From contig NZ_CP058986.1 of assembly GCF_019278525.1 (NCBI RefSeq), positions 2,018,001 to 2,082,000 on the forward strand: a stretch of 64,000 bases of DNA. The letters are read 5' to 3'. This stretch comes from Polaribacter sp. HaHaR_3_91. GTDB taxonomy: Bacteria; Bacteroidota; Bacteroidia; Flavobacteriales; Flavobacteriaceae. The stretch's first letter is position 1. The number at the start of each line of letters is the position of its first letter. Below, in pieces: positions 1 to 64,000 of this stretch. Below the pieces are notes generated by a model that worked only from the letters and a program-made list of their open reading frames with translations, made no database searches and had not been told where the DNA came from. The position numbers and the translations under genes are program-made.

Positions 1-122
1 CCTTGTTGAAAAGGTGCTTTAATTTTTTGAAAGATCTTTTTAAAATTTAATTGCATTGTAAAAATTTTAGTATTGTTTTATTATATAGACTTAATTATTT
101 AGATTACTTACACTTTTTAGTT

Positions 123-159
123 AAAAAAAAACCAAGATAAAATACGATATCTTGGTTTT
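123..159 (-). terminator. Rho-independent terminator downstream of the YceI gene
   Basis: A 12-bp perfect stem (127-138 with 148-159) has an A-run on its left, which is a U-tract on the minus strand. It lies about 37 bases past the YceI stop and closes the minus-strand operon. Confidence 0.8.
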
Positions 160-195
160 AATTATAATTAATAATACGATCTTCTTAGGAAGTTA

Positions 196-741
196 TTAAT
201 AATTTGCTTCAACAGTTACTTCCACAGTTTTAGAAATGTTTGTTGAAGGTTTTCCTTTTTCAAAAGCCACTTCATAATCTGCCAATGTAATATTGAATTT
301 AGAAGTAAGATTAATTTTACCTTCAGCTATTGTAAATTTTACATTTTCAGTTATTGGTTTACTAACACCGTTAATAGTTAAGTTGCCTTTTACTTTGGCA
401 GTATAAGTACCATTTTTACTAAACTTTATAGCTTCAACATTAACTACTTTTCCTATTAATTTTGCTTTAGGATTTGCTTTTGTATTTAAAAATTTTTTAC
501 TGTTAAAATGTTTTTGCATTAAAGATTTTTCAAATTCAAAACTTTGCATTGGTACAGAAAATACAATATCACCAGTACTTGGATCTATGGTGCTTACGGC
601 TTTATAATTATTGGCTTCAATATCTTCTGCTGGTGTTGTAGAGAAAAATTTCATGTGGGTATTAGCACTTACTTGTTTTTGAGCAAATGCAGTTAAAGAA
701 ATGGCTATTACTGCGACGATTGTTAAAAATGATTTTTTCAT
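196..741 (-). CDS. YceI-like family protein, secreted
   Basis: This is a 181-residue protein with a signal peptide (about residues 1-20, cleavage after AFA). The rest has the YceI pattern: an early F-x-S-x-TPAEDIEA segment, an SxDPxTGDIVFSVPMxSF strand, the NxxKFLNTKANPKA region, and repeated beta strands ending in TVEVTVEANY. YceI proteins are lipocalin-like barrels that bind isoprenoid or other lipids in the periplasm; the ligand here is unknown. It is the last gene of a minus-strand group (sigma factor, anti-sigma factor, OB-fold protein, YceI) with short gaps, so it may be a target or effector of that sigma factor. That regulatory link is inference. Confidence 0.85.
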   Translation of the reverse strand: MKKSFLTIVAVIAISLTAFAQKQVSANTHMKFFSTTPAEDIEANNYKAVSTIDPSTGDIVFSVPMQSFEFEKSLMQKHFNSKKFLNTKANPKAKLIGKVVNVEAIKFSKNGTYTAKVKGNLTINGVSKPITENVKFTIAEGKINLTSKFNITLADYEVAFEKGKPSTNISKTVEVTVEANY

Positions 742-800
742 GTTATTAGAATTTAATTTTAATTATTATTTGTTTGAATTATTTTGTAGTTACTCTTAAT

Positions 801-1268
801 TTATTTTGTGATAACATCACACTTTTCAAGTATCACGTTTTCGTACATATCTAAATCAGCATCAAATGCTGCTCCAGATCGTATTACACCTTTTACGGTG
901 ATTTTGTCACCAATTTTAATGTTTAAAGTATGTGAGTTAGTTTCTGCTGTGAATGTGCAACTTACACCTGCTTTATCTGAGTCAGATTTTAATAGAATAA
1001 CTTTTTGTTTATTGAAGTCTTCAGAAATTTTAGCAACAATACCTTTAATTTCAAGCACTTTAGAGTTGCCTTCTTCGTCTAAGTATTTATTGTTTGCTTT
1101 TTGTGAATCTGTTAGATATTCATTTACAATTTCACTTGCATTATAGCTGAAATCTGTAGTAGTGTTTTGAACATCTCTGTGAGGTTGAAAGAATAGTACT
1201 GCAGCTATTATACCTGCAATTACAATTCCTAGACCTAAGGCGATAATTATTTTTTTCTTAATACTCAT
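801..1268 (-). CDS. Membrane-anchored OB-fold (tRNA_anti-like) protein
   Basis: The product has 155 residues. Residues about 5-27 form one hydrophobic segment (signal anchor). The rest fits the OB-fold putative lipoprotein/tRNA_anti-like family: a helix (ASEIVNEYLTDSQKANNKYLDEE), then strands VLEIKGIVAKIS, KVILLKSD, VSCTFTAE and a KIGDKITVKGVIRSG motif. Family members are small exported beta-barrel proteins of unknown role and often sit near YceI genes in Bacteroidota. It lies 59 bases upstream of yceI and 73 bases downstream of the anti-sigma gene, so the genes are probably co-transcribed. No enzymatic motif is visible. Confidence 0.7.
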   Translation of the reverse strand: MSIKKKIIIALGLGIVIAGIIAAVLFFQPHRDVQNTTTDFSYNASEIVNEYLTDSQKANNKYLDEEGNSKVLEIKGIVAKISEDFNKQKVILLKSDSDKAGVSCTFTAETNSHTLNIKIGDKITVKGVIRSGAAFDADLDMYENVILEKCDVITK

Positions 1269-1341
1269 TTTATATCCTATTTTTTGGGTTACAATAGAAT
1301 AGACTCTGAGTTTTAATTTACTGACAAAAAAAAATTAAAAA

Positions 1342-1623
1342 TTATTGTTTTTTTATTTTTTCGAGGATTTTAGATTTCCTATCTGCTGAGAGTTGAACCT
1401 TGTTATGAGGCTGTTTTTGGTTATATAACTTAACTACAGCTTGGTCTAAAAATTTTGATTGTTCTTCATAAGCTTTGCATGTTTTGCAGATAGATTTGTG
1501 CAATTTTAATTTCGTTTTTTCTATTACCGATAATTTAGAAAACGTTTTTTTATCTATTAACTCAACTGTCTTTTTACAAGAGTTGGTTAATTTATTCAAT
1601 ATTCTGGGTATTGTATTCTTCAT
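1342..1623 (-). CDS. Small zinc-binding anti-sigma factor-like protein
   Basis: This 93-residue basic, soluble protein carries an H42-x3-C46-x2-C49 motif plus an upstream C16, the signature of zinc-associated anti-sigma (ZAS) domains. It has no membrane segment, so it would be a cytoplasmic anti-sigma factor. Its start lies 15 bases after the stop of the ECF sigma gene, the usual partner arrangement. Binding to that sigma factor is inferred from motif and position. Confidence 0.65.
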   Translation of the reverse strand: MKNTIPRILNKLTNSCKKTVELIDKKTFSKLSVIEKTKLKLHKSICKTCKAYEEQSKFLDQAVVKLYNQKQPHNKVQLSADRKSKILEKIKKQ

Positions 1624-1638
1624 TTAATTATCTCTTTA

Positions 1639-2220
1639 TCAAGCCCAATTAGTTTCTAAACACTCTTTTAGCAAAAGTTTGGCTCTGTGTATTATCTGCC
1701 AATAATTAGACACAGTTACACCCAAATCCTGACAAATTTCATCGGTCTTTTTACCCGTTAAATATTTTGAAGTGATGGCAACATTCCACTTTTTCGGTAA
1801 ACCACTAATGCAATTTGCAAAAACTCCATTAAAATTTTCATTATCTAATAAATGTTCCTCATTATCCCAAATTGGGTCTACTTTTCTATCTTTCCAACTA
1901 TTGGTTTCATCAAATAAGTCATCGGATAATTGAAAACCTTCTTTTTCAGAAATTTTAAATTCATGCTTTTTAATTTTAGCATTTTTTCGATAAAAGTCTA
2001 TAATTTTGTTATTTAAAATAGTAAATAACCATGTTTTAGGTTGGCTATTTCCTTTAAAACTATCTATTTTATGATAAGCAGACATAAAGGTGTCTTGCAC
2101 TAAATCTTCAGCAATTTCTTTTACAGAAGTTTTATATAATGCCCAAGAATACAATGTGTCACTATATTCATTAACCCAATTTTCAAAAATAATTTTAGGT
2201 TTTTCTGTTTCAACTTCCAT
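1639..2220 (-). CDS. ECF RNA polymerase sigma factor
   Basis: A 193-residue sigma-70 family protein of group 4. Region 2 is seen at about residues 15-80 (DTLYSWALYKT, EDLVQDTFMSAYHKI, the PKTWLFTILNNKIIDFYRK core). Region 4 is at about 130-185 (ISGLPKKWNVAITSKYLTGKKTDEICQDLGVTVSNYWQIIHRAK), with the helix-turn-helix that contacts the -35 element. It is the first gene of the minus-strand group with the ZAS-like anti-sigma, OB-fold and YceI genes, suggesting an envelope-stress regulon. The inducing signal cannot be read from the sequence. Confidence 0.88.
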   Translation of the reverse strand: MEVETEKPKIIFENWVNEYSDTLYSWALYKTSVKEIAEDLVQDTFMSAYHKIDSFKGNSQPKTWLFTILNNKIIDFYRKNAKIKKHEFKISEKEGFQLSDDLFDETNSWKDRKVDPIWDNEEHLLDNENFNGVFANCISGLPKKWNVAITSKYLTGKKTDEICQDLGVTVSNYWQIIHRAKLLLKECLETNWA

Positions 2221-2460
2221 TAAAATATTGGTTAGTACTATTTATAAATCAAATATACTATTTTAAATTTATAGGTAAAGGTATCTAATTTTCAGCTAAA
2301 TAAAATTAGTATGGTTTACAAAGTAAAATGCTATAAATATATCTACATTTTAAAATTGGTCTAACGGAAAGTAATTTCATTCTGTTAGTTAAGTAATGAA
2401 ACCATATTTAAGATATATGGCAAACAAAATCCTACTAAAGGAAGCTAAAAGATAACAAAT

Positions 2461-3855
2461 CTATTTCCCGATACAAAAGTTCCCGAAAATATGCCCTAAA
2501 ATATCTTTATCAACATCATATTCACCGGTAATATTGCCAAGGTGACGCAAACACTCTCTAATATCGATAGAAAACAAATCAGTAGAAATTTCTAGATCGA
2601 TACCTTCTTGCACAGAAGAAATTGCGATTAAAGCATTGTTCAGCGCCTCAAAATGTCGCGAATTTGTAACAATCGTTTCATTGTTACTTAAAGCACCAAT
2701 ATTAACCAAAGAAGTTAGTTCGTTTTTTAGTTCTTCAATTCCGGTTTTGTTTTTAGCAGAAAGTAGAATTAAATTATCAATTTCAGACTGTAAAATAGAA
2801 GAATCGCTACAAGATAAAGTATCAACTTTATTAGCAATCACTAATAAGCGCTTGTTAGGGAAGCGTGTTTTTATAGTTTCTATTTCTTCTAAAAACTCTT
2901 CACTAGCATACGCGTATTTATTTGAGTCAATTAAGAAAATAATCAATTGGGCATTCTCTGCTTTCTCGTACGCTTTTTTAATCCCGATACTTTCTACAAC
3001 ATCTTCCGTTTCTCTAATTCCTGCAGTATCAATAAACCTAAAAGCAACACCATCAATAATCATTTCATCTTCAATAGCATCACGTGTTGTACCAGCAATA
3101 TCAGAAACAATGGCTTTTTCTTCGTTTAAAAGTGTATTTAATAAAGTAGATTTTCCTACGTTTGGTTCTCCAATAATAGCAACCGGAATTCCGTTTTTCA
3201 TGGCGTTTCCAAAAGAAAAGCTATCAATTAAACGCTTTAGAACAAAAGTGATTTTAGCAACCAATTCTTTAAACTTCGTTCTATCAGCAAATTCTACATC
3301 TTCACCAGAAAAATCGAGTTCTAACTCAATTAAAGCAGCAAAATCTAACAACTGAACACGCAAGTCTTTCAATTCATTTGTAATTCCTCCTCGCATTTGT
3401 TGAATTGCCATTTGATGGCTAGCAGCAGAGTTAGAGGCAATAACATCGGCAACAGCTTCTGCCTGACTTAAATCCATCTTACCGTTTAAAAAAGCACGCA
3501 TGGTAAATTCACCGTTATCAGCCATTCTACAACCATTCTGTAAAAATAACTGAATAATTTCTTGCTGAATAAAGCTAGAACCATGACAAGAGATTTCAAC
3601 TACATTCTCTCCTGTATAAGAATTAGGATTCTTAAAAACAGATACTAAAACTTCATCAATAAGGATTTCGTTTTGTACAATATGCCCTAAATGAATGGTA
3701 TGTGTTTTCTGGTTTTTCAGTGTTTTACCTTTTTTAATCGATCTAAAAAAAGAATCAACAATAGTAATGGCATTTTCGCCAGAAAGTCTAATCACAGAAA
3801 TTGCACCAACACCAGCAGGAGTTGCCAAAGCAATAATAGTATCGTTTTTAATCAT
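2461..3855 (-). CDS. mnmE: tRNA uridine-5-carboxymethylaminomethyl(34) synthesis GTPase MnmE
   Basis: MnmE with MnmG modifies U34 at the wobble position of several tRNAs. The 464-residue product opens with MIKNDTIIALATPAGVG, the formyl-THF binding domain. A helical domain follows, with an inserted GTPase containing GEPNVGKST (P-loop), DTAGIRETED (switch II) and NKVD. It ends in the diagnostic C-I-G-K tail. An upstream in-frame ATG at 3870 would add five residues, but 3855 is preferred: it gives the conserved N-terminus, and a TAnnTTTG box lies between the two. It is a full-length, single-gene unit. Confidence 0.96.
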   Translation of the reverse strand: MIKNDTIIALATPAGVGAISVIRLSGENAITIVDSFFRSIKKGKTLKNQKTHTIHLGHIVQNEILIDEVLVSVFKNPNSYTGENVVEISCHGSSFIQQEIIQLFLQNGCRMADNGEFTMRAFLNGKMDLSQAEAVADVIASNSAASHQMAIQQMRGGITNELKDLRVQLLDFAALIELELDFSGEDVEFADRTKFKELVAKITFVLKRLIDSFSFGNAMKNGIPVAIIGEPNVGKSTLLNTLLNEEKAIVSDIAGTTRDAIEDEMIIDGVAFRFIDTAGIRETEDVVESIGIKKAYEKAENAQLIIFLIDSNKYAYASEEFLEEIETIKTRFPNKRLLVIANKVDTLSCSDSSILQSEIDNLILLSAKNKTGIEELKNELTSLVNIGALSNNETIVTNSRHFEALNNALIAISSVQEGIDLEISTDLFSIDIRECLRHLGNITGEYDVDKDILGHIFGNFCIGK

Positions 3856-3859
3856 ATTG

Positions 3860-3867
3860 CAAAAATA
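3860..3867 (-). promoter_or_regulatory. Candidate Bacteroidota -7 box of mnmE
   Basis: On the minus strand this reads TATTTTTG, matching the Bacteroidota -7 consensus TAnnTTTG. It ends only four bases before the mnmE ATG, so transcription would begin at or beside the start codon. No clear -33 TTG was found at the ideal spacing. Confidence 0.4.
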
Positions 3868-3888
3868 CACAAGATTTTACAGAAAAAT

Positions 3889-3921
3889 AAAAAGCTCAAC
3901 ACAAAATGTGCTAAGCTTTTT
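3889..3921 (-). terminator. Hairpin terminator downstream of the MscS gene
   Basis: Outer arms AAAAAGCT/AGCTTTTT and inner arms CACA/TGTG form a hairpin with two mismatches, flanked by A/T runs. It lies 30 bases beyond the MscS stop, before mnmE. Confidence 0.65.
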
Positions 3922-3950
3922 AAGTAATTGGGGGAATAAAGTTTATAGGT

Positions 3951-4826
3951 TTAAGATTGCTCTTTATCAACAATATTCTTGATGTCTAACCTTTGATTTG
4001 GTAATATCTCTAATGTTCTCATAGGGAACGGGATACTAATATTTTCTTTATCAAAAGCTTGCTTAATTTTTATAATAGCGTCGCTCTTGGCTTTTAGTTT
4101 TTCTAATGCATTTGTAGAATCTATCCAAAATCTACATAAAAAATTAATAGAACTGTCTCCAAATTCAGTGAAGTAAAATTCTACATTTTTACCCAATTCA
4201 TTCTGACTAAAATTAGAGCCAATCACTTCTTTTGTTAAAGCTTGCACTTTTTCTAAATCCGCACCATATTCTACACCACATTCTATAGAAATTCTCATTT
4301 TGGTAGTTAAAGAATAGTTTTTAAAAGGGCTTTCTAAAATAGTTTTATTGGGTATAACAACCATATTATTATCTGCCTCTTTAATAACAAAGTAATTTAA
4401 ATTAATATCTATTACTTCGCCAGAATAGCCATTGGTCTCTACCCAGTTACCAATATTTAAGTTTTGCCTAAAGGATAAAACAACACCAGAAATGGTGTTA
4501 GACAATGTACCTTGCAATGCCAAACCAATTACAATACCAGACACACCAGCAGCAGAAATAATGGCTTTTAGGGTGTCATCAAATTTTAATACGGTCATTG
4601 CCAAATATAGACCTACTAAAATAGTTAGGGCAGAGGCAAATCTAGAAACTAAATCTCTAACAGATTTTTGTCTTATTTTTTTTCCTATCGTTTTGTTTAC
4701 AATAGAATTCATTCCTCTTGAAGCAAAATAGGCTACAAATAGTACAACTACTGCAATAGCAATATTGGGAATATTTTTGATAAAGACATCTTTCCAGATC
4801 TCTAGTTTTTCAGTTATTTTATCCAT
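3951..4826 (-). CDS. Small-conductance mechanosensitive channel (MscS family)
   Basis: The 291-residue protein has about three transmembrane segments (residues ~17-37, ~58-85, ~88-115). TM3 and the following beta domain carry the MscS signature: IVIGLALQGTLSNTISGVVLSFRQNLNIGNWVE, then the OB-like segment with VIPNKTILESPFKNYS. A C-terminal alpha/beta domain completes the family length. Such channels release solutes on hypo-osmotic shock. The gene lies 49 bases downstream of dps on the same strand, so they may share a transcript. Confidence 0.92.
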   Translation of the reverse strand: MDKITEKLEIWKDVFIKNIPNIAIAVVVLFVAYFASRGMNSIVNKTIGKKIRQKSVRDLVSRFASALTILVGLYLAMTVLKFDDTLKAIISAAGVSGIVIGLALQGTLSNTISGVVLSFRQNLNIGNWVETNGYSGEVIDINLNYFVIKEADNNMVVIPNKTILESPFKNYSLTTKMRISIECGVEYGADLEKVQALTKEVIGSNFSQNELGKNVEFYFTEFGDSSINFLCRFWIDSTNALEKLKAKSDAIIKIKQAFDKENISIPFPMRTLEILPNQRLDIKNIVDKEQS

Positions 4827-4875
4827 TTTTTAATTAAGTGATGAAATTATTTTGAAGTAATGTAAGCTAATTTTA

Positions 4876-5376
4876 TTATTCTACAAAACTACTGTCCAAT
4901 ACGTCACTCGTGTTTTTAGACCATGCATTCAGCATCCAAGAAGATTTTTCTAGCTCTCTAATGTATGCTCCAATTAAATCTGCCGTACCTTCATCTTCGA
5001 CCTCATTGGCTTTCTTTATTACTTTAGAAAGTTGTGTTAAAATTATATTTTGATCGTTTTTTAAAATGTTTACCATTTCAACATCAGTTAATAATGGACT
5101 AGATTCTTTAACGTTAGAAACTTCTATGTAATCAGACAATTTACTAATTGGGTGGTATTTTAAGGTGACTATTCTTTCTGCAATATCATCAATTTTAAGT
5201 TTTGTATCATTATACATGTCTTCAAATTGATTGTGTAATTCAAAAAAGTTTTTACCTAAAACATTCCAATGAAAATTTCTTAATTTCTGATAATACACTT
5301 GGTAATCTGCCAACAGTACATTTAATTCTGATACTACTGGTAATGCTTTGTCTTTGTCAATATTTAAGTAATTCAT
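4876..5376 (-). CDS. dps: Dps family ferritin-like DNA-protection protein
   Basis: Dps dodecamers oxidise and store iron and protect DNA during starvation or peroxide stress. The 166-residue product has the inter-subunit ferroxidase residues in YQKLRNFHWNVLGKNF (His) and LHNQFEDMYND (Asp and Glu helix), followed by the four-helix bundle with DIAERIVTL. A longer reading from 5436 is possible, but its 20 extra residues are not Dps-like, and a TAnnTTTG box lies between it and this ATG, so 5376 is preferred. Confidence 0.93.
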   Translation of the reverse strand: MNYLNIDKDKALPVVSELNVLLADYQVYYQKLRNFHWNVLGKNFFELHNQFEDMYNDTKLKIDDIAERIVTLKYHPISKLSDYIEVSNVKESSPLLTDVEMVNILKNDQNIILTQLSKVIKKANEVEDEGTADLIGAYIRELEKSSWMLNAWSKNTSDVLDSSFVE

Positions 5377-5399
5377 AATATATGTTTTTAAGTTCCATA

Positions 5400-5407
5400 C
5401 AAAATTA
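5400..5407 (-). promoter_or_regulatory. Candidate -7 box for dps
   Basis: The minus strand reads TAATTTTG, a match to TAnnTTTG, 23 bases upstream of the chosen dps ATG. No convincing -33 element was seen. Confidence 0.35.
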
Positions 5408-5548
5408 CAATCAATGCATAGTTTGTCTTTGCTCAAATAGAATACATATTAACTCAAATACTTTTTTATAAAATAACAACTCAAAATATGTAACAAAACA
5501 AACTTTTTTAAGTCTAATAAGTACACAACTAAAACTTTATATATAAAA

Positions 5549-5887
5549 ATGAAAGAAGATAAACAGCTATTAGTACTTACACATTTAAGTCAATTATTAG
5601 ATTTTGTAACCGGCATTGGAGGCTTTATAGTTCCTTTAATTTTATGGATCACAAAAAAGGATGAAATCTTTGGAATGGATGCACACGGAAAAGCAATTCT
5701 TAATTTTAGAATCTCTATGTTTATTTATATCTTAATTTGTATTCCCTTAATTTTTCTTTTCGGATTAGGAATTTTAGGGTTCATTGTAATCGGGATTTTC
5801 TATTTAATTTTTCCAATTATAAATGCCATAAAAGTAAATAATAATGAAGCTCCAAATTATCCTTTGAGCATTACATTTATAAAATAG
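5549..5887 (+). CDS. DUF4870 domain membrane protein
   Basis: This 112-residue protein has three hydrophobic segments: residues ~14-33 (LDFVTGIGGFIVPLILWIT), ~50-70 and ~72-95. It shows the DUF4870/Tic20-like pattern of LTHLSQL, then WITKKDEIFGMDAHGKAILNFRIS, then a final helix pair with NAIKVNNNEAPNYPLSI. The function of the family is not established. The gene stands alone, divergent from dps, and has its own terminator. Confidence 0.8.
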   Translation: MKEDKQLLVLTHLSQLLDFVTGIGGFIVPLILWITKKDEIFGMDAHGKAILNFRISMFIYILICIPLIFLFGLGILGFIVIGIFYLIFPIINAIKVNNNEAPNYPLSITFIK

Positions 5888-5910
5888 AAAAAGAAGAAAT
5901 TTGCTTATTA

Positions 5911-5940
5911 AAATCGTCCATTTTTAGGACGATTTTTTTT
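5911..5940 (+). terminator. Rho-independent terminator of the DUF4870 gene
   Basis: The stem AATCGTCC/GGACGATT is followed by a run of eight T, 23 bases past the stop codon. Confidence 0.9.
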
Positions 5941-5960
5941 GTTGTAAATATGATTCCTAA

Positions 5961-6046
5961 GTTGGGCGTTCCCTAAAAAGGTCAGGCTTTACACTATATC
6001 TTTTTGTAAAAACAAAAAGGATGCCGCTCCAATCCTTAACGCAAAC
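5961..6046. repeat. Flavobacterial intergenic structured repeat
   Basis: The segment begins GTTGGGCGTTCCC and ends TTAACGCAAAC, with a central TTTTTGT/ACAAAAA hairpin followed by GGATGCCGCTCC. From memory, the GGCGTT ... GGATGCCGCT ... TAACGC layout recurs between genes in many Flavobacterium-group genomes. The two ends are roughly complementary (GTTGGGCGTT against AACGCAAAC). The rest of the 5888-6291 gap is AT-rich and no gene is visible. Confidence 0.5.
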
Positions 6047-6291
6047 AAATTATAGACTATAAGAAAAATTGATAGTTGTCTTTTTAATAGTTGTTTTTAT
6101 TTTTATGGATTTTAAAGTCAATTAGTTAAGTGTTATTCGTTTAAGTTTTAATTTAACTTTATTTTTATTAGTTTATAGTCGTTTTTTATCACAATAATTA
6201 CATTGTAAACGACAATACGATCAATAAAAACACCATTTAAATCACAAAATAAGAAGTAACTATTTGAGTAAAAGTTTAAAAATATATAAGA

Positions 6292-6723
6292 TTAAATGTT
6301 CTTTATAATATCTTCATATTCGTAAAAAAAGAGCTCGAATTTAGGCATGGTTTCCATGTAAAATTCAAAACAATCTCTCCAAGAATTTTTATTATAAACG
6401 CTAAATTTTCCTTCAAAAGGAACATAAATTCTATGAATTATTTTACCACTTTCTAGCTCAAATTCATCGTTAAAAATCACCTCTGGTAATTCAGTTTCTA
6501 GCAACGTTTTTAAAGATAACATTTGGTCATAATACAGCAGGTTTACCAATTCATCTGGGTGCTCAATGTCTAAACAAACCATAGCTTGTTTTCTTTCGGC
6601 AACAAATTTAAAAGAGAAACCTTTAATTTTAGTGTTGTATAATAACCATTTTCTAGGGAAAGATTTCCCAAAACTAGTCCAAAAATCTTTTCGTAAAAGT
6701 GCTGATTCTTCTTTAGAGAACAT
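6292..6723 (-). CDS. DUF4268 domain-containing protein
   Basis: The 143-residue soluble protein matches DUF4268: an N-terminal KEESALLRKDFWTSFGK, LLYNTKIKGFSFKFVAERKQAMVCLDIEH in the middle, and a C-terminal WRDCFEFYMETMPKFE. Its function is unknown; related folds occur near nuclease-like domains. It lies three bases after the unknown gene 6727-7140, which itself follows miaE, so the three are probably one transcript. Confidence 0.75.
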   Translation of the reverse strand: MFSKEESALLRKDFWTSFGKSFPRKWLLYNTKIKGFSFKFVAERKQAMVCLDIEHPDELVNLLYYDQMLSLKTLLETELPEVIFNDEFELESGKIIHRIYVPFEGKFSVYNKNSWRDCFEFYMETMPKFELFFYEYEDIIKNI

Positions 6724-6726
6724 TTG

Positions 6727-7140
6727 TTATTTTTTATTCTGTGTAAATATGTGGACCTTTTCTGTGCTAAACCCAGTAGAAAACCAGGTTCTATAATATA
6801 AAAGATCTGTATTAAAATTAGTAGCAATAAGATTGGCAATTGCTTCTAATTTGGTGTTGTTAAAATCAGAATTCGATTTATCAATGTTTAAAACAATTCC
6901 AAAATTATGCTCTTTGGGTACATTATCATCCCATTCGTTTAAGACTCCAACTTTATAAGGTTTGTTTATATGATAATCAATTCCGTTACAATTAATTTCT
7001 GCGCTTTCTGTTTCATCTTCGGAAATAAAAGTCATTTTAGGTAATGATAAAACCGAACTAAATTGCTCACAAAACTCTTTTAAACTCACATCTACAAAAG
7101 CAGAAAAATGTTCAATTTTAGAAATATTATCTATATCCAT
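6727..7140 (-). CDS. Conserved hypothetical protein in the miaE operon
   Basis: This 137-residue soluble protein is not recognised. It has no signal peptide or membrane segment and is acidic in its N-terminal half. Its start lies 9 bases after the miaE stop, and it ends 3 bases before the DUF4268 gene, so translation is probably coupled. Alternating strands and helices suggest a compact alpha/beta domain. No catalytic motif is seen. Confidence 0.6.
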   Translation of the reverse strand: MDIDNISKIEHFSAFVDVSLKEFCEQFSSVLSLPKMTFISEDETESAEINCNGIDYHINKPYKVGVLNEWDDNVPKEHNFGIVLNIDKSNSDFNNTKLEAIANLIATNFNTDLLYYRTWFSTGFSTEKVHIFTQNKK

Positions 7141-7149
7141 ATCTAGTGT

Positions 7150-7731
7150 TTATCCGTGTATTTTAGCTGTATTACCACGTTCTTTCATTAATTCTGCTTC
7201 AAAAGCTAATAAGGCATTCCATTTTTCGTTAACAATCTCTTTGTCTTGGTATTGACGTGCAAACTGTAAAAAAGTAGTATAATGTCCTGCTTCAGAAATC
7301 ATTAAGTTATTGTAGAATTTAGACAATTCTTCATCTTCCATATTTTCAGAAAAGACTTTAAAACGCTCGCAACTTCTTGCTTCAATTAGGGCAGCAACTA
7401 ACAAACGCTGAATTAAAGCATCGGTTCTGTCTCCTGTCTTTTTAAAGAATTTTTGCAATCGGATAGCATAATCATTCTTTTGCTCACGTCCCAAAACCAT
7501 TCCGCGTTTTACCATTAATAAATGCACCATTTTAAAGTGTTGCATTTCTTCAATAGCAATATTGCTCATTTCCTTTACCAACTCTGTCTCTTCAGAATAA
7601 TTAATAATAATAGAAACGGCATTGGAAGCTGCTTTTTGCTCTAAAAATGCATGGTCTGTAAGTATTTGCTGTAAATTGTCTTTGGCTATTTCTGCCCAAG
7701 AAGTTTCGGTTTCAAATTGTAATCCTAACAT
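7150..7731 (-). CDS. miaE: tRNA-(ms2io6A37) hydroxylase MiaE
   Basis: MiaE is a di-iron monooxygenase that hydroxylates the isopentenyl side chain of ms2i6A37 in tRNA. The 193-residue product is family length. It carries carboxylate/histidine ligands in four-helix-bundle order: LEQKAASN, AIEEMQHFKMVH, LIEARSCERFKV and SEAGHYTTF. The pathway needs MiaA first, and miaA is in this window at 24.7 kb; MiaB is not seen. Two small genes follow in a likely operon. Confidence 0.93.
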   Translation of the reverse strand: MLGLQFETETSWAEIAKDNLQQILTDHAFLEQKAASNAVSIIINYSEETELVKEMSNIAIEEMQHFKMVHLLMVKRGMVLGREQKNDYAIRLQKFFKKTGDRTDALIQRLLVAALIEARSCERFKVFSENMEDEELSKFYNNLMISEAGHYTTFLQFARQYQDKEIVNEKWNALLAFEAELMKERGNTAKIHG

Positions 7732-8523
7732 ACTTTTATATTTTTTTGTAATCTAAAGCTCAAATAAGCTAGAGATTTAATTTTTTAGCATTTACAAAGG
7801 TTTTCTATCTACTTTAAAAATAGGGCAAGCATTTGTATTATAATTAGGTAATACGGTTGCTATAATAACCTGTTTTACAAAATAGTGTACCTTCAAAAAA
7901 AATTGAACGTCAAAAATAGTGCAATTTTCATTAAAAAGTACCTTACATTTTTTATTTACTTGTGGTGTGCTATGTTTAAAAATATTCGTTTTGTAAATGT
8001 ATTTCGTTAGAAATCAATAAAAGTTGTCTTCAAACAAAAGAATTATAGAGGAGATAGGTAAAAAGCTGCTTTTAATTTAAGTTAATTTGTTATATTTTTT
8101 TTCAGTTATTAAACTTACTATAGTCATATCTAACGCTGTAGAGAGTTATTAGATTAATAAATAGGTTTAGGTTGCATTCAACCAGACTTTTTATATGTTT
8201 TTAACTAAATGCTATCCAATTAACTACTTAGCTTTAATGCTTTAACTTCAAAATTAATTATTGCATCTATTTTTAAAGGTTTTTGAATCTATATATTCGT
8301 TTTTAAAGCCATTAGTTCATATACATCTATGTTGAATAATAAGTTTAAATTTTTGAGAAAACGTAGCCTTATTTGTAATTTTATAAACTTTATGTAAAAA
8401 AGAGATATATAGTTTCATTTATCTGTAGAATAATGTAAAATTTAGATATTATAAAAAACTGCTTATTTTATTTTTATGATAGGCAAACATTCTTATTTTT
8501 ACATTTAATAGAACGATTGATAT
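7732..8523. other. Long gene-free interval (792 bases)
   Basis: No coding potential of useful length and no tRNA is seen. It holds one copy of the dispersed repeat at about 8120-8230. The last ~60 bases are the antiporter leader, including a TATTTTTA box resembling TAnnTTTG at about 8496-8503. Confidence 0.5.
8120..8230. repeat. Dispersed intergenic repeat, copy 1
   Basis: The segment shares the order GAGA..TATTAGA.TA.TAAATAGGT, TTCAACCAGAC, ACTAAAT.CTAT and AATTA with 30964-31070, and more loosely with 59371-59460. It contains no ORF. Confidence 0.55.
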
Positions 8524-10344
8524 ATGATAGAATTAGCAGGTATAATTATTTTAGGAATATTAGCACAATGGGTAGCATGGAAATTTAAAATCCCAGCAAT
8601 ATTACCTTTAATTTTAATTGGTTTACTAGTAGGACCAATTGCTGCAGAGTTTTTGAGTGAAGATGGAACAAAGTGGATAGAGCCAGTCTGGAATGGGAAA
8701 AAAGGTCTTTTTCCTGGAGATAGTTTGTACTACTTTGTGTCTTTAGCTATTAGTATTATCCTTTTTGAAGGTGGCTTAACCTTAAAAAGAAGTGAAATTA
8801 AAAATGTAGGACCCGTAATTACAAAACTAATAACAATAGGTTCTACCATTACTTTTTTTGGAGCAGGAATGGTAGCGCATTATGTTTTTGATTTAAGCTG
8901 GGAACTTTCTTTTCTATTTTCGGGTTTAATTATTGTTACAGGACCTACTGTAATTACGCCAATTTTAAGAAACATTCCTCTAAAAAAAGATATTTCTACG
9001 GTTTTAAAGTGGGAAGGAATTTTAATAGATCCAATAGGTGCTTTAGTGGCGGTATTGGTTTTTGAGTTTATTAGTGTAGGTGGTGGAAGTGGTTTTACTA
9101 AAACAGCCTTATTAGAGTTTGGTAAAATATTACTTTTCGGAACCACTTTTGGGTTTACGTTTGCACATGCTTTAGCGTATGCTATCAATAAAAAAATGAT
9201 ACCGCATTACTTATTAAATGTAGTCTCTTTATCTACCGTTTTACTGGTGTTTATAGAGTCGGAAGTTTTTGCACATGAATCTGGTTTATTGGCAGTTGTG
9301 GTGATGGGAATGGTTTTAGGAAACGGAAAATTAAGCAACTTAAAAGAATTGCTTTATTTTAAAGAATCTTTAAGTGTTTTGTTAATTTCCATCCTATTTA
9401 TTTTATTGGCTGCAAATATTAACATGGAAGATTTACTCTTGTTATATACCTGGAAAACAGTAACTCTTTTTGCTGCTGTTGTCTTTGTAATAAGACCTTT
9501 AGCTGTTTTTGTAAGTACTAGAAATTCTAAATTAAAATTCAATGAAAAACTATTTATCAGTTGGGTAGGACCTCGTGGAATTGTAGCGGCAGGTATTGCT
9601 TCTTTATTTGGGAGTAAGCTATTAAAACAAGGTGTAGAAGGAGCGGAGTATATTACGCCTTTGGTTTTTATGATTGTTTTAGGTACTGTTTTATTTAATG
9701 CCACTACAGCAAGGTTGTTTGCAAAAATGGTGGGTGTTTTTCTAAAAAGATCTGATGCTATTTTAATTATTGGAGCCTCTAGTCCTGCAAGGTTAATTGC
9801 AAAATATTTAAAAGACAATGACAAAAGGGTTATTTTGATAGACTCTAATAAAAACTTTATTCAAAAATCATTAAAGGCAGGTTTAGAAGCTATTGAAATA
9901 GATATTTACAACCAAGACTTAACGGATAACATTGAGTTAAATGATGTAGGTTATCTTATTGCTATGACGGGTAGTGAAGCGGTAAACAAATATGCTATAG
10001 AAAGTTTTTCTAATAATTTTGGAGAACAAGGTTCATATCGATTGGCAACTTCCGAAGAAATAAAAAATCCAAATTTAAGTATAGAGCAACAACAAATATT
10101 ATTCAATCCAAAAGGTGATTATATTAATTTAAGTGAAGCTTTTAGAGAGAATCCTAAAATTTATGAAGTAGAAATTAATACAGAAGAAGAATACAAAACA
10201 ATGGTTTCTAGGTTGTTTAATGAATTTAAATCGGTGCTTTTATTTATCAGAAAAGATGATAAATTATACCTAATCCCTGAATTTGAAAAAACAGAATTAA
10301 CCAAAGAGGGTTGTACTTTAATTTACTTAGGTAAAAATGTGTAA
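8524..10344 (+). CDS. Na+/H+ (cation:proton) antiporter with C-terminal RCK/TrkA-N domain
   Basis: The 606-residue inner-membrane protein has a CPA1/NhaP-type transporter domain (residues ~1-395, about 12 helices), with ALSIILFEGGLTL, SGLIIVTGPTVITPIL, a DPIGA motif holding the conserved ion-binding Asp, and SWVGPRGIVAAGIAS. A nucleotide-binding regulatory domain follows (~410-525: ILIIGASSPARLIAKYL then VILIDSNK), although the usual GxGxxG is altered. It would exchange Na+ or K+ for protons in pH and salt homeostasis. It is monocistronic. Confidence 0.92.
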   Translation: MIELAGIIILGILAQWVAWKFKIPAILPLILIGLLVGPIAAEFLSEDGTKWIEPVWNGKKGLFPGDSLYYFVSLAISIILFEGGLTLKRSEIKNVGPVITKLITIGSTITFFGAGMVAHYVFDLSWELSFLFSGLIIVTGPTVITPILRNIPLKKDISTVLKWEGILIDPIGALVAVLVFEFISVGGGSGFTKTALLEFGKILLFGTTFGFTFAHALAYAINKKMIPHYLLNVVSLSTVLLVFIESEVFAHESGLLAVVVMGMVLGNGKLSNLKELLYFKESLSVLLISILFILLAANINMEDLLLLYTWKTVTLFAAVVFVIRPLAVFVSTRNSKLKFNEKLFISWVGPRGIVAAGIASLFGSKLLKQGVEGAEYITPLVFMIVLGTVLFNATTARLFAKMVGVFLKRSDAILIIGASSPARLIAKYLKDNDKRVILIDSNKNFIQKSLKAGLEAIEIDIYNQDLTDNIELNDVGYLIAMTGSEAVNKYAIESFSNNFGEQGSYRLATSEEIKNPNLSIEQQQILFNPKGDYINLSEAFRENPKIYEVEINTEEEYKTMVSRLFNEFKSVLLFIRKDDKLYLIPEFEKTELTKEGCTLIYLGKNV

Positions 10345-10840
10345 TAATTTAGTGAAAACAATTTGCTTAACTATAAACACTAATTAAATGAAAGCTCACA
10401 ATTTTTTTCAGAGCTTGTCGAAGGATTTTATTTTAATTCTTAATTCTATAAGTATTAAAGTTTTTGTTTAAGTAGTTGTTTGTAAGTGTTAATATATTAG
10501 CATTTTATTGTTTTTTTTTAAATTTAATAAAGATATTTACTTAGCTAAAAATGCTAAACCAATATACTCACGATGCCCTCTTGAGTCTGTCGAAGGGTGC
10601 AGTTTAAGACGCTTAAAACCGCCCAGTTTTCACTTATTAGAATACTATTTAATAAACACAAAAACTCAAACAATATAACTATCTTCAATCTCTTTAGTAT
10701 CTTTTATTATTTCAGAAGTATATTTTTACAACTCTAAAATTTTAAGAGCATTTCTAGTCTTTCGTTTCCTTTCTTTTAAATGATGATCAAAAAACAGGTT
10801 GTTATTATTACATTTATAAGTAACAATAATCGAAGTATTG
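10345..10840. other. Gene-free interval with repeat fragments (496 bases)
   Basis: No gene is supported between the antiporter and dnaX. Two short GTCGAAGG-containing pieces (about 10410-10428 and 10576-10602) are typical debris of flavobacterial REP-like sequences. Confidence 0.4.
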
Positions 10841-12538
10841 TTACATGTCTAACTCAAAAGCCTGACGTAGTTTGTCTATAAGAGGGTTTATTTCTTTCAT
10901 CTTATTATATTTCTCTTGCGGAGTGTAGGCAAACTTCTTTTCTATGGTTTCGTTTAAGCGAACATCAAGACTGATACCATAATTGTTAAGTTTTTTTCTT
11001 AAGAAATTTATCAATTCAGATCTTCCTTTCTTAAATTGCTCTTCCATTAACTTATTAGGTACCGAAAAAGATATTTTATAGTTTTTACCTAATTGTGGTG
11101 CGTCTGTTCCTACAATAGAAGCCATACTACGCTCTCCTTTTTGAATTAACAGCGCAACATACTCTTTCCATAGAGTCTGTAAAGCTTCTTCTGTAAAAAA
11201 GTCTTTTGGATGGTTGTCGAAATTTTCTTCTACAACCGCTTTCTTTTCTACCTTTTTTTCGTGAATACTTTTTAAGGATAACGAAGATGCACGTCTACCA
11301 ACAGATTTTAATATTGGTTTTATTCTAGGTTTAGGTGGTTCAACCTTTGGAGCTTGTGCAATAACAGGTTTTTCAGTTTTTTTCTCAACCAGTTTTGCAG
11401 CCTCTTTTACAGCAGGAGAAAGTGCCTGAAAAAATGTAGCGGGAATTATGTAGTTAGCTGGTTTTTTTTTTTTTTCTCCATCAAAAGTGATAGAGGCAAT
11501 TTGCATAATGGTTAATTCTACCAGCAGTCGCTGATTTTTACTTGCTCTATAATTCAAATCACACTGATTTGCTTTTTCTATAGATTGCATTAAAAACGGA
11601 ATGCTTGCCTTGGTGGCTTGTTCTAAGTATTTCTTTTTAGCAGCATCACCAACTTCTAACAATTCTAAAGTAGCTTTGTCTTTAGCAACTAGTAAATCTC
11701 TAAAATGACTTGCCAATCCGTTTATAAAATGATGTCCTTCAAAACCCTTTGCTAAAATAGTATTAAAAGCATTTAATACTTGTGGTATTTTGTTGGTTAA
11801 CATTAAATCTGTCATATTAAAATACGTTTCGTAGTCTAATACATTCAGGTTTTCGGTAACAGCTTCACGAGTTAAATTGTTTCCTGAAAAACTAACAACT
11901 CTATCAAAAATAGACAAAGCATCACGCATTGCGCCATCCGCTTTTTGAGCGATAATATGCAAAGCATCATCTTCTGCCGTAATATTTTCTTTTTCACAAA
12001 TTACTTTTAGGTAATTTTTAGCGTCTAAAACACCAATTCTTTTAAAATCGAAAATCTGACAACGAGATAAAATTGTCGGTATAATTTTATGCTTTTCTGT
12101 AGTTGCTAAAATAAAAATAGCATGTGCAGGTGGTTCTTCTAACGTCTTTAAAAAAGCATTAAAAGCTGCCTGAGATAACATGTGTACCTCATCTATAATA
12201 TATACTTTATATTTACCGGTTTGTGGCGGAATACGAACTTGGTCTGTTAAACTTCTAATATCATCAACAGAGTTGTTAGAAGCAGCATCCAGCTCAAAAA
12301 TATTAAAAGCAAAATCTTCATCTGCAGAAACTTCTGCATCTTGTTGATTAATGTTTTTAGCCAATATTCTAGCACAAGAAGTTTTACCAACTCCACGTGG
12401 ACCTGTAAACAACAAGGCTTGCGCCAGATGATTGTTTTTTATAGCCTTTTCTAACGTGTTTGTAATGGCTTGTTGCCCAACAACATCCGCAAAAACTTGT
12501 GGACGATATTTACGCGCAGAAACTATAAAATGCTCCAT
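10841..12538 (-). CDS. dnaX: DNA polymerase III subunit gamma/tau
   Basis: This is the clamp-loader ATPase of the replicative polymerase. The 565-residue product has the AAA+ domain with SARKYRP, the P-loop GPRGVGKTS (about 45-53), IDEVHMLS (Walker B) and the SRC arginine finger, then the collar domain (~210-350). A lysine/proline-rich linker (~360-440) precedes a C-terminal domain of ~110 residues. The four-cysteine zinc module that normally follows the P-loop helix is absent: ILAKNIN leads through a short acidic linker straight to FELDAASNN. Confidence 0.95.
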   Translation of the reverse strand: MEHFIVSARKYRPQVFADVVGQQAITNTLEKAIKNNHLAQALLFTGPRGVGKTSCARILAKNINQQDAEVSADEDFAFNIFELDAASNNSVDDIRSLTDQVRIPPQTGKYKVYIIDEVHMLSQAAFNAFLKTLEEPPAHAIFILATTEKHKIIPTILSRCQIFDFKRIGVLDAKNYLKVICEKENITAEDDALHIIAQKADGAMRDALSIFDRVVSFSGNNLTREAVTENLNVLDYETYFNMTDLMLTNKIPQVLNAFNTILAKGFEGHHFINGLASHFRDLLVAKDKATLELLEVGDAAKKKYLEQATKASIPFLMQSIEKANQCDLNYRASKNQRLLVELTIMQIASITFDGEKKKKPANYIIPATFFQALSPAVKEAAKLVEKKTEKPVIAQAPKVEPPKPRIKPILKSVGRRASSLSLKSIHEKKVEKKAVVEENFDNHPKDFFTEEALQTLWKEYVALLIQKGERSMASIVGTDAPQLGKNYKISFSVPNKLMEEQFKKGRSELINFLRKKLNNYGISLDVRLNETIEKKFAYTPQEKYNKMKEINPLIDKLRQAFELDM

Positions 12539-12814
12539 GTATAATAGATTGTATATTGTTAAAGTCTTTTTAAGTGTTCTTATAAATCAAAAATAAATTT
12601 TGATTAAAAAAGGCATTATAAGTTTAAAAAATTAGTAAACTTTCTGCTTCGCTTAACGAGACCGGTTTATTTTGTGACTAAATTATTCAACAAAAATAGG
12701 GGTATCAGGTATTTTTTACAAGATATTTTCTTAATAAAAACCTAAAGTTGTAAACAACGTGTAAAATATGTATATTTATAACGACTACTTAGGTAAGTTA
12801 AAATTAAATTTGAT

Positions 12815-12878
12815 TCCCAAATAATGGGATTGAATGTTTCTAAGGATATCTTAAAGATATAACCCTTGGGATTTTTTT
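12815..12878 (+). ncRNA. Candidate structured RNA or attenuator upstream of msrA
   Basis: TCCCAA (12815-12820) can pair with TTGGGA (12866-12871), which is followed by seven T, so it looks like a terminator. TCCCA can instead pair with the nearer TGGGA (12825-12829). An inner perfect hairpin ATATCT/AGATAT lies at 12846-12860, and GGG/CCC pairs lie between. Mutually exclusive pairings are a hallmark of attenuators, but no known riboswitch was recognised. Confidence 0.3.
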
Positions 12879-12891
12879 AATTAAAAGTTCG

Positions 12892-12941
12892 GAAAATTGT
12901 ACTAAAGATCAACCAACTGTCTTTTGTGCAATTTTCTTTTT
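12892..12941 (+). terminator. Strong hairpin with T-tract just upstream of msrA
   Basis: GAAAATTG (12892-12899) pairs with CAATTTTC (12929-12936), and the stem extends inward through AC/GT to AAAGA/TCTTT. Five T follow. It ends 20 bases before the msrA ATG, so it would end an upstream RNA or gate msrA. Confidence 0.5.
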
Positions 12942-12961
12942 AACCCTAATCCGTAAGTAAA

Positions 12962-13621
12962 ATGAATATTTTAAAGCCTGTTACCTTTCTAAGTTTATCA
13001 ATATTATTAATTTCTTGTTTCGGTTTTACTGATAAAAAAGAAACTCAAACTGAAACCAAAGCAAGTTATACTGCTAAAGAAAATACCAAAGTCGCCTATT
13101 TTGCAAGTGGCTGTTTTTGGTGTGTAGAAGCTATTTTTGAAAGTGTAAGTGGAGTAGAAGAAGCTGTTTCTGGTTATGCTGGCGGACATACGTTAGACCC
13201 AACATATAAAAGTATTGGAACCGGTAAAACAGGACATTCAGAAACTGTAGCCGTGTATTACAACCCCGAAAAAGTTTCTTTTGAAACGTTAGTTACCGTG
13301 TTTTTTGGTTCTCAAGATCCAACAACAAAAAATGGACAGCATCCAGATTACGGAACACAATATAGGTCTATTGCTTTTTATGAAACGGCAGCAGAAAAGG
13401 CAATTATAGAAAAAATGATTGAAAAATTAAATGCAGAAGTGTACAATGGTAAAATAGCAACCGAAGTTACCAAGCTTAAAAAATTCTACAAAGCAGAAGA
13501 ATACCACCAAGATTTTGAACATAGAAATCCGAATCAAGGGTATATAAAAGCGGTTTCTATACCAAGATTAAATAAATTTAAAAAAAGGTTTCCAGCGTTG
13601 TTGAAGACAAATAAACATTAA
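12962..13621 (+). CDS. msrA: Peptide-methionine (S)-S-oxide reductase MsrA, lipoprotein form
   Basis: MsrA reduces methionine-S-sulfoxide in damaged proteins. The 219-residue product has a lipoprotein signal (LLISC, Cys19) followed by a ~25-residue linker and the catalytic domain: GCFWCVE (nucleophile Cys51), GYAGGHTLDPTYKSIGTGKTGHSE, then YGTQYRSIAFY and KAEEYHQDF. The lipobox places it in the envelope rather than the cytoplasm. It is monocistronic, with unusual hairpins in its leader and a terminator after it. Confidence 0.95.
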   Translation: MNILKPVTFLSLSILLISCFGFTDKKETQTETKASYTAKENTKVAYFASGCFWCVEAIFESVSGVEEAVSGYAGGHTLDPTYKSIGTGKTGHSETVAVYYNPEKVSFETLVTVFFGSQDPTTKNGQHPDYGTQYRSIAFYETAAEKAIIEKMIEKLNAEVYNGKIATEVTKLKKFYKAEEYHQDFEHRNPNQGYIKAVSIPRLNKFKKRFPALLKTNKH

Positions 13622-13643
13622 AGAATAGGTTTTATATATTGAA

Positions 13644-13674
13644 AAAAGCAACTCATTGAGTTGCTTTTTTTTTG
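13644..13674 (+). terminator. Rho-independent terminator of msrA
   Basis: The stem AGCAACT/AGTTGCT with flanking A and T runs (nine T) lies about 22 bases after the msrA stop. Confidence 0.9.
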
Positions 13675-13972
13675 TTTTTAGCTGTTATACTTTAAATATA
13701 ATGATTCAAGAACTAAAGTAAATGAGAAGAAAATATTATATAGTTATTTAATAATAATTAATTTCATCTTCAGTTACAATTTAATATTAGTTCCAAACTT
13801 CTTTTAGAAGCTATTAAAACAGGCTTTTGCTATCGCTAAATCGGGATTAACTTATAATAATTATTATAGAAGTGTTTTAGTGAAAAATTAATGAGTTTTT
13901 CTTGTTTTTTACCACAGTACTTTGTTCGCTGTAGTTTTTTCAATTCAGATTATTAATTAAGATTCAAGTAAA
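13675..13972. other. Gene-free segment beside the cassette island
   Basis: AT-rich DNA without supported genes lies between msrA and the first island gene. No repeat of the island type was recognised here, so the downstream border of the island is not defined. Confidence 0.35.
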
Positions 13973-14056
13973 ATGAAAAAAAACATATTTTATAAAATTA
14001 TTGTTATAGAATTAATTTCAATTGGTCTTTTTCTTTTCTTTTATTTCGCTAAATAA
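13973..14056 (+). CDS. Possible 27-residue membrane peptide
   Basis: A short ORF encodes a lysine-rich start followed by one hydrophobic stretch and a terminal FAK. It overlaps the 3' end of the frameshifted minus-strand gene. Size and composition fit a small membrane peptide, but chance in AT-rich DNA is just as likely. Confidence 0.15.
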   Translation: MKKNIFYKIIVIELISIGLFLFFYFAK

Positions 14057-14454
14057 ATTTAATATAAACCATAAAAATGTTCTTACAAAAGTCACTATTA
14101 TAGACATTCTTAAAAACTCTTTTAAACTTAATTTAAATTCATAACCAATATATGTGAGTAATGAAATCCAAAAAAGAACTAATATTCCAACAAAAAAAAC
14201 AATTCTATCATAAAACAATTCAGAATTATTTTCCTTTCCGGCTAATAAGTAAAAAAATATAAAAACTGATAAAATATTAAGTATGACCCAACAAATTGAA
14301 ATTGCTAATGAAACTCCGACAGTTATAAAAATTCCCTCTTCAAGAATATTATGTTTAAAAATATATAATTGTAAAAACTTAAAAATAATATTCCTAAAAA
14401 TATGATTAGTGAGTTTTTTTGTATCGGTTCAATTTCAAATATTTCTTTTATCAT
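14018..14454 (-). pseudogene. Frameshifted multi-pass membrane protein
   Basis: Reading from the ATG at 14454 gives an N-terminus MIKEIFEIEPIQKNSLI with one hydrophobic segment, which hits a stop just after IIFLKREFL. A different frame continues from about 14346 (ILEEGIFITVGVSLAISI), stays open and carries two or three more membrane helices to the stop at 14018 (ending KEKKKTN). A single-base indel near 14346-14360 would restore a protein of about 145 residues. The family is not recognised. It lies upstream of the first clear island repeat and may be cargo. Confidence 0.5.
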
Positions 14455-14486
14455 AGAGTTAATTCTGAGTATGAGTGAGCAATTGC

Positions 14487-14621
14487 AGCTAACGGTCTCG
14501 GCGATTAGTAGTTGCGTGGTTTAGCACTAAACTTTGCAAGTACACACCAAACTGAAAATCCGTGAGGATTTTCAGAAGTAGGCGAGAACAAGCAATTGCT
14601 TATTATAGCCATTGTTGTAGC
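14487..14621 (-). repeat. attC-like repeat A (subtype 2)
   Basis: The repeat is bounded by GCTAAC on the left and GTTGTAGC on the right. It contains GTTGCGTGGTTTAGCAC, the hairpin GAAAATCC/GGATTTTC, GTAGGCGAGAAC and AAGCAATTGCTTATTATA. It lies seven bases past the stop of the DinB-like gene. Confidence 0.7.
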
Positions 14622-14628
14622 AAGTTTT

Positions 14629-15189
14629 TTAATTTTTTAAGTCATCAGAGAAATGTCCCTTATGTTTCCCTTTTGAAAATTTGTCTTTGTTAAATTCATT
14701 TGATTTTCCTTTCGGGATAGTCAAACTTTTCCATTCGTTTCCTTTAATCATTTTTCCTATGTAAACAATCTGCCCGATATGATAAGGATAATGAGCAAAT
14801 TGTCGATTTATAGCTTCCAAAATTGAGTGTTCCTGATTTCTGATATAAACTTTTGTTTCAAAATTATCTTCGTTCACAGAGTCTAACGCATCGAACAGAC
14901 ATTTCCATCCGTCATTCCATTTTTCAAGCAATTCATTTTTAGTTTTTATCACCGATTCAAATTCCAAATCTCTTTTCCGCCATTCTTTTTCTCCGTCAGA
15001 GGTCAAAAAATCGTTCCAGCGAGATTTCATATTTCCCCAAAGGTGGTTTACGATTATTGCAATTGAGTTTGAGTCTTCGTTAAACTGCCAAAAAAGGTAT
15101 TTTTCCTCTAATTGGTCAAATGTTTTTTCTCCGACAGATTTGTAATATTCAAATTGCTTTTTAACACTATTTATATATTCGGTTTTCAT
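14629..15189 (-). CDS. DUF1572/DinB-superfamily protein
   Basis: The 186-residue soluble protein has the DinB-like four-helix pattern with metal-site histidines: SIAIIVNHLWGNMKSRW (first His), INRQFAHYPYHIGQIVYIGK (HYxxHxGQ motif with two His) and a tail KSLTIPKGKSNEFN. DUF1572 proteins relate to bacillithiol-dependent or other thiol-transfer DinB enzymes, but the reaction is unknown. It is the cargo of one unit: repeat A follows its stop by seven bases, and a degenerate repeat lies 24 bases before its ATG. Confidence 0.8.
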   Translation of the reverse strand: MKTEYINSVKKQFEYYKSVGEKTFDQLEEKYLFWQFNEDSNSIAIIVNHLWGNMKSRWNDFLTSDGEKEWRKRDLEFESVIKTKNELLEKWNDGWKCLFDALDSVNEDNFETKVYIRNQEHSILEAINRQFAHYPYHIGQIVYIGKMIKGNEWKSLTIPKGKSNEFNKDKFSKGKHKGHFSDDLKN

Positions 15190-15212
15190 TCAGCGTTTCT
15201 TTTTTTCAAATT

Positions 15213-15282
15213 GGCTACGTTGATGTATAAGAATAGTAGCGGATTTTCATTCACTAACTTTCCGGATTAACAAAGACCTTTT
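15213..15282 (-). repeat. Degenerate attC-like repeat B
   Basis: Starts GGCTACGTTGATGTATAAG. GCTAC is the inverse of the GTAGC at the other end of this unit, but the AAC of the core is missing. The middle lacks the standard hairpins and no right-hand core was found before the next gene's stop. It looks eroded or belongs to another subtype. Confidence 0.4.
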
Positions 15283-16458
15283 TTATATTTTCAATACTTT
15301 GGTTTTAGCGACTAAATCGCTATTATTTTTATCCATTGTTGGCAATAGTATTTTATAATCAAATGTCAAAGACAATAACAAGAAGGGCAATACCATATTA
15401 AAATAACTAATATCAAAACTTGAATCAAATAGAGTTGTCTTAAATCCACTATAATAAATTGATGTAAAGAATGCTATTGATACAGGTAGTAATAGAAAAA
15501 TAACGATCAAATATATTATTGATTTTATGTTTTTTGCTCGAAAAGAATATATCATTGGCGCTATGATTAAAATAAGACTTAATATGCTAGGTAATTGTCT
15601 GTTTTGAAGTTCAAAAGGATTATGTTTATAAAAGTGTTCCAAACTGCTAACTTTGTTAAAACAGATATATGAAAATAATATAATGGTAGCTAAAGATACT
15701 GCTATAAAAGTTATCTTTTTTTGTACGGAAAATCTGTAAAAGTGCTTGAAAAATAATATTGAAATTGGGATAATAGCAGTAATTCTGGTCATTACCAAGG
15801 ATGTCAATAAAAATGATTCTAATAGTGTGTTGTTTTTTATGTTTCTAAAAATTCTATCTTGCATAACAACAACAACAGCTAAAATTATAATAAAATTAGA
15901 CATCAAATCACTTTTAACATATATTTCCCAAAGGTATGAAGGTGAGCCTATTACAAGTAATAAACATAATAGCCTTTCCTTATAAGTGTTAAATACTTTC
16001 GATATAATATAAATAAATAATAAAAATGCAAAGGATTGTAAAAATCCAATATTACCTAAAAAATAGAATGGAATTCCAATGAAAAGAAGGGTAGGTAAAT
16101 TTGAAGTTCTTCCATTCAAATGGTCTACTGCAGAATAAGGATACTCACCATTTAAAAGAGCTTTTACACCAACTTCCATTGCTGACCATCTGTCCACCAT
16201 AAGCGAATTACCATCTACATTAATGTTTATATAAATTGTAAAAACAAAGAAGAGTATAGAAGTAATATAAAACAAAGGTTTATAATAATTCTTTAAATTT
16301 AATCGAATGTATACAATACTAATTATTGATATCAATAATGTATAAATAAAGGCTACAACGTAGCCATTTAAAACATCTATTCTGCTAGCATATTTAACTA
16401 CAAAAAGAGTATTTATAAAAATAAAAATTAAATATGTAAATGATAATCTTTGCTTCAT
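15283..16458 (-). CDS. Polytopic membrane protein, GT-C glycosyltransferase-like
   Basis: The 391-residue protein has about ten hydrophobic helices. The first loop carries WSAMEVGVKALLNGEYPYSAVDHLNGRTSNLP; the GEYPYS motif and a long loop after TM3 are typical of GT-C/GT87-like polyprenyl-phosphate-sugar transferases. The substrate is unknown. A longer reading from 16557 would place its first 33 residues inside repeat C, so the ATG at 16458, five bases from the core, is chosen. Base composition resembles the neighbours. Enzyme class is inference. Confidence 0.6.
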   Translation of the reverse strand: MKQRLSFTYLIFIFINTLFVVKYASRIDVLNGYVVAFIYTLLISIISIVYIRLNLKNYYKPLFYITSILFFVFTIYININVDGNSLMVDRWSAMEVGVKALLNGEYPYSAVDHLNGRTSNLPTLLFIGIPFYFLGNIGFLQSFAFLLFIYIISKVFNTYKERLLCLLLVIGSPSYLWEIYVKSDLMSNFIIILAVVVVMQDRIFRNIKNNTLLESFLLTSLVMTRITAIIPISILFFKHFYRFSVQKKITFIAVSLATIILFSYICFNKVSSLEHFYKHNPFELQNRQLPSILSLILIIAPMIYSFRAKNIKSIIYLIVIFLLLPVSIAFFTSIYYSGFKTTLFDSSFDISYFNMVLPFLLLSLTFDYKILLPTMDKNNSDLVAKTKVLKI

Positions 16459-16463
16459 ATTAT

Positions 16464-16598
16464 TGACAACGTGGTTGTGTATGATTTCGTTGCGTTGGTT
16501 TAGCAGTAAAGTTACTAAATAATTACAGACCAAGAAAGTCTGCGAGGAATTTCGCAAGTAAGCAAATAGCCAGCAATAAAGTTTATACGGTGTTTGGT
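16464..16598 (-). repeat. attC-like repeat C (subtype 2)
   Basis: Bounded by GACAAC and GTTTGGT. The internal hairpin around AAGTCTGCGAGGAATTTCG is a variant of the subtype 2 hairpin, followed by GCAAGTAAGCAAATAGCCAGC. It separates the GT-C-like and WG-repeat units. Confidence 0.65.
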
Positions 16599-16608
16599 AA
16601 AGTAATTT

Positions 16609-17796
16609 TTAGAATTCAGATTTTATTATTTTAACTATAAATTCTCCTTTTGTGTTTATTAACCCTTTTTCACTAATTCCTTTAGAATCATAGTTTATTG
16701 CAAAAGCTTTTCCATTTATTAAGTTTATTATTTTGGCAAACTGTTTACTTACAATTTCCTTTTTAGAATTTATAATTACTGTTTTTCTATTAGACCTTAA
16801 TACTGCAATCGTTTTTTGTTCATTAACTAAAGAAATTAAATTTGATTTAGTAGCTTTTACTTCAATTTCTTTATCAAATGAATTGATAATTTTACCATTT
16901 ATGTCAATTAATTTGACATCTGAAGAATAATAACTGTCTTTCACTAAAGCAAAGCCTTTATAAAAATCAGTTACATCATCATATTTTGCAGGAATAATTA
17001 ATTCTCCATTACTATCAATATAGCCTTTTTTCCTTTCTTTATTTGTAACAATAGCTCTGTTAGAATGAAAATCACCAGGTTTTTGGGTATATTTAAAAGA
17101 GATTTTTTCATTATTTTTTGAGTCAATAAATCCCCATAAATAATAGTTTCCTGATAATTTACAAACTGCAACTAATCCATTAGAAAAATTTGAAGATTTG
17201 TCATATTCTGGTGTAATTACAATTTTATTAGATTTATTTAAAAAGCCTATTTTTTTAGTTTTTCGATTCTTAATTTGTTTTAATCCATCATAAAACATTT
17301 CAACGTTCTTACTGCTCATTGCTTCAAAGACTTTCATACTTGAAGACAATTCATTTAAACCTAATTGTTTATTTATTTCCTTTTGGTTGTAATCACATAT
17401 TATGTTTCCTTTTAAGTCAATAAATACTTCTTTATCGTCATTCGTAATTGCCCAAGTATTATCAGTAATGAAAGGTTTTATTTCTTTAAATTTATACTCG
17501 GTAATTGGATTTTTGTTAAAATCAATTAATCTATATAGTTTCGTATTATTGTCAAAATCATAAGTAACACCTTCATAAAAACTGAAGGTTGTTAAATTCT
17601 TATCGTATTTTTTAAATGTGATCTTTTCAGCTGTAACGTTTCCAAGAGTATCAACTAATGCAAACCCATCATTTTTTAATATTCCAAAAGATACTCCATT
17701 ATAGTTTTTCCCAAAATCATTTGCTACAACTTCTTTTTGAGAATAAACAGAATTGACTAATAATAAAAAAGTAATTGTAATAGTTCCTATTTTCAT
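16609..17796 (-). CDS. WG-repeat protein, secreted
   Basis: The 395-residue protein has a signal peptide (cleavage near VYSQ19). Several WG/KWG-type beta repeats follow, such as KKIGFLNKSNKIVITPEYDKSSNFSNGLVAV, LWGFIDSKNNEKISFKY and KKGYIDSNGELIIPAKYDDVTDFYKGFALV. WG repeats build propeller-like or solenoid domains in exported proteins; the binding partner is unknown. Its unit ends GTTTGGTAAAGTAA and (inverse) GTTAGGTAAAATAA agree at 12 of 14 positions. Confidence 0.85.
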   Translation of the reverse strand: MKIGTITITFLLLVNSVYSQKEVVANDFGKNYNGVSFGILKNDGFALVDTLGNVTAEKITFKKYDKNLTTFSFYEGVTYDFDNNTKLYRLIDFNKNPITEYKFKEIKPFITDNTWAITNDDKEVFIDLKGNIICDYNQKEINKQLGLNELSSSMKVFEAMSSKNVEMFYDGLKQIKNRKTKKIGFLNKSNKIVITPEYDKSSNFSNGLVAVCKLSGNYYLWGFIDSKNNEKISFKYTQKPGDFHSNRAIVTNKERKKGYIDSNGELIIPAKYDDVTDFYKGFALVKDSYYSSDVKLIDINGKIINSFDKEIEVKATKSNLISLVNEQKTIAVLRSNRKTVIINSKKEIVSKQFAKIINLINGKAFAINYDSKGISEKGLINTKGEFIVKIIKSEF

Positions 17797-17809
17797 TTTT
17801 TTTTATTTT

Positions 17810-17942
17810 ACCTAACGTGTTTTTGTATGGAAATTTGCGTTTTAAGTCGACGGCTATTTTCCGAAGGAAAATAGGAGTTGACAAAAATGCAAAAACCTTT
17901 GATTAAGCCAAATATAGCAATTTTTTATACAAGGTGTTGGGC
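17810..17942 (-). repeat. attC-like repeat D (subtype 1)
   Basis: Bounded by ACCTAAC and GTTGGGC, both matching the integron core consensus. The central hairpin is TTTTCCGAAGGAAAA, followed by TTGATTAAGCCAAATATAGC and TTTTTTATACAAGGTGTTG. The TIR gene stop lies four bases beyond the core. Confidence 0.75.
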
Positions 17943-17946
17943 AATG

Positions 17947-19143
17947 TTATTGATATTTAACTACTGTTTTATGGCTTCTCAAATTTTTTAAAAATGATTT
18001 TATTGTATTTCTACTTACTTCAATATTTCCTTTATCTAAATTTTCACAGAAGTCTATTGTTTCATCTGGATTATTTCCAACTTTGTGGTAATTAGTTCCC
18101 AGAATTATCCAAAAAGATTTTTCTTCTCTCATTCTTCTTTGTACTCCAAATTCTTTTAAATTTATAATTTCGTTGTTAATTTCCGCATAACCATTTACCA
18201 TTTCATTATGGCTAACGATTATTCCATTATCTAATATTCCAACAGAGTTTTCTTTTCCTCCAATATCGGAGGTTATATTAAAAGGTTCTAAACTTTCAGA
18301 TTTTATTAATATAAATTCATTTTGTAATGTTGGATTAAACGAAATCCACATGTCAGATATATTTAACTCCCAATTGTAGCCAGTTGTTGTCCAATTTCCA
18401 TTTTTTAATTTAGTGAAGTGTTTTATATAGTCATCTCCTCCCGAAAATCTAAACCACATATTTTCCAGCATTCCAGAATTGCTTAAATTAAATAAAAGTC
18501 TATTTTGACTTTTTTTATCACTAATTTTATGTATTCCAGAATTTAATGTTGGAAAAGATTTTGCTAGAATTTCATTAAAAGGGTATAAACTCATTTTAAA
18601 GCAATTATCCCATTCCGAAAATATCTCCTTTTCATTTTTAGAGTTTCTGAAATTTTTAGTTAATTTCTCAGCTTCTTCTATAAATGACTTTATTTGTACA
18701 TTCAAAATATTTAAATCATAATCAATGTTTAAAATTTTCTTAATATCTTCTATTAATTTAATTAAATCATTTTCATTTAATATTTTAAGTCCTAAACGGT
18801 TTAAGTTAAGAAATCCTATTTTATCGAAGCTTATATCTGGAAATAATAAAGGAATTGTACAATCTTTCTCTAAGGCTACCCAAGAAGCTCCAATTTCATT
18901 TATACATACTTCACTTTTTTTGTAGTTCTCAGAGATAAAGAGTAATGAAATAGAAGCTGAATTAATTTCAGTTTTTAATCTATCTGGAATATATTCTCCG
19001 CTTTTCACATCATAGCCTTTTATACTTGTACAAAAAATTCTATTGTATTCAATGTTCAAGCCTAGTTGCAAAATTTTTTCTACAAAAAGTCTTACTATTT
19101 TTATATCCTTAGATGAATGGCTTATAAAGATTTTCTTTTTCAT
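17947..19143 (-). CDS. TIR-domain protein with unknown C-terminal domain
   Basis: The 398-residue protein starts with a TIR domain (residues ~1-140): KKIFISHSSKD, the BB-loop region around GYDVKSGEYIPDRL, and SISLLFISENYKKSEVCINEIG, where Glu83 is at the position of the NADase/conserved Glu. The remaining ~250 residues have a helical linker and a beta-rich domain (WNWELNIS-like segments, GGKENSVGILDNGIIVSHN) that is not recognised. Bacterial TIR proteins are often anti-phage NAD-depleting effectors. Here it is island cargo. The defence role is inference. Confidence 0.8.
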   Translation of the reverse strand: MKKKIFISHSSKDIKIVRLFVEKILQLGLNIEYNRIFCTSIKGYDVKSGEYIPDRLKTEINSASISLLFISENYKKSEVCINEIGASWVALEKDCTIPLLFPDISFDKIGFLNLNRLGLKILNENDLIKLIEDIKKILNIDYDLNILNVQIKSFIEEAEKLTKNFRNSKNEKEIFSEWDNCFKMSLYPFNEILAKSFPTLNSGIHKISDKKSQNRLLFNLSNSGMLENMWFRFSGGDDYIKHFTKLKNGNWTTTGYNWELNISDMWISFNPTLQNEFILIKSESLEPFNITSDIGGKENSVGILDNGIIVSHNEMVNGYAEINNEIINLKEFGVQRRMREEKSFWIILGTNYHKVGNNPDETIDFCENLDKGNIEVSRNTIKSFLKNLRSHKTVVKYQ

Positions 19144-19153
19144 ATTTAATATT

Positions 19154-19286
19154 GCCCAACGTTGTTGTATATTGAAAGTTGCGTTTAAAGTGAACGGCTA
19201 TTTTCCGAAGGAAAATGGATGTTTACAAAAATGCGACTAGTTTTGTAAAGCACTAATTTAGCAATTTTTACTATACGGTGTTGGCA
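19154..19286 (-). repeat. attC-like repeat E (subtype 1)
   Basis: Bounded by GCCCAAC and GTTGGCA, with central hairpin TTTTCCGAAGGAAAA and GCAATTTTTACTATACGGTG at the right. The GCCCAAC end is the exact inverse of the core at the other side of the TIR gene. Confidence 0.75.
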
Positions 19287-19910
19287 TTAGTTTTTTTTAC
19301 TTTCAGAATATTTACTTTCAATTTCATTTTTCCAATTTTCAAAGTTAATTTTATTCATTCCTTTATTTAAAATCAGATTAGAATTCTTTTTCAGTTTCGT
19401 AACTATTGACTTGTGATTTGGTTTTTCTTTGGTAAAGTTCCATTCAGTTTTTAATCTGCCATATTCCCAAAAATTATATTCATCTTTTATTGAATTTTGT
19501 AATTTATTAAGATCGTAATTATTCATGCGTTTTCCATTTATTCTTGGGTCAAAGAGAATAATTCCATAAACACAAGGAAATCCTTTTTCATTTCTCCAAT
19601 TGTAACCAACAATTACTGTAAATCCATTAATTTTTCCAATTAAATAATCTTTTTTGTGTTTAAAACCAATTTTCATTAATTCCGTAAAAGGATATTTTTT
19701 TAATTCATTTACTCTCTTTTTTGGGCCAAAAAAAACATCATAAATATAATAAAGTGTTCCTAAAAATATAGAAACTCCAAATATTAAGTAAGTAATATTT
19801 ATAATTCCATTTATATTAAATTTTCCTGATATTATAAACGAAAAAAGAAACACCAATAACATTGATGAAAATGAAATTATTGCTTTTCTGTAATATTCAA
19901 ATATTTTCAT
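19287..19910 (-). CDS. Hypothetical membrane protein (island cargo)
   Basis: The 207-residue protein has two N-terminal membrane helices (residues ~10-30 and ~38-62) and a basic cytoplasmic region of ~140 residues with a FTVIVGYNWRNEKGFPCVYGIILFDP strand block. The family is not recognised. Its stop codon directly touches the core of repeat E and its ATG lies 11 bases from the core of repeat F. Confidence 0.6.
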   Translation of the reverse strand: MKIFEYYRKAIISFSSMLLVFLFSFIISGKFNINGIINITYLIFGVSIFLGTLYYIYDVFFGPKKRVNELKKYPFTELMKIGFKHKKDYLIGKINGFTVIVGYNWRNEKGFPCVYGIILFDPRINGKRMNNYDLNKLQNSIKDEYNFWEYGRLKTEWNFTKEKPNHKSIVTKLKKNSNLILNKGMNKINFENWKNEIESKYSESKKN

Positions 19911-19921
19911 TTTTTAATTAA

Positions 19922-19993
19922 TGCCAACGTGTTTGTATATGGTTTGTTGCGTGGTTTAGCACGTAATTTAGCAAATAAAAACCGAATAGAAAG
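19922..19993 (-). repeat. attC-like repeat F, left part (split by IS)
   Basis: Starts TGCCAACGTGTTTGTATATG and continues with GTTGCGTGGTTTAGCACG and TTTAGCAAATAAAAACCG, then is interrupted by the IS. Together with 21426-21488 it makes a 135-bp repeat. Confidence 0.7.
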
Positions 19994-20027
19994 TGAAGTG
20001 CACCCAAATGTTTAGACAAATTTATAA

Positions 20028-20816
20028 TTAATTTTGATAATAATTAGCTCGATATTCAATCGGGCTCATTCCCTTTAAATTTTGTTTAATTCTCTCATTA
20101 TTATAATATTTTATATACACTTTAATCTCTTTTTTTAATTGAGATATCGACTTGTATTTATTTATATAAAACAATTCAGATTTTAGAATACCGAAGAAAT
20201 TTTCTATCACAGCGTTATCTAAACAATTTCCTTTAGGAGACATACTCTGAGTAATTCCTTTTTCTGTTAATAATCTTCGATACTGTTTCATTTGATACTG
20301 CCATCCTTGATCTGAATGTAATATTAAATTTGTTTGATCTGGTATTTTCTTAAAAGACTTTTTCAGCATAATAGCTACTTGTTTAAAATCAGGTTTTTCA
20401 GATAATTGATAATTTATTATTTCTCTATTAAAGAGATCAATTATTGGAGATAGATATAGTTTTTTTCCTAAAACTTTAAATTCTGTAATATCGGTAGCCC
20501 ATTTTTTATTTGGCCTAATAGCTTTAAAATTTCGTTGTAATATATTAGGAGCTGTTTCGCCTATTTGCCCTTTATAAGACTTGTATCTTTTAGCTCTGAC
20601 TAAACTTTTTAAACCTAATTCACGCATTAACTTGAGTACTGTTTTATGATTTATTAGAGTTCCTGTTTTGTTGATTTCTAAAGAGATTCTTCTATAACCA
20701 TATCTTCCTTTGTGACGATGATATATTTGATGAATCAATAGTTTTATCTCTTTATATTTATCAACTATAAGACTTCTTTTATGATGATAATAATAACTAC
20801 TTCTTGCCATGTTCAT
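20028..20816 (-). CDS. IS3-family transposase OrfB (DDE catalytic part)
   Basis: The 262-residue reading has the IS3-type helix-turn-helix remnant (IHQIYHRHKGRYGYRRISLEI) and an rve-type DDE integrase core: WATDIT (first Asp), HSDQGWQYQ (second Asp) and GNCLDNAVIENFFGILKSE (Glu). All catalytic residues are present. The -1 frame relative to OrfA is open back to about 20870 (AKAITELRHKYDLDILLY), so the working protein is probably an OrfAB fusion made by -1 frameshifting near C-AAA-AAG at about 20871-20877. Confidence 0.92.
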   Translation of the reverse strand: MNMARSSYYYHHKRSLIVDKYKEIKLLIHQIYHRHKGRYGYRRISLEINKTGTLINHKTVLKLMRELGLKSLVRAKRYKSYKGQIGETAPNILQRNFKAIRPNKKWATDITEFKVLGKKLYLSPIIDLFNREIINYQLSEKPDFKQVAIMLKKSFKKIPDQTNLILHSDQGWQYQMKQYRRLLTEKGITQSMSPKGNCLDNAVIENFFGILKSELFYINKYKSISQLKKEIKVYIKYYNNERIKQNLKGMSPIEYRANYYQN

Positions 20817-20860
20817 ATGATATAATAAAATATCTAAATCATACTTATGCCTTAATTCTG

Positions 20861-21382
20861 TTATGGCTTTTGCTTTTTGTTTTGCTCTTGTTGAATTAAG
20901 GCCTGTAACTTTTTTAGCAAGTCCAGTTCTGCACGTAATGATTCATTTTCTAATAAAAGTTCCTCTTCTCTTGTTAAAGGTTTATTAGACTTTTTTTTAG
21001 CCCTCTTAAATTGCATAGATTTTGGTTTACCTCTAGGTTTAATGTTTAAGCCTATAATACCCTCTTTTTTATAATTACGTTGCCACTTCATAATTACAGA
21101 TTTTGTAGGAATATTAAATTCTAAACAAGCTTGACTGAAAGATAATGAATCTTTGTCAATAGCTTTTAAAACTTTAAGTTTAAAAGGAATGCTATACACT
21201 TTTGTTTTTCTTGGTAATAGTGCTTTTTTACCATATTTTTCATAAAATCGAATCCAATCATGAAGGGTTGTATGATGACAACCATATAACTTAGACACAT
21301 CTTCAACTGTTTGGTTATTTTTTAAAACTTGCTTTACACATCGAAGTTTAAATGCGTAATCATACTTGACTTTTCTTCCCAT
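20861..21382 (-). CDS. IS3-family transposase OrfA (helix-turn-helix)
   Basis: The 173-residue basic protein has two helix-turn-helix units (residues ~8-45 with VEDVSKLYGCHHTTLHDWIRFYEKYG, and ~65-100 with LSFSQACLEFNIPTKSVIMKWQRNYK) and a C-terminal leucine zipper-like helix (EELLLENESLRAELDLLKKL) for multimerisation. This layout is typical of IS150-group OrfA. It binds the IS ends. Confidence 0.9.
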   Translation of the reverse strand: MGRKVKYDYAFKLRCVKQVLKNNQTVEDVSKLYGCHHTTLHDWIRFYEKYGKKALLPRKTKVYSIPFKLKVLKAIDKDSLSFSQACLEFNIPTKSVIMKWQRNYKKEGIIGLNIKPRGKPKSMQFKRAKKKSNKPLTREEELLLENESLRAELDLLKKLQALIQQEQNKKQKP

Positions 21383-21425
21383 AATAATACCCTCAAATAG
21401 TGTCTAACTTTTTGGGAGCAGTTCA

Positions 21426-21488
21426 AAATCCGCGAGGATTTTCGTAAGTAGGCGAGAACCAAGCAATAAATTATATACGGTGTTGCCC
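21426..21488 (-). repeat. attC-like repeat F, right part (split by IS)
   Basis: Continues AAATCCGCGAGGATTTTCG (subtype 2 hairpin), GTAGGCGAGAACCAAGC, TTATATACGG and ends in GTTGCCC. The stop of the DUF695/RraB gene lies seven bases beyond. Confidence 0.7.
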
Positions 21489-21495
21489 ACAGTTT

Positions 21496-22338
21496 TTATT
21501 CCTCAATTGATGTTTCCCAACCATCATAATCTCCATTTAATTCAGATGCTTTTTGCCATAATTCCAATGTATATTCATCTATTTCGTCATAACCAACTTT
21601 GTCAATTCGTGATATTTGAATAACAAACTTATATTCGTTCGGTTGTTCTGTTTTTCCTTTATTTTTTGTCTTAAAACCTAAATCATTTGTAAATTTCTCA
21701 AATTGGTCAATTTCATTTTGAGTTTTAAAATAAACCCAATGAAAAACCTCTCTTTCTTTCGTTAGTTTGTCTCCACCTTTTTCTAATTGTTCGAGAACTC
21801 TTCTGTTTTGGATTATTTGCATTTGTCTTGGCAAAGGATATAGAAAGTCAAAATATCCGTTCCATTCTTTATCTTCATTATGTCCAAAGTCAAATTTGTG
21901 ATTCGGAAATTGGGTCATTGCAGATGAGACTTCTTTTTCCATTAAAATCGTGTTTTCTCCAAAAAAATACAAATCTCGAAATCCATTAGAAGTCAATCGA
22001 CCAGCAAAAGTGTAATTCAGATTTTTTTTGTCAAATCCGCTTATTATTACGTCTTCAATTTTCGATAATTCATCCGCATCTTCGTTACTCGACAATCCAT
22101 TATCTTTCGGATTAGGCATTTTGATTGAAACATAAACTACAATTTCTTGTCCTTTTATTGGCGCAACATTCATTAAATTCAAATCGGTTGCAATTGAACT
22201 TAATTTGTCATTTACATTCGAAAAGTAAAATGTCCAATCAGGTTGATATTCATTTTTCGGTTCAGATTGTCCGAAGATTTTACTTAAAAATCCCATAAAT
22301 AAAATAAAGGTTAATATGTTTCGATGATGTTTTTTCAA
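21496..22338 (-). CDS. DUF695 and RraB-like two-domain protein, exported
   Basis: The 280-residue reading starts with a TTG codon; KKHHRNILTFILFMGFLSKIFG then gives a credible signal peptide, and no ATG lies upstream. Residues ~30-150 match DUF695 (PDWTFYFSN, QEIVVYVSIKMPNPKDNGL, SKIEDVI). Residues ~185-275 match the RraB/DUF1260 fold (REVFHWVYFKTQNEIDQFEKFTNDLGF, ISRIDKVGYDEIDEYTLELWQKASELNGDYDGWE). RraB regulates RNase E in enterobacteria, but the fused exported form has no known role. The TTG lies five bases from the repeat G core. Confidence 0.7.
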   Translation of the reverse strand: MKKHHRNILTFILFMGFLSKIFGQSEPKNEYQPDWTFYFSNVNDKLSSIATDLNLMNVAPIKGQEIVVYVSIKMPNPKDNGLSSNEDADELSKIEDVIISGFDKKNLNYTFAGRLTSNGFRDLYFFGENTILMEKEVSSAMTQFPNHKFDFGHNEDKEWNGYFDFLYPLPRQMQIIQNRRVLEQLEKGGDKLTKEREVFHWVYFKTQNEIDQFEKFTNDLGFKTKNKGKTEQPNEYKFVIQISRIDKVGYDEIDEYTLELWQKASELNGDYDGWETSIEE

Positions 22339-22343
22339 ATTGT

Positions 22344-22476
22344 GGGCAACGTGTTAGTCTATGGAAAGTTGCGTGTTTGTGTGCGAGGATTTTCCGAAGG
22401 AAAATCAAATGTAGCAAACGTGCAACGACCTTTGTTTAAGCACAAAACCAGCAATTTTTTATATACTGTGTTGTGC
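22344..22476 (-). repeat. attC-like repeat G (subtype 1)
   Basis: Bounded by GGGCAAC and GTTGTGC. Contains TTGCGTGTTTGTGTGCGAG, hairpin TTTTCCGAAGGAAAA, TTTAAGCACAAAACCAGC and TTTTTTATATACTGTG. It is closely similar to repeat H. Confidence 0.75.
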
Positions 22477-22484
22477 ATAGTTTT

Positions 22485-22988
22485 TTATTTCTCCGGTACA
22501 AATTTAAATGGTAAAAGGAATTTCACTTTAACTTTTTTATTTTTAGTTAATTCAGCAGGTTTCCAGTCAGGTAACTTTGAAATTACATCATAGCAAGATT
22601 TGTCAATATGATTTTTAAATCCTTCTATAATTTCAATATCAACAACTTTTCCTAATGTGTCAACAACAAATGTCGCTTTAACTTTTCCCTCAACTTTTTC
22701 AATAAACCCTTGTTTAAAAGCAAAGTTATTTTGAATAAATATTGTTAGAGAATCTAGTCCGCCAGGAAATTCAGGCATTTTCTTTAAACTCATAAAATTT
22801 ATTTGCTCATCATTTTCGTCTAAAAGTTGGTATTCCAAGTTCAGCGAATTTTGCGATTCCACTTTTTTAAATTCCGATTGAGTGATTTCATTTTCAGAAT
22901 CAGAATTGTTTTCCGTTTCTGTTTTTTCCGAATTCTTACAAGAAATCAGAAGTAAAATGGTCAATATAATTCCTATTTTTCTATTCAA
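22485..22988 (-). CDS. TonB C-terminal-domain lipoprotein
   Basis: The 167-residue protein begins at a TTG codon (the frame is closed by TAA seven codons upstream and no ATG intervenes). It has a lipobox LLLISC (Cys17), an acidic linker and a TonB-like C-terminal domain: MPEFPGGLDSLTIFIQNNF, VEGKVKATFVVDTLGKVVDIEIIEG, KLPDWKPAELTKNKKVKVKFLLPFKF. Such stand-alone TonB_C lipoproteins lack the inner-membrane anchor, so they do not act as canonical energy transducers. It is island cargo. Confidence 0.75.
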   Translation of the reverse strand: MNRKIGIILTILLLISCKNSEKTETENNSDSENEITQSEFKKVESQNSLNLEYQLLDENDEQINFMSLKKMPEFPGGLDSLTIFIQNNFAFKQGFIEKVEGKVKATFVVDTLGKVVDIEIIEGFKNHIDKSCYDVISKLPDWKPAELTKNKKVKVKFLLPFKFVPEK

Positions 22989-23010
22989 TTCGTCAGTTTT
23001 CTCAAATTAT

Positions 23011-23144
23011 GCACAACGGTTACGTATATGAAATGTTGCGTGTTTGTGTGCGAGGATTTTCCGAAGGAAAATCAGAAGCTAGCAAACAAAGCAACTAACA
23101 TTGGTTAAGCACAAAATAGCAATTTTTTATATACAATGTTGTAT
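23011..23144 (-). repeat. attC-like repeat H (subtype 1)
   Basis: Bounded by GCACAAC and GTTGTAT, with GTTGCGTGTTTGTGTGCGAG, hairpin TTTTCCGAAGGAAAA, GGTTAAGCACAAAATAGC and TTTTTTATATACAATG. GCACAAC is the inverse of the right core of repeat G across the intervening gene. Confidence 0.75.
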
Positions 23145-23154
23145 GCAGTGTTTT

Positions 23155-23571
23155 TTATTCATTCAGTTTTATAAAAATCAGAGTCGCACAAATAATTAAC
23201 AAAAACCAAAATAAATAACCATAAGCTCTTATTTTTTGTGCTTGTCGATATTTTTTTTCAAAACCATATTTTTCAAATCGTTCCATTTCAGATTCCGTAA
23301 AATGGTCTTCTCTCCATCTCGGTTTTGTCGTAAAAAAAGGTAAAATGAAAAAAGAAAACATTTCCTCATTTGTTAGAGGTTTGTCTTTTCGGTCATTTTG
23401 AAATTTCTTATATTTTAAGTAATCAGATTCAATTTCAGTTTTTTGTTCCTTTGTCAAATTCCGAGAATTAAATTCAGATTCTGCTTTTTTAATTTCAGTT
23501 TTGTCAGTTCCGTTTTTTATGATGTCAAATAATTCGACATTTGAATATCTATAAATCTTTTTGTCAATCAT
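23155..23571 (-). CDS. Hypothetical tail-anchored protein (island cargo)
   Basis: The 138-residue product is charged and helical, with one C-terminal membrane helix (residues ~113-134, AYGYLFWFLLIICATLIFI). A longer reading starts at GTG 23586; the ATG at 23571 is preferred because it leaves an 18-base gap to the core, as in other units. The family is not recognised. It is the first unit of the array in the direction of transcription. Confidence 0.55.
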   Translation of the reverse strand: MIDKKIYRYSNVELFDIIKNGTDKTEIKKAESEFNSRNLTKEQKTEIESDYLKYKKFQNDRKDKPLTNEEMFSFFILPFFTTKPRWREDHFTESEMERFEKYGFEKKYRQAQKIRAYGYLFWFLLIICATLIFIKLNE

Positions 23572-23589
23572 AAAGGTGCTGTTCACATT

Positions 23590-23615
23590 GCATACAACTT
23601 GTTTATATACTTACT
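23590..23615 (-). repeat. Truncated attC-like end I (array boundary)
   Basis: GCATACAAC is the exact inverse of the right end of repeat H across the unit. Similarity to the repeats continues for about 15 more bases (TTGTTTATATACTT) and then stops. The upstream repeat is truncated here, or this is a different type of attachment site. Confidence 0.5.
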
Positions 23616-23799
23616 TTAACTCCTCATATCTTCCTTTATTAGGGAAATATGCTCAATTATTTAAGTTTTTTGTTTGAAATTCTTTCATAGCAAATAAGGG
23701 AAGAATTTTTCATGATAAAAGTACAATTTATATGGTGTTTATATAGATTAACTTATTAACAGTAATTTGTTAATTATCAACCTTAAAAAGACTTCATTT

Positions 23800-24036
23800 T
23801 TGTCATTTCGGTTTTAAGAGAAGTCGCATAACAGTATTACCAAAAACCAGAGCAACTTTATGGGACTCCTCTCGAAAAGTGCTCTAATTGTGAGGGTTTG
23901 TACCATTAAAACCAAAAAAGATACATCAGAGTATAAACGGTATAGTGCCCTTTGTATTTAATCAAAATAGTCCACGAATTAGATGACTTCTATAATTTCG
24001 ACCTTTTAGAGAAATCACTTATAGGAACATCATTTA
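23800..24036. repeat. Eroded REP-like sequences upstream of the island
   Basis: A GTCATTTCGG ... GAGAAGTCGCATAA arm faces TTATGGGACTCCTCTC as an imperfect inverted repeat (23812-23880). A second piece, ATTTCGACC..TTTAGAGAAATCAC, lies at about 23995-24021. No gene is visible in 23616-24112. Confidence 0.4.
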
Positions 24037-24112
24037 TAAAATTTAACTAATGAGATTTCACGTAAAGCTATCTTAAGTTTAATAGAGTCATAGAAATATT
24101 TATTTCTTTTAA

Positions 24113-24143
24113 CAAAAAAAGCCTCACATTTCTGTGAGGCTTT
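24113..24143 (-). terminator. Rho-independent terminator of ompH/skp
   Basis: An 11-bp stem AAAGCCTCACA/TGTGAGGCTTT is followed on the minus strand by a U-run (seven T), 25 bases past the stop. Confidence 0.9.
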
Positions 24144-24168
24144 ATAGTAAATATTTTGAGAGAAAAAT

Positions 24169-24690
24169 TTATTTCCCTTCTGCAACAGGAATTGCAATTC
24201 CTAAGTTTTTTAAGACTAATTCTGTAATATCAAATTTAGTATCAATGTAAGCAAATTCGTTACCAGTCATGGTTAAAATTTGAGTGTACCCTTCAGCTTT
24301 AGCTACAGTAGCAATAGCATTACTTAATTTTTTATATAAAGGTCTCATTAATTCGTCTTGCTTTAATTGCATTAATTGGTTTCCGTTTTGCTGGTATTTT
24401 TTAATATCAGCTTCCATTTCTGCTAATTCTTTGTATTCAGCTTGTTTTGCTAATTCTCCAAGCGTTTTTTCATTCTTTTTAAAAGCTTCTATTTTAGCTT
24501 TATAAGTTTCTACTTTTATGGTAAAAGAAGAATCTAATTTTGCTCCGTAATTTTGAGATCTTTCTGATACAATTTTTGTTTCAGGCATTAGGTTAATAAT
24601 ATATTCACTATCTACTGTACCTACTTTAGATTGTGCAATAGAAATAGAACTAATTAAAGCAAAGGCAATACATATAATTTTTGATTTCAT
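24169..24690 (-). CDS. OmpH/Skp-family periplasmic chaperone
   Basis: The 173-residue protein has a signal peptide (cleavage after SIAQ) and the Skp pattern: KVGTVDSEYIINLMPE, then a long charged coiled-coil (residues ~45-115, TYKAKIEAFKKNEKTLGELAKQAEYKELAEMEAD), then a beta cap with KAEGYTQILTMTGNEFAYID. Skp-like trimers hold unfolded outer-membrane proteins in the periplasm. It lies 57 bases after miaA and probably ends that operon. Confidence 0.9.
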   Translation of the reverse strand: MKSKIICIAFALISSISIAQSKVGTVDSEYIINLMPETKIVSERSQNYGAKLDSSFTIKVETYKAKIEAFKKNEKTLGELAKQAEYKELAEMEADIKKYQQNGNQLMQLKQDELMRPLYKKLSNAIATVAKAEGYTQILTMTGNEFAYIDTKFDITELVLKNLGIAIPVAEGK

Positions 24691-24747
24691 GTTATTTTGA
24701 TTTTTTTGTGCAACAAAGATATAAAAGCGAATGAATTACAAAAGTTT

Positions 24748-25671
24748 TTACGGTTTTGATATGTTAATTTTATCAGAAATTTTAGCAATAATAGTGTTTA
24801 TGTCTGTTTGATAATCAAACCACAAGGTTGTTTTATCTCTTTTAAACCAAGTGCCTTGTCGTTTTGCAAACCTTCGGGTATTTTTCTTAATTTCTGAAAT
24901 GGCAAATTCTTTGGTAAAATCACCATCAAAATAAGAGAACAATTCTCTATAGCCAACCGTTTGTAATGCGTTTAGACTTTTATGTGGATATAAGTTTTTA
25001 GCTTCTTCTAGCAAGCCGTTTTCTATCATGATATCTACGCGCATATTAATACGATTATAAATAATTTCTCTGTCTGCGTCTAAACCTATTTTAATGGAAG
25101 TAAAATTTCTAGGTGCTTTGGGCTTGTTTTTAAAAGTGGAGTAGGGAATGCCAGAACCAATACAAACTTCTAAGGCTCTCATCACCCGTTTAGGGTTTTG
25201 TAATTCAATTACATTGTAAGTTTCTGGGTCTAATTCTTTTAATTGTTCTTGCAATACTGCTACACCTTCTTTTTCTAATTTAAGAGTTAAGGCTTCTCTT
25301 ATTTTAGAATCTACTTCAGGGAAATAATCCAATCCTTTTAAAACGGCATCTACATACAAACCAGAACCACCAACCATAATCTGAATTGGGTTTTCTTTAA
25401 AAAGGTCGTTTAATTTTGCAAGGGCGTCTCTTTCAAAAGAGCCTACATTATAATCTTCAAAAATACTTCTGTTTTGTATAAAGTGATGTTCTGCAGCTGC
25501 CAATTCATCTGCATCTGGTACTGCTGTACCAATGGTCATTTCTTTATAAAACTGTCTAGAATCGCAAGAAATTATAGCACTTTTAAAATGATTTGCTAAT
25601 TGAATGCTTAAGGCTGTTTTACCAATTGCAGTAGGACCAACAATGGTAATTAAATAATTATTAGAAGTCAT
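24748..25671 (-). CDS. miaA: tRNA dimethylallyltransferase MiaA
   Basis: MiaA transfers the dimethylallyl group to N6 of A37 in tRNAs reading UNN codons. The 307-residue product has the P-loop GPTAIGKTALS (residues ~12-22), SCDSRQFYKEMTIGTA, GGSGLYVDAVLKGL, the NPKRVMRALEV motif and AKRQGTWFKRD near the C-terminus. It begins immediately after the stop of the ion-channel gene, so translation is likely coupled. miaE in this window acts later in the same A37 pathway. Confidence 0.96.
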   Translation of the reverse strand: MTSNNYLITIVGPTAIGKTALSIQLANHFKSAIISCDSRQFYKEMTIGTAVPDADELAAAEHHFIQNRSIFEDYNVGSFERDALAKLNDLFKENPIQIMVGGSGLYVDAVLKGLDYFPEVDSKIREALTLKLEKEGVAVLQEQLKELDPETYNVIELQNPKRVMRALEVCIGSGIPYSTFKNKPKAPRNFTSIKIGLDADREIIYNRINMRVDIMIENGLLEEAKNLYPHKSLNALQTVGYRELFSYFDGDFTKEFAISEIKKNTRRFAKRQGTWFKRDKTTLWFDYQTDINTIIAKISDKINISKP

Positions 25672-26499
25672 TTAGTTTAATTTACTACTACAGTTATAAC
25701 AAAATTGAGCACCATCTTTATGGTTTTCTTTTGAGCAATTTGGGCAAGCTTGTGTATTTGTATCTACGCTATTATTTGCGCTTTTTGTCATTTCTGCTGT
25801 AACAATTCCTGTAGGAATGGCTATAATACCGTATCCTAATATCATAATAATACTTGCAAGAAACTGACCAAAAGGCGTGTGTGGAGCAATGTCTCCATAA
25901 CCTACAGTTGTTAAGGTAACTATTGCCCAATAAACACTTGTGGGTATGCTTGTAAATCCGTTTTCGGGACCTTCTATCATGTACATAATTGTACCTAAAA
26001 TAACACATAGTATCACTACAAAATATAAGAAGACCGAAATTTTGGTTCTACTCATTTTTAAAGCGATTAATAATCTGTTAGAAGCACCAACATATCTCGC
26101 TAGTTTTAATATTCTAAATACTCTTAACAGTCGTAAAGCTCTTAAAGCCGCTAAATGATGAGAGCCCACTAAAAATAATGAAAGGTATTTTGGAATGGTA
26201 GAAAGTAGGTCTATAATACCATAGAAACTAAAGATATACTTAAAAGGTTTATTTATGGAGATAATTCTTAATATATATTCAATTGAAAAAAGGATGGTAA
26301 TAACCCACTCAGCTATGTTTAAAAAAGTGTGATACCTTGTGTCGAAGCTTTCAATACTTTCTAGCATCACTAATAAAATACTAGCAAGAATGGCTATTAA
26401 TAAGACAACATCAAATAATTTACCAGCTTTTGTGTCGGCTTCATAAATAATTTCATGAATACGGTGTTTCCAAGAAGTGTTTTTATCGTTATTCTTCAA
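25672..26499 (-). CDS. Voltage-gated-type K+ channel with C-terminal zinc ribbon
   Basis: The 275-residue protein has six helices in the voltage-gated channel layout. An S4-like helix carries arginines (LAALRALRLLRVFRILKLAR, about 115-134). The pore loop has TLTTVGYGDIAP, the K+ selectivity filter, and is followed by S6. The cytoplasmic tail ends in C-P-N-C ... C-Y-N-C, a double-CxxC zinc ribbon. It abuts miaA. The ribbon may tether or sense a ligand; that is speculation. Confidence 0.88.
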   Translation of the reverse strand: MKNNDKNTSWKHRIHEIIYEADTKAGKLFDVVLLIAILASILLVMLESIESFDTRYHTFLNIAEWVITILFSIEYILRIISINKPFKYIFSFYGIIDLLSTIPKYLSLFLVGSHHLAALRALRLLRVFRILKLARYVGASNRLLIALKMSRTKISVFLYFVVILCVILGTIMYMIEGPENGFTSIPTSVYWAIVTLTTVGYGDIAPHTPFGQFLASIIMILGYGIIAIPTGIVTAEMTKSANNSVDTNTQACPNCSKENHKDGAQFCYNCSSKLN

Positions 26500-26919
26500 A
26501 TTTTATATAGATTTCTTTTACAATACTACACTTATTTTAATAATGTAGTATTTTTTCAACTGTTTTCTCTCTGTTTACAAAGGATTTCAAAAATAATTAA
26601 AATAAAACATCTTTTGTTAAAAGCGTGACAATCTTTTCGTCCTATATATTTAGAAACTTCTTTGAAGATTTCAAAATTTACAAGCAACATCTATTTAAGG
26701 GAGTGGATTTATACCAATTTGGTTGATTGTTATAGACATGCAAGTAGCATTTAAGGCCCTTAGAAAGCCTATTTAAATGCACTTGCCTTAAATGAAAATG
26801 AATGGATTTTTTTAAGAAGCCAAAAATTAAAAACTAAATTAATAAGTGCTATATAAGAGTTAGGTCCTTTAACAGAAATTAACATAAAAAATATATAAAT
26901 TCGCGAAAATTTTAAAAAT
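26500..26919. other. Divergent intergenic region without genes (420 bases)
   Basis: AT-rich DNA separates the channel gene and the TonB receptor gene. No gene or tRNA is seen. The last 60 bases include TAAATTCG, a weak match to the -7 box, before the receptor ATG. Confidence 0.35.
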
Positions 26920-29151
26920 ATGAAGAACAAATTACTACTATTTTTTGTGATAACAGGCTGTTTACATTCTTACGGTCAGCAGTTAAAAGGGATTGTTTTA
27001 AATCCGCTAAATGAACCTTTAGAAAACGTTTATATAATCAACCAAGATTCTAATTTACATACACATACAAATGAAGCTGGAAGTTTTATTCTTGAAAAAA
27101 CAACTGTAAATAATATATTACAGATAAGTATTTTAGGTTTTGGTACAAAGACATTAAAAGTAACTGAACAAGATTTAAAAAACGGAATTACCATAAACCT
27201 AGAAACAAAAATTTTTCAATTAGAAGAATTGGTATTGCGTAAAGAAATAAATGCGTTACAAACCTTAACAAATATAGATGTACAAGTAAATCCAGTAAAT
27301 AATTCTCAAGAAATTTTAAGAAAAGTTCCTGGTTTATTTATAGGTCAGCATGCTGGAGGAGGAAAAGCAGAACAAATATTTTTAAGAGGTTTTGATATAG
27401 ATCACGGAACAGATATTGCGCTTTCTATAGACGGCATGCCAATAAACATGGTTTCTCATGCACACGGACAAGGATATTCTGATTTGCATTTTGTAATACC
27501 AGAAACCATACAAAAAATAGATTTTGGAAAAGGACCTTATTATGCAAATCAAGGAGATTTTAATACTGCTGGTTATGTAAATTTTGATACAAAAACAGCT
27601 ATTGATAAAAGTATGATATCTGTTGGTTATGGAGATTTTAATTCTTTAAGAACCGTTGGTATGTTTAATTTATTAGAAAACTCTAAAAACAACGATGCGT
27701 ATGTTGCTGTAGAATATATAGAGTTTGATGGTGCTTATGAATCTCCGCAAAACTTTAATAGATTAAATCTTTTTGCAAAATACAATACGTTTTTAAACGG
27801 AAGAGATAAGTTAACACTAACAGCTTCTCACTTTACAAGTTCTTGGGATGCTTCTGGTCAAGTACCCGTTAGAGCTGTAGAAAGCGGATTGATAAATCGT
27901 TTTGGTTCTATTGATGATACAGAAGGTGGTTCTACTTCTAGATCTAATTTAAATGCGCAATTACAAAAGACATTAGATAATGGTGCTATTTTAGAAGCAA
28001 ACACATTTTATTCTAAATATGATTTTGAACTGTATTCTAACTTTACTTTCTTTTTAGAGGATGCTGTAAACGGAGATCAAATTAAACAATTTGAGGATAG
28101 AAGTATCTACGGAATGAATGCCAAGATCATTAGTACTAAAGAGTATGGAAATGTAGAGGCGAAGTTTACAAAAGGGATGGGTTTGCGTTACGATTTAATT
28201 TCTGATAACGAATTATCGCACACAAAAAACAGAAGCGAATTGTTAAATAACATTCAATTAGGAGATGTAAAACAAAGCAATTTATATGCGTTTTTTAACT
28301 CAGAATTTGAGATTGGAAAATTTAAAATAGCACCTTCTGTTCGTTTAGATTATTTTAAGTTTTTATACAATGATGCTTTAAGTACAACGTATGAAACATT
28401 GAGTAAAACAAAAGCAATTGTAAATCCTAAATTGAACTTTTTATACACGCAGAATGATAATTTACAATGGTTTTTAAAATCAGGAATTGGTTTTCATTCT
28501 AACGATGCAAGAGTTGTTTTACAAGAAAATGCAGATAAAGTTTTGCCAAGAGCATACGGAGCAGACCTAGGAAATATCTGGAAACCTACTAAAAATTTAG
28601 TGGTAAATACGGCTGCTTGGTATTTGTTTTCTGAAGAAGAATTTGTGTATGTTGGTGATGCTGGTATTGTTGAACCATCTGGAGAATCTGAGCGTTTTGG
28701 ATTGGATGTAGGAATCCGTTACCAATTAACAGATCATATTTATTTTGATACAGATGCAACAGTTACACATGCAAGAAGTTTAGAAGCAGAAGACGGAGAA
28801 GATTACATTCCGTTAGCACCAAGTTTTACAATGGCAGGTGGTTTGTCTTTTACTGATTTAGGGAAGTTTTCTGGTGGATTGCGTTACCGTTATTTAGCCG
28901 ATAGAGCAGCAAATGAGGATAACACTATTACTGCAGAAGGATATGTAGTAAGTGATTTTAACATTAATTATAAAGTGAATCAAGATGTTACTTTTGGTGT
29001 TGCTTTAGAAAATATTTTTGATGTTGAGTGGAATGAAACTCAGTTTGCAACAGAAAGCAGGTTACAAAATGAAACAGATGCTGTAGAAGAAATTCATTTT
29101 ACACCAGGAACACCGTTTTTTGCCAAAGCAACCATAACGTATACGTTTTAA
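26920..29151 (+). CDS. TonB-dependent outer-membrane receptor
   Basis: The 743-residue protein has a signal peptide (cleavage near SYGQ), then a carboxypeptidase-regulatory-like beta domain (residues ~20-95, LKGIVLNPLNEPLENVYI). The plug follows (~105-220: QEILRKVPGLFIGQHAGGGKAEQIFLRGFDIDHGTDI, then SIDGMPINMVSHAHGQGY), and a ~22-strand barrel ends in the aromatic TITYTF. It imports an unknown ligand, possibly a siderophore or metal complex. No SusD is adjacent; a convergent esterase gene follows and might process the ligand. Confidence 0.9.
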   Translation: MKNKLLLFFVITGCLHSYGQQLKGIVLNPLNEPLENVYIINQDSNLHTHTNEAGSFILEKTTVNNILQISILGFGTKTLKVTEQDLKNGITINLETKIFQLEELVLRKEINALQTLTNIDVQVNPVNNSQEILRKVPGLFIGQHAGGGKAEQIFLRGFDIDHGTDIALSIDGMPINMVSHAHGQGYSDLHFVIPETIQKIDFGKGPYYANQGDFNTAGYVNFDTKTAIDKSMISVGYGDFNSLRTVGMFNLLENSKNNDAYVAVEYIEFDGAYESPQNFNRLNLFAKYNTFLNGRDKLTLTASHFTSSWDASGQVPVRAVESGLINRFGSIDDTEGGSTSRSNLNAQLQKTLDNGAILEANTFYSKYDFELYSNFTFFLEDAVNGDQIKQFEDRSIYGMNAKIISTKEYGNVEAKFTKGMGLRYDLISDNELSHTKNRSELLNNIQLGDVKQSNLYAFFNSEFEIGKFKIAPSVRLDYFKFLYNDALSTTYETLSKTKAIVNPKLNFLYTQNDNLQWFLKSGIGFHSNDARVVLQENADKVLPRAYGADLGNIWKPTKNLVVNTAAWYLFSEEEFVYVGDAGIVEPSGESERFGLDVGIRYQLTDHIYFDTDATVTHARSLEAEDGEDYIPLAPSFTMAGGLSFTDLGKFSGGLRYRYLADRAANEDNTITAEGYVVSDFNINYKVNQDVTFGVALENIFDVEWNETQFATESRLQNETDAVEEIHFTPGTPFFAKATITYTF

Positions 29152-29246
29152 TTGAAAGAAATTTATAAAGGTTTTTTCTTGTATTTATAAGAGAAACTAG
29201 TACTTCCGCGAAAGCGAAAATTAATAAGTTAATTTTTAGTTTGATG

Positions 29247-29282
29247 AAATGTCTATTACAGCAATGTGATAGACATTTTTTG
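29247..29282 (+). terminator. Terminator after the TonB-dependent receptor
   Basis: The nine-base arms AATGTCTAT/ATAGACATT with a 12-base loop are followed by T5. It lies 96 bases past the stop. Confidence 0.75.
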
Positions 29283-29315
29283 TTGTTTGTAATAAATACT
29301 AATTATGTTGTTTAT

Positions 29316-30122
29316 TTAGTTGTTTAACGCCCAGATTAATGCTTTTTCTTTGGTAGCTCTAAAAATGGTATTGTGTTGCTCGTTTGGTTCGTCTGAATAT
29401 TTCCAAATTAAGTTCTTATCAGGTTGTTTTAATTTGTTGTTTAATGTTTTAGTATGTTTAGAAATATCAACAGCATCAGAACCAGCAAACCATAGTTTTT
29501 TTTTGTTATTATAATTGTCTTTAGATAAGTTCTCAAAATTATTCACCAAGTAGCTTTCATTAAACCATAAAGAAGGATCTATTGCTATATAGTCATCAAA
29601 CATGTTGTTGTCTAAAAGGAAGGTCTCAACCACAAATAATCCTGCTAAAGATTCACCAATAATAGCTTTTTTAGTAGCTGTTCTATATTTTTTATCAATT
29701 GCTGTAAATAATTCATTTTTAATAAAATTTCTAAAGTTGTTTGCACCACCAGCATTTGGTATATAACTTAAATCATATTCAATATTTGTGGGGCCACATA
29801 AATCTCTTCCACGTTTGGTGTTTTCTATTCCTACTAAAATATAAGGAGGTATTTTGTTTGCTTTAATTAATTTAGCTAATGTATTTGCTACATGCGGAAA
29901 ATCTTCTTTAATTCCGCCGTCAGGCATATACAAAACAGGTAAGCTATCTAATGTTTGGTTGTAATTTGGTGGCGTCCAAATATTAATGATTCGGTCTTCA
30001 TTTACAAATTTAGAAGCAATCGTTAAACTATCATGTTTAGGAACTGTATCATTGTAAACAATACCTTTTTTACATCCGATTGTAATTGTTACAAGTAAAA
30101 AGTAGAAGATTATATTTCTCAT
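29316..30122 (-). CDS. Esterase D-like alpha/beta hydrolase, lipoprotein
   Basis: The 268-residue protein has a lipobox TIGC (Cys17) and a PF00756-type hydrolase domain: RIINIWTPPNYNQTLDSLPVLYMPDGG, an oxyanion region ILVGIENTKRGRD, nucleophile GESLAG (Ser about 159), DPSLWF, and a late HN (EQHNTIF) for the catalytic His. This family includes IroE/Fes-like siderophore esterases and acyl esterases. It is convergent with the TonB receptor gene; whether they share a substrate is inference. Confidence 0.85.
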   Translation of the reverse strand: MRNIIFYFLLVTITIGCKKGIVYNDTVPKHDSLTIASKFVNEDRIINIWTPPNYNQTLDSLPVLYMPDGGIKEDFPHVANTLAKLIKANKIPPYILVGIENTKRGRDLCGPTNIEYDLSYIPNAGGANNFRNFIKNELFTAIDKKYRTATKKAIIGESLAGLFVVETFLLDNNMFDDYIAIDPSLWFNESYLVNNFENLSKDNYNNKKKLWFAGSDAVDISKHTKTLNNKLKQPDKNLIWKYSDEPNEQHNTIFRATKEKALIWALNN

Positions 30123-30456
30123 TTATAGGATTTTTTTATGGGGTGAAGGTGTTTTTAGGTGTAAAACGATTCTTTAGCTAATATAGTTTTTTTTATAACA
30201 AATATTGTAACAGCTATTTATCAGTGTGTTATGATATTTAAAAGTGTCATCTTTTCAATAGCACTTACCTCTTAAAAATAAATTGAGAATTATGCAAATT
30301 TAATTGTTTAAAAAAAAACTTAAATATTGCTAAAATCGTTTATTTTATAGGATAATTTTTAATTATTCAATAATAAAGATTTCTTATTTTATTGATATTG
30401 TAATTTTATAGATTTTCGTTATTTTTGATTTATTACTAATATTAATTTTTTTTCTT
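30123..30456. other. Gene-free interval (334 bases)
   Basis: Very AT-rich DNA lies between the esterase gene and the small secreted protein gene. I see no ORF, repeat or clear promoter box. Confidence 0.3.
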
Positions 30457-30816
30457 ATGAAGTATAACCTATTATTCAGTTTTTTATTCGTTTTTTTATC
30501 AAGTATTATGTATTCTCAAAATTCTAATTCAGACATCAAAATAGGAGATGTTTTTGTTGTTGGAGAGGTGAGTAATAATAATTATGAGCATATAGATTTT
30601 CCTAGAGCAAACTTTATTATAAAAAAAGGTGGGCTTGCAAATTACAAAAATGTAAAAGGAGAAAAAGTTCAAATTAAATCAATCAAAGAGAAAAAAAATG
30701 GAAATCTAGTAGCAACAATTGAGTTAGCTTCTAAAAAGAAATTTTTTAATAGTCATAAATACGTTAAAGTAAATATTAATGAAGCAATTTTAAAAAAAGA
30801 GCTATTAAGAAATTAA
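30457..30816 (+). CDS. Small secreted hypothetical protein
   Basis: The 119-residue protein has a signal peptide (cleavage near MYSQ) and a lysine-rich mature part with a SH3-like strand pattern (DIKIGDVFVVGEV, FIIKKGGLANY, KVQIKSIKEKKNGNLVATIEL). The family is not recognised. It is monocistronic, with its own terminator. Confidence 0.6.
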   Translation: MKYNLLFSFLFVFLSSIMYSQNSNSDIKIGDVFVVGEVSNNNYEHIDFPRANFIIKKGGLANYKNVKGEKVQIKSIKEKKNGNLVATIELASKKKFFNSHKYVKVNINEAILKKELLRN

Positions 30817-30839
30817 TAGTATTCTTTTTTCTTTAGTTT

Positions 30840-30869
30840 GGGCTTTCTATTTAGGAAGCCTTTTTTTTT
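30840..30869 (+). terminator. Terminator of the small secreted protein gene
   Basis: The seven-bp stem GGCTTTC/GGAAGCC (one G-T pair) is followed by T9. Confidence 0.85.
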
Positions 30870-30963
30870 GTTTAAGATTTAAAAAAAGAAGTCTAGAAGT
30901 AGGTAAATACATGCTCTTTATTTAATTCTACTTATTATATTTTTTTAGTGATTAAATTTATTA

Positions 30964-31070
30964 TTGTCAGTTCGAGCTTAGTCGAGAACTATTAGACTAT
31001 TAAATAGGTATCTACTGAGTTCAACCAGACATATCAGTTATTTTTAAACTAAATTCTATGCAGTTAATTA
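30964..31070. repeat. Dispersed intergenic repeat, copy 2
   Basis: Contains GTCGAGAACTATTAGAC, TAAATAGGT, GTTCAACCAGAC and ACTAAATTCTATGCAGTTAA. It aligns along its length with 8120-8230, and its first half aligns with 59371-59460. Confidence 0.55.
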
Positions 31071-31123
31071 TATTCCTTCTAAAGAATTCATTTAATAGGA
31101 GGGATGCTTTAGTTTATACGTTA

Positions 31124-31864
31124 TTAGGCTTTCTTTTTTTGATAATATTTTCGCCTCGTTTTTATAACTTTATACCTAAAATCATCAAAGAATAAGCTTG
31201 CTAATAAAAACAGTGCAGCTAGAATTAAAGTGTTTAATTTTAAATCTAATTTAGAATAGAAAAACCCACCTATTAATCCGCCTGCAAAAAAGAATAGAAT
31301 AATGTAAACACGAAGTTTGATATTAGATTTCAGTAATTTTTTTTGTGGTGCCAATTTAGGAAAACATAATAAAGAAAGATCAATTCCTAAGTCTGTAAAT
31401 AAACCAGTTAAATGTGTCGTTCTTACTACTGCATTAGAAATTTTTGTTACAAACGAGTTTTGTAACCCCATAGCAAAAAGTAACAAACAGGTAATAAGGT
31501 TTGCGTATTCTAATTCCATAAAATTACTAACAAGCCCTATAGAAATTAAAACAAGGCATTCAATAACTGTTGGCAATACAAATACATTTAGTTTTTTGTT
31601 CTCATTGTATCTTTCTATTAGAAAGCTAGATAAAAAAGAACCAAATAAAAACGAAAAAATATAGAGGAAGTAAATCGTTCCTTTCCAAAAATCAAAATTA
31701 GCTACGTCATATATAAACAATGCAAAATGACCTGTAACATTTGTAGTTAATTGTTTGAAAGCTAAAAAACCACTCACATTTACAAAACCAGCTACAAAAG
31801 AAAGTATGGTTGCAATTCTTAAATTATGTTTTAAAGTTCTGCTTTTACCTTGATGTCTAAACAT
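31124..31864 (-). CDS. YoaK/DUF1275 family membrane protein
   Basis: The 246-residue protein has six or seven membrane helices and the DUF1275 pattern: LSFVAGFVNVSGFLAFKQLTTNVTGHFALF at the start, FAMGLQNSFVTKISNAVVRTTHLTGLFTDLGIDL in the middle, and a basic C-terminal tail (KVIKTRRKYYQKKK). Its function is unknown. It is monocistronic on the minus strand. Confidence 0.88.
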   Translation of the reverse strand: MFRHQGKSRTLKHNLRIATILSFVAGFVNVSGFLAFKQLTTNVTGHFALFIYDVANFDFWKGTIYFLYIFSFLFGSFLSSFLIERYNENKKLNVFVLPTVIECLVLISIGLVSNFMELEYANLITCLLLFAMGLQNSFVTKISNAVVRTTHLTGLFTDLGIDLSLLCFPKLAPQKKLLKSNIKLRVYIILFFFAGGLIGGFFYSKLDLKLNTLILAALFLLASLFFDDFRYKVIKTRRKYYQKKKA

Positions 31865-32172
31865 TTGTTTTCGTTTATCCTGTACTCATAAAAGACTTGT
31901 AATATTAATACATATTCGGATGTATTAAAAATCTATAAAGTTCAGAATTATAAAGTAGTGGGCAAAGTTAGTTTTTTTAGATGATTATACTTTTAAATGT
32001 CCTTTAATTTATTGAATAAGGTTATTTAAAGGTAGTAAAATTTATCAAGCTGTATTTCTTTTAGTTTGATAATATTATTGACTTTCAGTAGATTAGATAC
32101 GGAGTAAAGTTCAGTATGAAAAAAATATTTTTAATCAATAAAATTGTAAAAAAAATGATGATTATAATAAAC
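31865..32172. other. Gene-free interval (308 bases)
   Basis: The sequence is AT-rich. A 25-codon reading at about 32116 is not convincing because it is low complexity and runs into the anti-sigma gene. Confidence 0.3.
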
Positions 32173-32955
32173 CTAAGAAGCTACTGCTCCTAAAGTATAC
32201 AGTTGCTCTAAATTAGGAGATGCACTACCACCTGCAGGTTCTAAAGTAATACCAAATGCTTCAGATTCGTTGGCATTTTCTATGGTAAATATTTTATTTG
32301 TATCTGCCATAAAAGTGTCTATTGTACCTAAACTTGTAGGCGTTAAAGGACTTAATTTTAAAGACCAAACTTGGTATACCTTTCCTTTTGGAGGTGTTGG
32401 TAATCCTTTAGCATCTAAGTAAATACTCTTTGTTTTTTTATCCCAATATACCTTTGCATAAGATGTTGGAGATACTTTTTGACCCGCCAGAGGCACAGAA
32501 ACAATGTCTTTATCTCTAAAGATATCAATTAATTTTTCTGCTTCTGCTAAGCTGTTAGAAGCTTTGTCTATTTGTTCTTCTAATTGTTGTTTTTCTGTAG
32601 CAACCTGATCTTTAAGTTGCTTGTTTTGTGTAAGTGTCCAGATAAGTACACTTCCTATTAATAAAGAAGCAGCCCAACCACTATATTGTAACCAATTTGT
32701 TTTCGGTTTTGTAATAGAGATTACTTTTGTTTCTTCAACTTTTAATTGATTTTTTATTTCTGAAAATGAATATGGAGCATCTTTTTTAGCAGCGGCTGTT
32801 AATTTTGCAATTGCTTTTTCTATGGATACAACTTCGGCCAATACTTCTGGATATTCTTTAATTTTAGCATGCACTTCCTCGTTTTCCTTTTCAGAAAGCG
32901 AGCCTGCAACATACAGTTCTAAAATTCCAGATGTTATGTATTCTTTTATATTCAT
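32173..32955 (-). CDS. Transmembrane anti-sigma factor (RskA-like)
   Basis: The 260-residue protein has an N-terminal cytoplasmic part (residues ~1-85, KEYITSGILELYVAGSLSEKENEEV), one membrane helix (~88-107), a periplasmic coiled-coil (KQLKDQVATEKQQLEEQIDKA) and an RskA-type C-terminal beta domain (KVYWDKKTKSIYLDAKGLPTPPKGKVYQVWSL). Its start lies three bases after the stop of the ECF sigma gene, so it is the cognate anti-sigma. Regulated proteolysis is typical of the family; none of the proteases is here. Confidence 0.88.
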   Translation of the reverse strand: MNIKEYITSGILELYVAGSLSEKENEEVHAKIKEYPEVLAEVVSIEKAIAKLTAAAKKDAPYSFSEIKNQLKVEETKVISITKPKTNWLQYSGWAASLLIGSVLIWTLTQNKQLKDQVATEKQQLEEQIDKASNSLAEAEKLIDIFRDKDIVSVPLAGQKVSPTSYAKVYWDKKTKSIYLDAKGLPTPPKGKVYQVWSLKLSPLTPTSLGTIDTFMADTNKIFTIENANESEAFGITLEPAGGSASPNLEQLYTLGAVAS

Positions 32956-32958
32956 TAT

Positions 32959-33489
32959 TTAAACTCCAAGCATGGTGCGTAATTCGCCTATGCAATTTCT
33001 ATTTCTTGTTTTTATGGTGCCAATTGGCATTTCTAATTCTTCAGAGGCTTCTTTTTGTGTAAACCCTTTAAAATATAATAATTCAATTACTGCTTTACAT
33101 TTGTCTCCTAATTTGGTAACAAATTCTTTTAAGCCAATTGTATCAGTAGCAGTATCTAAACTATCACTGGTTTCTAATATATCTACGAAAAAATCTGAGT
33201 TATGGTTTTGTTTAGACTGTTTAAATTTTTTAGAACGTGTATAATCGATAGCTGCATTTCTTGCTATGTTTAGTATCCACGTAAAAAAACGGCCTTTTTT
33301 TGCAGAATAAGAATCTGCTTTATTCCAGGCTTTTATAAAGACATCTTGCGTTATTTCTTGTGCAACATCATCATTTTTAACAATGTTATTTACAACACCA
33401 GAAATACTATCACAATACATATTGTATAGTTTTTCATAGGCTTTAACGTCCTTTTTTTGAAATTGTAAAATTAATAGCTCTAAATCCAT
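32959..33489 (-). CDS. ECF RNA polymerase sigma factor
   Basis: The 176-residue sigma factor has region 2 (AYEKLYNMYCDSISGVVNNIV, DVAQEITQDVFIKAWNKADSY, GRFFTWILNIARNAAIDYTRS) and region 4 (VTKLGDKCKAVIELLYFKGFTQKEASEELEMPIGTIKTRNR). It is the first gene of a two-gene operon with the RskA-like anti-sigma factor. Its targets cannot be assigned from this window. Confidence 0.93.
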   Translation of the reverse strand: MDLELLILQFQKKDVKAYEKLYNMYCDSISGVVNNIVKNDDVAQEITQDVFIKAWNKADSYSAKKGRFFTWILNIARNAAIDYTRSKKFKQSKQNHNSDFFVDILETSDSLDTATDTIGLKEFVTKLGDKCKAVIELLYFKGFTQKEASEELEMPIGTIKTRNRNCIGELRTMLGV

Positions 33490-33630
33490 AAAATGTATCA
33501 GCCGCTAATCTATTAAATAAAATTGATATGCAGTCATTTTAAGATAGCAATCATAAAAATAATTTGATTGTCTCGATTACTACTCTTAATTAAAAGTATT
33601 TTTGAATGTTTATGACAGATATAAAATAAA

Positions 33631-35577
33631 TTAGTTCTTTTCTAAAATTATATAACCACTCTCAGAAATAATAATTTGTTTGTAAAACTCCTTTAAAGTA
33701 TAATATTCTGCTACAGAAAAGATTTTTTTTGAGATTTGCATTCTTGTTAAAACAGTAATTGTATTTCCTTTTTTTACTGTTTTAAGTATGAATCTACCAC
33801 CTTTATTAGGTAGTGATATTGCTTTGTCTTTAGGTAAATTTACAATGGTGTAATTTTCTGGAATTGTTAAGCTTAAGTAAAAATTATTCAGTCTAGCATA
33901 CCCAAAATCTACAGGGTAATTTCTTTCTTTTAATTTAAAAGGATTTTGTTTTATTCTATTAAATAGAAACGGATTTATTCTTATTTTGTTACCTAAGACT
34001 TCATCCATTTCTAATCGGATCGTAAATTTTTCTTGTAATTTTTTATCTAAGTTTTCTAAATTGTCTCTTTCATATTCATCAACTTCTAGGTTTGGATATT
34101 TAGCTTCAAAATTTTCTAAATAACTATCTTCATTAGTTAACGACATTTTTTTTCTTTGCTCTGTTGCTAAAAGACCGTTTCTTATCATCATTAAAGATCC
34201 AGTAAATACGCCTTCTTCATCTAACGTAAGACTAGAGTTTATGTTTAGGGATGATCTGTATTTTGGCTTTAAAGTTACCCAAGAGCTTTCTTCTTTAAAG
34301 TTGATTATTCTAGCTTCTCCATTTAATACTCTATACGGAACTTCTCCAAAAGGAATAAATTTGTCTGTTGCGTCTAAAAAATAAGATGTACCATCTATAA
34401 CAGCTTGAACAATTACATAATTATAGTCATAAATAACTGGAAATATTTTTGTAGGAATTCCGTTTTCTCTTGTAGATAAAACGACTAAATTGGCATCTAT
34501 ATCCGCCGCTTTTAAACTGTTGTATAACGAAATGTTTATTTCACCAACATCACCAGATTTTTGCTGAAAAGCTTCTTTTACTTTTGCATCTTCATTGGTC
34601 CAATACTTTTCATTCCAAGTGTAATGATTCTGAATAAAAGTGTAAATTTTTTGCGCTCTATCTAAACTGTTTTCAGTTTCTAAAATAGCTTCAGAAATAT
34701 TTTTTCTAAAAAAAGTTTTTTTTGAGGTCTGATTATTAAAAAAACGATCTTTTAAGCTTTTATCGGCTTGTTTCCAAGTAGTCGTTAAGTTGTCTACAAC
34801 ACCTCTATAACTAGTAATCGATTTTATATCAAAAGAAATTTTAGAGATGTAATTTTTTTTGCTCAACATATAATCTTCTTCTTTAAAAGCAGGAATATCA
34901 TTCATCCCATAAGAATATGTTGCACATCCTCCTTCACCTATACCATCAACATAGACACATTTTTTATCCATCGAAGGTTCGTCTTTATCTAATTGTAAAT
35001 AGCCTGTTTTTTTTATATTATATTGATAATTCCCTAAGATAGATGCATCAAATTCACTTTTTATTTTTGGTATGTCAGATTGAAACTCCCAATCGTTAAT
35101 GCTTAAATACGGAGATAAAATACTGTAGGTGTATTCTATAACGGAGCCTTCTTTTATATTAGGTAGCGTAAAGTTTTTAACCGTCCAGGTATCTCGTTCT
35201 TTAGTAGTAAAGATATCCTTATCATCAAGATATGTGCTGCTCATAGTACCGTTTTCGGTAATATTATAAGTAACTGCACTAATGTCTTTAACTTTCTGTT
35301 TTTCGTATAAGTTAATTGTAATATCGGCTAAATTAAAAGAAGCCTTATCTAAAATCTTAATTCGATAGTAGTAATCTGTTCTAGGAATTTCATCATTATC
35401 TCTATCTGGATATCTATTTGCGTGTTCGTATAAAACAACAGCGGTTGCCGTAGAGTCTTTATCGTAAATTGTCATTTGTAATTCTTCTAGAGTGGTTTTA
35501 CCCATTTTAGTAGTTTTACTTTTTTGCGCAATAATTAAAGTGGATGAGAGTAGGAGTAATAGGGTTAAAGATTTCAT
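33631..35577 (-). CDS. DUF3857 transglutaminase-like protein lacking the Cys nucleophile
   Basis: The 648-residue exported protein has a signal peptide (cleavage near IIAQ18), the DUF3857 domain (residues ~40-240, YRIKILDKASFNLADITINLYEKQ) and a transglutaminase-like core (~290-420, RAQKIYTFIQNHYTWNEKYW). At the usual GxCxD position it reads KSGDVGEIN, so the catalytic Cys is absent. A C-terminal DUF3858-like beta domain follows. It is probably a structural or binding protein. It directly abuts the exonuclease gene, 35578-36657. Confidence 0.8.
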   Translation of the reverse strand: MKSLTLLLLLSSTLIIAQKSKTTKMGKTTLEELQMTIYDKDSTATAVVLYEHANRYPDRDNDEIPRTDYYYRIKILDKASFNLADITINLYEKQKVKDISAVTYNITENGTMSSTYLDDKDIFTTKERDTWTVKNFTLPNIKEGSVIEYTYSILSPYLSINDWEFQSDIPKIKSEFDASILGNYQYNIKKTGYLQLDKDEPSMDKKCVYVDGIGEGGCATYSYGMNDIPAFKEEDYMLSKKNYISKISFDIKSITSYRGVVDNLTTTWKQADKSLKDRFFNNQTSKKTFFRKNISEAILETENSLDRAQKIYTFIQNHYTWNEKYWTNEDAKVKEAFQQKSGDVGEINISLYNSLKAADIDANLVVLSTRENGIPTKIFPVIYDYNYVIVQAVIDGTSYFLDATDKFIPFGEVPYRVLNGEARIINFKEESSWVTLKPKYRSSLNINSSLTLDEEGVFTGSLMMIRNGLLATEQRKKMSLTNEDSYLENFEAKYPNLEVDEYERDNLENLDKKLQEKFTIRLEMDEVLGNKIRINPFLFNRIKQNPFKLKERNYPVDFGYARLNNFYLSLTIPENYTIVNLPKDKAISLPNKGGRFILKTVKKGNTITVLTRMQISKKIFSVAEYYTLKEFYKQIIISESGYIILEKN

Positions 35578-36657
35578 TTACAGTCTAATAATTTTCTGTA
35601 CTTTATTTTTGTTGATGTAATTTTTGATAATATTTTTTGCTTGAATCTTGTTTTCAATAGGAGTTAAGATCGTTTTTAAAATATCTATCTTACTTTCTTG
35701 ATTGCTTAAGTTTGTGTAACCACAACCATATACCTCGTTCTTTTCTATTAAAATTACGGCATTTTCTTCTACTTCTCTCCCTTTTTCAATGATAATAAAA
35801 TCTTCATTATTAAAATCTTGAGTAATAAATTTCGGATTCTTCTTAAAATTAAATTTAGGAGTTAAAGCATCTAATTCGATAGCATATTTTAAACGGGTAA
35901 AAAGTTCATTTCCTGTTTTGTCAAAAGAAATAGATTGTGCTCTTTCCTGAATTTTAACTGCTCTTTTGGTTACCTTTAGAAAGAGGTTATTTACTTCCGA
36001 TTTAATATTCTTTCCTTTTCCAATAAATACAACTCTACCTTCTTTATCATGAATGTAAAAAACTCCTTGTACAGTTGGTATTTCCTCTATTAAACTTCTT
36101 AATTTTTGCTTTTGATGTCTTCTGTCAAAATACTTTATAGAACTTTGTATAATACTTTTATTCGTGTCTTTTTCTAAGAGTAATTTAAACAATTGCACGG
36201 TTGCCAAAGCATCTCCAGAAGCTCTATGTCTGTCTGTAATTGGTATTCCTAAAGATTTGGTAAGTTTCCCTAAGCTGTAAGAAGGTTGGTCTAAAATTAA
36301 TTTCTGACTTAATTCTACAGTACACAAGGTATTTCTATTAAAGTCGTACCCTAATCGATCAAATTCGGTACTTAAAATTCTGTAATCGAAAGTGGTATTA
36401 TGAGCAACTAAAATACAATCTGATGTAATTTCTATAATCCGTTTGGCAACTTCATAGAATTTAGGTGCATTTTTAAGCATTTTATTATTAATGCCCGTAA
36501 GTTTTACCACAAATTCTTGAATGGGCTTTTCCGGATTTACTAAGCTAATGAATTGGTCTACTGTTGTGTGGCCGTCAAATTTATATATAGCAATTTCTGT
36601 GATGCCTTCTTCATTAAATTTTCCTCCTGTGGTTTCAATATCTAAAATTGCGTACAA
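35578..36657 (-). CDS. Exonuclease (DnaQ-like) fused to a GIY-YIG-like domain
   Basis: The 359-residue protein starts with a 3'-5' exonuclease domain (residues ~1-165): DIETTG (Exo I), HNTTFDYRIL (Exo II) and HRASGDALATV (Exo III, DEDDh type). After a linker, residues ~195-275 resemble the UvrC N-terminal GIY-YIG nuclease (GVFYIHDKEGRVVFIGKGKNI), but the residue pair after KNIK is SE instead of the usual KR, so the catalytic Arg may be lost. It is related to bacterial DnaQ-UvrC-like fusion proteins. It lies between yggS and the DUF3857 gene. Confidence 0.85.
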   Translation of the reverse strand: MYAILDIETTGGKFNEEGITEIAIYKFDGHTTVDQFISLVNPEKPIQEFVVKLTGINNKMLKNAPKFYEVAKRIIEITSDCILVAHNTTFDYRILSTEFDRLGYDFNRNTLCTVELSQKLILDQPSYSLGKLTKSLGIPITDRHRASGDALATVQLFKLLLEKDTNKSIIQSSIKYFDRRHQKQKLRSLIEEIPTVQGVFYIHDKEGRVVFIGKGKNIKSEVNNLFLKVTKRAVKIQERAQSISFDKTGNELFTRLKYAIELDALTPKFNFKKNPKFITQDFNNEDFIIIEKGREVEENAVILIEKNEVYGCGYTNLSNQESKIDILKTILTPIENKIQAKNIIKNYINKNKVQKIIRL

Positions 36658-36680
36658 AGTCTTTTTCTTTTATGATAAAA

Positions 36681-37340
36681 TTAAGCATTATAATTTCTTT
36701 GACCAAATATAGAACTACCAACTCTTACCATATTACTTCCATTTTCTATAGCAAGTATATAATCTCCACTCATTCCCATTGATAAAGTTTTTAGTGATGG
36801 GTATTGAGTTTTAAGTTCGTTAAAAAAGGTATTTAGTGATGAAAATTCTTCTTGTAACTGTTTCTTATTGTCTGTAAATGTGGCCATTCCCATAAAACCG
36901 GTAATTTTTATGTTCTTTAATTCTACGAATGCTTCTGATGCTAAAATTTTATTTATTTCATCAAAAGACAAACCAAATTTGGTGTCTTCTTTGGCTATTT
37001 TTACTTGTAATAAACAGTTGATAACTTTATCATGTTTTTTTGCTTGCTTGTTGATTTCCTTTAAAGTAGAGAATTTATCAACTCCATGAATCAAATCTAC
37101 AAAATGTGCCATGTACTTTACCTTATTACTTTGTAAATGACCAATCATATGCCACTGAATGTCTTTTGGTAAAGCATCATATTTATCCACCATTTCCTGA
37201 ATTTTATTCTCACCAAAAATACGCTGACCAGCAGCATATGCTTCTTGCAAGTCTTCTAAAGGTTTGGTTTTAGAAACAGCTACTAAAGTTACATTTTCTG
37301 GAAGTGATTGTTTTATTTCTAATAGATTTTCTTTAATCAT
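36681..37340 (-). CDS. YggS-family pyridoxal phosphate homeostasis protein
   Basis: The 219-residue protein is a fold-type III PLP-binding protein: VTLVAVSKTKP (PLP-lysine), GQRIFGENKIQEM, WHMIGHLQSNKVKYM, TKFGLSF, GFMGMATF and LSMGMSGDYILAIENGSNMVRVGSSIFG. YggS/PLPBP proteins buffer PLP and affect amino-acid metabolism. It lies 23 bases upstream of the exonuclease gene and downstream of the serC-serA group, whose SerC uses PLP. Confidence 0.95.
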   Translation of the reverse strand: MIKENLLEIKQSLPENVTLVAVSKTKPLEDLQEAYAAGQRIFGENKIQEMVDKYDALPKDIQWHMIGHLQSNKVKYMAHFVDLIHGVDKFSTLKEINKQAKKHDKVINCLLQVKIAKEDTKFGLSFDEINKILASEAFVELKNIKITGFMGMATFTDNKKQLQEEFSSLNTFFNELKTQYPSLKTLSMGMSGDYILAIENGSNMVRVGSSIFGQRNYNA

Positions 37341-37412
37341 GTTTTCTTTTTTTGTTATTCAGACGAAGATTCTAAATATTAGGTATGGATGAAATTTCAC
37401 AATCACATAAAA

Positions 37413-37470
37413 AATAATTTCGAAATGACAGTTGTTGTTATAAAATAACTGTCATTTCGAATGAAATTAT
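37413..37470. repeat. REP-like long hairpin between yggS and serA
   Basis: The 15-bp perfect arms TTCGAAATGACAGTT and AACTGTCATTTCGAA (37419-37433, 37447-37461) are flanked by further pairing AATAATTT/AAATTATT and T-runs. It can serve as terminator for serA on the minus strand. The ATTTCGAAATGACA core is common in flavobacterial intergenic DNA. Confidence 0.65.
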
Positions 37471-37501
37471 TTTTTTAAGAATCTTGTATTAATAATTTTT
37501 T

Positions 37502-38455
37502 CTAATTCTTTAACAAAGCAATAATCTGATTTGCTAATTCAACTCCAATTCTATCTTGTGCTTCTTTGGTTGCAGCGCCAATATGCGGAGTTAAAGAAAT
37601 TTCTGGATTCATTAATAATTGTACTGCTGGAGTAGGTTCTGTTTCAAAAACATCTAAACCTGCAAATTGTACTTTACCGCTTTCTATAGCTTTTACTAAA
37701 TCTACTTCGTGTAAAATACCACCTCTAGATGTATTTATTATACCTACACCGTCTTTCATTTTTTCAAATTCTGATGCCGTAATAATATAATCTTCTTGAT
37801 CTGGTGTGTGTAAAGTAATAAAGTCCGACTCTTTTAAAAGTTCTTCTTTATCTACAGTTTCAATAATAAAGGTAGTTTTTTGTCCGTTAAAAAACTCTAA
37901 AGTAATTGGTGCACTTGTAACTTCATCATCAGTTGCTAAAACATTCATTCCAACACCAATAGCAATTTTTGCAACTTCTTGACCAATGCGTCCAAAACCG
38001 ATAATACCAATTGTTTTTCCTCTTAATTCAATTCCCTCAGAGTAGGCTTTTTTCAATTCTTTAAAACGAGAATCTCCTTCTAAAGGCATTTCTCTATTTG
38101 AAGAATGTAAAAAACGAGCCATCCCAAAAAGGTGTGCAAAAACCAATTCTGCCACAGAGCCAGATGAAGCTTTTGGTGTGTTAATTACATGTAAACCGTT
38201 GTCTTCTGCATATTCTACATCTATATTATCTAAGCCAACACCACCACGTCCAATTAATTTTAGACTTGGGCAAGCTTCCATTAATTCTTGTCTTACTTGT
38301 GTTGCGCTTCTTACTAAAATTGCATCAACATTGTTTTCATTGATATAACTTTCTAACTGATTTTGTGCTACTTTTATGTCTAGTACTTCAAATCCTCCTT
38401 TTTCTAAAGCATCTATTCCGCTTTTAGAAATTCCATCGTTTGCTAATATTTTCAT
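37502..38455 (-). CDS. serA: D-3-phosphoglycerate dehydrogenase
   Basis: The 317-residue enzyme oxidises 3-phosphoglycerate to 3-phosphohydroxypyruvate with NAD+, the first step of serine synthesis. It shows the D-2-hydroxyacid dehydrogenase pattern: VRSATQV, GRGGVGLDNID, IGIIGFGRIGQEVAKIA (Rossmann), HTPDQEDYIITASEFEKMKDGVGIINTSRGG and ETEPTPAVQLLMNPEISLTPHIGAAT (catalytic His). It is the short form without ACT domain. The start at 38455 (MKILANDG) is preferred over ATG 38473. serC, the next enzyme, is just upstream. Confidence 0.93.
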   Translation of the reverse strand: MKILANDGISKSGIDALEKGGFEVLDIKVAQNQLESYINENNVDAILVRSATQVRQELMEACPSLKLIGRGGVGLDNIDVEYAEDNGLHVINTPKASSGSVAELVFAHLFGMARFLHSSNREMPLEGDSRFKELKKAYSEGIELRGKTIGIIGFGRIGQEVAKIAIGVGMNVLATDDEVTSAPITLEFFNGQKTTFIIETVDKEELLKESDFITLHTPDQEDYIITASEFEKMKDGVGIINTSRGGILHEVDLVKAIESGKVQFAGLDVFETEPTPAVQLLMNPEISLTPHIGAATKEAQDRIGVELANQIIALLKN

Positions 38456-38479
38456 TCTAACTATTGGGGTCATTCTTAA

Positions 38480-38545
38480 TGTTGAAATGTGGCAATCTTA
38501 ACGTAAGATTCCTTCATTTCAATCGGAATGACGATTTTTATTTTA
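38480..38545. repeat. Short REP-like sequence between serC and serA
   Basis: GCAATCTTAACGTAAGATTCC and TTCAATCGGAATGACGATTTTT resemble the ATTTCGAAATGACA-type element near 37420 and are typical intergenic debris in flavobacteria. Confidence 0.4.
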
Positions 38546-39610
38546 TTTTTGAATTCTTTCTAACTCTTGCATCGCATCAACCAAAACTTGTACGCTATAT
38601 AAAGGTAAGGCGTTGTACATACTTGCTCTATAACCACCAACACTTCTGTGTCCATTTATTCCGCTAATTCCTGCTTCTTTACACATGGTATCAAATTTCT
38701 CCTTTAAAGAATCATCTGTTAAAGTAAAAGTAGCATTCATTGTACTTCTGTCTTCTTTGGCTACAATTCCTTTAAACAACGGGTTTCTATCAATTTCAGA
38801 GTATAAAAGGGCTGCTTTTTTATTATTTACTTCTTCAATAAATTCAATTCCGCCTAAATCTTTTAACCATTGTAAGGTTAACATAGAAACATAGATTGCA
38901 AATACAGAAGGTGTATTAAACATACTATCTTTATCAATATGAATTTGATAGTTTAACATAGAAGGAATATGTCTTTCTACTTTACCTAAAATTTCTTCTT
39001 TAATAATGACTAAAGTTGCACCAGCTGGCCCCATATTTTTCTGAGCACCTGCATAAATAAGATCGAATTTTTCGAAATCTAACTGACGAGAAAAAATGTC
39101 TGAACTCATATCACAAACCAAAGGAATATTGGTTTCCGGAAAATCTTTCATCTGCGTACCAGCAACGGTATTGTTACTTGTACAGTGAAAATAATCTGCA
39201 TCTTCTGGTATTGTATATCCTTTAGGAATATAGTTGTAACCTTTGTCTTTAGAAGAACCAACTTCTACAACTTCTCCAAAAGCTTTTGCTTCTTTAATTG
39301 CTTTATCTGCCCAAGTACCCGTATTTAAATACGCTGCTTTTTTATCTAACAAATTGTAAGCAACCATTAAAAACTCTAAACTTGCACCACCTTGTAAAAA
39401 CAAAGCTTTGTAACCTTTATTTTCTAATCCTAACAATTCTAAAGCTAAAGAACGTGCTTTTTCTATTACTTCTACAAAAGGTTTACTTCTGTGAGAAATT
39501 TCTATTAATGATAAATTATCATCATTAAAGTTTAAGATTGCTTCTGAAGCTTTTTGCAATACTTCTTGTGGTAAAATACAAGGACCTGCACTGAAATTAT
39601 GTTTTTTCAT
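38543..39610 (-). CDS. serC: Phosphoserine aminotransferase
   Basis: SerC converts 3-phosphohydroxypyruvate and glutamate to phosphoserine (PLP enzyme, fold type I). The 355-residue protein starts MKKHNFSAGPCILP and has IEISHRSKPFVEVIE, FLQGGASLEFLMVAYN, TSNNTVAGTQ, DMSSDIFSR, the PLP-lysine in DLIYAGAQKNMGPAGATLVI, and SGINGHRSVGGYRASMYNALP. It is upstream of serA on the same strand, giving the first two steps of serine synthesis together. Confidence 0.97.
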   Translation of the reverse strand: MKKHNFSAGPCILPQEVLQKASEAILNFNDDNLSLIEISHRSKPFVEVIEKARSLALELLGLENKGYKALFLQGGASLEFLMVAYNLLDKKAAYLNTGTWADKAIKEAKAFGEVVEVGSSKDKGYNYIPKGYTIPEDADYFHCTSNNTVAGTQMKDFPETNIPLVCDMSSDIFSRQLDFEKFDLIYAGAQKNMGPAGATLVIIKEEILGKVERHIPSMLNYQIHIDKDSMFNTPSVFAIYVSMLTLQWLKDLGGIEFIEEVNNKKAALLYSEIDRNPLFKGIVAKEDRSTMNATFTLTDDSLKEKFDTMCKEAGISGINGHRSVGGYRASMYNALPLYSVQVLVDAMQELERIQK

Positions 39611-39649
39611 ACTCTTAAGTTCAATATTTAATGTTTTAGATTCAAAGTT

Positions 39650-39712
39650 GTAACACTTTGCGAACTTTGCGAAAAACTGAGCGTCTTCGCGATTTAATTT
39701 AATATCCCTTTG
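39650..39712. repeat. Short flavobacterial intergenic repeat (TTTGCGAA type)
   Basis: CACTTTGCGAACTTTGCGAA and CTGAGCGTCTTCGCG form tandem GCGAA-like units between the acyl-CoA reductase and serC genes. From memory, such pieces recur in flavobacterial intergenic DNA. Confidence 0.35.
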
Positions 39713-39718
39713 TAAGGT

Positions 39719-40780
39719 TTATATTGTTGATAAAAATTCTAATGTATTTACACCATCTGCGTAATCTGTTAATTTAGGATGTTGTGTTTGCCCAAAAGCG
39801 ATTTCATTTTCTATAAAGTCTTTGGCAACAATACATTGAATTTTATCTTTATCTTGATGTAATTTTATTTTTAAATCTGTTTCATTGTCGTAATATTCAT
39901 AGAAAATAGTAGCAATAGGAGAGGCATAGCTTTCGTCTTCTTTAATCATTAGAAAACCATTTTCTAACAAATCAAACAAGCTCATTAAATACACCGCTTT
40001 GTTATAATCATAATTATTCGCATATTTTGCGTTTTCAATCATGTCTTTTTTAGCATACATTCCTGTAAAAAAAGCATCAAAATTATAGCCTTTAGGCACA
40101 TATAATTTAGAAACAGATCTGCAACCTAAACCAAAGTATTGAAAAACATCATCCGATAATTTAATAAAATCTTCTTCGGTTTCTTTTCCGGTGATAACTG
40201 CCACGGAATTTCTACTTTTTCTAATAATATTTGGTTTATTTTTAAAATAATACTCAAAATATCGTGCTGTATTATCGCTTCCGGTAGCGATTACAGCATC
40301 AAAATCTGTCAACTTTTCTTCTGTAAAAGTAATTTTTCCCTTAAAAGTAGGTTCTACATACTCTAAATACTTCGCTAAAAAAGGTAATAAGTGTTTATCA
40401 CTAGAAGATTGCTTAACCAATACTGAATGCCCAGATATTAATACCGATAAAAAATCATGAAATCCTACCAAAGGTATGTTTCCAGCCATTACAATCGCAA
40501 CTTTTTTTGATGGTTTTATAGTTGAATCTAAACTTTTGGTAAATGTATTTAAGTTTTTTTCTGTTAGTGATTTATGTAGGCTATTTAAGGAGAATAAAAC
40601 ATTATCTTTTGTAAACCAAGAGTTCTTTTCTTGTGCTAGTTTTATTTGATGTAAAAAGCCATCAAAAAAGATTTCATTATGTTCAATATTATCGATTTTT
40701 TTTATTTTATCGATAGAAAACTGACCTAAAAAGGCGCCTAATTTTGCGAAAGCAATAATTCTGTTTTGAATACTATCCAT
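39719..40780 (-). CDS. LuxC-like acyl-CoA reductase
   Basis: The 353-residue protein has the aldehyde-dehydrogenase-like fold of the LuxC family: [36 protein letters not shown] (nucleotide binding), [32 protein letters not shown], and [17 protein letters not shown] with the catalytic Cys. It reduces acyl-CoA or acyl groups to aldehydes; the natural substrate in flavobacteria is unknown. It is divergent from the ferredoxin gene 70 bases away, a pairing that suggests an electron-transfer link. That is inference. Confidence 0.87.
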
Positions 40781-40785
40781 TTATT

Positions 40786-40816
40786 TTGGTTGTCTATTAT
40801 TTTGGCTTTATTTTTG
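40786..40816 (+). promoter_or_regulatory. Candidate promoter of the ferredoxin gene
   Basis: TATTTTTG (40809-40816) matches the -7 consensus TAnnTTTG. A TTG at 40786-40788 is the -33 element, 20 bases upstream. The ATG follows 34 bases downstream. Confidence 0.5.
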
Positions 40817-40850
40817 CAATTGCAAAGGTACAAAAACAGAACAGAAAATT

Positions 40851-41201
40851 ATGGCAATTATAATAACAGATGAATGTATAAATTGTGGGGCATGTGAACC
40901 AGAATGTCCTAACACTGCAATTTACGAAGGAGCAGATGATTGGAAATATTCAGACGGAACAGATTTGAAAGGAAATGCAGTCTTACCAAATGGTAAATCG
41001 GTAAATGCCGACGATGTTCAAGAACCAGTTTCTGATGAAATCTATTATATCGTTCCAGATAAGTGTACAGAATGTAAAGGTTTTCATGATGAGCCACAAT
41101 GTGCTGCAGTATGTCCTGTAGATTGTTGTGTACCAGATGACGACGTTGTAGAAACAGAAGAAGAGTTGTTAGCTAAGCAAAGCTTTATGCATAACGACTA
41201 A
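40851..41201 (+). CDS. 4Fe-4S dicluster ferredoxin
   Basis: The 116-residue protein has two cluster motifs: [12 protein letters not shown] at residues ~10-21 and [18 protein letters not shown] at ~71-88. It has the long insertion and acidic tail (ending FMHND) seen in YfhL-like/Allochromatium-type ferredoxins. It carries low-potential electrons in the cytoplasm. It is divergent from the acyl-CoA reductase gene. Confidence 0.95.
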
Positions 41202-41223
41202 TAAAATATTTTTATAATATTAT

Positions 41224-41256
41224 AAAAGCCCCAAATCAATCAGATTTGGGGCTTTT
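41224..41256 (+). terminator. Bidirectional terminator between ferredoxin and beta-propeller genes
   Basis: A 14-bp stem, AAAAGCCCCAAATC with GATTTGGGGCTTTT, has a 5-base loop and A/T flanks. It lies 22 bases after the ferredoxin stop. Confidence 0.88.
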
Positions 41257-41297
41257 ACTTTATAAATACCTTTATAGTAGTTGTTTAGAAAATATCT

Positions 41298-42480
41298 CTA
41301 GAATAGTAAATCTAGATCAAACGAATAAATATTACCGAAATCATCAGAGAAAAAGATAAATTTTGATTTTTTAGAAAAGAAAGGATCTTTACTAGAAGTA
41401 ACATCACCATTTTTTCCTTTTATTTTTGTTTTTAATCGAATGAGTTCTTTAAAAATATATTTGTTTTTCGTTTTTGTAATTTCATTTACAGAAATATAAT
41501 ATCTATTATTTTCTTTGTTTTTTACAGAATGCGCTTCAAATATTTTTCCGGATGTTACATGATTAATAATTGGTCTACTGGGACTTTTTCCCCTCTTAAG
41601 AGGCTCATACGGAATGTTTGTCCAATTTCCTTTTTTATCTCTTATTCTTAATACAAATTGAGGTTGATTAATTTTATCAACACTATTTTTAGAAGCCACC
41701 ATCATTTCTCCACTTTCTAAAACTGTCGCATTTAAGTGATCATCTGCGTTATTGTTTCCTTGTTGAATAATGATTGGTTGAGACCATTTATCTAATTTAT
41801 TTCCGTCATAATGAATTCGTTCGTAGATGGTTTGTGTATTTTGATTAGACCAAATTACAGATAGTTGGTTTTCTAATTTCGCAATTAAAGAAATGTCATC
41901 TTTATTTATATTATCAGCAATCGTAAATGGTGTAGACCAATTTTTTCCGTCTAAAGAATGCCAAACCATTATGGTTTCATTCATATCTGCACAAACCCAA
42001 AATTCATTTTTAGAATCTTGTGTAATCGTTGCAGTTTCTATAGAATGACAGTTTTTAGGAATAGAAAGCGTCTGTTTCCATTGAATTTTGTATTTCTCTT
42101 TTGAATAAGTCATTTTAACAACACTCAAATTACATTCATCCACTAAGACAATATGTACATCATTCTCTTTCTTAAAAACATCAGCTTTACGGGGTAAGTT
42201 TGTCAACTGCTTATTAATTACCGTTTGAGGAGACCATCCTGAAATATCTTTTTTTAATAACTTAGGTCCATCTTTATCACCAACAAAGTAACCAATGGCC
42301 ATGCTCTGTAGCCCATGATTTAGATTGAGATTTATCCGCTGTGGCATCTCCATAATCAACTTTATAAATAGGTGTTACATAAATTTCGGGTACCTTCTTT
42401 TTTTCAGAAAATGATTCTTGTTTGCAAATTATCAAACAAAAAAGAAGAGGTAATAGTGATAAAATGTTTTTTAATTTCAC
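41298..42480 (-). pseudogene. Frameshifted beta-propeller lipoprotein
   Basis: A GTG-started reading from 42480 gives a lipoprotein signal (LLFCLIIC, lipobox Cys) and runs through WATEHGHWLL before a stop at 42277. A second frame, open from 42359 to 41298, continues with VGDKDGPKLLKKD and ~330 residues of propeller-like strands with DGKNW and SGKIFEAHS segments. Dropping one T in CTTTGTTGG (about 42283-42291) joins them as HWLLVGDKDG, giving one protein of ~393 residues. It lies downstream of the phosphodiesterase gene in the phosphate-scavenging locus. It is either a real pseudogene or a sequencing error. Confidence 0.75.
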
Positions 42481-42535
42481 CTGATTGTTAATTAGATTTA
42501 CTGTTTATTAATGAAAAAAAAATAATAGCACCAAA

Positions 42536-43432
42536 TTATTGATGTAAACCTTTGCTTCTTAATAATTCTAATAACATTTCGGGTTCATCAGTCTGAATGA
42601 TATTAGCTCCATCTTTAATCAATTCTTCAATTATTTTTTCTCCACTTCCATAACGAATTTCAGCATCTTTTTCTCCTAAGGTATTTATCCAAATTCTAGC
42701 ATTGTTTTCTTTTAACAAATCACCAACTTCTTTGGTATTAAAGCCCGTGTCTATATGTACAACTTCTGGGTTAAACTTTACAACAGCCGAATCTGCCATT
42801 TTTAAAGAATATGCTCTAGGCATTAATTGAGCGGATTTATCTAAAATTTTAATGCGTTCTAACTGGTTGTAATCATTATCAAAATAAAATACCTCGTTTT
42901 TATTTCCAAATTCATTTACAGCTTTCACTAATCCTTCTACATTGTCCGTTTTCATATCTACATCTACCATTATTTTACCTTTAACTACTTTTAAAAATTC
43001 TTCAAAAGTTGGTACAGATTCTTTGCTTATTCTGCCATAAGGTGCTTTTAGTTTAAAAGCTTTAATCTCAGCTAATGTTAAGTCTTCAACTTCACCTGTT
43101 CCTGTAGTTGTGCGATCTATAGAGCTATCATGCATTAAAATTAGTTGTCCGTCTTTTGTTGTTTTTACATCAACCTCTATTATATCTACTCCTAATTCAA
43201 TAGATTTTAATGAAGATTCTATAGAATTTTCAAAATTACCCATGTGTGCACCTCTATGAGCTGCAACCAAGATTGATTTTGATGTTGCATTTTTAAACTC
43301 TTTAAGTGTTGTAGTTATATTTGTAGCTTTTACAATTACTTCTGTTGTTTCTTTTTGACGTATATTTTCTTTTGTACAAGACCACCCTATAAAAAAGACG
43401 AATAAAATAATTAGTTGTTTTGTGATTTTCAT
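42536..43432 (-). CDS. Glycerophosphodiester phosphodiesterase, lipoprotein
   Basis: The 298-residue protein has a lipobox GWSC and a GDPD domain: VAAHRGAHMGNFENSIESSLKSIELGVDIIEVDVKTTKDGQLILMHDSSIDRTTTGTG, then PTFEEFLKVVKGKIMVDVDMK and DGANIIQTDEPEML. The HR..E(N) and EVDV..T/H pairs are the metal and catalytic residues. It splits glycerophosphodiesters in the periplasm or at the surface to glycerol-3-phosphate and alcohol. The ATG at 43432 is preferred to 43441. The purple-acid phosphatase gene is 35 bases upstream. Confidence 0.93.
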   Translation of the reverse strand: MKITKQLIILFVFFIGWSCTKENIRQKETTEVIVKATNITTTLKEFKNATSKSILVAAHRGAHMGNFENSIESSLKSIELGVDIIEVDVKTTKDGQLILMHDSSIDRTTTGTGEVEDLTLAEIKAFKLKAPYGRISKESVPTFEEFLKVVKGKIMVDVDMKTDNVEGLVKAVNEFGNKNEVFYFDNDYNQLERIKILDKSAQLMPRAYSLKMADSAVVKFNPEVVHIDTGFNTKEVGDLLKENNARIWINTLGEKDAEIRYGSGEKIIEELIKDGANIIQTDEPEMLLELLRSKGLHQ

Positions 43433-43467
43433 TTTTTGCAATTTTTATCGTTGTTTTAGTTGAGGAG

Positions 43468-44859
43468 TTATTCTCCTTTTTCTAGATCTTTTTTTAATCT
43501 AACAGGTGTTTCAGGAACTTTATTAATCAATGTTTTTTTTCCATCTTTTTTTATAATTTCAAAAGCGTCATAAAGAGTGCCAATAGGTGTGTAGGCTCCA
43601 TACTTAATGGTGTCTTTAGATACTGTTATGATTTGAAAGAGTTGCGTGTATTCACCTCGTCTTACCATCCATTCTTGATCTTTAGATTCGTACATTTTTG
43701 GTCCACTTACAGAAACAGCATAAACAGCACCCGCATCTTCTACTACAGTTAAACCTTTTCCTTCATTTTTAGGAAATCCTCTTGCATATGTATGATCATG
43801 ACCTTGTAAAACTAAATCCACACCATATTTATCAATTAAAGGTTTTATAGCTTCTCTAAGTTCTTTATTATCACGTCCTTTTGCGGTAGAATAAATAGGG
43901 TAGTGGGTTGTGATAATTGTCCATTTTTTTGTATTTGCTTGTAATACAGAGTCTAACCATTGTATTTGAGCTTCTTTTGATTCTTCACTTTCATCAAAAC
44001 CTTCGCTATCTAAAGAAATTATTTTCATGTCTTGGTAATCTATAGCAAAACAAGTTTCTTTTAAAGCTTCTGTTGGGCCATTTTCTGGCAAGGTAAACTG
44101 TGGTCTCCATAACGAAGATAAAACACCATTTCGGTATTCATGATTACCAGGCGTCATCATACTTGGTACCGTTGCATGAATAAAATTACCTGCGTAAAAC
44201 CATTCTCCCCATTCTAAATTGGCATCTCTATCGTTAATTAAATCTCCAGCATGTAACATAAAATCGACCTGTGGAAATTGACGATATGAATTACGAATGA
44301 CTCTAGACCATAAAGATTTTACGTTGTTTTGAGCATCCCCAAAATAGATAAAACTAAAAGGCTTTTCATTTCCAACATTTGCTGTTTTATACTGAAACCA
44401 TTCACTCCAATAACCATTATCTTTACTTCCATTTCCAACACGATAAACATAAATGGTATTTGGTTTTAAATTATGAACTACTGCAGAATGATAGGTCGCT
44501 TTTACAAGAGGTTCATTTCTGTTTTGGTTTTCAAATTTTTGTGAGGTTGCATTTATTTTTTCAACATTTCGTAATAAAAATTCGGGTCCATCTGTTGCTA
44601 AAGCTATTTCTATAACTCCATTAGACACTTGTTGATCTGTTCTCCAATTTACTGCTAAACTATGCGCTGCATCTGCTGTAAGATTTGCTATAATACGATC
44701 TGGTGTACTAGACGGAAATATTAATTTATGTGCAACTATAGAGTCGAATGCAGAATAATGTGTATGTGTACTTTCATTATCATGCGTGTGTTGTGCTTGT
44801 AGTAGAGCGCTAAATAATATAGTGATTACTAAAACAATTAAACTTTTTTGTGTTTTCAT
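43468..44859 (-). CDS. Purple acid phosphatase-like metallophosphoesterase
   Basis: The 463-residue exported protein (cleavage near LLQAQ) has an N-terminal fibronectin III-like domain (residues ~55-165, PDRIIANLTADAAHSLAVNWRT) and a calcineurin-like domain with YFGDAQ, HAGDLINDR, PGNHEY, HYPIY and GHDHTYAR, covering the dimetal ligands. These enzymes hydrolyse phosphomonoesters. It is directly upstream of the phosphodiesterase gene and divergent from the AraC regulator, so it likely releases phosphate after GDPD action. Confidence 0.92.
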   Translation of the reverse strand: MKTQKSLIVLVITILFSALLQAQHTHDNESTHTHYSAFDSIVAHKLIFPSSTPDRIIANLTADAAHSLAVNWRTDQQVSNGVIEIALATDGPEFLLRNVEKINATSQKFENQNRNEPLVKATYHSAVVHNLKPNTIYVYRVGNGSKDNGYWSEWFQYKTANVGNEKPFSFIYFGDAQNNVKSLWSRVIRNSYRQFPQVDFMLHAGDLINDRDANLEWGEWFYAGNFIHATVPSMMTPGNHEYRNGVLSSLWRPQFTLPENGPTEALKETCFAIDYQDMKIISLDSEGFDESEESKEAQIQWLDSVLQANTKKWTIITTHYPIYSTAKGRDNKELREAIKPLIDKYGVDLVLQGHDHTYARGFPKNEGKGLTVVEDAGAVYAVSVSGPKMYESKDQEWMVRRGEYTQLFQIITVSKDTIKYGAYTPIGTLYDAFEIIKKDGKKTLINKVPETPVRLKKDLEKGE

Positions 44860-45061
44860 TATTGAAATTTATATTGAAGTCAAAAATATTTTATCATGAA
44901 GTAAAAAGCGATTTCCTTTCAATAAAGAATCGTTAAGGATTCATTATTTTTAGGTTTATTTGTTAAGATAAATTACATATAATTAAACAAGAAATTACAT
45001 TATAGTAAACTAAAGATTAAAACAATTGCATAGTATTGGATTCTGGAATAATAGCCATACT

Positions 45062-45913
45062 ATGCATTTTGTTTTTGAAAAAATATTTGTACCAAGCAAC
45101 CATACTTTTATATCAAGAGAGTTGCCTTTATCGCCAAATAAGAAAATTCATTCACATAAAAACTTTGAAATAAATTATGTTACTTCTGGCAAAGGAAGAA
45201 GAATAATTGGTGATCATATTTCTAATTTTGAAAAAGGAGACCTCGTACTTATAGGATCTGATTTACCTCATTGTTGGGATTTACAGAATAGTGATCATAA
45301 CGAATCTCCAACTTGTATTGTGACGCATTTTTCTGAAAATGTTTTTAATTTTGATTTTTTTAAAATCCCAGAATTAAAGCAAGTGGAATTATTATTAAAA
45401 GAAGCAAGTAATGGAATTCGTTTTAAAGTTAAAGATGATGTAGAAATACATAAAACTTTAATAGAAATGGTAAAAACGGATGGTTTAGAATACTATATTA
45501 AACTGTTGAAATTATTTGAATATCTTATTAAAATAGAAGATAGAGAGCAACTGTCTAATCCTACAAATAAAAAGACTGCTTTTTCTAAAAATGTAGATAA
45601 AATAGATAAGGTATACGAATATGTTTTTTTAAATATTAAAGAAGGAATTAATTTGGATGAAGCATCTGCAGTTTTAAATATGGCTCCAAGTTCTTTTTGT
45701 CGATTTTTTAAAAAGAAAACAGGACTTACTTTTATGGAATATGTAAAAAATGTAAAAGTTGGTATTGCTACAAAATTGTTGGCTGAAACGGATAAACAAA
45801 TAGCTGAAATCTGTTATGAAAGTGGCTATAATAATTTAGCTAATTTTAACCTTTATTTTAAAGCAAAAATGGGGAAAACACCATCTAATTATCGTAAATA
45901 TTTTAGACATTAG
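45062..45913 (+). CDS. AraC-family transcriptional regulator
   Basis: The 283-residue protein has an N-terminal cupin sensor (residues ~15-90, HSHKNFEINYVTSGKGRRIIGDH, then GDLVLIGSDLPHCW) and a C-terminal pair of helix-turn-helix motifs (~185-280, NLDEASAVLNMAPSSFCRFFKKKTGLTFMEYVKNVKV, then IAEICYESGYNNLANFNLYFKAKMGKTPSNYRK). The ATG at 45062 is chosen because an upstream TTG reading adds only a non-conserved leader. It is divergent from the phosphatase and convergent with susD, so it likely controls this locus. Confidence 0.9.
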   Translation: MHFVFEKIFVPSNHTFISRELPLSPNKKIHSHKNFEINYVTSGKGRRIIGDHISNFEKGDLVLIGSDLPHCWDLQNSDHNESPTCIVTHFSENVFNFDFFKIPELKQVELLLKEASNGIRFKVKDDVEIHKTLIEMVKTDGLEYYIKLLKLFEYLIKIEDREQLSNPTNKKTAFSKNVDKIDKVYEYVFLNIKEGINLDEASAVLNMAPSSFCRFFKKKTGLTFMEYVKNVKVGIATKLLAETDKQIAEICYESGYNNLANFNLYFKAKMGKTPSNYRKYFRH

Positions 45914-45954
45914 AGTTTTTGTTTTAGTATAAAAAAGACTTATTTTATTTACAA

Positions 45955-45986
45955 TAAAAAATGCCTGAGGAAACTCAGGCATTTTA
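45955..45986 (+). terminator. Bidirectional terminator between AraC and SusD genes
   Basis: The stem AAAATGCCTGAG/CTCAGGCATTTT has loop GAAA, with A and T runs on both sides. It serves both convergent genes. Confidence 0.88.
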
Positions 45987-46007
45987 AAATTATTTTTGTA
46001 TTTAATA

Positions 46008-47696
46008 TTACCAAGGTTTTGTAACATCTTGTACAATCCATGGTTTAGCATAAGGGCTATCATTAGAATCGGTATTGCTATACGGAGTTTCTTCTAAGGA
46101 AGCAACTCCAACAGCATTATTTGATGTGTTGTTATTTATTTCATCACTAGGATACACAAACCTTAATGGCATGACATCTTCTCTAGCTAAAGGACCAGCA
46201 TTTAAAGATGGAAAACCTGTTCTTCTCCAATCTAAATATGCTTCATCACCATTAAACATATTTGCAATCCATTTTTGTTGCATAATTATTTCTAAACTAC
46301 CATCAAAGGCAACTCCTGAATTGGTTATGTATTCATTATAATTGTCCGCGAGTCCCCACACTTCTAAAGAAGCTTTTATTCCTTCTAAATAATTAGTTTC
46401 GGCATCCGATCCCCAACCTCTTACGGCTGCTTCTGCTTTTAAAAACGATATTTCTGCATACGAAAACAACCTTGCTTTTAATAAGTTTCCTCCATCTTCT
46501 TTTAGATTAAATACTTCATTCATTCTAGAAACGTAACTATTTGTACCTCCTCTAGAACCTTCAGTATTTAGATTGTATGTATATGGATCGGCATTACTTA
46601 CAGCTACTGGTAAACCTACGTAAACGCTACTTGTATCAATAAGTGTTTTGCCTGCTTCTATATCTGCTGCATAAGTGTTTGATGAGTAGATTGCATAACC
46701 ATTTTCTTCTAAGGTATCTTCGTTAATATAACGGATACCGTCTTGTTCTGCAATATCACCACCTCCAGGAATTTCATCTGCTGGTACAACTTTAGTAGGG
46801 GTTACAACAGGAGCAAACCAAACGGCAATTCTAGGGTCGTTAAATTCTTTTAATTTGTCTGTAATCGTAGTGCAAGGCTTTACTCTATAAAATTCTGAAG
46901 CAGAACCAAATTGCCCGCTTTCTGGCCAAGATTGACTCGTAATACCTCCAATATAGCTAAGAGATAATTCATTATCAATGCTACTTATTAATGGTTTTAA
47001 AAGTGTTTTTGTTACACCATCTTGAGAAAAACTTGGTAATTTTTCTGATAAACGCATATAATAACGTAGTGCTAAGGAGTTCGCTAATTTTTGCCATTTA
47101 GAAGCATCTCCAGCGTAAAAAACATCTTGAGATGCGTCAACATTTTCAAAATTACTTCCTTCTAAAAGGGTAGACGCTGTTTCTAAATCTGCAATAATGC
47201 CTTTGTAAACAGCTTCTTGTGTATCATAAGCTGGTTTTTCTCCGTTTAAAATATTTCCGTGTAAAGCATCTGAATAAGGAATGTCTCCATAATAATCGGT
47301 AAGATTACCAAATAACATCGATTTTAGTATTAAAGTTACCCCTTCATGAAAATCTAAACCTAATGCTACAGCTTGGTCATTGGCTACTTTGTTAGTGCGT
47401 AGTAAGTTGTAATTAGTAGACCAAATAGATCCTGTAGCCCAATCATATCTGTTGTCAGACCAAGAATCTTTTTGTATAAACTGTGATGCAGCTCCGGTGT
47501 CTCCAGCATAACCTCTAGAAGTTGTACTTGTTGCAAGCCCTGTCATTACCGTACTCATTAATAAATTGGGGTCTGCCAAATTAGGCTCAATTCCATTTGG
47601 ATTCTCATTTATTTCTACCAAATTACTATCGCAAGAAACGATAAGCAAAGTTGGAATCAATAGAAATAAAATTACTATATTTTTTATAAATTTCAT
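46008..47696 (-). CDS. SusD/RagB-family nutrient-binding outer-membrane lipoprotein
   Basis: The 562-residue protein has a lipobox LLIVSC (Cys22) and the SusD-like_2 pattern: NPNLLMSTVMTGLAT, LNGEKPAYDTQEAVYKGIIADLETA, ASKWQKLANSLALRYYMRLSEK (TPR-like helices), EISFLKAEAAVRGW and IIMQQKWIANMFNGDEAYLDWRRTGFP. It forms the lid of a SusC transporter. It lies 22 bases after susC on the same strand. Phosphodiesterase and phosphatase neighbours suggest a phosphorylated ligand. Confidence 0.94.
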   Translation of the reverse strand: MKFIKNIVILFLLIPTLLIVSCDSNLVEINENPNGIEPNLADPNLLMSTVMTGLATSTTSRGYAGDTGAASQFIQKDSWSDNRYDWATGSIWSTNYNLLRTNKVANDQAVALGLDFHEGVTLILKSMLFGNLTDYYGDIPYSDALHGNILNGEKPAYDTQEAVYKGIIADLETASTLLEGSNFENVDASQDVFYAGDASKWQKLANSLALRYYMRLSEKLPSFSQDGVTKTLLKPLISSIDNELSLSYIGGITSQSWPESGQFGSASEFYRVKPCTTITDKLKEFNDPRIAVWFAPVVTPTKVVPADEIPGGGDIAEQDGIRYINEDTLEENGYAIYSSNTYAADIEAGKTLIDTSSVYVGLPVAVSNADPYTYNLNTEGSRGGTNSYVSRMNEVFNLKEDGGNLLKARLFSYAEISFLKAEAAVRGWGSDAETNYLEGIKASLEVWGLADNYNEYITNSGVAFDGSLEIIMQQKWIANMFNGDEAYLDWRRTGFPSLNAGPLAREDVMPLRFVYPSDEINNNTSNNAVGVASLEETPYSNTDSNDSPYAKPWIVQDVTKPW

Positions 47697-47718
47697 ATTC
47701 TTGATTTTTTATTTTAAT

Positions 47719-50700
47719 TTAAAAACTTGCGTTTAGTTTAAAACCAACAGGAATTGACCATGGTTGAATGTTGTATCGTTCTACACCTTGTGCCATTCCT
47801 GATCCTGAACTTTGAAAAGCACTTTCTGGATCTATATTGATGCCTGCTTTTGTCCATAAAATAATATTACGGCTAAATAATGAAAGCGATAAATTGTTCA
47901 TACCCATTTTTTCTGACACTTCACGAGGAAAAGTATATCCAATAGAAATTTGTCTAAGTTTTAAGTAATCTGCATCAAAAGTTGCTGCTTTAGAATAGCT
48001 CCAAGGATAATTGTCTCCATAAGAATGGTATTGTGTACCTTCTCCACCTAGGTTTTCTTGAGTAGCTACAAAATTACCACTGTCATCATAATACCCCATT
48101 ACTCCAGGTAAAAATACTCCATCATTTAAACCATCATAAGGGAAACCACCATACTCTGCAGTAGGTCCACCAACAAGTGGATAGAATTCTCCGTTTGGTG
48201 ATAAAAATATATCAGAATTTTCTCTAATGTAAGCAGGTATATCATTGACGTTGCTTAAGTCATGAACTTTATCTAGCCATCTTGAAGTTTGTACATCAGA
48301 TTCTGAATAACGGTACGTTTGAGAAACAAATTGTCCACCTTTTCTCCAATCAAAATTCATTGATAAATTCCAGTTTTTATACGTGATAGAAGTTTGTAAT
48401 CCCATTTTAAAATCAGGATTATAATTACCAGTAACAGGAGCCACTCTATTTCCGTCTGCATCAGATAAAGTTCTATCGTCACTATCCCATCCTTCATCAT
48501 CTAACAAAGGCCATCCGTAGTAAGGCGAATTTTCATCTTCTACACGAACAAATGCTCTATCTACTAGCTGACCAATTTCTTCACCAACCCAAGTATAGGC
48601 ACCATTTCTTGCTTCAGACCAAAAAGAAACATAATCTGTGCCTGGAGCTAATTCTGTAATAATGGTTTTGTTGGTCGTAAATGTTAAATTCATATTCCAA
48701 CGTAGATCATCATTTTTAACTAAAACACTTCCTAAGCTTGCCTCAAACCCTTTACTGTTTAAATTACCAGCATTAAATAGTTTACTTGTAGCACCAGAAG
48801 AAATTGGTAATGATTTTTGAAAGATTTGGTTTTTGTTATCAGATTCATAATACGTGAAATCCAATGTTATTTTATTTCTAAAAAGTGATAGATCAACACC
48901 GTATTCTGTAGATGTATTAATTTCTGGTTTAATTTCATCATTTTTTAAAGCAGCACTTACAGATAATTGTGAAGCAGCTCCCCAGTCTCCAGAATTGCTT
49001 AAAACAGAGTATAAATTATAAGCACTTGTATCATTACCTGCTTGTGCCCAACCTACACGCAGCTTAAATAAAGATACATCGTTACCCATATTAAAAATCT
49101 TATCTAATAAAATACTTGATGAAACTGAAGGGTACAAAAAGCTATTATTATTTTCAGGTAAAGTGCTAGACCAATCGTTTCTAACACTCGCATCTATAAA
49201 TACAGTATTTTTAAAACTAATATTACCTAAAGCATACAAACTATTTACACGTTTTTTAGATGAAGAACTACCATAGCTAATATTATCTGAGGCTATATTA
49301 GATAATGTAAATAAGTTAGGAACCACTAAACCAGAACCTCCATTTTTAGTTTGCGCAGATGATGAATTATTATTTAAATCTCTTCTGTTACCTCCAGCGG
49401 ATAAGCTGTAATCAAAATTTTCGTTTAATTTATCTTGATAAGTAAGTAAAAAATCGACATTTGTTTCTACACCATTTATGTTAGATAATCCGTAAGCACC
49501 ATTAGGTTCATCATTAAAACCGCTAGATATTTTAGTTTCTCTTACTTCATGAGTATCATTATAAGCAAAACGAGTCATTAAAGAAAGTTTGTCTGTAAAT
49601 TGATAATCGGCTTGAATATTACCCATCAATCTTTTTCTTTTAAACCCATTATTTATTTCATTGGCCAAAAAATAAGGGTTGTTAAATTCAAATTGAGAAG
49701 GATCATCCCCAAAATTATAGGGTGCATTTTGGCTAACGCCCTCTACTAACCAATAATCTTTCATGTCAAGAATATCTATATGGCTATTAATATCATATAG
49801 TGCTTGTAAAGGGTTTGCACCTCTGTCTGTTGTAGAAGGGCGATTATCTGCACCAGAAATAGTATATTTTATACTTGAGTTAATTTTTAATTTGTCATTA
49901 ACATCAAAACTACTATTGATACCAAAATTATGTCTATACAAATCAGAATTTGGAATAAAACCTTCATGTTGCATATTGGTATAAGATATTCTATAATTCA
50001 TTCTGTCTGTACTATTTTCTATAGAAACAGTATTTGTAGAAGTAAATGAATTTTCAAAGAAATTTTTAGCATTGTTGGCACCTCTAGAAATTAATGGTTT
50101 TGCTACACCAACTCCCGTAGCTATTTCTTGATCTGAATATGGCCATTGAATAGCACTTAAACCTTTGTCTAATTCAGGACCAACCCAACCAGAAGAAGTT
50201 TCGTCTATTTGTGTTGTATTAGGGTTTGGTCTACTACCGTTGGCAAAAAGTGTAGATTTTTCGATAAATTTATAAGGGATTTCGTAGACATTACTAGAAC
50301 TAAAAGAAATGCCTAAACCTTTATTTTTTTTACCTGATTTTGTAGTAATTAAAATAACACCATTACCACCTCTTGCTCCATATAGTGCAGCAGCACTAGG
50401 CCCTTTTAAAACAGATACGTTTGCAATATCATCAGGATTAATATCACTAATACCACCACCATAATCTACCTCTACACCGCCACCAATACTTCCAATGTTG
50501 GTAAGTCCACTACTTAAAGGAACACCATCTACAACATATAAAGGTTGGTTATCTGTAGTTAATGAAGAAGCACCACGTAAAATTACACTTACAGTAGAAC
50601 CAGCACCTCCGGTAGCATTAATTTGCACACCTGCAACTCTACCATTTAATGCGTTTAATGCATTTTCTTGTGTTACAGTTGTCATATCATCTCCAGATAC

Positions 50701-51078
50701 TTCAGCAACGGAATACCCTAATGATTTTTTCTCTCTAGAAATTCCAAGTGCGGTAACAACAATACCATCTAACGCTTCTGAAGATTCTTCTAAGGTAACG
50801 TTGATATTTGTTTTACTACCAACATTAACTTCTTGTGTTGCCATACCTAAATATGAAAATACAAGTATTGAATTGTTGTTAGGAACAGTAATATTATAAT
50901 TACCATCAAAATCGGAAGTTACTCCGGTAGTTGTTCCTTTTAAAACAACAGATACTCCTGGTAAGAGTATTTGATTAGTGTCGCTTATAACTCCTTTAAC
51001 TTGTTGTTGTGCATATATGTTTGCAGATAACAAGCATATTAAAAAGAAGGTAAAAAGCCTTAAGTTTCTTTTTTTCAT
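47719..51078 (-). CDS. SusC/RagA-family TonB-linked outer-membrane transporter
   Basis: The 1119-residue protein has a signal peptide (cleavage near IYAQ), a carboxypeptidase-regulatory-like domain (residues ~27-105), the SusC plug (VTALGISREKKSLGYSVAEVSGDDM, NALNGRVAGVQINATGGAGSTVSVILRGASSL, YVVDGVPLSSG, ISDINPDDIANVSVLKGPSAAALYGARGGNGVILITTKSG) and a large barrel ending in KLNASF. It imports a substrate with the SusD partner downstream. It is the first gene of its operon and divergent from the second GDPD gene. Confidence 0.96.
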   Translation of the reverse strand: MKKRNLRLFTFFLICLLSANIYAQQQVKGVISDTNQILLPGVSVVLKGTTTGVTSDFDGNYNITVPNNNSILVFSYLGMATQEVNVGSKTNINVTLEESSEALDGIVVTALGISREKKSLGYSVAEVSGDDMTTVTQENALNALNGRVAGVQINATGGAGSTVSVILRGASSLTTDNQPLYVVDGVPLSSGLTNIGSIGGGVEVDYGGGISDINPDDIANVSVLKGPSAAALYGARGGNGVILITTKSGKKNKGLGISFSSSNVYEIPYKFIEKSTLFANGSRPNPNTTQIDETSSGWVGPELDKGLSAIQWPYSDQEIATGVGVAKPLISRGANNAKNFFENSFTSTNTVSIENSTDRMNYRISYTNMQHEGFIPNSDLYRHNFGINSSFDVNDKLKINSSIKYTISGADNRPSTTDRGANPLQALYDINSHIDILDMKDYWLVEGVSQNAPYNFGDDPSQFEFNNPYFLANEINNGFKRKRLMGNIQADYQFTDKLSLMTRFAYNDTHEVRETKISSGFNDEPNGAYGLSNINGVETNVDFLLTYQDKLNENFDYSLSAGGNRRDLNNNSSSAQTKNGGSGLVVPNLFTLSNIASDNISYGSSSSKKRVNSLYALGNISFKNTVFIDASVRNDWSSTLPENNNSFLYPSVSSSILLDKIFNMGNDVSLFKLRVGWAQAGNDTSAYNLYSVLSNSGDWGAASQLSVSAALKNDEIKPEINTSTEYGVDLSLFRNKITLDFTYYESDNKNQIFQKSLPISSGATSKLFNAGNLNSKGFEASLGSVLVKNDDLRWNMNLTFTTNKTIITELAPGTDYVSFWSEARNGAYTWVGEEIGQLVDRAFVRVEDENSPYYGWPLLDDEGWDSDDRTLSDADGNRVAPVTGNYNPDFKMGLQTSITYKNWNLSMNFDWRKGGQFVSQTYRYSESDVQTSRWLDKVHDLSNVNDIPAYIRENSDIFLSPNGEFYPLVGGPTAEYGGFPYDGLNDGVFLPGVMGYYDDSGNFVATQENLGGEGTQYHSYGDNYPWSYSKAATFDADYLKLRQISIGYTFPREVSEKMGMNNLSLSLFSRNIILWTKAGINIDPESAFQSSGSGMAQGVERYNIQPWSIPVGFKLNASF

Positions 51079-51421
51079 ACTGTGAATGAATTAATAAAAT
51101 AGTTGATTTGTTATGTTAATTTCGGACAAACCTATTCTAAAAATTTTGTTAAAACTTAATGTATATTGTTAGTTATAGATTATATTTTGTCTCTTTTTTT
51201 TTCTTTGTTATTTTAAGGTTCAGACAAGGTTAATATAATGTTACATCGTAAAAAAGAGCATTAATTGAAGTTTCATTTTTGAATTAAAATGAGCTGTTTT
51301 TTTTGATAAAGCAGTTTAAATATCATACAAAACGAATAAGATTTAATCATTTTAATCTTCTTTATTCAACTTAATTTGTAATCAATAATAAGAAGAATGT
51401 TTTCTTTTAAAAAAATAAAAG
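51079..51421. other. Divergent regulatory gap between susC and GDPD (343 bases)
   Basis: No gene is seen. It is expected to hold promoters for both genes, and perhaps AraC sites, but no convincing -7/-33 pair or operator was recognised. Confidence 0.35.
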
Positions 51422-52237
51422 ATGAAGAAGGTTATACTATTAAATAAGAATTTTTTATTCTTGATATTACTCTTGTTGAAACTATCTGTTTTTGCACAAG
51501 CAGATAGTTTACCTCTAAAAGGTATTTGTGCACATCGTGGAGCGAATAAGACACATCCAGAGAATACAATTGCCGCTTTTAAAGAAGCCATACGTTTAGG
51601 AGTTCAAATGATAGAGTTTGATGTACAATTAACACAAGATAATAAACTTGTGATCATGCATGATGCTACTGTAAATAGAACAACAAATGGTTTTGGAAAA
51701 GTATCTGAGTTAACTTTAACTGAAATTAGAGAATTAGATGGAGGTAGTTGGAAAGCTGAAAAGTTTAATGGGGAAAAAGTACCAACTCTACAAGAAGTTC
51801 TTAGAATAATGCCACAAAACATATGGTTAAATATTCATTTAAAAGGAGACAGAAGGGTAGGTGTAGAAACGGCTAAAATGGTAATGGCAGAAAATAGAGT
51901 TCAACAATCTGTAATTGCATGTGGAAAAAAGGCGGCTAAAGGAGTAAATAGCGTAAGTAAAAACATGAAGATTTGTAATATGGAACGTTCAACTTCTCGT
52001 GTTTCTTATATCGACCAAACCATCAAAAAAAACTTTGCATTTCTTCAAATAAAAAATAGTAGAGATGATGTAAACATGTTACGCGACCTAAAAAAACTAA
52101 AGCAAAATGGTGTTCGTGTAAATTATTTTCATTCAGAAAAAAAAGAGCAAGTGAAAGAATTACTAGATGCTGGGGTAGATTTTATTTTGACTGATAATTT
52201 GGCAGAAATGTTAGAAGCTTTTTCCTTAATAAAATAA
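51422..52237 (+). CDS. Glycerophosphodiester phosphodiesterase (second copy)
   Basis: The 271-residue exported protein (cleavage near SVFAQ) has a GDPD domain with GICAHRGANKTHPENTIAAFKEAIRLGVQMIEFDVQLTQDNKLVIMHDATVNRTT, PTLQEVLRIMP and GVDFILTDNLAEMLEAF. It is periplasmic, not a lipoprotein, unlike the copy at 42.5 kb. It is divergent from the susC/susD operon, and a tiny lipoprotein ORF follows. Confidence 0.93.
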   Translation: MKKVILLNKNFLFLILLLLKLSVFAQADSLPLKGICAHRGANKTHPENTIAAFKEAIRLGVQMIEFDVQLTQDNKLVIMHDATVNRTTNGFGKVSELTLTEIRELDGGSWKAEKFNGEKVPTLQEVLRIMPQNIWLNIHLKGDRRVGVETAKMVMAENRVQQSVIACGKKAAKGVNSVSKNMKICNMERSTSRVSYIDQTIKKNFAFLQIKNSRDDVNMLRDLKKLKQNGVRVNYFHSEKKEQVKELLDAGVDFILTDNLAEMLEAFSLIK

Positions 52238-52280
52238 GTATTTAAATATATAGTAACCTTAAAAAAAAACATTATAATTT

Positions 52281-52379
52281 ATGAAAAAGTATGTAATCAT
52301 TTTAGGAACCTTTTTTGTTTTTTCTTGTTCTACTAATAAAAAAGAATTTGAGCCTAACAAGACTTCTGTAAAATTGTAG
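52281..52379 (+). CDS. Tiny lipoprotein (32 residues)
   Basis: The ORF gives MKKYVIILGTFFVFSC followed by a short polar tail, a clean lipoprotein signal with lipobox VFSC. It lies 43 bases after the GDPD stop. It may be a real small lipoprotein or the remaining start of a larger lost gene. Confidence 0.45.
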   Translation: MKKYVIILGTFFVFSCSTNKKEFEPNKTSVKL

Positions 52380-52452
52380 ATGAATTTGTGATTAAAAAAT
52401 AGTTAGATAAAATTATATTTTAAGGCATAAAAGCATACTGTTTTTGTTTAAG

Positions 52453-52489
52453 TAAATACCCAACGTTCGTTTACGTTGGGTATTTATTT
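52453..52489 (+). terminator. Bidirectional terminator between the tiny lipoprotein and 52518 genes
   Basis: A 13-bp perfect stem AAATACCCAACGT/ACGTTGGGTATTT lies in A/T-rich flanks between converging genes. Confidence 0.85.
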
Positions 52490-52517
52490 AATAGAGCGTT
52501 TTAAAGTAGATTTATAC

Positions 52518-54032
52518 TTAATTATATTGTTCTAAATATTGACGAATTAAAACTTTATTTTTCCAATTAGAAGCGTCATAAGCTTCTTTAGTCATATAAG
52601 TAGTTCTTTTTTTATAGGCTTCTTTAATTTCTTCTTTGGTCTTCTTTTTAAAGCTATCAGCATCAAAATCGGTGATATTATTTACAAAGGTTTCTCTGTC
52701 TTCACTGACGTTTATTTCTACTTTAACATTAAATTTTACCTTGTTTTTATCTTTGGCATTTTCTATAAATTTTATAGGTCTATCTATGTATGCGTAGTTC
52801 GTTTTGGTTTCTTTTATGTAGGAAGTGTATATTTTATCATCTTTATTTTTTTCATAAAAAACAGTTACATGATGTTGGTTTTCAGAAAATTTGATTCCAA
52901 ATAAAAACTTTAAATTCAAATGTTGTCCACGTTTTCCATCAGCATATTGGTATGCTATTTTTTTGATAAAGAAATCTGCAGGATCAATATACATTTTACC
53001 CGAATATTTAGATTTTGATTTGTTAGGAATAAATGAAACAACATAATACTTTTTAGTGCCTAATATTTCATTTTCTTCTAATTGATGTTCATAATATTTC
53101 TGATCAAGAAAATTCTTTTGATTAGAAGCTTTAAAAAATACAGTTCTATATTTTATATTTCTAAGTGGATAACTTTGGTTGTAATCACTAAAAGTATTGT
53201 CTTTTGATATTGAATCTGTAACTCTAGCTGTTTCCGCCATAGACAATGAGTCTTCTAGTTTAAAAAGTCCAGATTTTACTTTATATGTGTTTTTAGAATT
53301 CAAATGTTTTAAAACGACGTTTTGCAGCCTTTCCGTTATGTTTTCTAGGGTTACACCGTTTCCTATATCTATTTTTTTAAACCCCTGAATAGCGGTTACT
53401 TCGTAAGAATCTACTTCTTTTTTTCGTTCTTCAGAATAGAATTTTTTATTTAAAACAGTTGCTTTAAATTCTGTACCAAAAGCAGGATTTTTTTCTTGAA
53501 GATTATCAGCAAATTGCATTAATTCTTTTTCTGCTAATTTTCTTTTTTTTCTACTTAAAAGTGAACTAGAATTTAACTCGAATTCTAGTTTTTTAAAATC
53601 TAAATTTTGATTTTCAATAGCATATACATCTTGTTTTACAGGTGATGAAAGATAGTTTTCTTTCATGTTTTTAGCTGTTTTTATCAATAAGCTATCTAAA
53701 GTAACTTTGGTTAAGTTTAGTTGAAATTCATCGAGTAGATTTACGTCTTCTTGTAAGTTTACTACGTAATGATTATTTATTAGTTGCCTTTTTGTAATGG
53801 TTTTTGGTTGATAGCCTAAGCAAGAAATAGTAATAATTTTTACGTTATCTAAGTTTAAAGTATAATTACCTAATTCATCTGAAGTCGAACCAGATTTTTT
53901 GTCTGTTAAAAGTGCTGCTTTCTCAATTGGATTTGAAGAATTTAGACTGATGATTTTACCTGAAATTGTTTGAGAGTTCATTACTATAATATTTAAAAAT
54001 AGTAATGAAAAAGAGAGTAGTTTTTTCGTCAT
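52518..54032 (-). CDS. Carboxypeptidase-like regulatory-domain protein, exported
   Basis: The 504-residue protein has a signal peptide (cleavage near MNSQ21) and a CarboxypepD_reg-like beta domain (residues ~22-95, ISGKIISLNSSNPIEKAALLTDKKSGSTSDELGNYTL). A ~400-residue region follows with lysine-rich helices and beta strands typical of flavobacterial surface proteins of unknown function; a region near 340-430 (KYSGKMYIDPADFFIKKIAYQYADG) recalls outer-membrane lipoprotein-sorting-like folds. It has no enzymatic motif and is monocistronic. Confidence 0.65.
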   Translation of the reverse strand: MTKKLLSFSLLFLNIIVMNSQTISGKIISLNSSNPIEKAALLTDKKSGSTSDELGNYTLNLDNVKIITISCLGYQPKTITKRQLINNHYVVNLQEDVNLLDEFQLNLTKVTLDSLLIKTAKNMKENYLSSPVKQDVYAIENQNLDFKKLEFELNSSSLLSRKKRKLAEKELMQFADNLQEKNPAFGTEFKATVLNKKFYSEERKKEVDSYEVTAIQGFKKIDIGNGVTLENITERLQNVVLKHLNSKNTYKVKSGLFKLEDSLSMAETARVTDSISKDNTFSDYNQSYPLRNIKYRTVFFKASNQKNFLDQKYYEHQLEENEILGTKKYYVVSFIPNKSKSKYSGKMYIDPADFFIKKIAYQYADGKRGQHLNLKFLFGIKFSENQHHVTVFYEKNKDDKIYTSYIKETKTNYAYIDRPIKFIENAKDKNKVKFNVKVEINVSEDRETFVNNITDFDADSFKKKTKEEIKEAYKKRTTYMTKEAYDASNWKNKVLIRQYLEQYN

Positions 54033-54108
54033 AAAATGTTGATTTTTTTATAAATGTATTGTTATTCTTTATTTATAAATAAAAATCATTTTAAGTTTAA
54101 CAAAGTAT

Positions 54109-54116
54109 TATATTTG
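54109..54116 (+). promoter_or_regulatory. -7 box for ychF
   Basis: TATATTTG exactly fits TAnnTTTG, 72 bases upstream of the ychF ATG. A -33 TTG was not found at the standard spacing. Confidence 0.5.
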
Positions 54117-54188
54117 CATTCTTAAAACTTTAAGAGAGTTTATTAATTTTAAGTTAAAAAACTTTCTTTTGAAGCAAAAATTATTTAG

Positions 54189-55280
54189 ATGAAAGCCGGA
54201 ATTGTAGGATTACCAAACGTAGGAAAATCAACTTTATTTAACTGTTTATCAAATGCAAAAGCGCAAAGTGCAAACTTTCCTTTTTGTACCATAGAACCAA
54301 ATTTAGGAGTTGTAAACGTGCCAGATACACGTTTAGAGAAATTAGAAGAATTAGTTGTTCCAGAAAGAGTTCAGCCTGCTACTGTAGAGATTGTAGATAT
54401 TGCTGGTTTGGTAAAAGGAGCAAGTAAAGGAGAAGGTTTAGGAAATCAGTTTTTAGCAAATATTCGTGAAACAGATGCTCTTTTACATGTAATTCGTTGT
54501 TTTGATAATGATAATATTATACATGTAGATAATTCTATAGATCCTGTTAGAGACAAAGAAACAATAGATATTGAACTGCAATTAAAAGATTTAGAAGCTG
54601 TAGAAAAACGTTTAGAGCGTGTAAAGAGAACAGCTAAAACTGGTAATAAAGAAGCGCAAGCAGAATTAGTAGTTTTACTTAAAATTGAAGAAACTTTATT
54701 AAAAGGTGTTTCTGTAAGAACTTTAGATTTTACAGAAAAAGAAATGGAATTTGTACAACCATTACAGTTTATCACTTTAAAACCAGTGTTATATGTTTGT
54801 AATGTTGATGAAGGTTCTGCCGTTTCTGGAAATGCATATGTAGAAAAAATTAGAGAGGCTGTAAAAGATGAAAATGCAGAAGTTATTGTATTAGCAGTTG
54901 GTACAGAAGCAGATATTACAGAATTAGACGATTATGAAGAAAGACAAATGTTTTTAGCAGATATTGGCTTAGAAGAAGCGGGTGTTTCTAGATTGGTTCG
55001 TTCTGCATATAAATTGTTAAACTTACAGACTTATTTTACTGCAGGTGTAAAGGAAGTTAGAGCTTGGACAATTCCTATTGGTTCTACAGCGCCTCAAGCT
55101 GCAGGAGTGATACATACAGATTTTGAAAAAGGGTTTATTAGAGCAGAAACAATTGCTTATGAAGACTTTGCTACTTATGGTTCTGAAGCGAAAGTAAAAG
55201 AAGCTGGTAAGATGAAAGTAGAAGGTAAAGAGTACGTTGTTAAAGACGGTGATATTATGCACTTTAGATTCAACGTGTAA
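54189..55280 (+). CDS. ychF: Redox-regulated ATPase YchF/Ola1
   Basis: YchF is a universally conserved Obg-related P-loop protein that prefers ATP and binds ribosomes. The 363-residue product has [12 protein letters not shown] (P-loop), [20 protein letters not shown] (switch II), a NVDE motif in the G4 position (explaining ATP preference), a coiled-coil segment (~130-200) and a C-terminal TGS domain ([42 protein letters not shown]). It is monocistronic, with its own terminator. Confidence 0.97.
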
Positions 55281-55679
55281 TAACAAAACGAAATACAGAA
55301 CTTGGTTCAAAATTTTACATATATAGAAAATCCAATGAAATTTCATTGGATTTTTTTTGTGATAATTTTAAATAGAAACTTTACAATAACTTCTCCTTTT
55401 ATAAAATCACTTTATTCTATTTCAAATTTTTTATTATTGTTAGATGCGGATAGAATCCACCTGTTTTTTATATCCAGCAATTAGAATCTATAGCTCTATT
55501 TTGGGTTTTCAAAGCATAATTAAAGTTTTTAATTCACTAATTATAGGTCTAATTATTGTTGTTTACATATAATTATGATGTAATTAAAACATATAAAGCA
55601 ACACTTCTTAACAAGGAATCCACTACATTTAAGTATTGCCAATTTTGGCGATATCAACTGTTATTAATAAGATTTAATT
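55281..55679. other. Gene-free interval (399 bases) after ychF
   Basis: Apart from the ychF terminator, no ORF or repeat of note is seen before the transglutaminase-like gene. Confidence 0.3.
55327..55358 (+). terminator. Rho-independent terminator of ychF
   Basis: The perfect palindrome AAATCCAATGAAA/TTTCATTGGATTT is followed by a T-run, 46 bases after the stop. Confidence 0.88.
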
Positions 55680-56468
55680 ATGTGGTTACGTGTTAGTTGT
55701 AATTTGGCTTTTGATATAGATATACCCACTCCTTTTATTTTAAGATTACGCCCTCGAAGTGGAGCAGAACAGTGGATTGAGCGTGACGAATTTAAAATAA
55801 CACCCAATATAAAAATCCTTGAATTTACAGACGATTACGGTAATTTGTATCAGCGTTTTGTGGCTCCGGTAGGTAAATTATCTATTTATACGAGTTCAGA
55901 TGTAAAGACTTCTGAATTTGTAGATGTCAATTTTGATGCACCTTTTATAGAAATAGAGCAACTACCTAATGATGTCCTTTGCTATTTATTACCAAGTAGG
56001 TACTGTGAGTCAGATCGTTTTAATGATTTAGCAAATTCTATTACTCTAGATAAACCCGCTGGTTATAAACAAGTATTTGCAATAGAAGAATGGCTGAGAA
56101 CTAATATAAGTTATATTCCAGGAAGTAGCGATTACCCTATTTCTGCCACAGAAGTGTATCAGAAACGCTCTGGAGTTTGTAGAGATTTAGCCCATTTAGG
56201 TATAGCATTATGCAGAAGTTTAAGTATTCCTGCTCGTATGGTCGTTGGTTATTTACACCAATTACAACCTATGGATATGCATGCTTGGTTTGAGGCTTAT
56301 GTTGGTGGGCGATGGTATACTTTTGATGCTACTCAAATCGGACAAAAAGGAGGGTATGTAACTGTAGGTTATGGTCTTGATGCAGTAGATGTTGCTATTT
56401 TTAATCAATTTGGACCTGTTGTTCATTCTTTAGAACAACGTATTAATGTGGTACAAATTAAAAATTAA
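55680..56468 (+). CDS. Transglutaminase-like domain protein
   Basis: The 262-residue cytoplasmic protein has an N-terminal beta region (residues ~1-95) and a transglutaminase-like core: FAIEEWLRTNISYIPGSSDYPISATEVYQKRSGVCRDLAHLGIALCRSLSIPARMVVGYLHQ (Cys nucleophile), DMHAWFEAYVGGRWYTFDATQ (His and Asp). The triad is complete. Such bacterial proteins are cysteine peptidases or amidases of unknown substrate. It is monocistronic. Confidence 0.87.
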   Translation: MWLRVSCNLAFDIDIPTPFILRLRPRSGAEQWIERDEFKITPNIKILEFTDDYGNLYQRFVAPVGKLSIYTSSDVKTSEFVDVNFDAPFIEIEQLPNDVLCYLLPSRYCESDRFNDLANSITLDKPAGYKQVFAIEEWLRTNISYIPGSSDYPISATEVYQKRSGVCRDLAHLGIALCRSLSIPARMVVGYLHQLQPMDMHAWFEAYVGGRWYTFDATQIGQKGGYVTVGYGLDAVDVAIFNQFGPVVHSLEQRINVVQIKN

Positions 56469-56523
56469 TAAATTTTTATTGTAATATTATTAGGATGTTG
56501 TTTCAATTATGTACTCGTATTTA

Positions 56524-57234
56524 CTACTTCAATATTCCTATAAAAATAGCAATATAATACAGCCCCGTCAATATAAAAACCACACCAGCAACAGTACGCA
56601 TTACTTTTTCTATTTTGGTGATTTTGTTGTAAAACAGACCAACTTTACCTGCTGTAAAAGCTAATAAATATGTAAAAAGAATAACAGGTAAACCTGTGCC
56701 AAATGCAAATATTATGGGTAAATACAATCCATCTACAGATGCTATTGTCATTGGAATTAACATTCCAAAAAATAAAGCGCCACTATATGGGCAAAATGCC
56801 AATGCAAATACAACACCAATTAAAAAAGAACCTAACAGACCTTTATCTTTAAATTTATCAGATAATTTCTCTTGAAAATTAGATTTTCCTAAAAAATTTA
56901 GTTTGATAATATTCAGCATAATCAAACCGATAATGATTAATAAAGGACCTAAATATTTTTCTCCATTCTGATTAAAAAAACGTGCAATATGGAATTTACT
57001 TGCTCCAAAGTATAAAATCAATCCAATAACAGTATAACTAAAACTACGTCCTAAGGAATATAATAATCCGCTTAAAAAAACTTTTCGCTTACTGGCTATA
57101 TTTTTAGAAATAAAAGCGGTTGCCGTAATATTGGTAGCCAAAGGACACGGACTAATAGCAGTCATTAATCCGAGTATTAAAGCAGATAAAATTGGGATGT
57201 TATAATTCTCTATAAGAGATTGTAAAAACTCCAT
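56524..57234 (-). CDS. CcdA-like permease, ArsG family
   Basis: The 236-residue membrane protein has six helices of the CcdA/DsbD type, with two Pro-flanked Cys: LMTAISPCPLATNITATAF in TM1 and VVFALAFCPYSGALFFGML in TM4. The SPCPLATN form and an upstream ArsF-like partner match the aromatic aminobenzyl-arsenical efflux permease ArsG family. It abuts the ArsF-like gene. It likely moves reducing equivalents or arsenicals across the inner membrane; the substrate is inferred from context. Confidence 0.75.
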   Translation of the reverse strand: MEFLQSLIENYNIPILSALILGLMTAISPCPLATNITATAFISKNIASKRKVFLSGLLYSLGRSFSYTVIGLILYFGASKFHIARFFNQNGEKYLGPLLIIIGLIMLNIIKLNFLGKSNFQEKLSDKFKDKGLLGSFLIGVVFALAFCPYSGALFFGMLIPMTIASVDGLYLPIIFAFGTGLPVILFTYLLAFTAGKVGLFYNKITKIEKVMRTVAGVVFILTGLYYIAIFIGILK

Positions 57235-57672
57235 TTATAACATTTTTAGTTGCTTGTCTAATTTTGATTTTAGTTCTTTAGAAAAAGCATCTTGGTCATT
57301 TCCGTTCATAAAAGCAAAATCAGTTAAGTTTATTTGTGTTTCTTTTCCGTTTTTTATCACATTTATAATTAATGCAGTTCCGGCAGCTTCAAATTTTTCG
57401 GCTACTTTTTCATTTTCTTTTTCATCAACATTAATCACTTGAAAGGTAATTTTATTTTCTTTTAATTCTTTCGAAAAATACGTGTTTAAAGTATATTTAG
57501 TATTTTTTTCAATGGCATTACAAGTCATACAACGGTGAGTAGAGTGGAAATCTATAACCTCTATTTTAGAAGTTGATTGATCTAAAGATTGCTCTTTATT
57601 TTTCTTTTCTACGCTGCAAGCGCTTAATATTAAGACGAATGTTAGTACTGATAAAATTTTAATTATTTTCAT
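57235..57672 (-). CDS. ArsF-family thioredoxin-like lipoprotein
   Basis: The 145-residue protein has a lipobox LILSAC (Cys19) and a thioredoxin-like domain: IEVIDFHSTHRCMTCNAIEKNT (CxxC) and FQVINVDEKENEKVAEKFEAAGTALIINVIKNG. The RCMTCNA motif matches ArsF-family (nitrophenyl compound nitroreductase subunit) proteins that partner ArsG. Its stop lies directly before the ArsG-like ATG. It is anchored in the periplasm and may receive electrons from ArsG. Confidence 0.75.
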   Translation of the reverse strand: MKIIKILSVLTFVLILSACSVEKKNKEQSLDQSTSKIEVIDFHSTHRCMTCNAIEKNTKYTLNTYFSKELKENKITFQVINVDEKENEKVAEKFEAAGTALIINVIKNGKETQINLTDFAFMNGNDQDAFSKELKSKLDKQLKML

Positions 57673-57702
57673 TTGATATATATTTATAATTTATTCTTTT
57701 CT

Positions 57703-57900
57703 CTAGACTTTTTCATCTGTTGTTTCAAACTCTAGTGTATTATTATGTTTAATTATCTCCTCTTTTATGTCTCTATTTTATTTCTTTAAGTTTTCAGAAC
57801 AATATGCATACACAAGATTTAACGCAATACCATTAAAAAAAGAGTGGTTAATATCTTTAACACTTAATGAAGCTGAGGTCTGATTATGTATGTGTGACAT
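57703..57900 (-). pseudogene. Remnant of a cation diffusion facilitator (CDF) transporter
   Basis: Reading from ATG 57900 gives MSHIHNQTSASLSVKDINHS followed by FFNGIALNLVYAYCSENLKK and a stop at 57778-57780. The same frame continues RDIKEEIIKHNNTLEFETTDEKV to a stop at 57703. The first part resembles the His-rich start and TM1 of CDF/CzcD efflux proteins, and the second their C-terminal beta strand (KHxxxTLEFE). About 230 middle residues are gone, so this looks like an internally deleted gene. It lies between the permease and arsF genes of the operon. Confidence 0.5.
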
Positions 57901-57908
57901 ATAGAATT

Positions 57909-58886
57909 TTATAGTATTAAATTGAATAGAAATCCTGACAAAATGATTGCAATAGTAACTACACCAAAAAAGATAGCAATTAATTTTAATGACATTACTT
58001 TTTTAAGCATTGTAGCTTCAGGAATAGACAAGCCTACAGTTGCCATCATAAAAGCAATTGCTGTACCTAATGGAACACCTTTAGCAACAAAAACTTGAAT
58101 TATTGGTACAATACCAGCAGCATTTGCATACATAGGTACTGCAACGATAACTGCAAGAGGAATTGTCCACCATTGCCCACCACCTAAATAAGTATGAAAA
58201 AAGTTTTCCGGTACAAAACCATGCATTGCTGCACCAATAGCAATTCCTATAATTATATAAAGTAGAACACCTTTTACAATATCCCAAGCGGCATTTGTTA
58301 TTTCTGGTAATCGTTGGTAGAAAGTTTGTTTTTCTTCTTCTTCATATTTAGCATGATTTATTTTATTGTCAAGAATCTTTTTTACCCAATCAGAAAGCAA
58401 CGGTTCTAGGTTAAATTTACCTAATAACCAGCCACCAATACTCCCTAATAAAATACCTGAAATAGCGTAAATTAAGGTAGCTTTTACTCCAAATAATCCT
58501 AAAAACATTGCTATAGCCACTTCATTTACCAAAGGTGAAGTAATTAGAAATGCAAAAGTAACTCCTAACGGAATTCCACCTTGTACAAAACCAATAAACA
58601 GCGGAACTGAAGAGCAGGAGCAAAAGGGAGTTATTGCTCCAAAAATAGATGCAAAAAAGTATTCTAAACCATAAAGTTTTTTTCTATGTAGATACTCTTT
58701 TAATCGTTCAATAGGAAAATATGCATTTACAATTCCCATTATAAAAACGATAAAAAATAAAAGAATTAGAATTTTAATGGTGTCATACACAAAGAAATTT
58801 AAGGCAGTTCCTAAATGCGTATCTGCACCAATATTAAAAATGGAATAAATTAACCAATCTGCAAAATTTTGTATCCAATCAAACAT
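57909..58886 (-). CDS. ArsP/DUF318-type permease
   Basis: The 325-residue membrane protein has eight to ten helices and the DUF318 (YraQ/ArsP) motif TPFCSCSSVPLFIGFVQGGIPLG with three Cys, then SPLVNEVAIAM. ArsP proteins export trivalent organoarsenicals. A cytoplasmic loop (~155-195) separates the halves, and the second half repeats the GVPLGTAIAFMMATVGLSIPE pattern. It overlaps the OsmC gene by eight bases. Substrate is inferred from the operon. Confidence 0.85.
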   Translation of the reverse strand: MFDWIQNFADWLIYSIFNIGADTHLGTALNFFVYDTIKILILLFFIVFIMGIVNAYFPIERLKEYLHRKKLYGLEYFFASIFGAITPFCSCSSVPLFIGFVQGGIPLGVTFAFLITSPLVNEVAIAMFLGLFGVKATLIYAISGILLGSIGGWLLGKFNLEPLLSDWVKKILDNKINHAKYEEEEKQTFYQRLPEITNAAWDIVKGVLLYIIIGIAIGAAMHGFVPENFFHTYLGGGQWWTIPLAVIVAVPMYANAAGIVPIIQVFVAKGVPLGTAIAFMMATVGLSIPEATMLKKVMSLKLIAIFFGVVTIAIILSGFLFNLIL

Positions 58887-59286
58887 TTTCTAAAGTTTTA
58901 ATGGTTCCAGAAATAGCACAAGATAATTTTATGGTATTGTAAATAGTACCAAATTTTTCGATGTTCTTTTTTAGTAAATCTACATTTAGTTTTTTATCGT
59001 TACTGTAAATGTTTAAATTGTAGATGATATTATCCATCCTTGGCGGACTTTCTAAACGTGTTGCTTTTACTTCAAGGGTAGCTTTTAAATAGGTAAAATT
59101 CATCATACTAGAAAAACGTTCTACATTTTTTAGCATGCATGCAGCAAACGAGCCTAAAAATAATTCAGCCGGATTCGGTAAAGTATCAGCATTTTTTAAA
59201 GTTGTACCAAAATTAATATTCGATTTTTTTATATGAATAACGGCATCTTCCTTTGATAGGGAAGAGGCTTTTATTTGATAATTCAT
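58879..59286 (-). CDS. OsmC-family peroxiredoxin-like protein
   Basis: The 135-residue OsmC/Ohr-type protein has the two Cys of the family in order: FLGSFAACMLKNVERFSSMM (first Cys) and TIKLSCAISGTIK (second Cys). OsmC proteins reduce organic hydroperoxides. Its 3' end overlaps the permease start by eight bases, so translation is coupled. It is separated from the mini-thioredoxin gene by the dispersed repeat at 59371-59460. Confidence 0.85.
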   Translation of the reverse strand: MNYQIKASSLSKEDAVIHIKKSNINFGTTLKNADTLPNPAELFLGSFAACMLKNVERFSSMMNFTYLKATLEVKATRLESPPRMDNIIYNLNIYSNDKKLNVDLLKKNIEKFGTIYNTIKLSCAISGTIKTLENV

Positions 59287-59370
59287 AGCTTGAGATTTAA
59301 AGATCAGTCAATAAATACTGACTTTTTGTTTAAATAATTTGTTGTTTTATAATGATAGTAATATTACTAT

Positions 59371-59460
59371 TAACAGTTCTAGTGCAGTCGAGAACTATTA
59401 AACCATATAAACAGTTTTCGACTGCGAGCAACCAAACATATTACTTATTTAAATTACTAC
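59371..59460. repeat. Dispersed intergenic repeat, copy 3 (inside the arsenic operon)
   Basis: GCAGTCGAGAACTATTAAAC and TATTACTTATTTAAATTACT follow the pattern of the copies at 8120 and 30964. An inner CAGTCGA..TCGACTG pair can fold. It splits the arsR-trx and osmC-permease genes. Confidence 0.5.
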
Positions 59461-59464
59461 TATA

Positions 59465-59701
59465 TTATTTAAAAAGTGCCAATACTTCATCTTTAGAAGG
59501 AACTCTTCCTTTAATGGTAATGACATCATCAATAACTAATGCAGGAGTCGTCATTACATTATATTTCATGATTTCCATAATATCTTCTACTTTTTCTACA
59601 GTGGCATTAATGTTGTTTTCTGCAATTACATCACTAACAACGGCTGTCATAGATTTACATTTTGGACAACCAGTTCCTAAAATTTTAATTACTTTACTCA
59701 T
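59465..59701 (-). CDS. Mini-thioredoxin (redox-active disulfide protein)
   Basis: The 78-residue protein is a thioredoxin fold with the CxxC motif GTGCPKCKSM at residues ~10-19 and a TTPALVIDD cis-Pro strand. Small 'redox-active disulfide protein 2' types of this kind occur next to ArsR and permease genes and may reduce metalloid-carrying partners. It follows arsR by 51 bases. Confidence 0.87.
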   Translation of the reverse strand: MSKVIKILGTGCPKCKSMTAVVSDVIAENNINATVEKVEDIMEIMKYNVMTTPALVIDDVITIKGRVPSKDEVLALFK

Positions 59702-59752
59702 AATAGTTTTATTTGTTTATCGCCTATAAGCGATTTGATTATTAAAAAAATA

Positions 59753-60058
59753 TCACTCAAAAAATTGTTGAAATAACGATTTAGCAACAGTCCAATTTTC
59801 TTGATTGATACAATACTTTATTTTGGGTGGTTTTAATTCTCCCTGAATTAAACCTGCATTTTTTAACTCTTTTAAATGTTGAGAAATTGTTGATTGTGCC
59901 AAAGGAAAAACTTCTACTAAATCGCCTGTAAAACAACAGGATTGATTTTCTAAATGTTTTAAAATAGCAATACGAGTTGGATGTGCCAAAGCTTTTGCAA
60001 ATCTTGCTAAGGCTTCCGTATTTTCTTTGTATTCTATGGGGTCTAAATTTCTTTTCAT
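59753..60058 (-). CDS. ArsR-family repressor
   Basis: The 101-residue winged-helix protein has the ArsR pattern: ALARFAKALAHPTRIAILKHLENQSCCFTGDLVEVFPLAQSTISQHLKELKNAGLIQGE. The CC pair in helix 3 is where As(III)-sensing thiols often lie. The ATG at 60058 is preferred over 60106 because the extra 16 residues are not conserved and because the -7 box is between them. It heads the operon and likely represses it; the operator is at 60098-60115. Confidence 0.9.
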   Translation of the reverse strand: MKRNLDPIEYKENTEALARFAKALAHPTRIAILKHLENQSCCFTGDLVEVFPLAQSTISQHLKELKNAGLIQGELKPPKIKYCINQENWTVAKSLFQQFFE

Positions 60059-60069
60059 AATATCTATCG

Positions 60070-60077
60070 CAAATTTA
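60070..60077 (-). promoter_or_regulatory. -7 box of the ArsR operon
   Basis: The minus strand reads TAAATTTG, an exact TAnnTTTG match, ending 11 bases before the arsR ATG. Confidence 0.55.
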
Positions 60078-60097
60078 CGATTGGTTTTTAAGGTGAA

Positions 60098-60115
60098 ATG
60101 TGACATTTGTCACAT
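60098..60115 (-). promoter_or_regulatory. Candidate ArsR operator
   Basis: ATGTGACATTTGTCACAT has perfect 8-bp arms with a 2-base spacer, centred ~30 bases upstream of the -7 box, where the -33 contact would be. Size and symmetry suit a dimeric ArsR site. A half-site TGTGACAT recurs at 57893-57900. Confidence 0.6.
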
Positions 60116-60252
60116 ATAGCATTTTTTTGAATAAAGTTTTAATTTTTTTGAATATCCTTTTACAATAAAGTACATGTGTCAAATTAGTTATTATAGTTTT
60201 AAAAATAATATTTTTGGCACAACTATTGAAAATAGGTTACAAACTACTTATT

Positions 60253-61440
60253 ATGGAAAAACAATTACTATTTATTTTATCATTTTTAATTTTTACTTCT
60301 TGCAGTAGTGTTAAAAGTACACAGGAAGCTATTAATAATGGAAATTATGATGGAGCTATAAACATAGCTTTAGAAAACTTAAAGAAAAATAAGACTAAAA
60401 AAGGAAATCAGCCGTATGTTATTATGTTAGAACAGGCTTTTGTAAAAGCAAATTCTAAAGATTTAGCACAAATTAATTTCTTAAAGAAAGACAATAACCC
60501 AGAAAGTATTGAAATTATTTACGGACTTTATGCAAATTTAAAAAATAGACAAGAAATCATAAACCCCCTGTTACCTCTAGCTATTTTAGATGAAGATAGA
60601 GATGCTGATTTTAAGTTTGTTAATTATGATAATGAAATTATAGCAACAAAAAATCAATTATCAGATCATTTATATCAAAAAGCTAAAGAACTATTTAATA
60701 GTAATAATAAGTTAGATTATAGAACTGCTTATACTGAATTAGAGTATTTAGAAAAAATAAATCCGAACTATAAAGATGTTAGAAGTTTAATGGAAATTGC
60801 GCATCAAAATGGATTAGATTTTGTGATTGTTTCTATGAAAAATGAATCAGAAAAAATAATTCCTAAAAAATTAGAAGAAGATTTATTAAACTTTGATACG
60901 TATGGTTTAAATGATTTTTGGACTGTTTACCACGGAAGAAAAAATAGAGAAATCACCTATGATTTTAGTTTAGAGTTAAATCTTAGAAATATATCAATTT
61001 CTCCAGAACAGGTTAAAGAAAAAGAAATTATTAAAGAAAGTCAGGTTAAAGATGGTTTAAAATATCTTTTGGATGAAAACGGAAAAAATGTTTTAGATAA
61101 TGAAGGCAATAAAGTTCAGGTTGATAAAATGGTAAATATTCGTTGTTACTTATATCAATTTACGCAATTAAAAACAGCAAAAGTTGTTGGACGTGTAAAA
61201 TATGTAGATTTAACTTCTCATCAATTAATAGAAACGTATCCTATAGAAAGCGAGTTTATTTTTGAACACATTTATGCAAATTATAAAGGTGATAAAAGAG
61301 CTTTAAGTAAATCTTATTTAGATTTGGTAGTTTTAAGAGTAGCTCCTTTTCCTAGCAATGAGCAAATGGTGTATGATACCGGAGAAGATTTAAAAGAAAA
61401 ACTAAAATATATTATTACAAGTAATAAGTTTAGAAATTAA
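60253..61440 (+). CDS. Hypothetical TPR-like lipoprotein
   Basis: The 395-residue protein has a lipobox LIFTSC (Cys17) and a helical N-terminal half with TPR-like repeats (EAINNGNYDGAINIALENLKKN, AYTELEYLEKINPNYKDVRSLMEIA). A beta-rich C-terminal half follows (NIRCYLYQFTQLKTAKVVGRVKYVDLTSHQLIETYPIESEF) that resembles other flavobacterial surface lipoproteins. The function is unknown. The ATG 60253 is chosen because the upstream TTG reading precedes the signal. It is divergent from arsR. Confidence 0.65.
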   Translation: MEKQLLFILSFLIFTSCSSVKSTQEAINNGNYDGAINIALENLKKNKTKKGNQPYVIMLEQAFVKANSKDLAQINFLKKDNNPESIEIIYGLYANLKNRQEIINPLLPLAILDEDRDADFKFVNYDNEIIATKNQLSDHLYQKAKELFNSNNKLDYRTAYTELEYLEKINPNYKDVRSLMEIAHQNGLDFVIVSMKNESEKIIPKKLEEDLLNFDTYGLNDFWTVYHGRKNREITYDFSLELNLRNISISPEQVKEKEIIKESQVKDGLKYLLDENGKNVLDNEGNKVQVDKMVNIRCYLYQFTQLKTAKVVGRVKYVDLTSHQLIETYPIESEFIFEHIYANYKGDKRALSKSYLDLVVLRVAPFPSNEQMVYDTGEDLKEKLKYIITSNKFRN

Positions 61441-61475
61441 AAAAAGCCTCACAAATTATTGTGAGGCTTTTTTTA
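61439..61475 (+). terminator. Bidirectional terminator between lipoprotein genes
   Basis: The 14-bp stem AAAAAGCCTCACAA/TTGTGAGGCTTTTT with loop ATTA lies in A/T flanks between converging genes. It resembles the ompH terminator. Confidence 0.9.
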
Positions 61476-61488
61476 TGAAAAAGAAAAA

Positions 61489-62283
61489 TTATTTTTTAAT
61501 ATAGTTTTCTGGAATAGCAAAGTCATTTCTAAATCCTTCTACAAATTTAATATTTGTAATTTTTGCAAATCCAATTTTATCGGTTAAACCTTTATCAATA
61601 CTCCAACCATAAAACTCCCAATTTGCAGCAAAAGGAACTCCATCAACATCTGTATAATCGATATATTTTATAGCATGCGGATCTGCTTCTGCAGCTTCTG
61701 TACTTTTATTAACGGTAACAATATAAGCAACATCTTCTAAAAGATCTGTTTTTTTGTCTTTATACACAACGTACCAATCATCTGGTGCATCACCCGTATT
61801 TGCTTCGAAACTTAATTTTGCAGTATCATAGTTCTGAGTAGCTTCTTTAGTTTTAAAAGCATCATTCCAGATAGTTCCATTATCGCTTAATTTATAAGGA
61901 AATAAGAAAAAATAACTCCAAGTATAGGCATGAAAACGTACCCCTGGATTTGCTTCTAAACTAGGAGAAACAAAAATGTTTTCTTTATTTACATAAATTT
62001 CATCACCATTTTTATAAGTGATTTTTGCAATATCTGAAGTTGTTGAAACAGTTACGTTTGCATTAAAAACCTCGTTTCCTCCAAATTCTATAAAAGCATC
62101 AAATTGTATTGCTTCTTTTGCTAAAAAAGCATCTTTTTTATGAGCTACTTCTATTTTTTGAGCAAAAGTTTTTTCTACAACAGGTTCTGGTTTTTCTTCT
62201 ATTTGTTTTGTTTTAGCTGGATCTTTTTTACAACTTACAACAAGTAGTAAACTAGCAAATAATGTAATAAATGTTTTTTTCAT
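61489..62283 (-). CDS. DUF6503-like lipoprotein
   Basis: The 264-residue protein has a lipobox LLVVSC (Cys18), a charged linker and a beta-rich domain with FDAFIEFGGNEVFNANVTVSTTSDIAKI, HAYTWSYFFLFPYKLSDNG, DDWYVVYKDKKTDLLEDVAYIVTV and KYIDYTDVDGVPFAANWEFYGW. The pattern matches LolA/LolB-like flavobacterial lipoproteins (DUF6503); the assignment is from memory and tentative. Function unknown. Confidence 0.55.
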   Translation of the reverse strand: MKKTFITLFASLLLVVSCKKDPAKTKQIEEKPEPVVEKTFAQKIEVAHKKDAFLAKEAIQFDAFIEFGGNEVFNANVTVSTTSDIAKITYKNGDEIYVNKENIFVSPSLEANPGVRFHAYTWSYFFLFPYKLSDNGTIWNDAFKTKEATQNYDTAKLSFEANTGDAPDDWYVVYKDKKTDLLEDVAYIVTVNKSTEAAEADPHAIKYIDYTDVDGVPFAANWEFYGWSIDKGLTDKIGFAKITNIKFVEGFRNDFAIPENYIKK

Positions 62284-62415
62284 GTGGTTTGTTTTAAATG
62301 GATGTTAATTAGATGTAATCGGTTTAAAAATGTAAACCTTACATTTTATATTCAGAAATTTGATTCTTTTTTAAAATGTGAATTAAAACTAGGATAAAAC
62401 AAGAAAGTAAAAGGA

Positions 62416-63282
62416 TTATTCTTTTGCTCCGTGACTTTTTGCTGTTTCTATCCAGAGTTCTGCAATTCCTTTTGTGTCTGCTCCCAAGCCTCTAGATAAA
62501 TGCAATGCAACGCCCATAATTAACAAACAAACTTCATGCACTTGGTCTAGCGTTTGCAAACTATCAAATTGTTTTTGTGCTTTTAATAGTAATAACTCGT
62601 TGTGTTTCTGTGCAAATTCTATCGAATTATCTCCAACTTCTTTTATTTCAGGAATCATTAAGGCGTCTATCCAATCTTTTCCAATTCGTTCTGCCAAGAT
62701 CTCAGGAAGTTCATTACCCATTTCTCTCCATAAAGTCAATGTTTTTGTATCGCCAGAGGCGGATAAACCACTGTCTAATAACAATTCAAAAGCAATGTCA
62801 GCAATATTTTGCATTACGTTTAAATAGGCGTCTTGTGCTTTTTCAAAAGGAGCTGCACCTTGTCCTTTTAGATAATCTCCAACACTTAATTTTGGTAAGT
62901 TTAAAACTTCTGCACAATCTGTTAAACACGGAAATTGTGCTCCTTCAAAAATATAATCTGCTTTTTTAAATTGAATTTGACGACCTAGAGGATATAAGCG
63001 ACAGGCTAACGGACGACCTTGGTGCACGCTACAACCGTGATTTTCTATATACTGACTGCAAGCATTCTGTCCTTTTTTATCTTGTTTTCCGTTAAAAGTT
63101 AATCGAATACCTCCAAAATCGGTATACAAATCTCGAAAATCTCTCGGACTTACTTTTTTCTCTTTACTAAAACTGAATAATTCCCAAGGATTTAGCATAA
63201 CCGCTTTTCCGAAACAGCAAGTTCCAGCTCGCGAGCAGGTGAGTGGTAATATACTTTCGGTGCTCAGCTTAGTAGTTTGCAT
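62416..63282 (-). CDS. YkgJ-family cysteine-cluster protein
   Basis: The 288-residue protein has the CxxCC-type cluster: LTCSRAGTCCFGKAVMLNPWEL, QNACSQYIENHGCSVHQGRPLACRLYPLGRQ, then LTDCAEVL. The C-rich pattern suits a Zn or Fe-S site (YkgJ/CxxCxxCC family) of unknown function. A long helical C-terminal half follows. No membrane segment. Monocistronic. Confidence 0.85.
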   Translation of the reverse strand: MQTTKLSTESILPLTCSRAGTCCFGKAVMLNPWELFSFSKEKKVSPRDFRDLYTDFGGIRLTFNGKQDKKGQNACSQYIENHGCSVHQGRPLACRLYPLGRQIQFKKADYIFEGAQFPCLTDCAEVLNLPKLSVGDYLKGQGAAPFEKAQDAYLNVMQNIADIAFELLLDSGLSASGDTKTLTLWREMGNELPEILAERIGKDWIDALMIPEIKEVGDNSIEFAQKHNELLLLKAQKQFDSLQTLDQVHEVCLLIMGVALHLSRGLGADTKGIAELWIETAKSHGAKE

Positions 63283-63399
63283 TCGTTTTGGTCGTTTTAA
63301 TAATTAGTTTTCATACCGATTCAATAAACTAAAAAAGAATCATTGAATTGAGCTGTAAAGATATTATTTTTCAACTTTAAATTTAGAAGAAATTGTTAT

Positions 63400-64000
63400 T
63401 TAACTTTCTAAAATCTCTAGCTGTTGCATAATTTGAGCTTCTGTTACTGGATATGGTTTTCCTTCCCTAATCGTATTATAAACATCATCAAATACTTGCA
63501 TATAAGAAGATTTTTCAGAAACTATATTTTCTTGTTTCTTTATCCCTTCATCATTAATTGTGGTTAATACACCTTTATTATTAATATCTTCTAAACCAAA
63601 CAAAGAGTTAGAAGGTTTCATGCCTTTTTGTAATTGTTGTTCTTGTACATCAGCACGTTGTTTAATATAAGAACCTTTAGTTCCGTGTAAAATAAATGCA
63701 GGTTGTGGATCGGTAACCAATAAACTTGTAGTTATAAAAATTTGCAGTCCATTTGGATATATTAAATGAAAATGAGCATAATCATCTACTTGAGTATTCG
63801 GACGAAATTTACCTAATTGTTTTTTCCATTCTAGCGGAATTCCAAAAATAGAGATTACAGCATCTAACAAATGCGGACCTAAATCATATGCTAAGCCACT
63901 TCCAGGAACAGGTGTTTCTTTGGTTGCTTTTGGACCGATATCATATTTATAACGATCATAACGAAGGTGAAACTCTACCAATTGCCCTAGTTTACCTGAA
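63400..64000 (-). CDS. Gfo/Idh/MocA-family oxidoreductase (partial, start outside the window)
   Basis: The reading frame is open to the window edge, giving ~199 residues of the C-terminal domain: GKLGQLVEFHLRYDRYKYDIG, GSGLAYDLGPHLLDAVISIFGIPLEWKKQLGKFRPNTQVDDYAHFHLIYPNG and YPVTEAQIMQQLEILES. The DLGPHLLD motif holds the family His. The N-terminal Rossmann half lies upstream, beyond the window. These enzymes are NAD(P)-dependent sugar or inositol dehydrogenases; the substrate is unknown. Confidence 0.88.
   Translation of the reverse strand, partial: SGKLGQLVEFHLRYDRYKYDIGPKATKETPVPGSGLAYDLGPHLLDAVISIFGIPLEWKKQLGKFRPNTQVDDYAHFHLIYPNGLQIFITTSLLVTDPQPAFILHGTKGSYIKQRADVQEQQLQKGMKPSNSLFGLEDINNKGVLTTINDEGIKKQENIVSEKSSYMQVFDDVYNTIREGKPYPVTEAQIMQQLEILES

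What the first reader, a model, noticed from the sequence alone, without database searches (positions are those of the whole stretch)
14487..23598. Integron-like cassette array in a flavobacterial-type chromosome, without an integrase
Seven near-complete repeats of ~133-135 bp, plus degenerate copies at 15213 and 23590, separate unrelated single genes that all lie on the minus strand. Repeat ends are RYYYAAC/GTTRRRY-type cores (GCCCAAC...GTTGGGC, ACCTAAC), inner arms pair imperfectly, and a central hairpin is conserved. The layout (one gene, repeat after its 3' end, almost no spacer) is that of integron attC cassettes or a CALIN. No tyrosine recombinase lies in the window. It could be a remote array of a chromosomal integron or a distinct flavobacterial cassette system.
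Basis: partly seen in the sequence, partly recalled or inferred. Interest (0 to 1): 0.9.

Follow-up and report, generated by a model that had tools for sequence, protein, structure and literature searches.

The report
Bacteroidota integron with a different integrase
The window holds a row of swappable single-gene cassettes, joined by sites that fold into hairpins like those of integrons, but the likely matching enzyme, found elsewhere in the same genome and beside such rows in many relatives, is not the known integron integrase.

Summary
Confirmed. Window 14487-23598 is a cassette array: seven near-complete 133-135-nt sites (one split by an IS), one decayed site and an attI-like head. Each cassette's two ends carry the same ~10-nt tag as an inverted pair (38 of 46 in this genome at 6+ of 7 variable positions; 1 of 52 within single sites), as integron exchange at GTT predicts. 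The sites' inner stem covaries strongly and favours the bottom strand. Two single cassettes recur in another species at about 93% DNA identity, ending at GTT, among unrelated neighbours.

The window has no tyrosine recombinase, but the genome has an intact 371-aa one heading a 13-site array. Homologues head co-oriented arrays in 20 of 20 same-genus regions examined (18 within 2.5 kb); a TATAA(A)CNAGTT attI-like motif follows in 14 of 20 loci tested. The enzyme lacks the IntI insertion and has a possibly HARP-like extra domain. So it works like an integron but fails a defining IntI test: a new integron variant of Bacteroidota, the window array being a CALIN-like outpost. Close tet(X) homologues are bounded by such cassette ends in 5 of 12 loci. 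Recombination was not tested; a second recombinase type lies near some arrays.

The parts
23596..23609 (-). attI-like array head: TATATAAACAAG followed by the GTT-side of the first cassette
   Evidence: 14-mer found exactly twice in the 4.2-Mb genome, 0 in the reversed control; its last 13 nt recur at both recombinase copies of the genome; 14 of 20 loci (own genome and 19 loci of relatives) carry TATAA(A)CNAGTT at the first cassette start 99-237 bp after the recombinase gene
23145..23598 (-). cassette 1: gene 23155-23571, unknown, no Pfam match
   Evidence: ends complementary 10 of 10
23011..23144 (.). attC-like site r7
   Evidence: R1 133.1 bits; model built partly from it
22477..23017 (-). 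cassette 2: gene 22485-22988, TonB_C domain
   Evidence: ends 10 of 10; Pfam
22344..22476 (.). attC-like site r6
   Evidence: R1 142.7 bits; model built partly from it
21489..22350 (-). cassette 3: gene 21496-22338, DUF695 + RraB domains
   Evidence: ends 10 of 10; Pfam
19922..21488 (.). attC-like site r5, split by an insertion sequence
   Evidence: both halves present; right half R1 28.9 bits
19995..21424 (-). IS3-type insertion sequence inside r5 (transposase ORFs 20028-20816 and 20861-21382)
   Evidence: Pfam rve / HTH; imperfect terminal inverted repeats read from the sequence
19287..19928 (-). cassette 4: gene 19287-19910, unknown
   Evidence: ends 10 of 10; no Pfam match
19154..19286 (.). 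attC-like site r4
   Evidence: R1 133 bits; model built partly from it
17943..19160 (-). cassette 5: gene 17947-19143, TIR-domain protein
   Evidence: ends match 7 of 7 variable positions; Pfam TIR_2
17810..17942 (.). attC-like site r3
   Evidence: R1 144.6 bits; model built partly from it
16599..17816 (-). cassette 6: gene 16609-17796, WG-repeat protein
   Evidence: ends 9 of 10; Pfam
16464..16598 (.). attC-like site r2
   Evidence: R1 103.9 bits; model built partly from it
15283..16470 (-). cassette 7: membrane protein gene 15283-16458, unknown
   Evidence: ends 6 of 7 against the decayed site; no Pfam match
15208..15349 (.). decayed attC-like site
   Evidence: R1 41.9 bits, E 5.5e-6
14629..15189 (-). 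cassette 8: DUF1572 / DinB-like gene
   Evidence: Pfam 244 bits; its start boundary is decayed (ends 2 of 10)
14487..14619 (.). attC-like site r1, distal end of the detectable array
   Evidence: R1 90.7 bits; model built partly from it
14018..14486 (-). probable remnant of a further cassette with a broken gene; no site found after it
   Evidence: a cassette-start-like motif follows r1 and only a 66-aa ORF of 60 aa or more remains; inference

Best explanation
The window holds a satellite (CALIN-like) array of a Bacteroidota integron system. Shown by comparison: single-gene cassettes, each ending in an attC-like site, are the units that move; exchange occurs at the GTT next to a cassette-specific ~7-nt tag; the sites fold, with the bottom strand favoured; arrays begin at an attI-like site downstream of a tyrosine recombinase gene, with cassettes co-oriented with it. 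Inferred: that recombinase (intact copy in this genome at 2980378-2981493) binds the folded bottom strand of a cassette's site, recombines it with attI or another site, and built the window array in trans at an attI-like spot between msrA and ompH. Inferred and weaker: its HARP-like N-terminal domain helps it handle single-stranded or junction DNA, in place of the IntI-specific insertion that it lacks.
For: Cassette-end test: 38 of 46 own-genome pairs reach 6 of 7 or better, against 1 of 52 within single sites and 123 of 2915 over all pairings; in 19 loci of relatives 98 of 116 against 15 of 149 and 696 of 20506. Covariation of the 15-bp inner stem in 38 divergent sites: 92.8% of cells paired, 12 of 15 pairs with changes on both sides, score 0.52 against 0.143 shuffled and at most 0.095 slid; G.T pairs conserved as read on the bottom strand; RNAalifold predicts the same stem. 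Bottom strand of the modelled circle-form site more stable than the top in 123 of 123. Two single cassettes shared with G001 at 92.9% and 93.4% DNA identity, ending within CGTT, flanks unrelated. Recombinase with arrays downstream: 20 of 20 regions chosen around it; 150 of 150 sites in the computed check downstream and co-oriented. attI-like motif in 14 of 20 loci and at the window head. Co-occurrence in 196 genomes of the order: odds ratio 11.9, p 1.1e-9, uncorrected for relatedness. Empty locus in three relatives. Published homology-free integration of a gene with 27 bp before and 140 bp of attC-like sequence after it in Riemerella anatipestifer (PMC13148043, one section and passages read).
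Against: No recombination was observed here. A second type of tyrosine recombinase (466-507 aa, 43-64% identical to the 489-aa gene beside the 371-aa one) lies 1.2-1.8 kb from sites at three places of this genome where no 371-aa type is near; in the regions chosen around the 371-aa type it is present in only 2 of 20 and 2 of 12 loci. 28 of 53 recombinase-positive genomes had no site by this genus-tuned model and 10 of 35 site-positive genomes had no recombinase at the cut-off. In 6 of 20 loci the nearest partner of the first detected site was 568-1561 bp away without the attI motif. Two of 20 regions have their first site 6.5 and about 8 kb away. 30 of 126 cassettes with an ORF of 50 aa or more have their longest ORF antisense. 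In L126 the two sites lie upstream and divergent. End closure of the circle form is nearly as frequent on the top strand (116 of 123) as on the bottom (122), and site r2 folds worse on the bottom strand by z-score (-0.20 against -1.03). The window head matches attI over only about 19 nt.
Confidence: 0.82

Rival explanations
1. A remnant of an ordinary IntI-type integron whose intI was lost (classical CALIN).
For: Same overall layout and folding; IntI4 (2a3v) is the top Foldseek match of the recombinase model; a tree with IntI and the Bacteroidota recombinases as one clade is not rejected (p 0.487); PMC8618304 lists Bacteroidota among phyla with integrons (passage read).
Against: No protein in the complete genome passes the TIGR02249 cut-off of 265 bits. 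The recombinase that heads these arrays lacks the IntI insertion: K-to-H spacing 64-66 aa where measured, against 107 in seven IntI.
Confidence: 0.07
2. Another resident tyrosine recombinase (the 466-507-aa type, or XerC/XerD) moves the cassettes, alone or together with the 371-aa type.
For: 11 of the 13 PF00589 matches of the genome are other genes; the 466-507-aa type lies 1.2-1.8 kb from sites at three places and beside both 371-aa copies; 10 of 35 site-positive genomes lack the 371-aa type at the cut-off.
Against: Oriented linkage of the 371-aa type in 20 of 20 regions, an attI-like site right after that gene, genome-level co-occurrence; the longer type is missing from 18 of those 20 regions (the regions were chosen around the 371-aa type, so this is not an even comparison).
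Confidence: 0.09
3. Repeats are fixed intergenic elements or MITE-like insertions, and genes are shuffled by homologous recombination between them.
For: Repeats are similar enough for some recombination; a rearrangement occurs near one (G029).
Against: Does not predict the paired cassette-specific ends, identity ending at GTT inside the repeat, or a locus without any site in three relatives.
Confidence: 0.02

Closest known systems
Chromosomal (sedentary) integrons with IntI
   Same: Recombinase gene, attI, long arrays of single-gene cassettes, attC-like folding sites, exchange at GTT
   Different: Recombinase lacks the IntI-specific insertion, has an extra N-terminal domain and lies outside the IntI clade in the quick tree; inner stem about 15 bp; core is GTT plus a cassette-specific tag; cassettes co-oriented with the recombinase (the usual IntI orientation is recalled as divergent)
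CALIN (clusters of attC lacking an integrase; PMC8618304 and PMC9024848, passages read)
   Same: Array without a local integrase
   Different: Sites are of the Bacteroidota type; not tested with the IntegronFinder model
XerA / archaeal Xer recombinases (5hxy, 4a8e)
   Same: Closest solved relatives of the recombinase by sequence; NCBIfam's best match is its XerA-type family, 208 of the 220 bits required
   Different: XerA resolves chromosome dimers at dif (recalled); here attached to cassette arrays and with an extra domain
Unexplained homology-free gene uptake in Riemerella anatipestifer (PMC13148043)
   Same: Transferred unit = gene + 27 bp before + 140 bp attC-like hairpin after
   Different: No recombinase or attI is named in the section and passages read

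Membership tests
Integron (IntI type) | Integrase with the IntI-specific insertion around patch III (PMC9668308, PMC8138268, passages read) | tested here: not met
   K-H spacing 64-66 in the measured Bacteroidota recombinases (the own copy 65, counted) against 107 in seven IntI; 192 bits to TIGR02249, cut-off 265. PMC8138268 notes the insertion is not fully conserved in its integron-like subgroup
Integron (IntI type) | Integrase phylogenetically within IntI | tested here: inconclusive
   IntI 10 rows one clade (100), Bacteroidota rows outside it in the quick tree; a joint clade of the two not rejected, p 0.487
Integron (IntI type) | attC: imperfect inverted repeat folding as a bottom-strand hairpin with R and L arms | tested here: met
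   exception r2
Integron (IntI type) | Cassette boundaries at G/TT with R'' and R' of one cassette complementary | tested here: met
   the exact bond inside CGTT is not resolved
Integron (IntI type) | attI next to the integrase, cassettes inserted there | tested here: met
   14 of 20 loci within 99-237 bp of the recombinase gene; same motif on one Chryseobacterium plasmid
Integron (IntI type) | Cassette genes in one orientation | tested here: met
   All window cassettes; 96 sense against 30 antisense longest ORFs among the 126 of 155 cassettes with an ORF of 50 aa or more
Integron (IntI type) | Demonstrated integrase-dependent recombination | not testable with these tools
   needs a bench assay
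CALIN | Two or more attC recognised by the IntegronFinder model, no intI nearby | not tested
   that covariance model is not in the tools; absence of a recombinase in the window shown
XerCD-dif modules | 28-bp dif sites flanking each module (recalled) | not tested
   no dif search was run; boundaries here are GTT plus a cassette-specific tag
MITE / IS | Terminal inverted repeats shared by all copies | tested here: not met
   terminal tags agree within a cassette and differ between cassettes

The most novel reading that the evidence does not exclude
Bacteroidota have their own class of integron, run by a XerA-like integrase that lost or never had the IntI insertion and carries a HARP-like DNA-junction domain. 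It is widespread in the order of this genome, has been missed because tools look for IntI, and is the platform from which tet(X) and other resistance genes were first mobilised.
Probability: 0.58. Interest if true: 0.95.

Novelty: new variant of a known kind. Interest (0 to 1): 0.9.

Why it matters
It would mean that gene capture by folded sites exists with an integrase that lacks a feature held essential for integron recombination, so the role of that insertion and the origin of integrons become testable. It would also give an identifiable enzyme, attI and attC for a large class of gene traffic in Bacteroidota, where the survey seen here reports little (PMC9024848: integrase-only elements and one complete integron in Salinibacter; passages read). 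And it offers an explanation for the origin of mobile tet(X), whose close homologues are bounded by cassette ends of this type in 5 of 12 loci examined, and for the homology-free gene uptake recently reported in Riemerella (PMC13148043).

Tried and rejected
IntI search of the genome: 14 matches, none over the cut-off. Rfam on window 13500-24500: nothing at E <= 0.1. Remnant of the recombinase upstream of the window head: none significant. Empty-site comparison at base level: intergenic DNA of the three relatives too diverged, best attI match 12 of 18. A second covariance model from 96 sites was not made. The second exact attI 14-mer, at 2853500, lies inside a local inverted repeat and no site was found within the 14 kb around it. 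Pfam for the N-terminal domain: HARP in 2 of 17 members (best E 8.4e-4) and DUF5710 in 5 of 17 (2.6e-3), so HARP-like is a lead, not an assignment; its separate structure job had not finished at the last look. A target-site duplication for the IS in r5 was not clear. Cassette sharing by protein between genomes was rare in the regions first fetched: 3 pairs over 126 cassettes, one of them a clear match.
Full report
What is there. The 9-kb stretch is real and is a cassette array. Seven near-complete sites of 133-135 nt (one of them split by an IS3-type element), one decayed site and one lone half-site separate eight minus-strand genes: in gene order an unknown small protein, TonB_C, DUF695+RraB, unknown, TIR domain, WG repeats, unknown membrane protein, and DUF1572/DinB-like. 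A broken remnant of a further cassette probably follows the last site.

Cassettes are the units. In gene direction each cassette starts GTT plus about seven specific bases and ends with the reverse complement of the same ten bases; neighbouring cassettes carry different tags. In the window four cassettes match 10 of 10 and one 9 of 10. The 17947-19143 cassette was mis-registered by one base in that script (it printed 4 of 10) and matches 7 of 7 variable positions; the 15283-16458 cassette matches 6 of 7 against its decayed site; the 14629-15189 cassette, whose start is decayed, matches 2 of 10. Over the fetched own-genome stretches 38 of 46 testable cassettes match at 6 or more of 7 variable positions, against 1 of 52 within single sites and 123 of 2915 of all pairings (56 model hits in all, the rest lacking a neighbour on the same strand within 12 kb or a readable core). 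In 19 loci of relatives the numbers are 98 of 116, 15 of 149 and 696 of 20506. This is what exchange at GTT leaves: each site in an array is a hybrid, and the partner of its outer arm lies at the other end of the same cassette.

Sites fold like attC. Thirty-eight divergent sites support a 15-bp inner stem with 92.8% of cells paired, 12 of 15 pairs changed on both sides and a covariation score of 0.52, against 0.143 for shuffles and at most 0.095 for slid pairings; RNAalifold finds the same stem. They were aligned by sequence alone, but they had been found with a structure-aware model, which leans towards pairing; 46 were picked and I left out eight, mostly low-scoring. One stem pair is G.T in 35 of 38 and another in 27 of 38 as read on the bottom strand; on the top strand these would be C.A mismatches, so the bottom strand seems to be the one under selection. 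In single-strand folds of six window sites the bottom strand has the better z-score in five, and r2 is the exception. Modelled in the circular form, the bottom strand is more stable than the top in 123 of 123 sites; the ends close in 122 of 123 on the bottom strand and 116 of 123 on the top, and in the array form in only 21 and 14 (the 17 of 140 sites without a matching partner were left out, and the sites are related, so these are not independent trials).

Movement. In three relatives that keep the flanking genes together, the msrA and ompH matches are 94 bp, 1.2 kb and 1.35 kb apart with no site, against 10.5 kb here; the other seven of ten fetched regions (six genomes) do not show the two genes together. 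Two single cassettes of this genome occur in another species of the genus at 92.9% and 93.4% DNA identity with unrelated neighbours, and identity starts and stops at CGTT, while a stretch shared elsewhere by the same two genomes is 82% identical.

The likely enzyme. The window has no tyrosine recombinase and the genome has no IntI over the cut-off. But a 13-site array begins 0.55 kb after a 371-aa tyrosine recombinase (2980378-2981493); a duplicate of about 3.8 kb, 98.5-98.9% identical, with a frameshifted copy of the gene, lies upstream of a second, 10-site array. Homologues at E <= 1e-30 occur in 34 of 59 genomes, the own one included. I fetched 20 regions around same-genus homologues (19 genomes; matches at contig edges, with stops or in other genera were not used). 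The model finds sites downstream in all 20; in 18 the first of those lies within 2.5 kb, in L193 at 6.5 kb, and L195, a partial homologue, has a single 32-bit site about 8 kb away. All 150 sites that entered the computed check lie downstream and co-oriented, and the other 37 of 187 read the same way in the table. Of the 80 loci of a wider genome scan I searched 40, mostly Bacteroidota; 12 have sites, and 37 of 39 sites keep this geometry while two (L126) do not. In 196 genomes of the order 35 have sites, 53 the recombinase and 25 both (odds ratio 11.9, p 1.1e-9, uncorrected for relatedness).

A second candidate. A 489-aa tyrosine recombinase lies upstream of the 371-aa one in both copies, and relatives of it (466-507 aa, 43-64% identical) lie 1.2-1.8 kb from sites at three other places of this genome where no 371-aa type is near. 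In the 20 relatives' regions it occurs in 2, and in 2 of 12 named loci, but those were chosen around the 371-aa type. It may be a partner, a competitor or a passenger.

attI. The start of the first cassette, found independently as the partner of the first detected site's tag, lies 99-237 bp after the 371-aa-type gene in 14 of 20 loci (own genome and 19 loci of relatives; in two of the 14 with one mismatch), each time at TATAA(A)CNAGTT; in the other six the nearest partner was 568-1561 bp away without the motif. The same motif follows the recombinase on a Chryseobacterium plasmid. The window's lone half-site is this motif: its 14-mer occurs twice in 4.2 Mb (the window and an unrelated inverted repeat), and its 13-nt core is shared with both recombinase copies. 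So the window array starts at an attI-like site without an integrase, most simply built in trans or left behind.

Prior work. Ten searches of open-access papers listed nothing that I recognised, from titles, abstract starts and the passages read, as a description of such arrays or of this recombinase as an integrase. PMC8618304 (passages) lists Bacteroidota among phyla with integrons; IntegronFinder 2 (PMC9024848, passages) reports for Bacteroidetes integrase-only elements and one complete integron in Salinibacter. PMC8138268 (passages) notes that the IntI insertion is not fully conserved in its integron-like subgroup. PMC13148043 (passages and the whole genetic-environment section) reports uptake of a gene with 27 bp before and 140 bp of attC-like hairpin after it, without homology and by an unknown mechanism, in Riemerella. 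Subscription papers and preprints are not held, so absence from print is not shown.

tet(X). A search of plasmids with the recombinase listed 208 records; in the two opened (an Acinetobacter baylyi plasmid and pHH1107 of an uncultured bacterium) a relative of 54% identity over residues 145-371 lies about 190 bp upstream of tet(X3). Of 395 genomes of the order, 24 have a close tet(X) homologue; 12 loci were returned. In 5 of 12 (86-87% identity) the gene is bounded by a perfect 10-nt complementary end pair, 24 bp before the gene and 17 bp after its last matched codon; the site model matches just upstream in all five and just downstream in three (19-39 bits). These five show three upstream and five downstream contexts, and identity begins within a few bases of GTT and mostly ends at or shortly after it. 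In the other 7 (61-63%) no such ends were found. The tet(X3) copies on the two plasmids keep the 5' edge and part of the 3' site; no complete end pair was found there. The passages seen of PMC7494873 and PMC7722449 do not mention this.

Verdict. Works like an integron: well supported by comparison. Is an IntI integron: one defining feature was tested and not met. I therefore file it as a new variant of a known kind.

Noticed in passing
   Followed up: partly
L048, L049, L050, L051, L058 of the own genome: 8 of 11 copies of an IS3-type element have their first transposase ORF exactly 63 bp from a site, as if it targets these sites.
   Followed up: partly
L047:17949-19418, its duplicate near 3034436, and 3689126-3690526, 3758347-3759849, 3792784-3794184 of the own genome: A second, longer tyrosine recombinase type lies upstream of the 371-aa one and near sites at three other places; its role is unknown.
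   Followed up: partly
L229 (Chryseobacterium plasmid NZ_CP041688.1): Recombinase, attI-like site and weak attC-like matches (22-38 bits) lie together on a 66-kb plasmid, so plasmid-borne forms exist.
   Followed up: partly
L140, L137, L133 (Bacteroidota loci, two of them Marinilabiliaceae): 675-718-aa recombinases of a separate branch; L140 and L137 have weak matches to the site model downstream.
   Followed up: no
L201:5574-5714 (G029): In G029 the msrA and ompH regions are about 0.64 Mb apart and a site lies near msrA, which suggests a rearrangement through an array.
   Followed up: no
L190, L215-L218 (G013): Very long array with several near-identical ~300-350-nt cassettes whose longest ORFs are short and antisense.
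   Followed up: no
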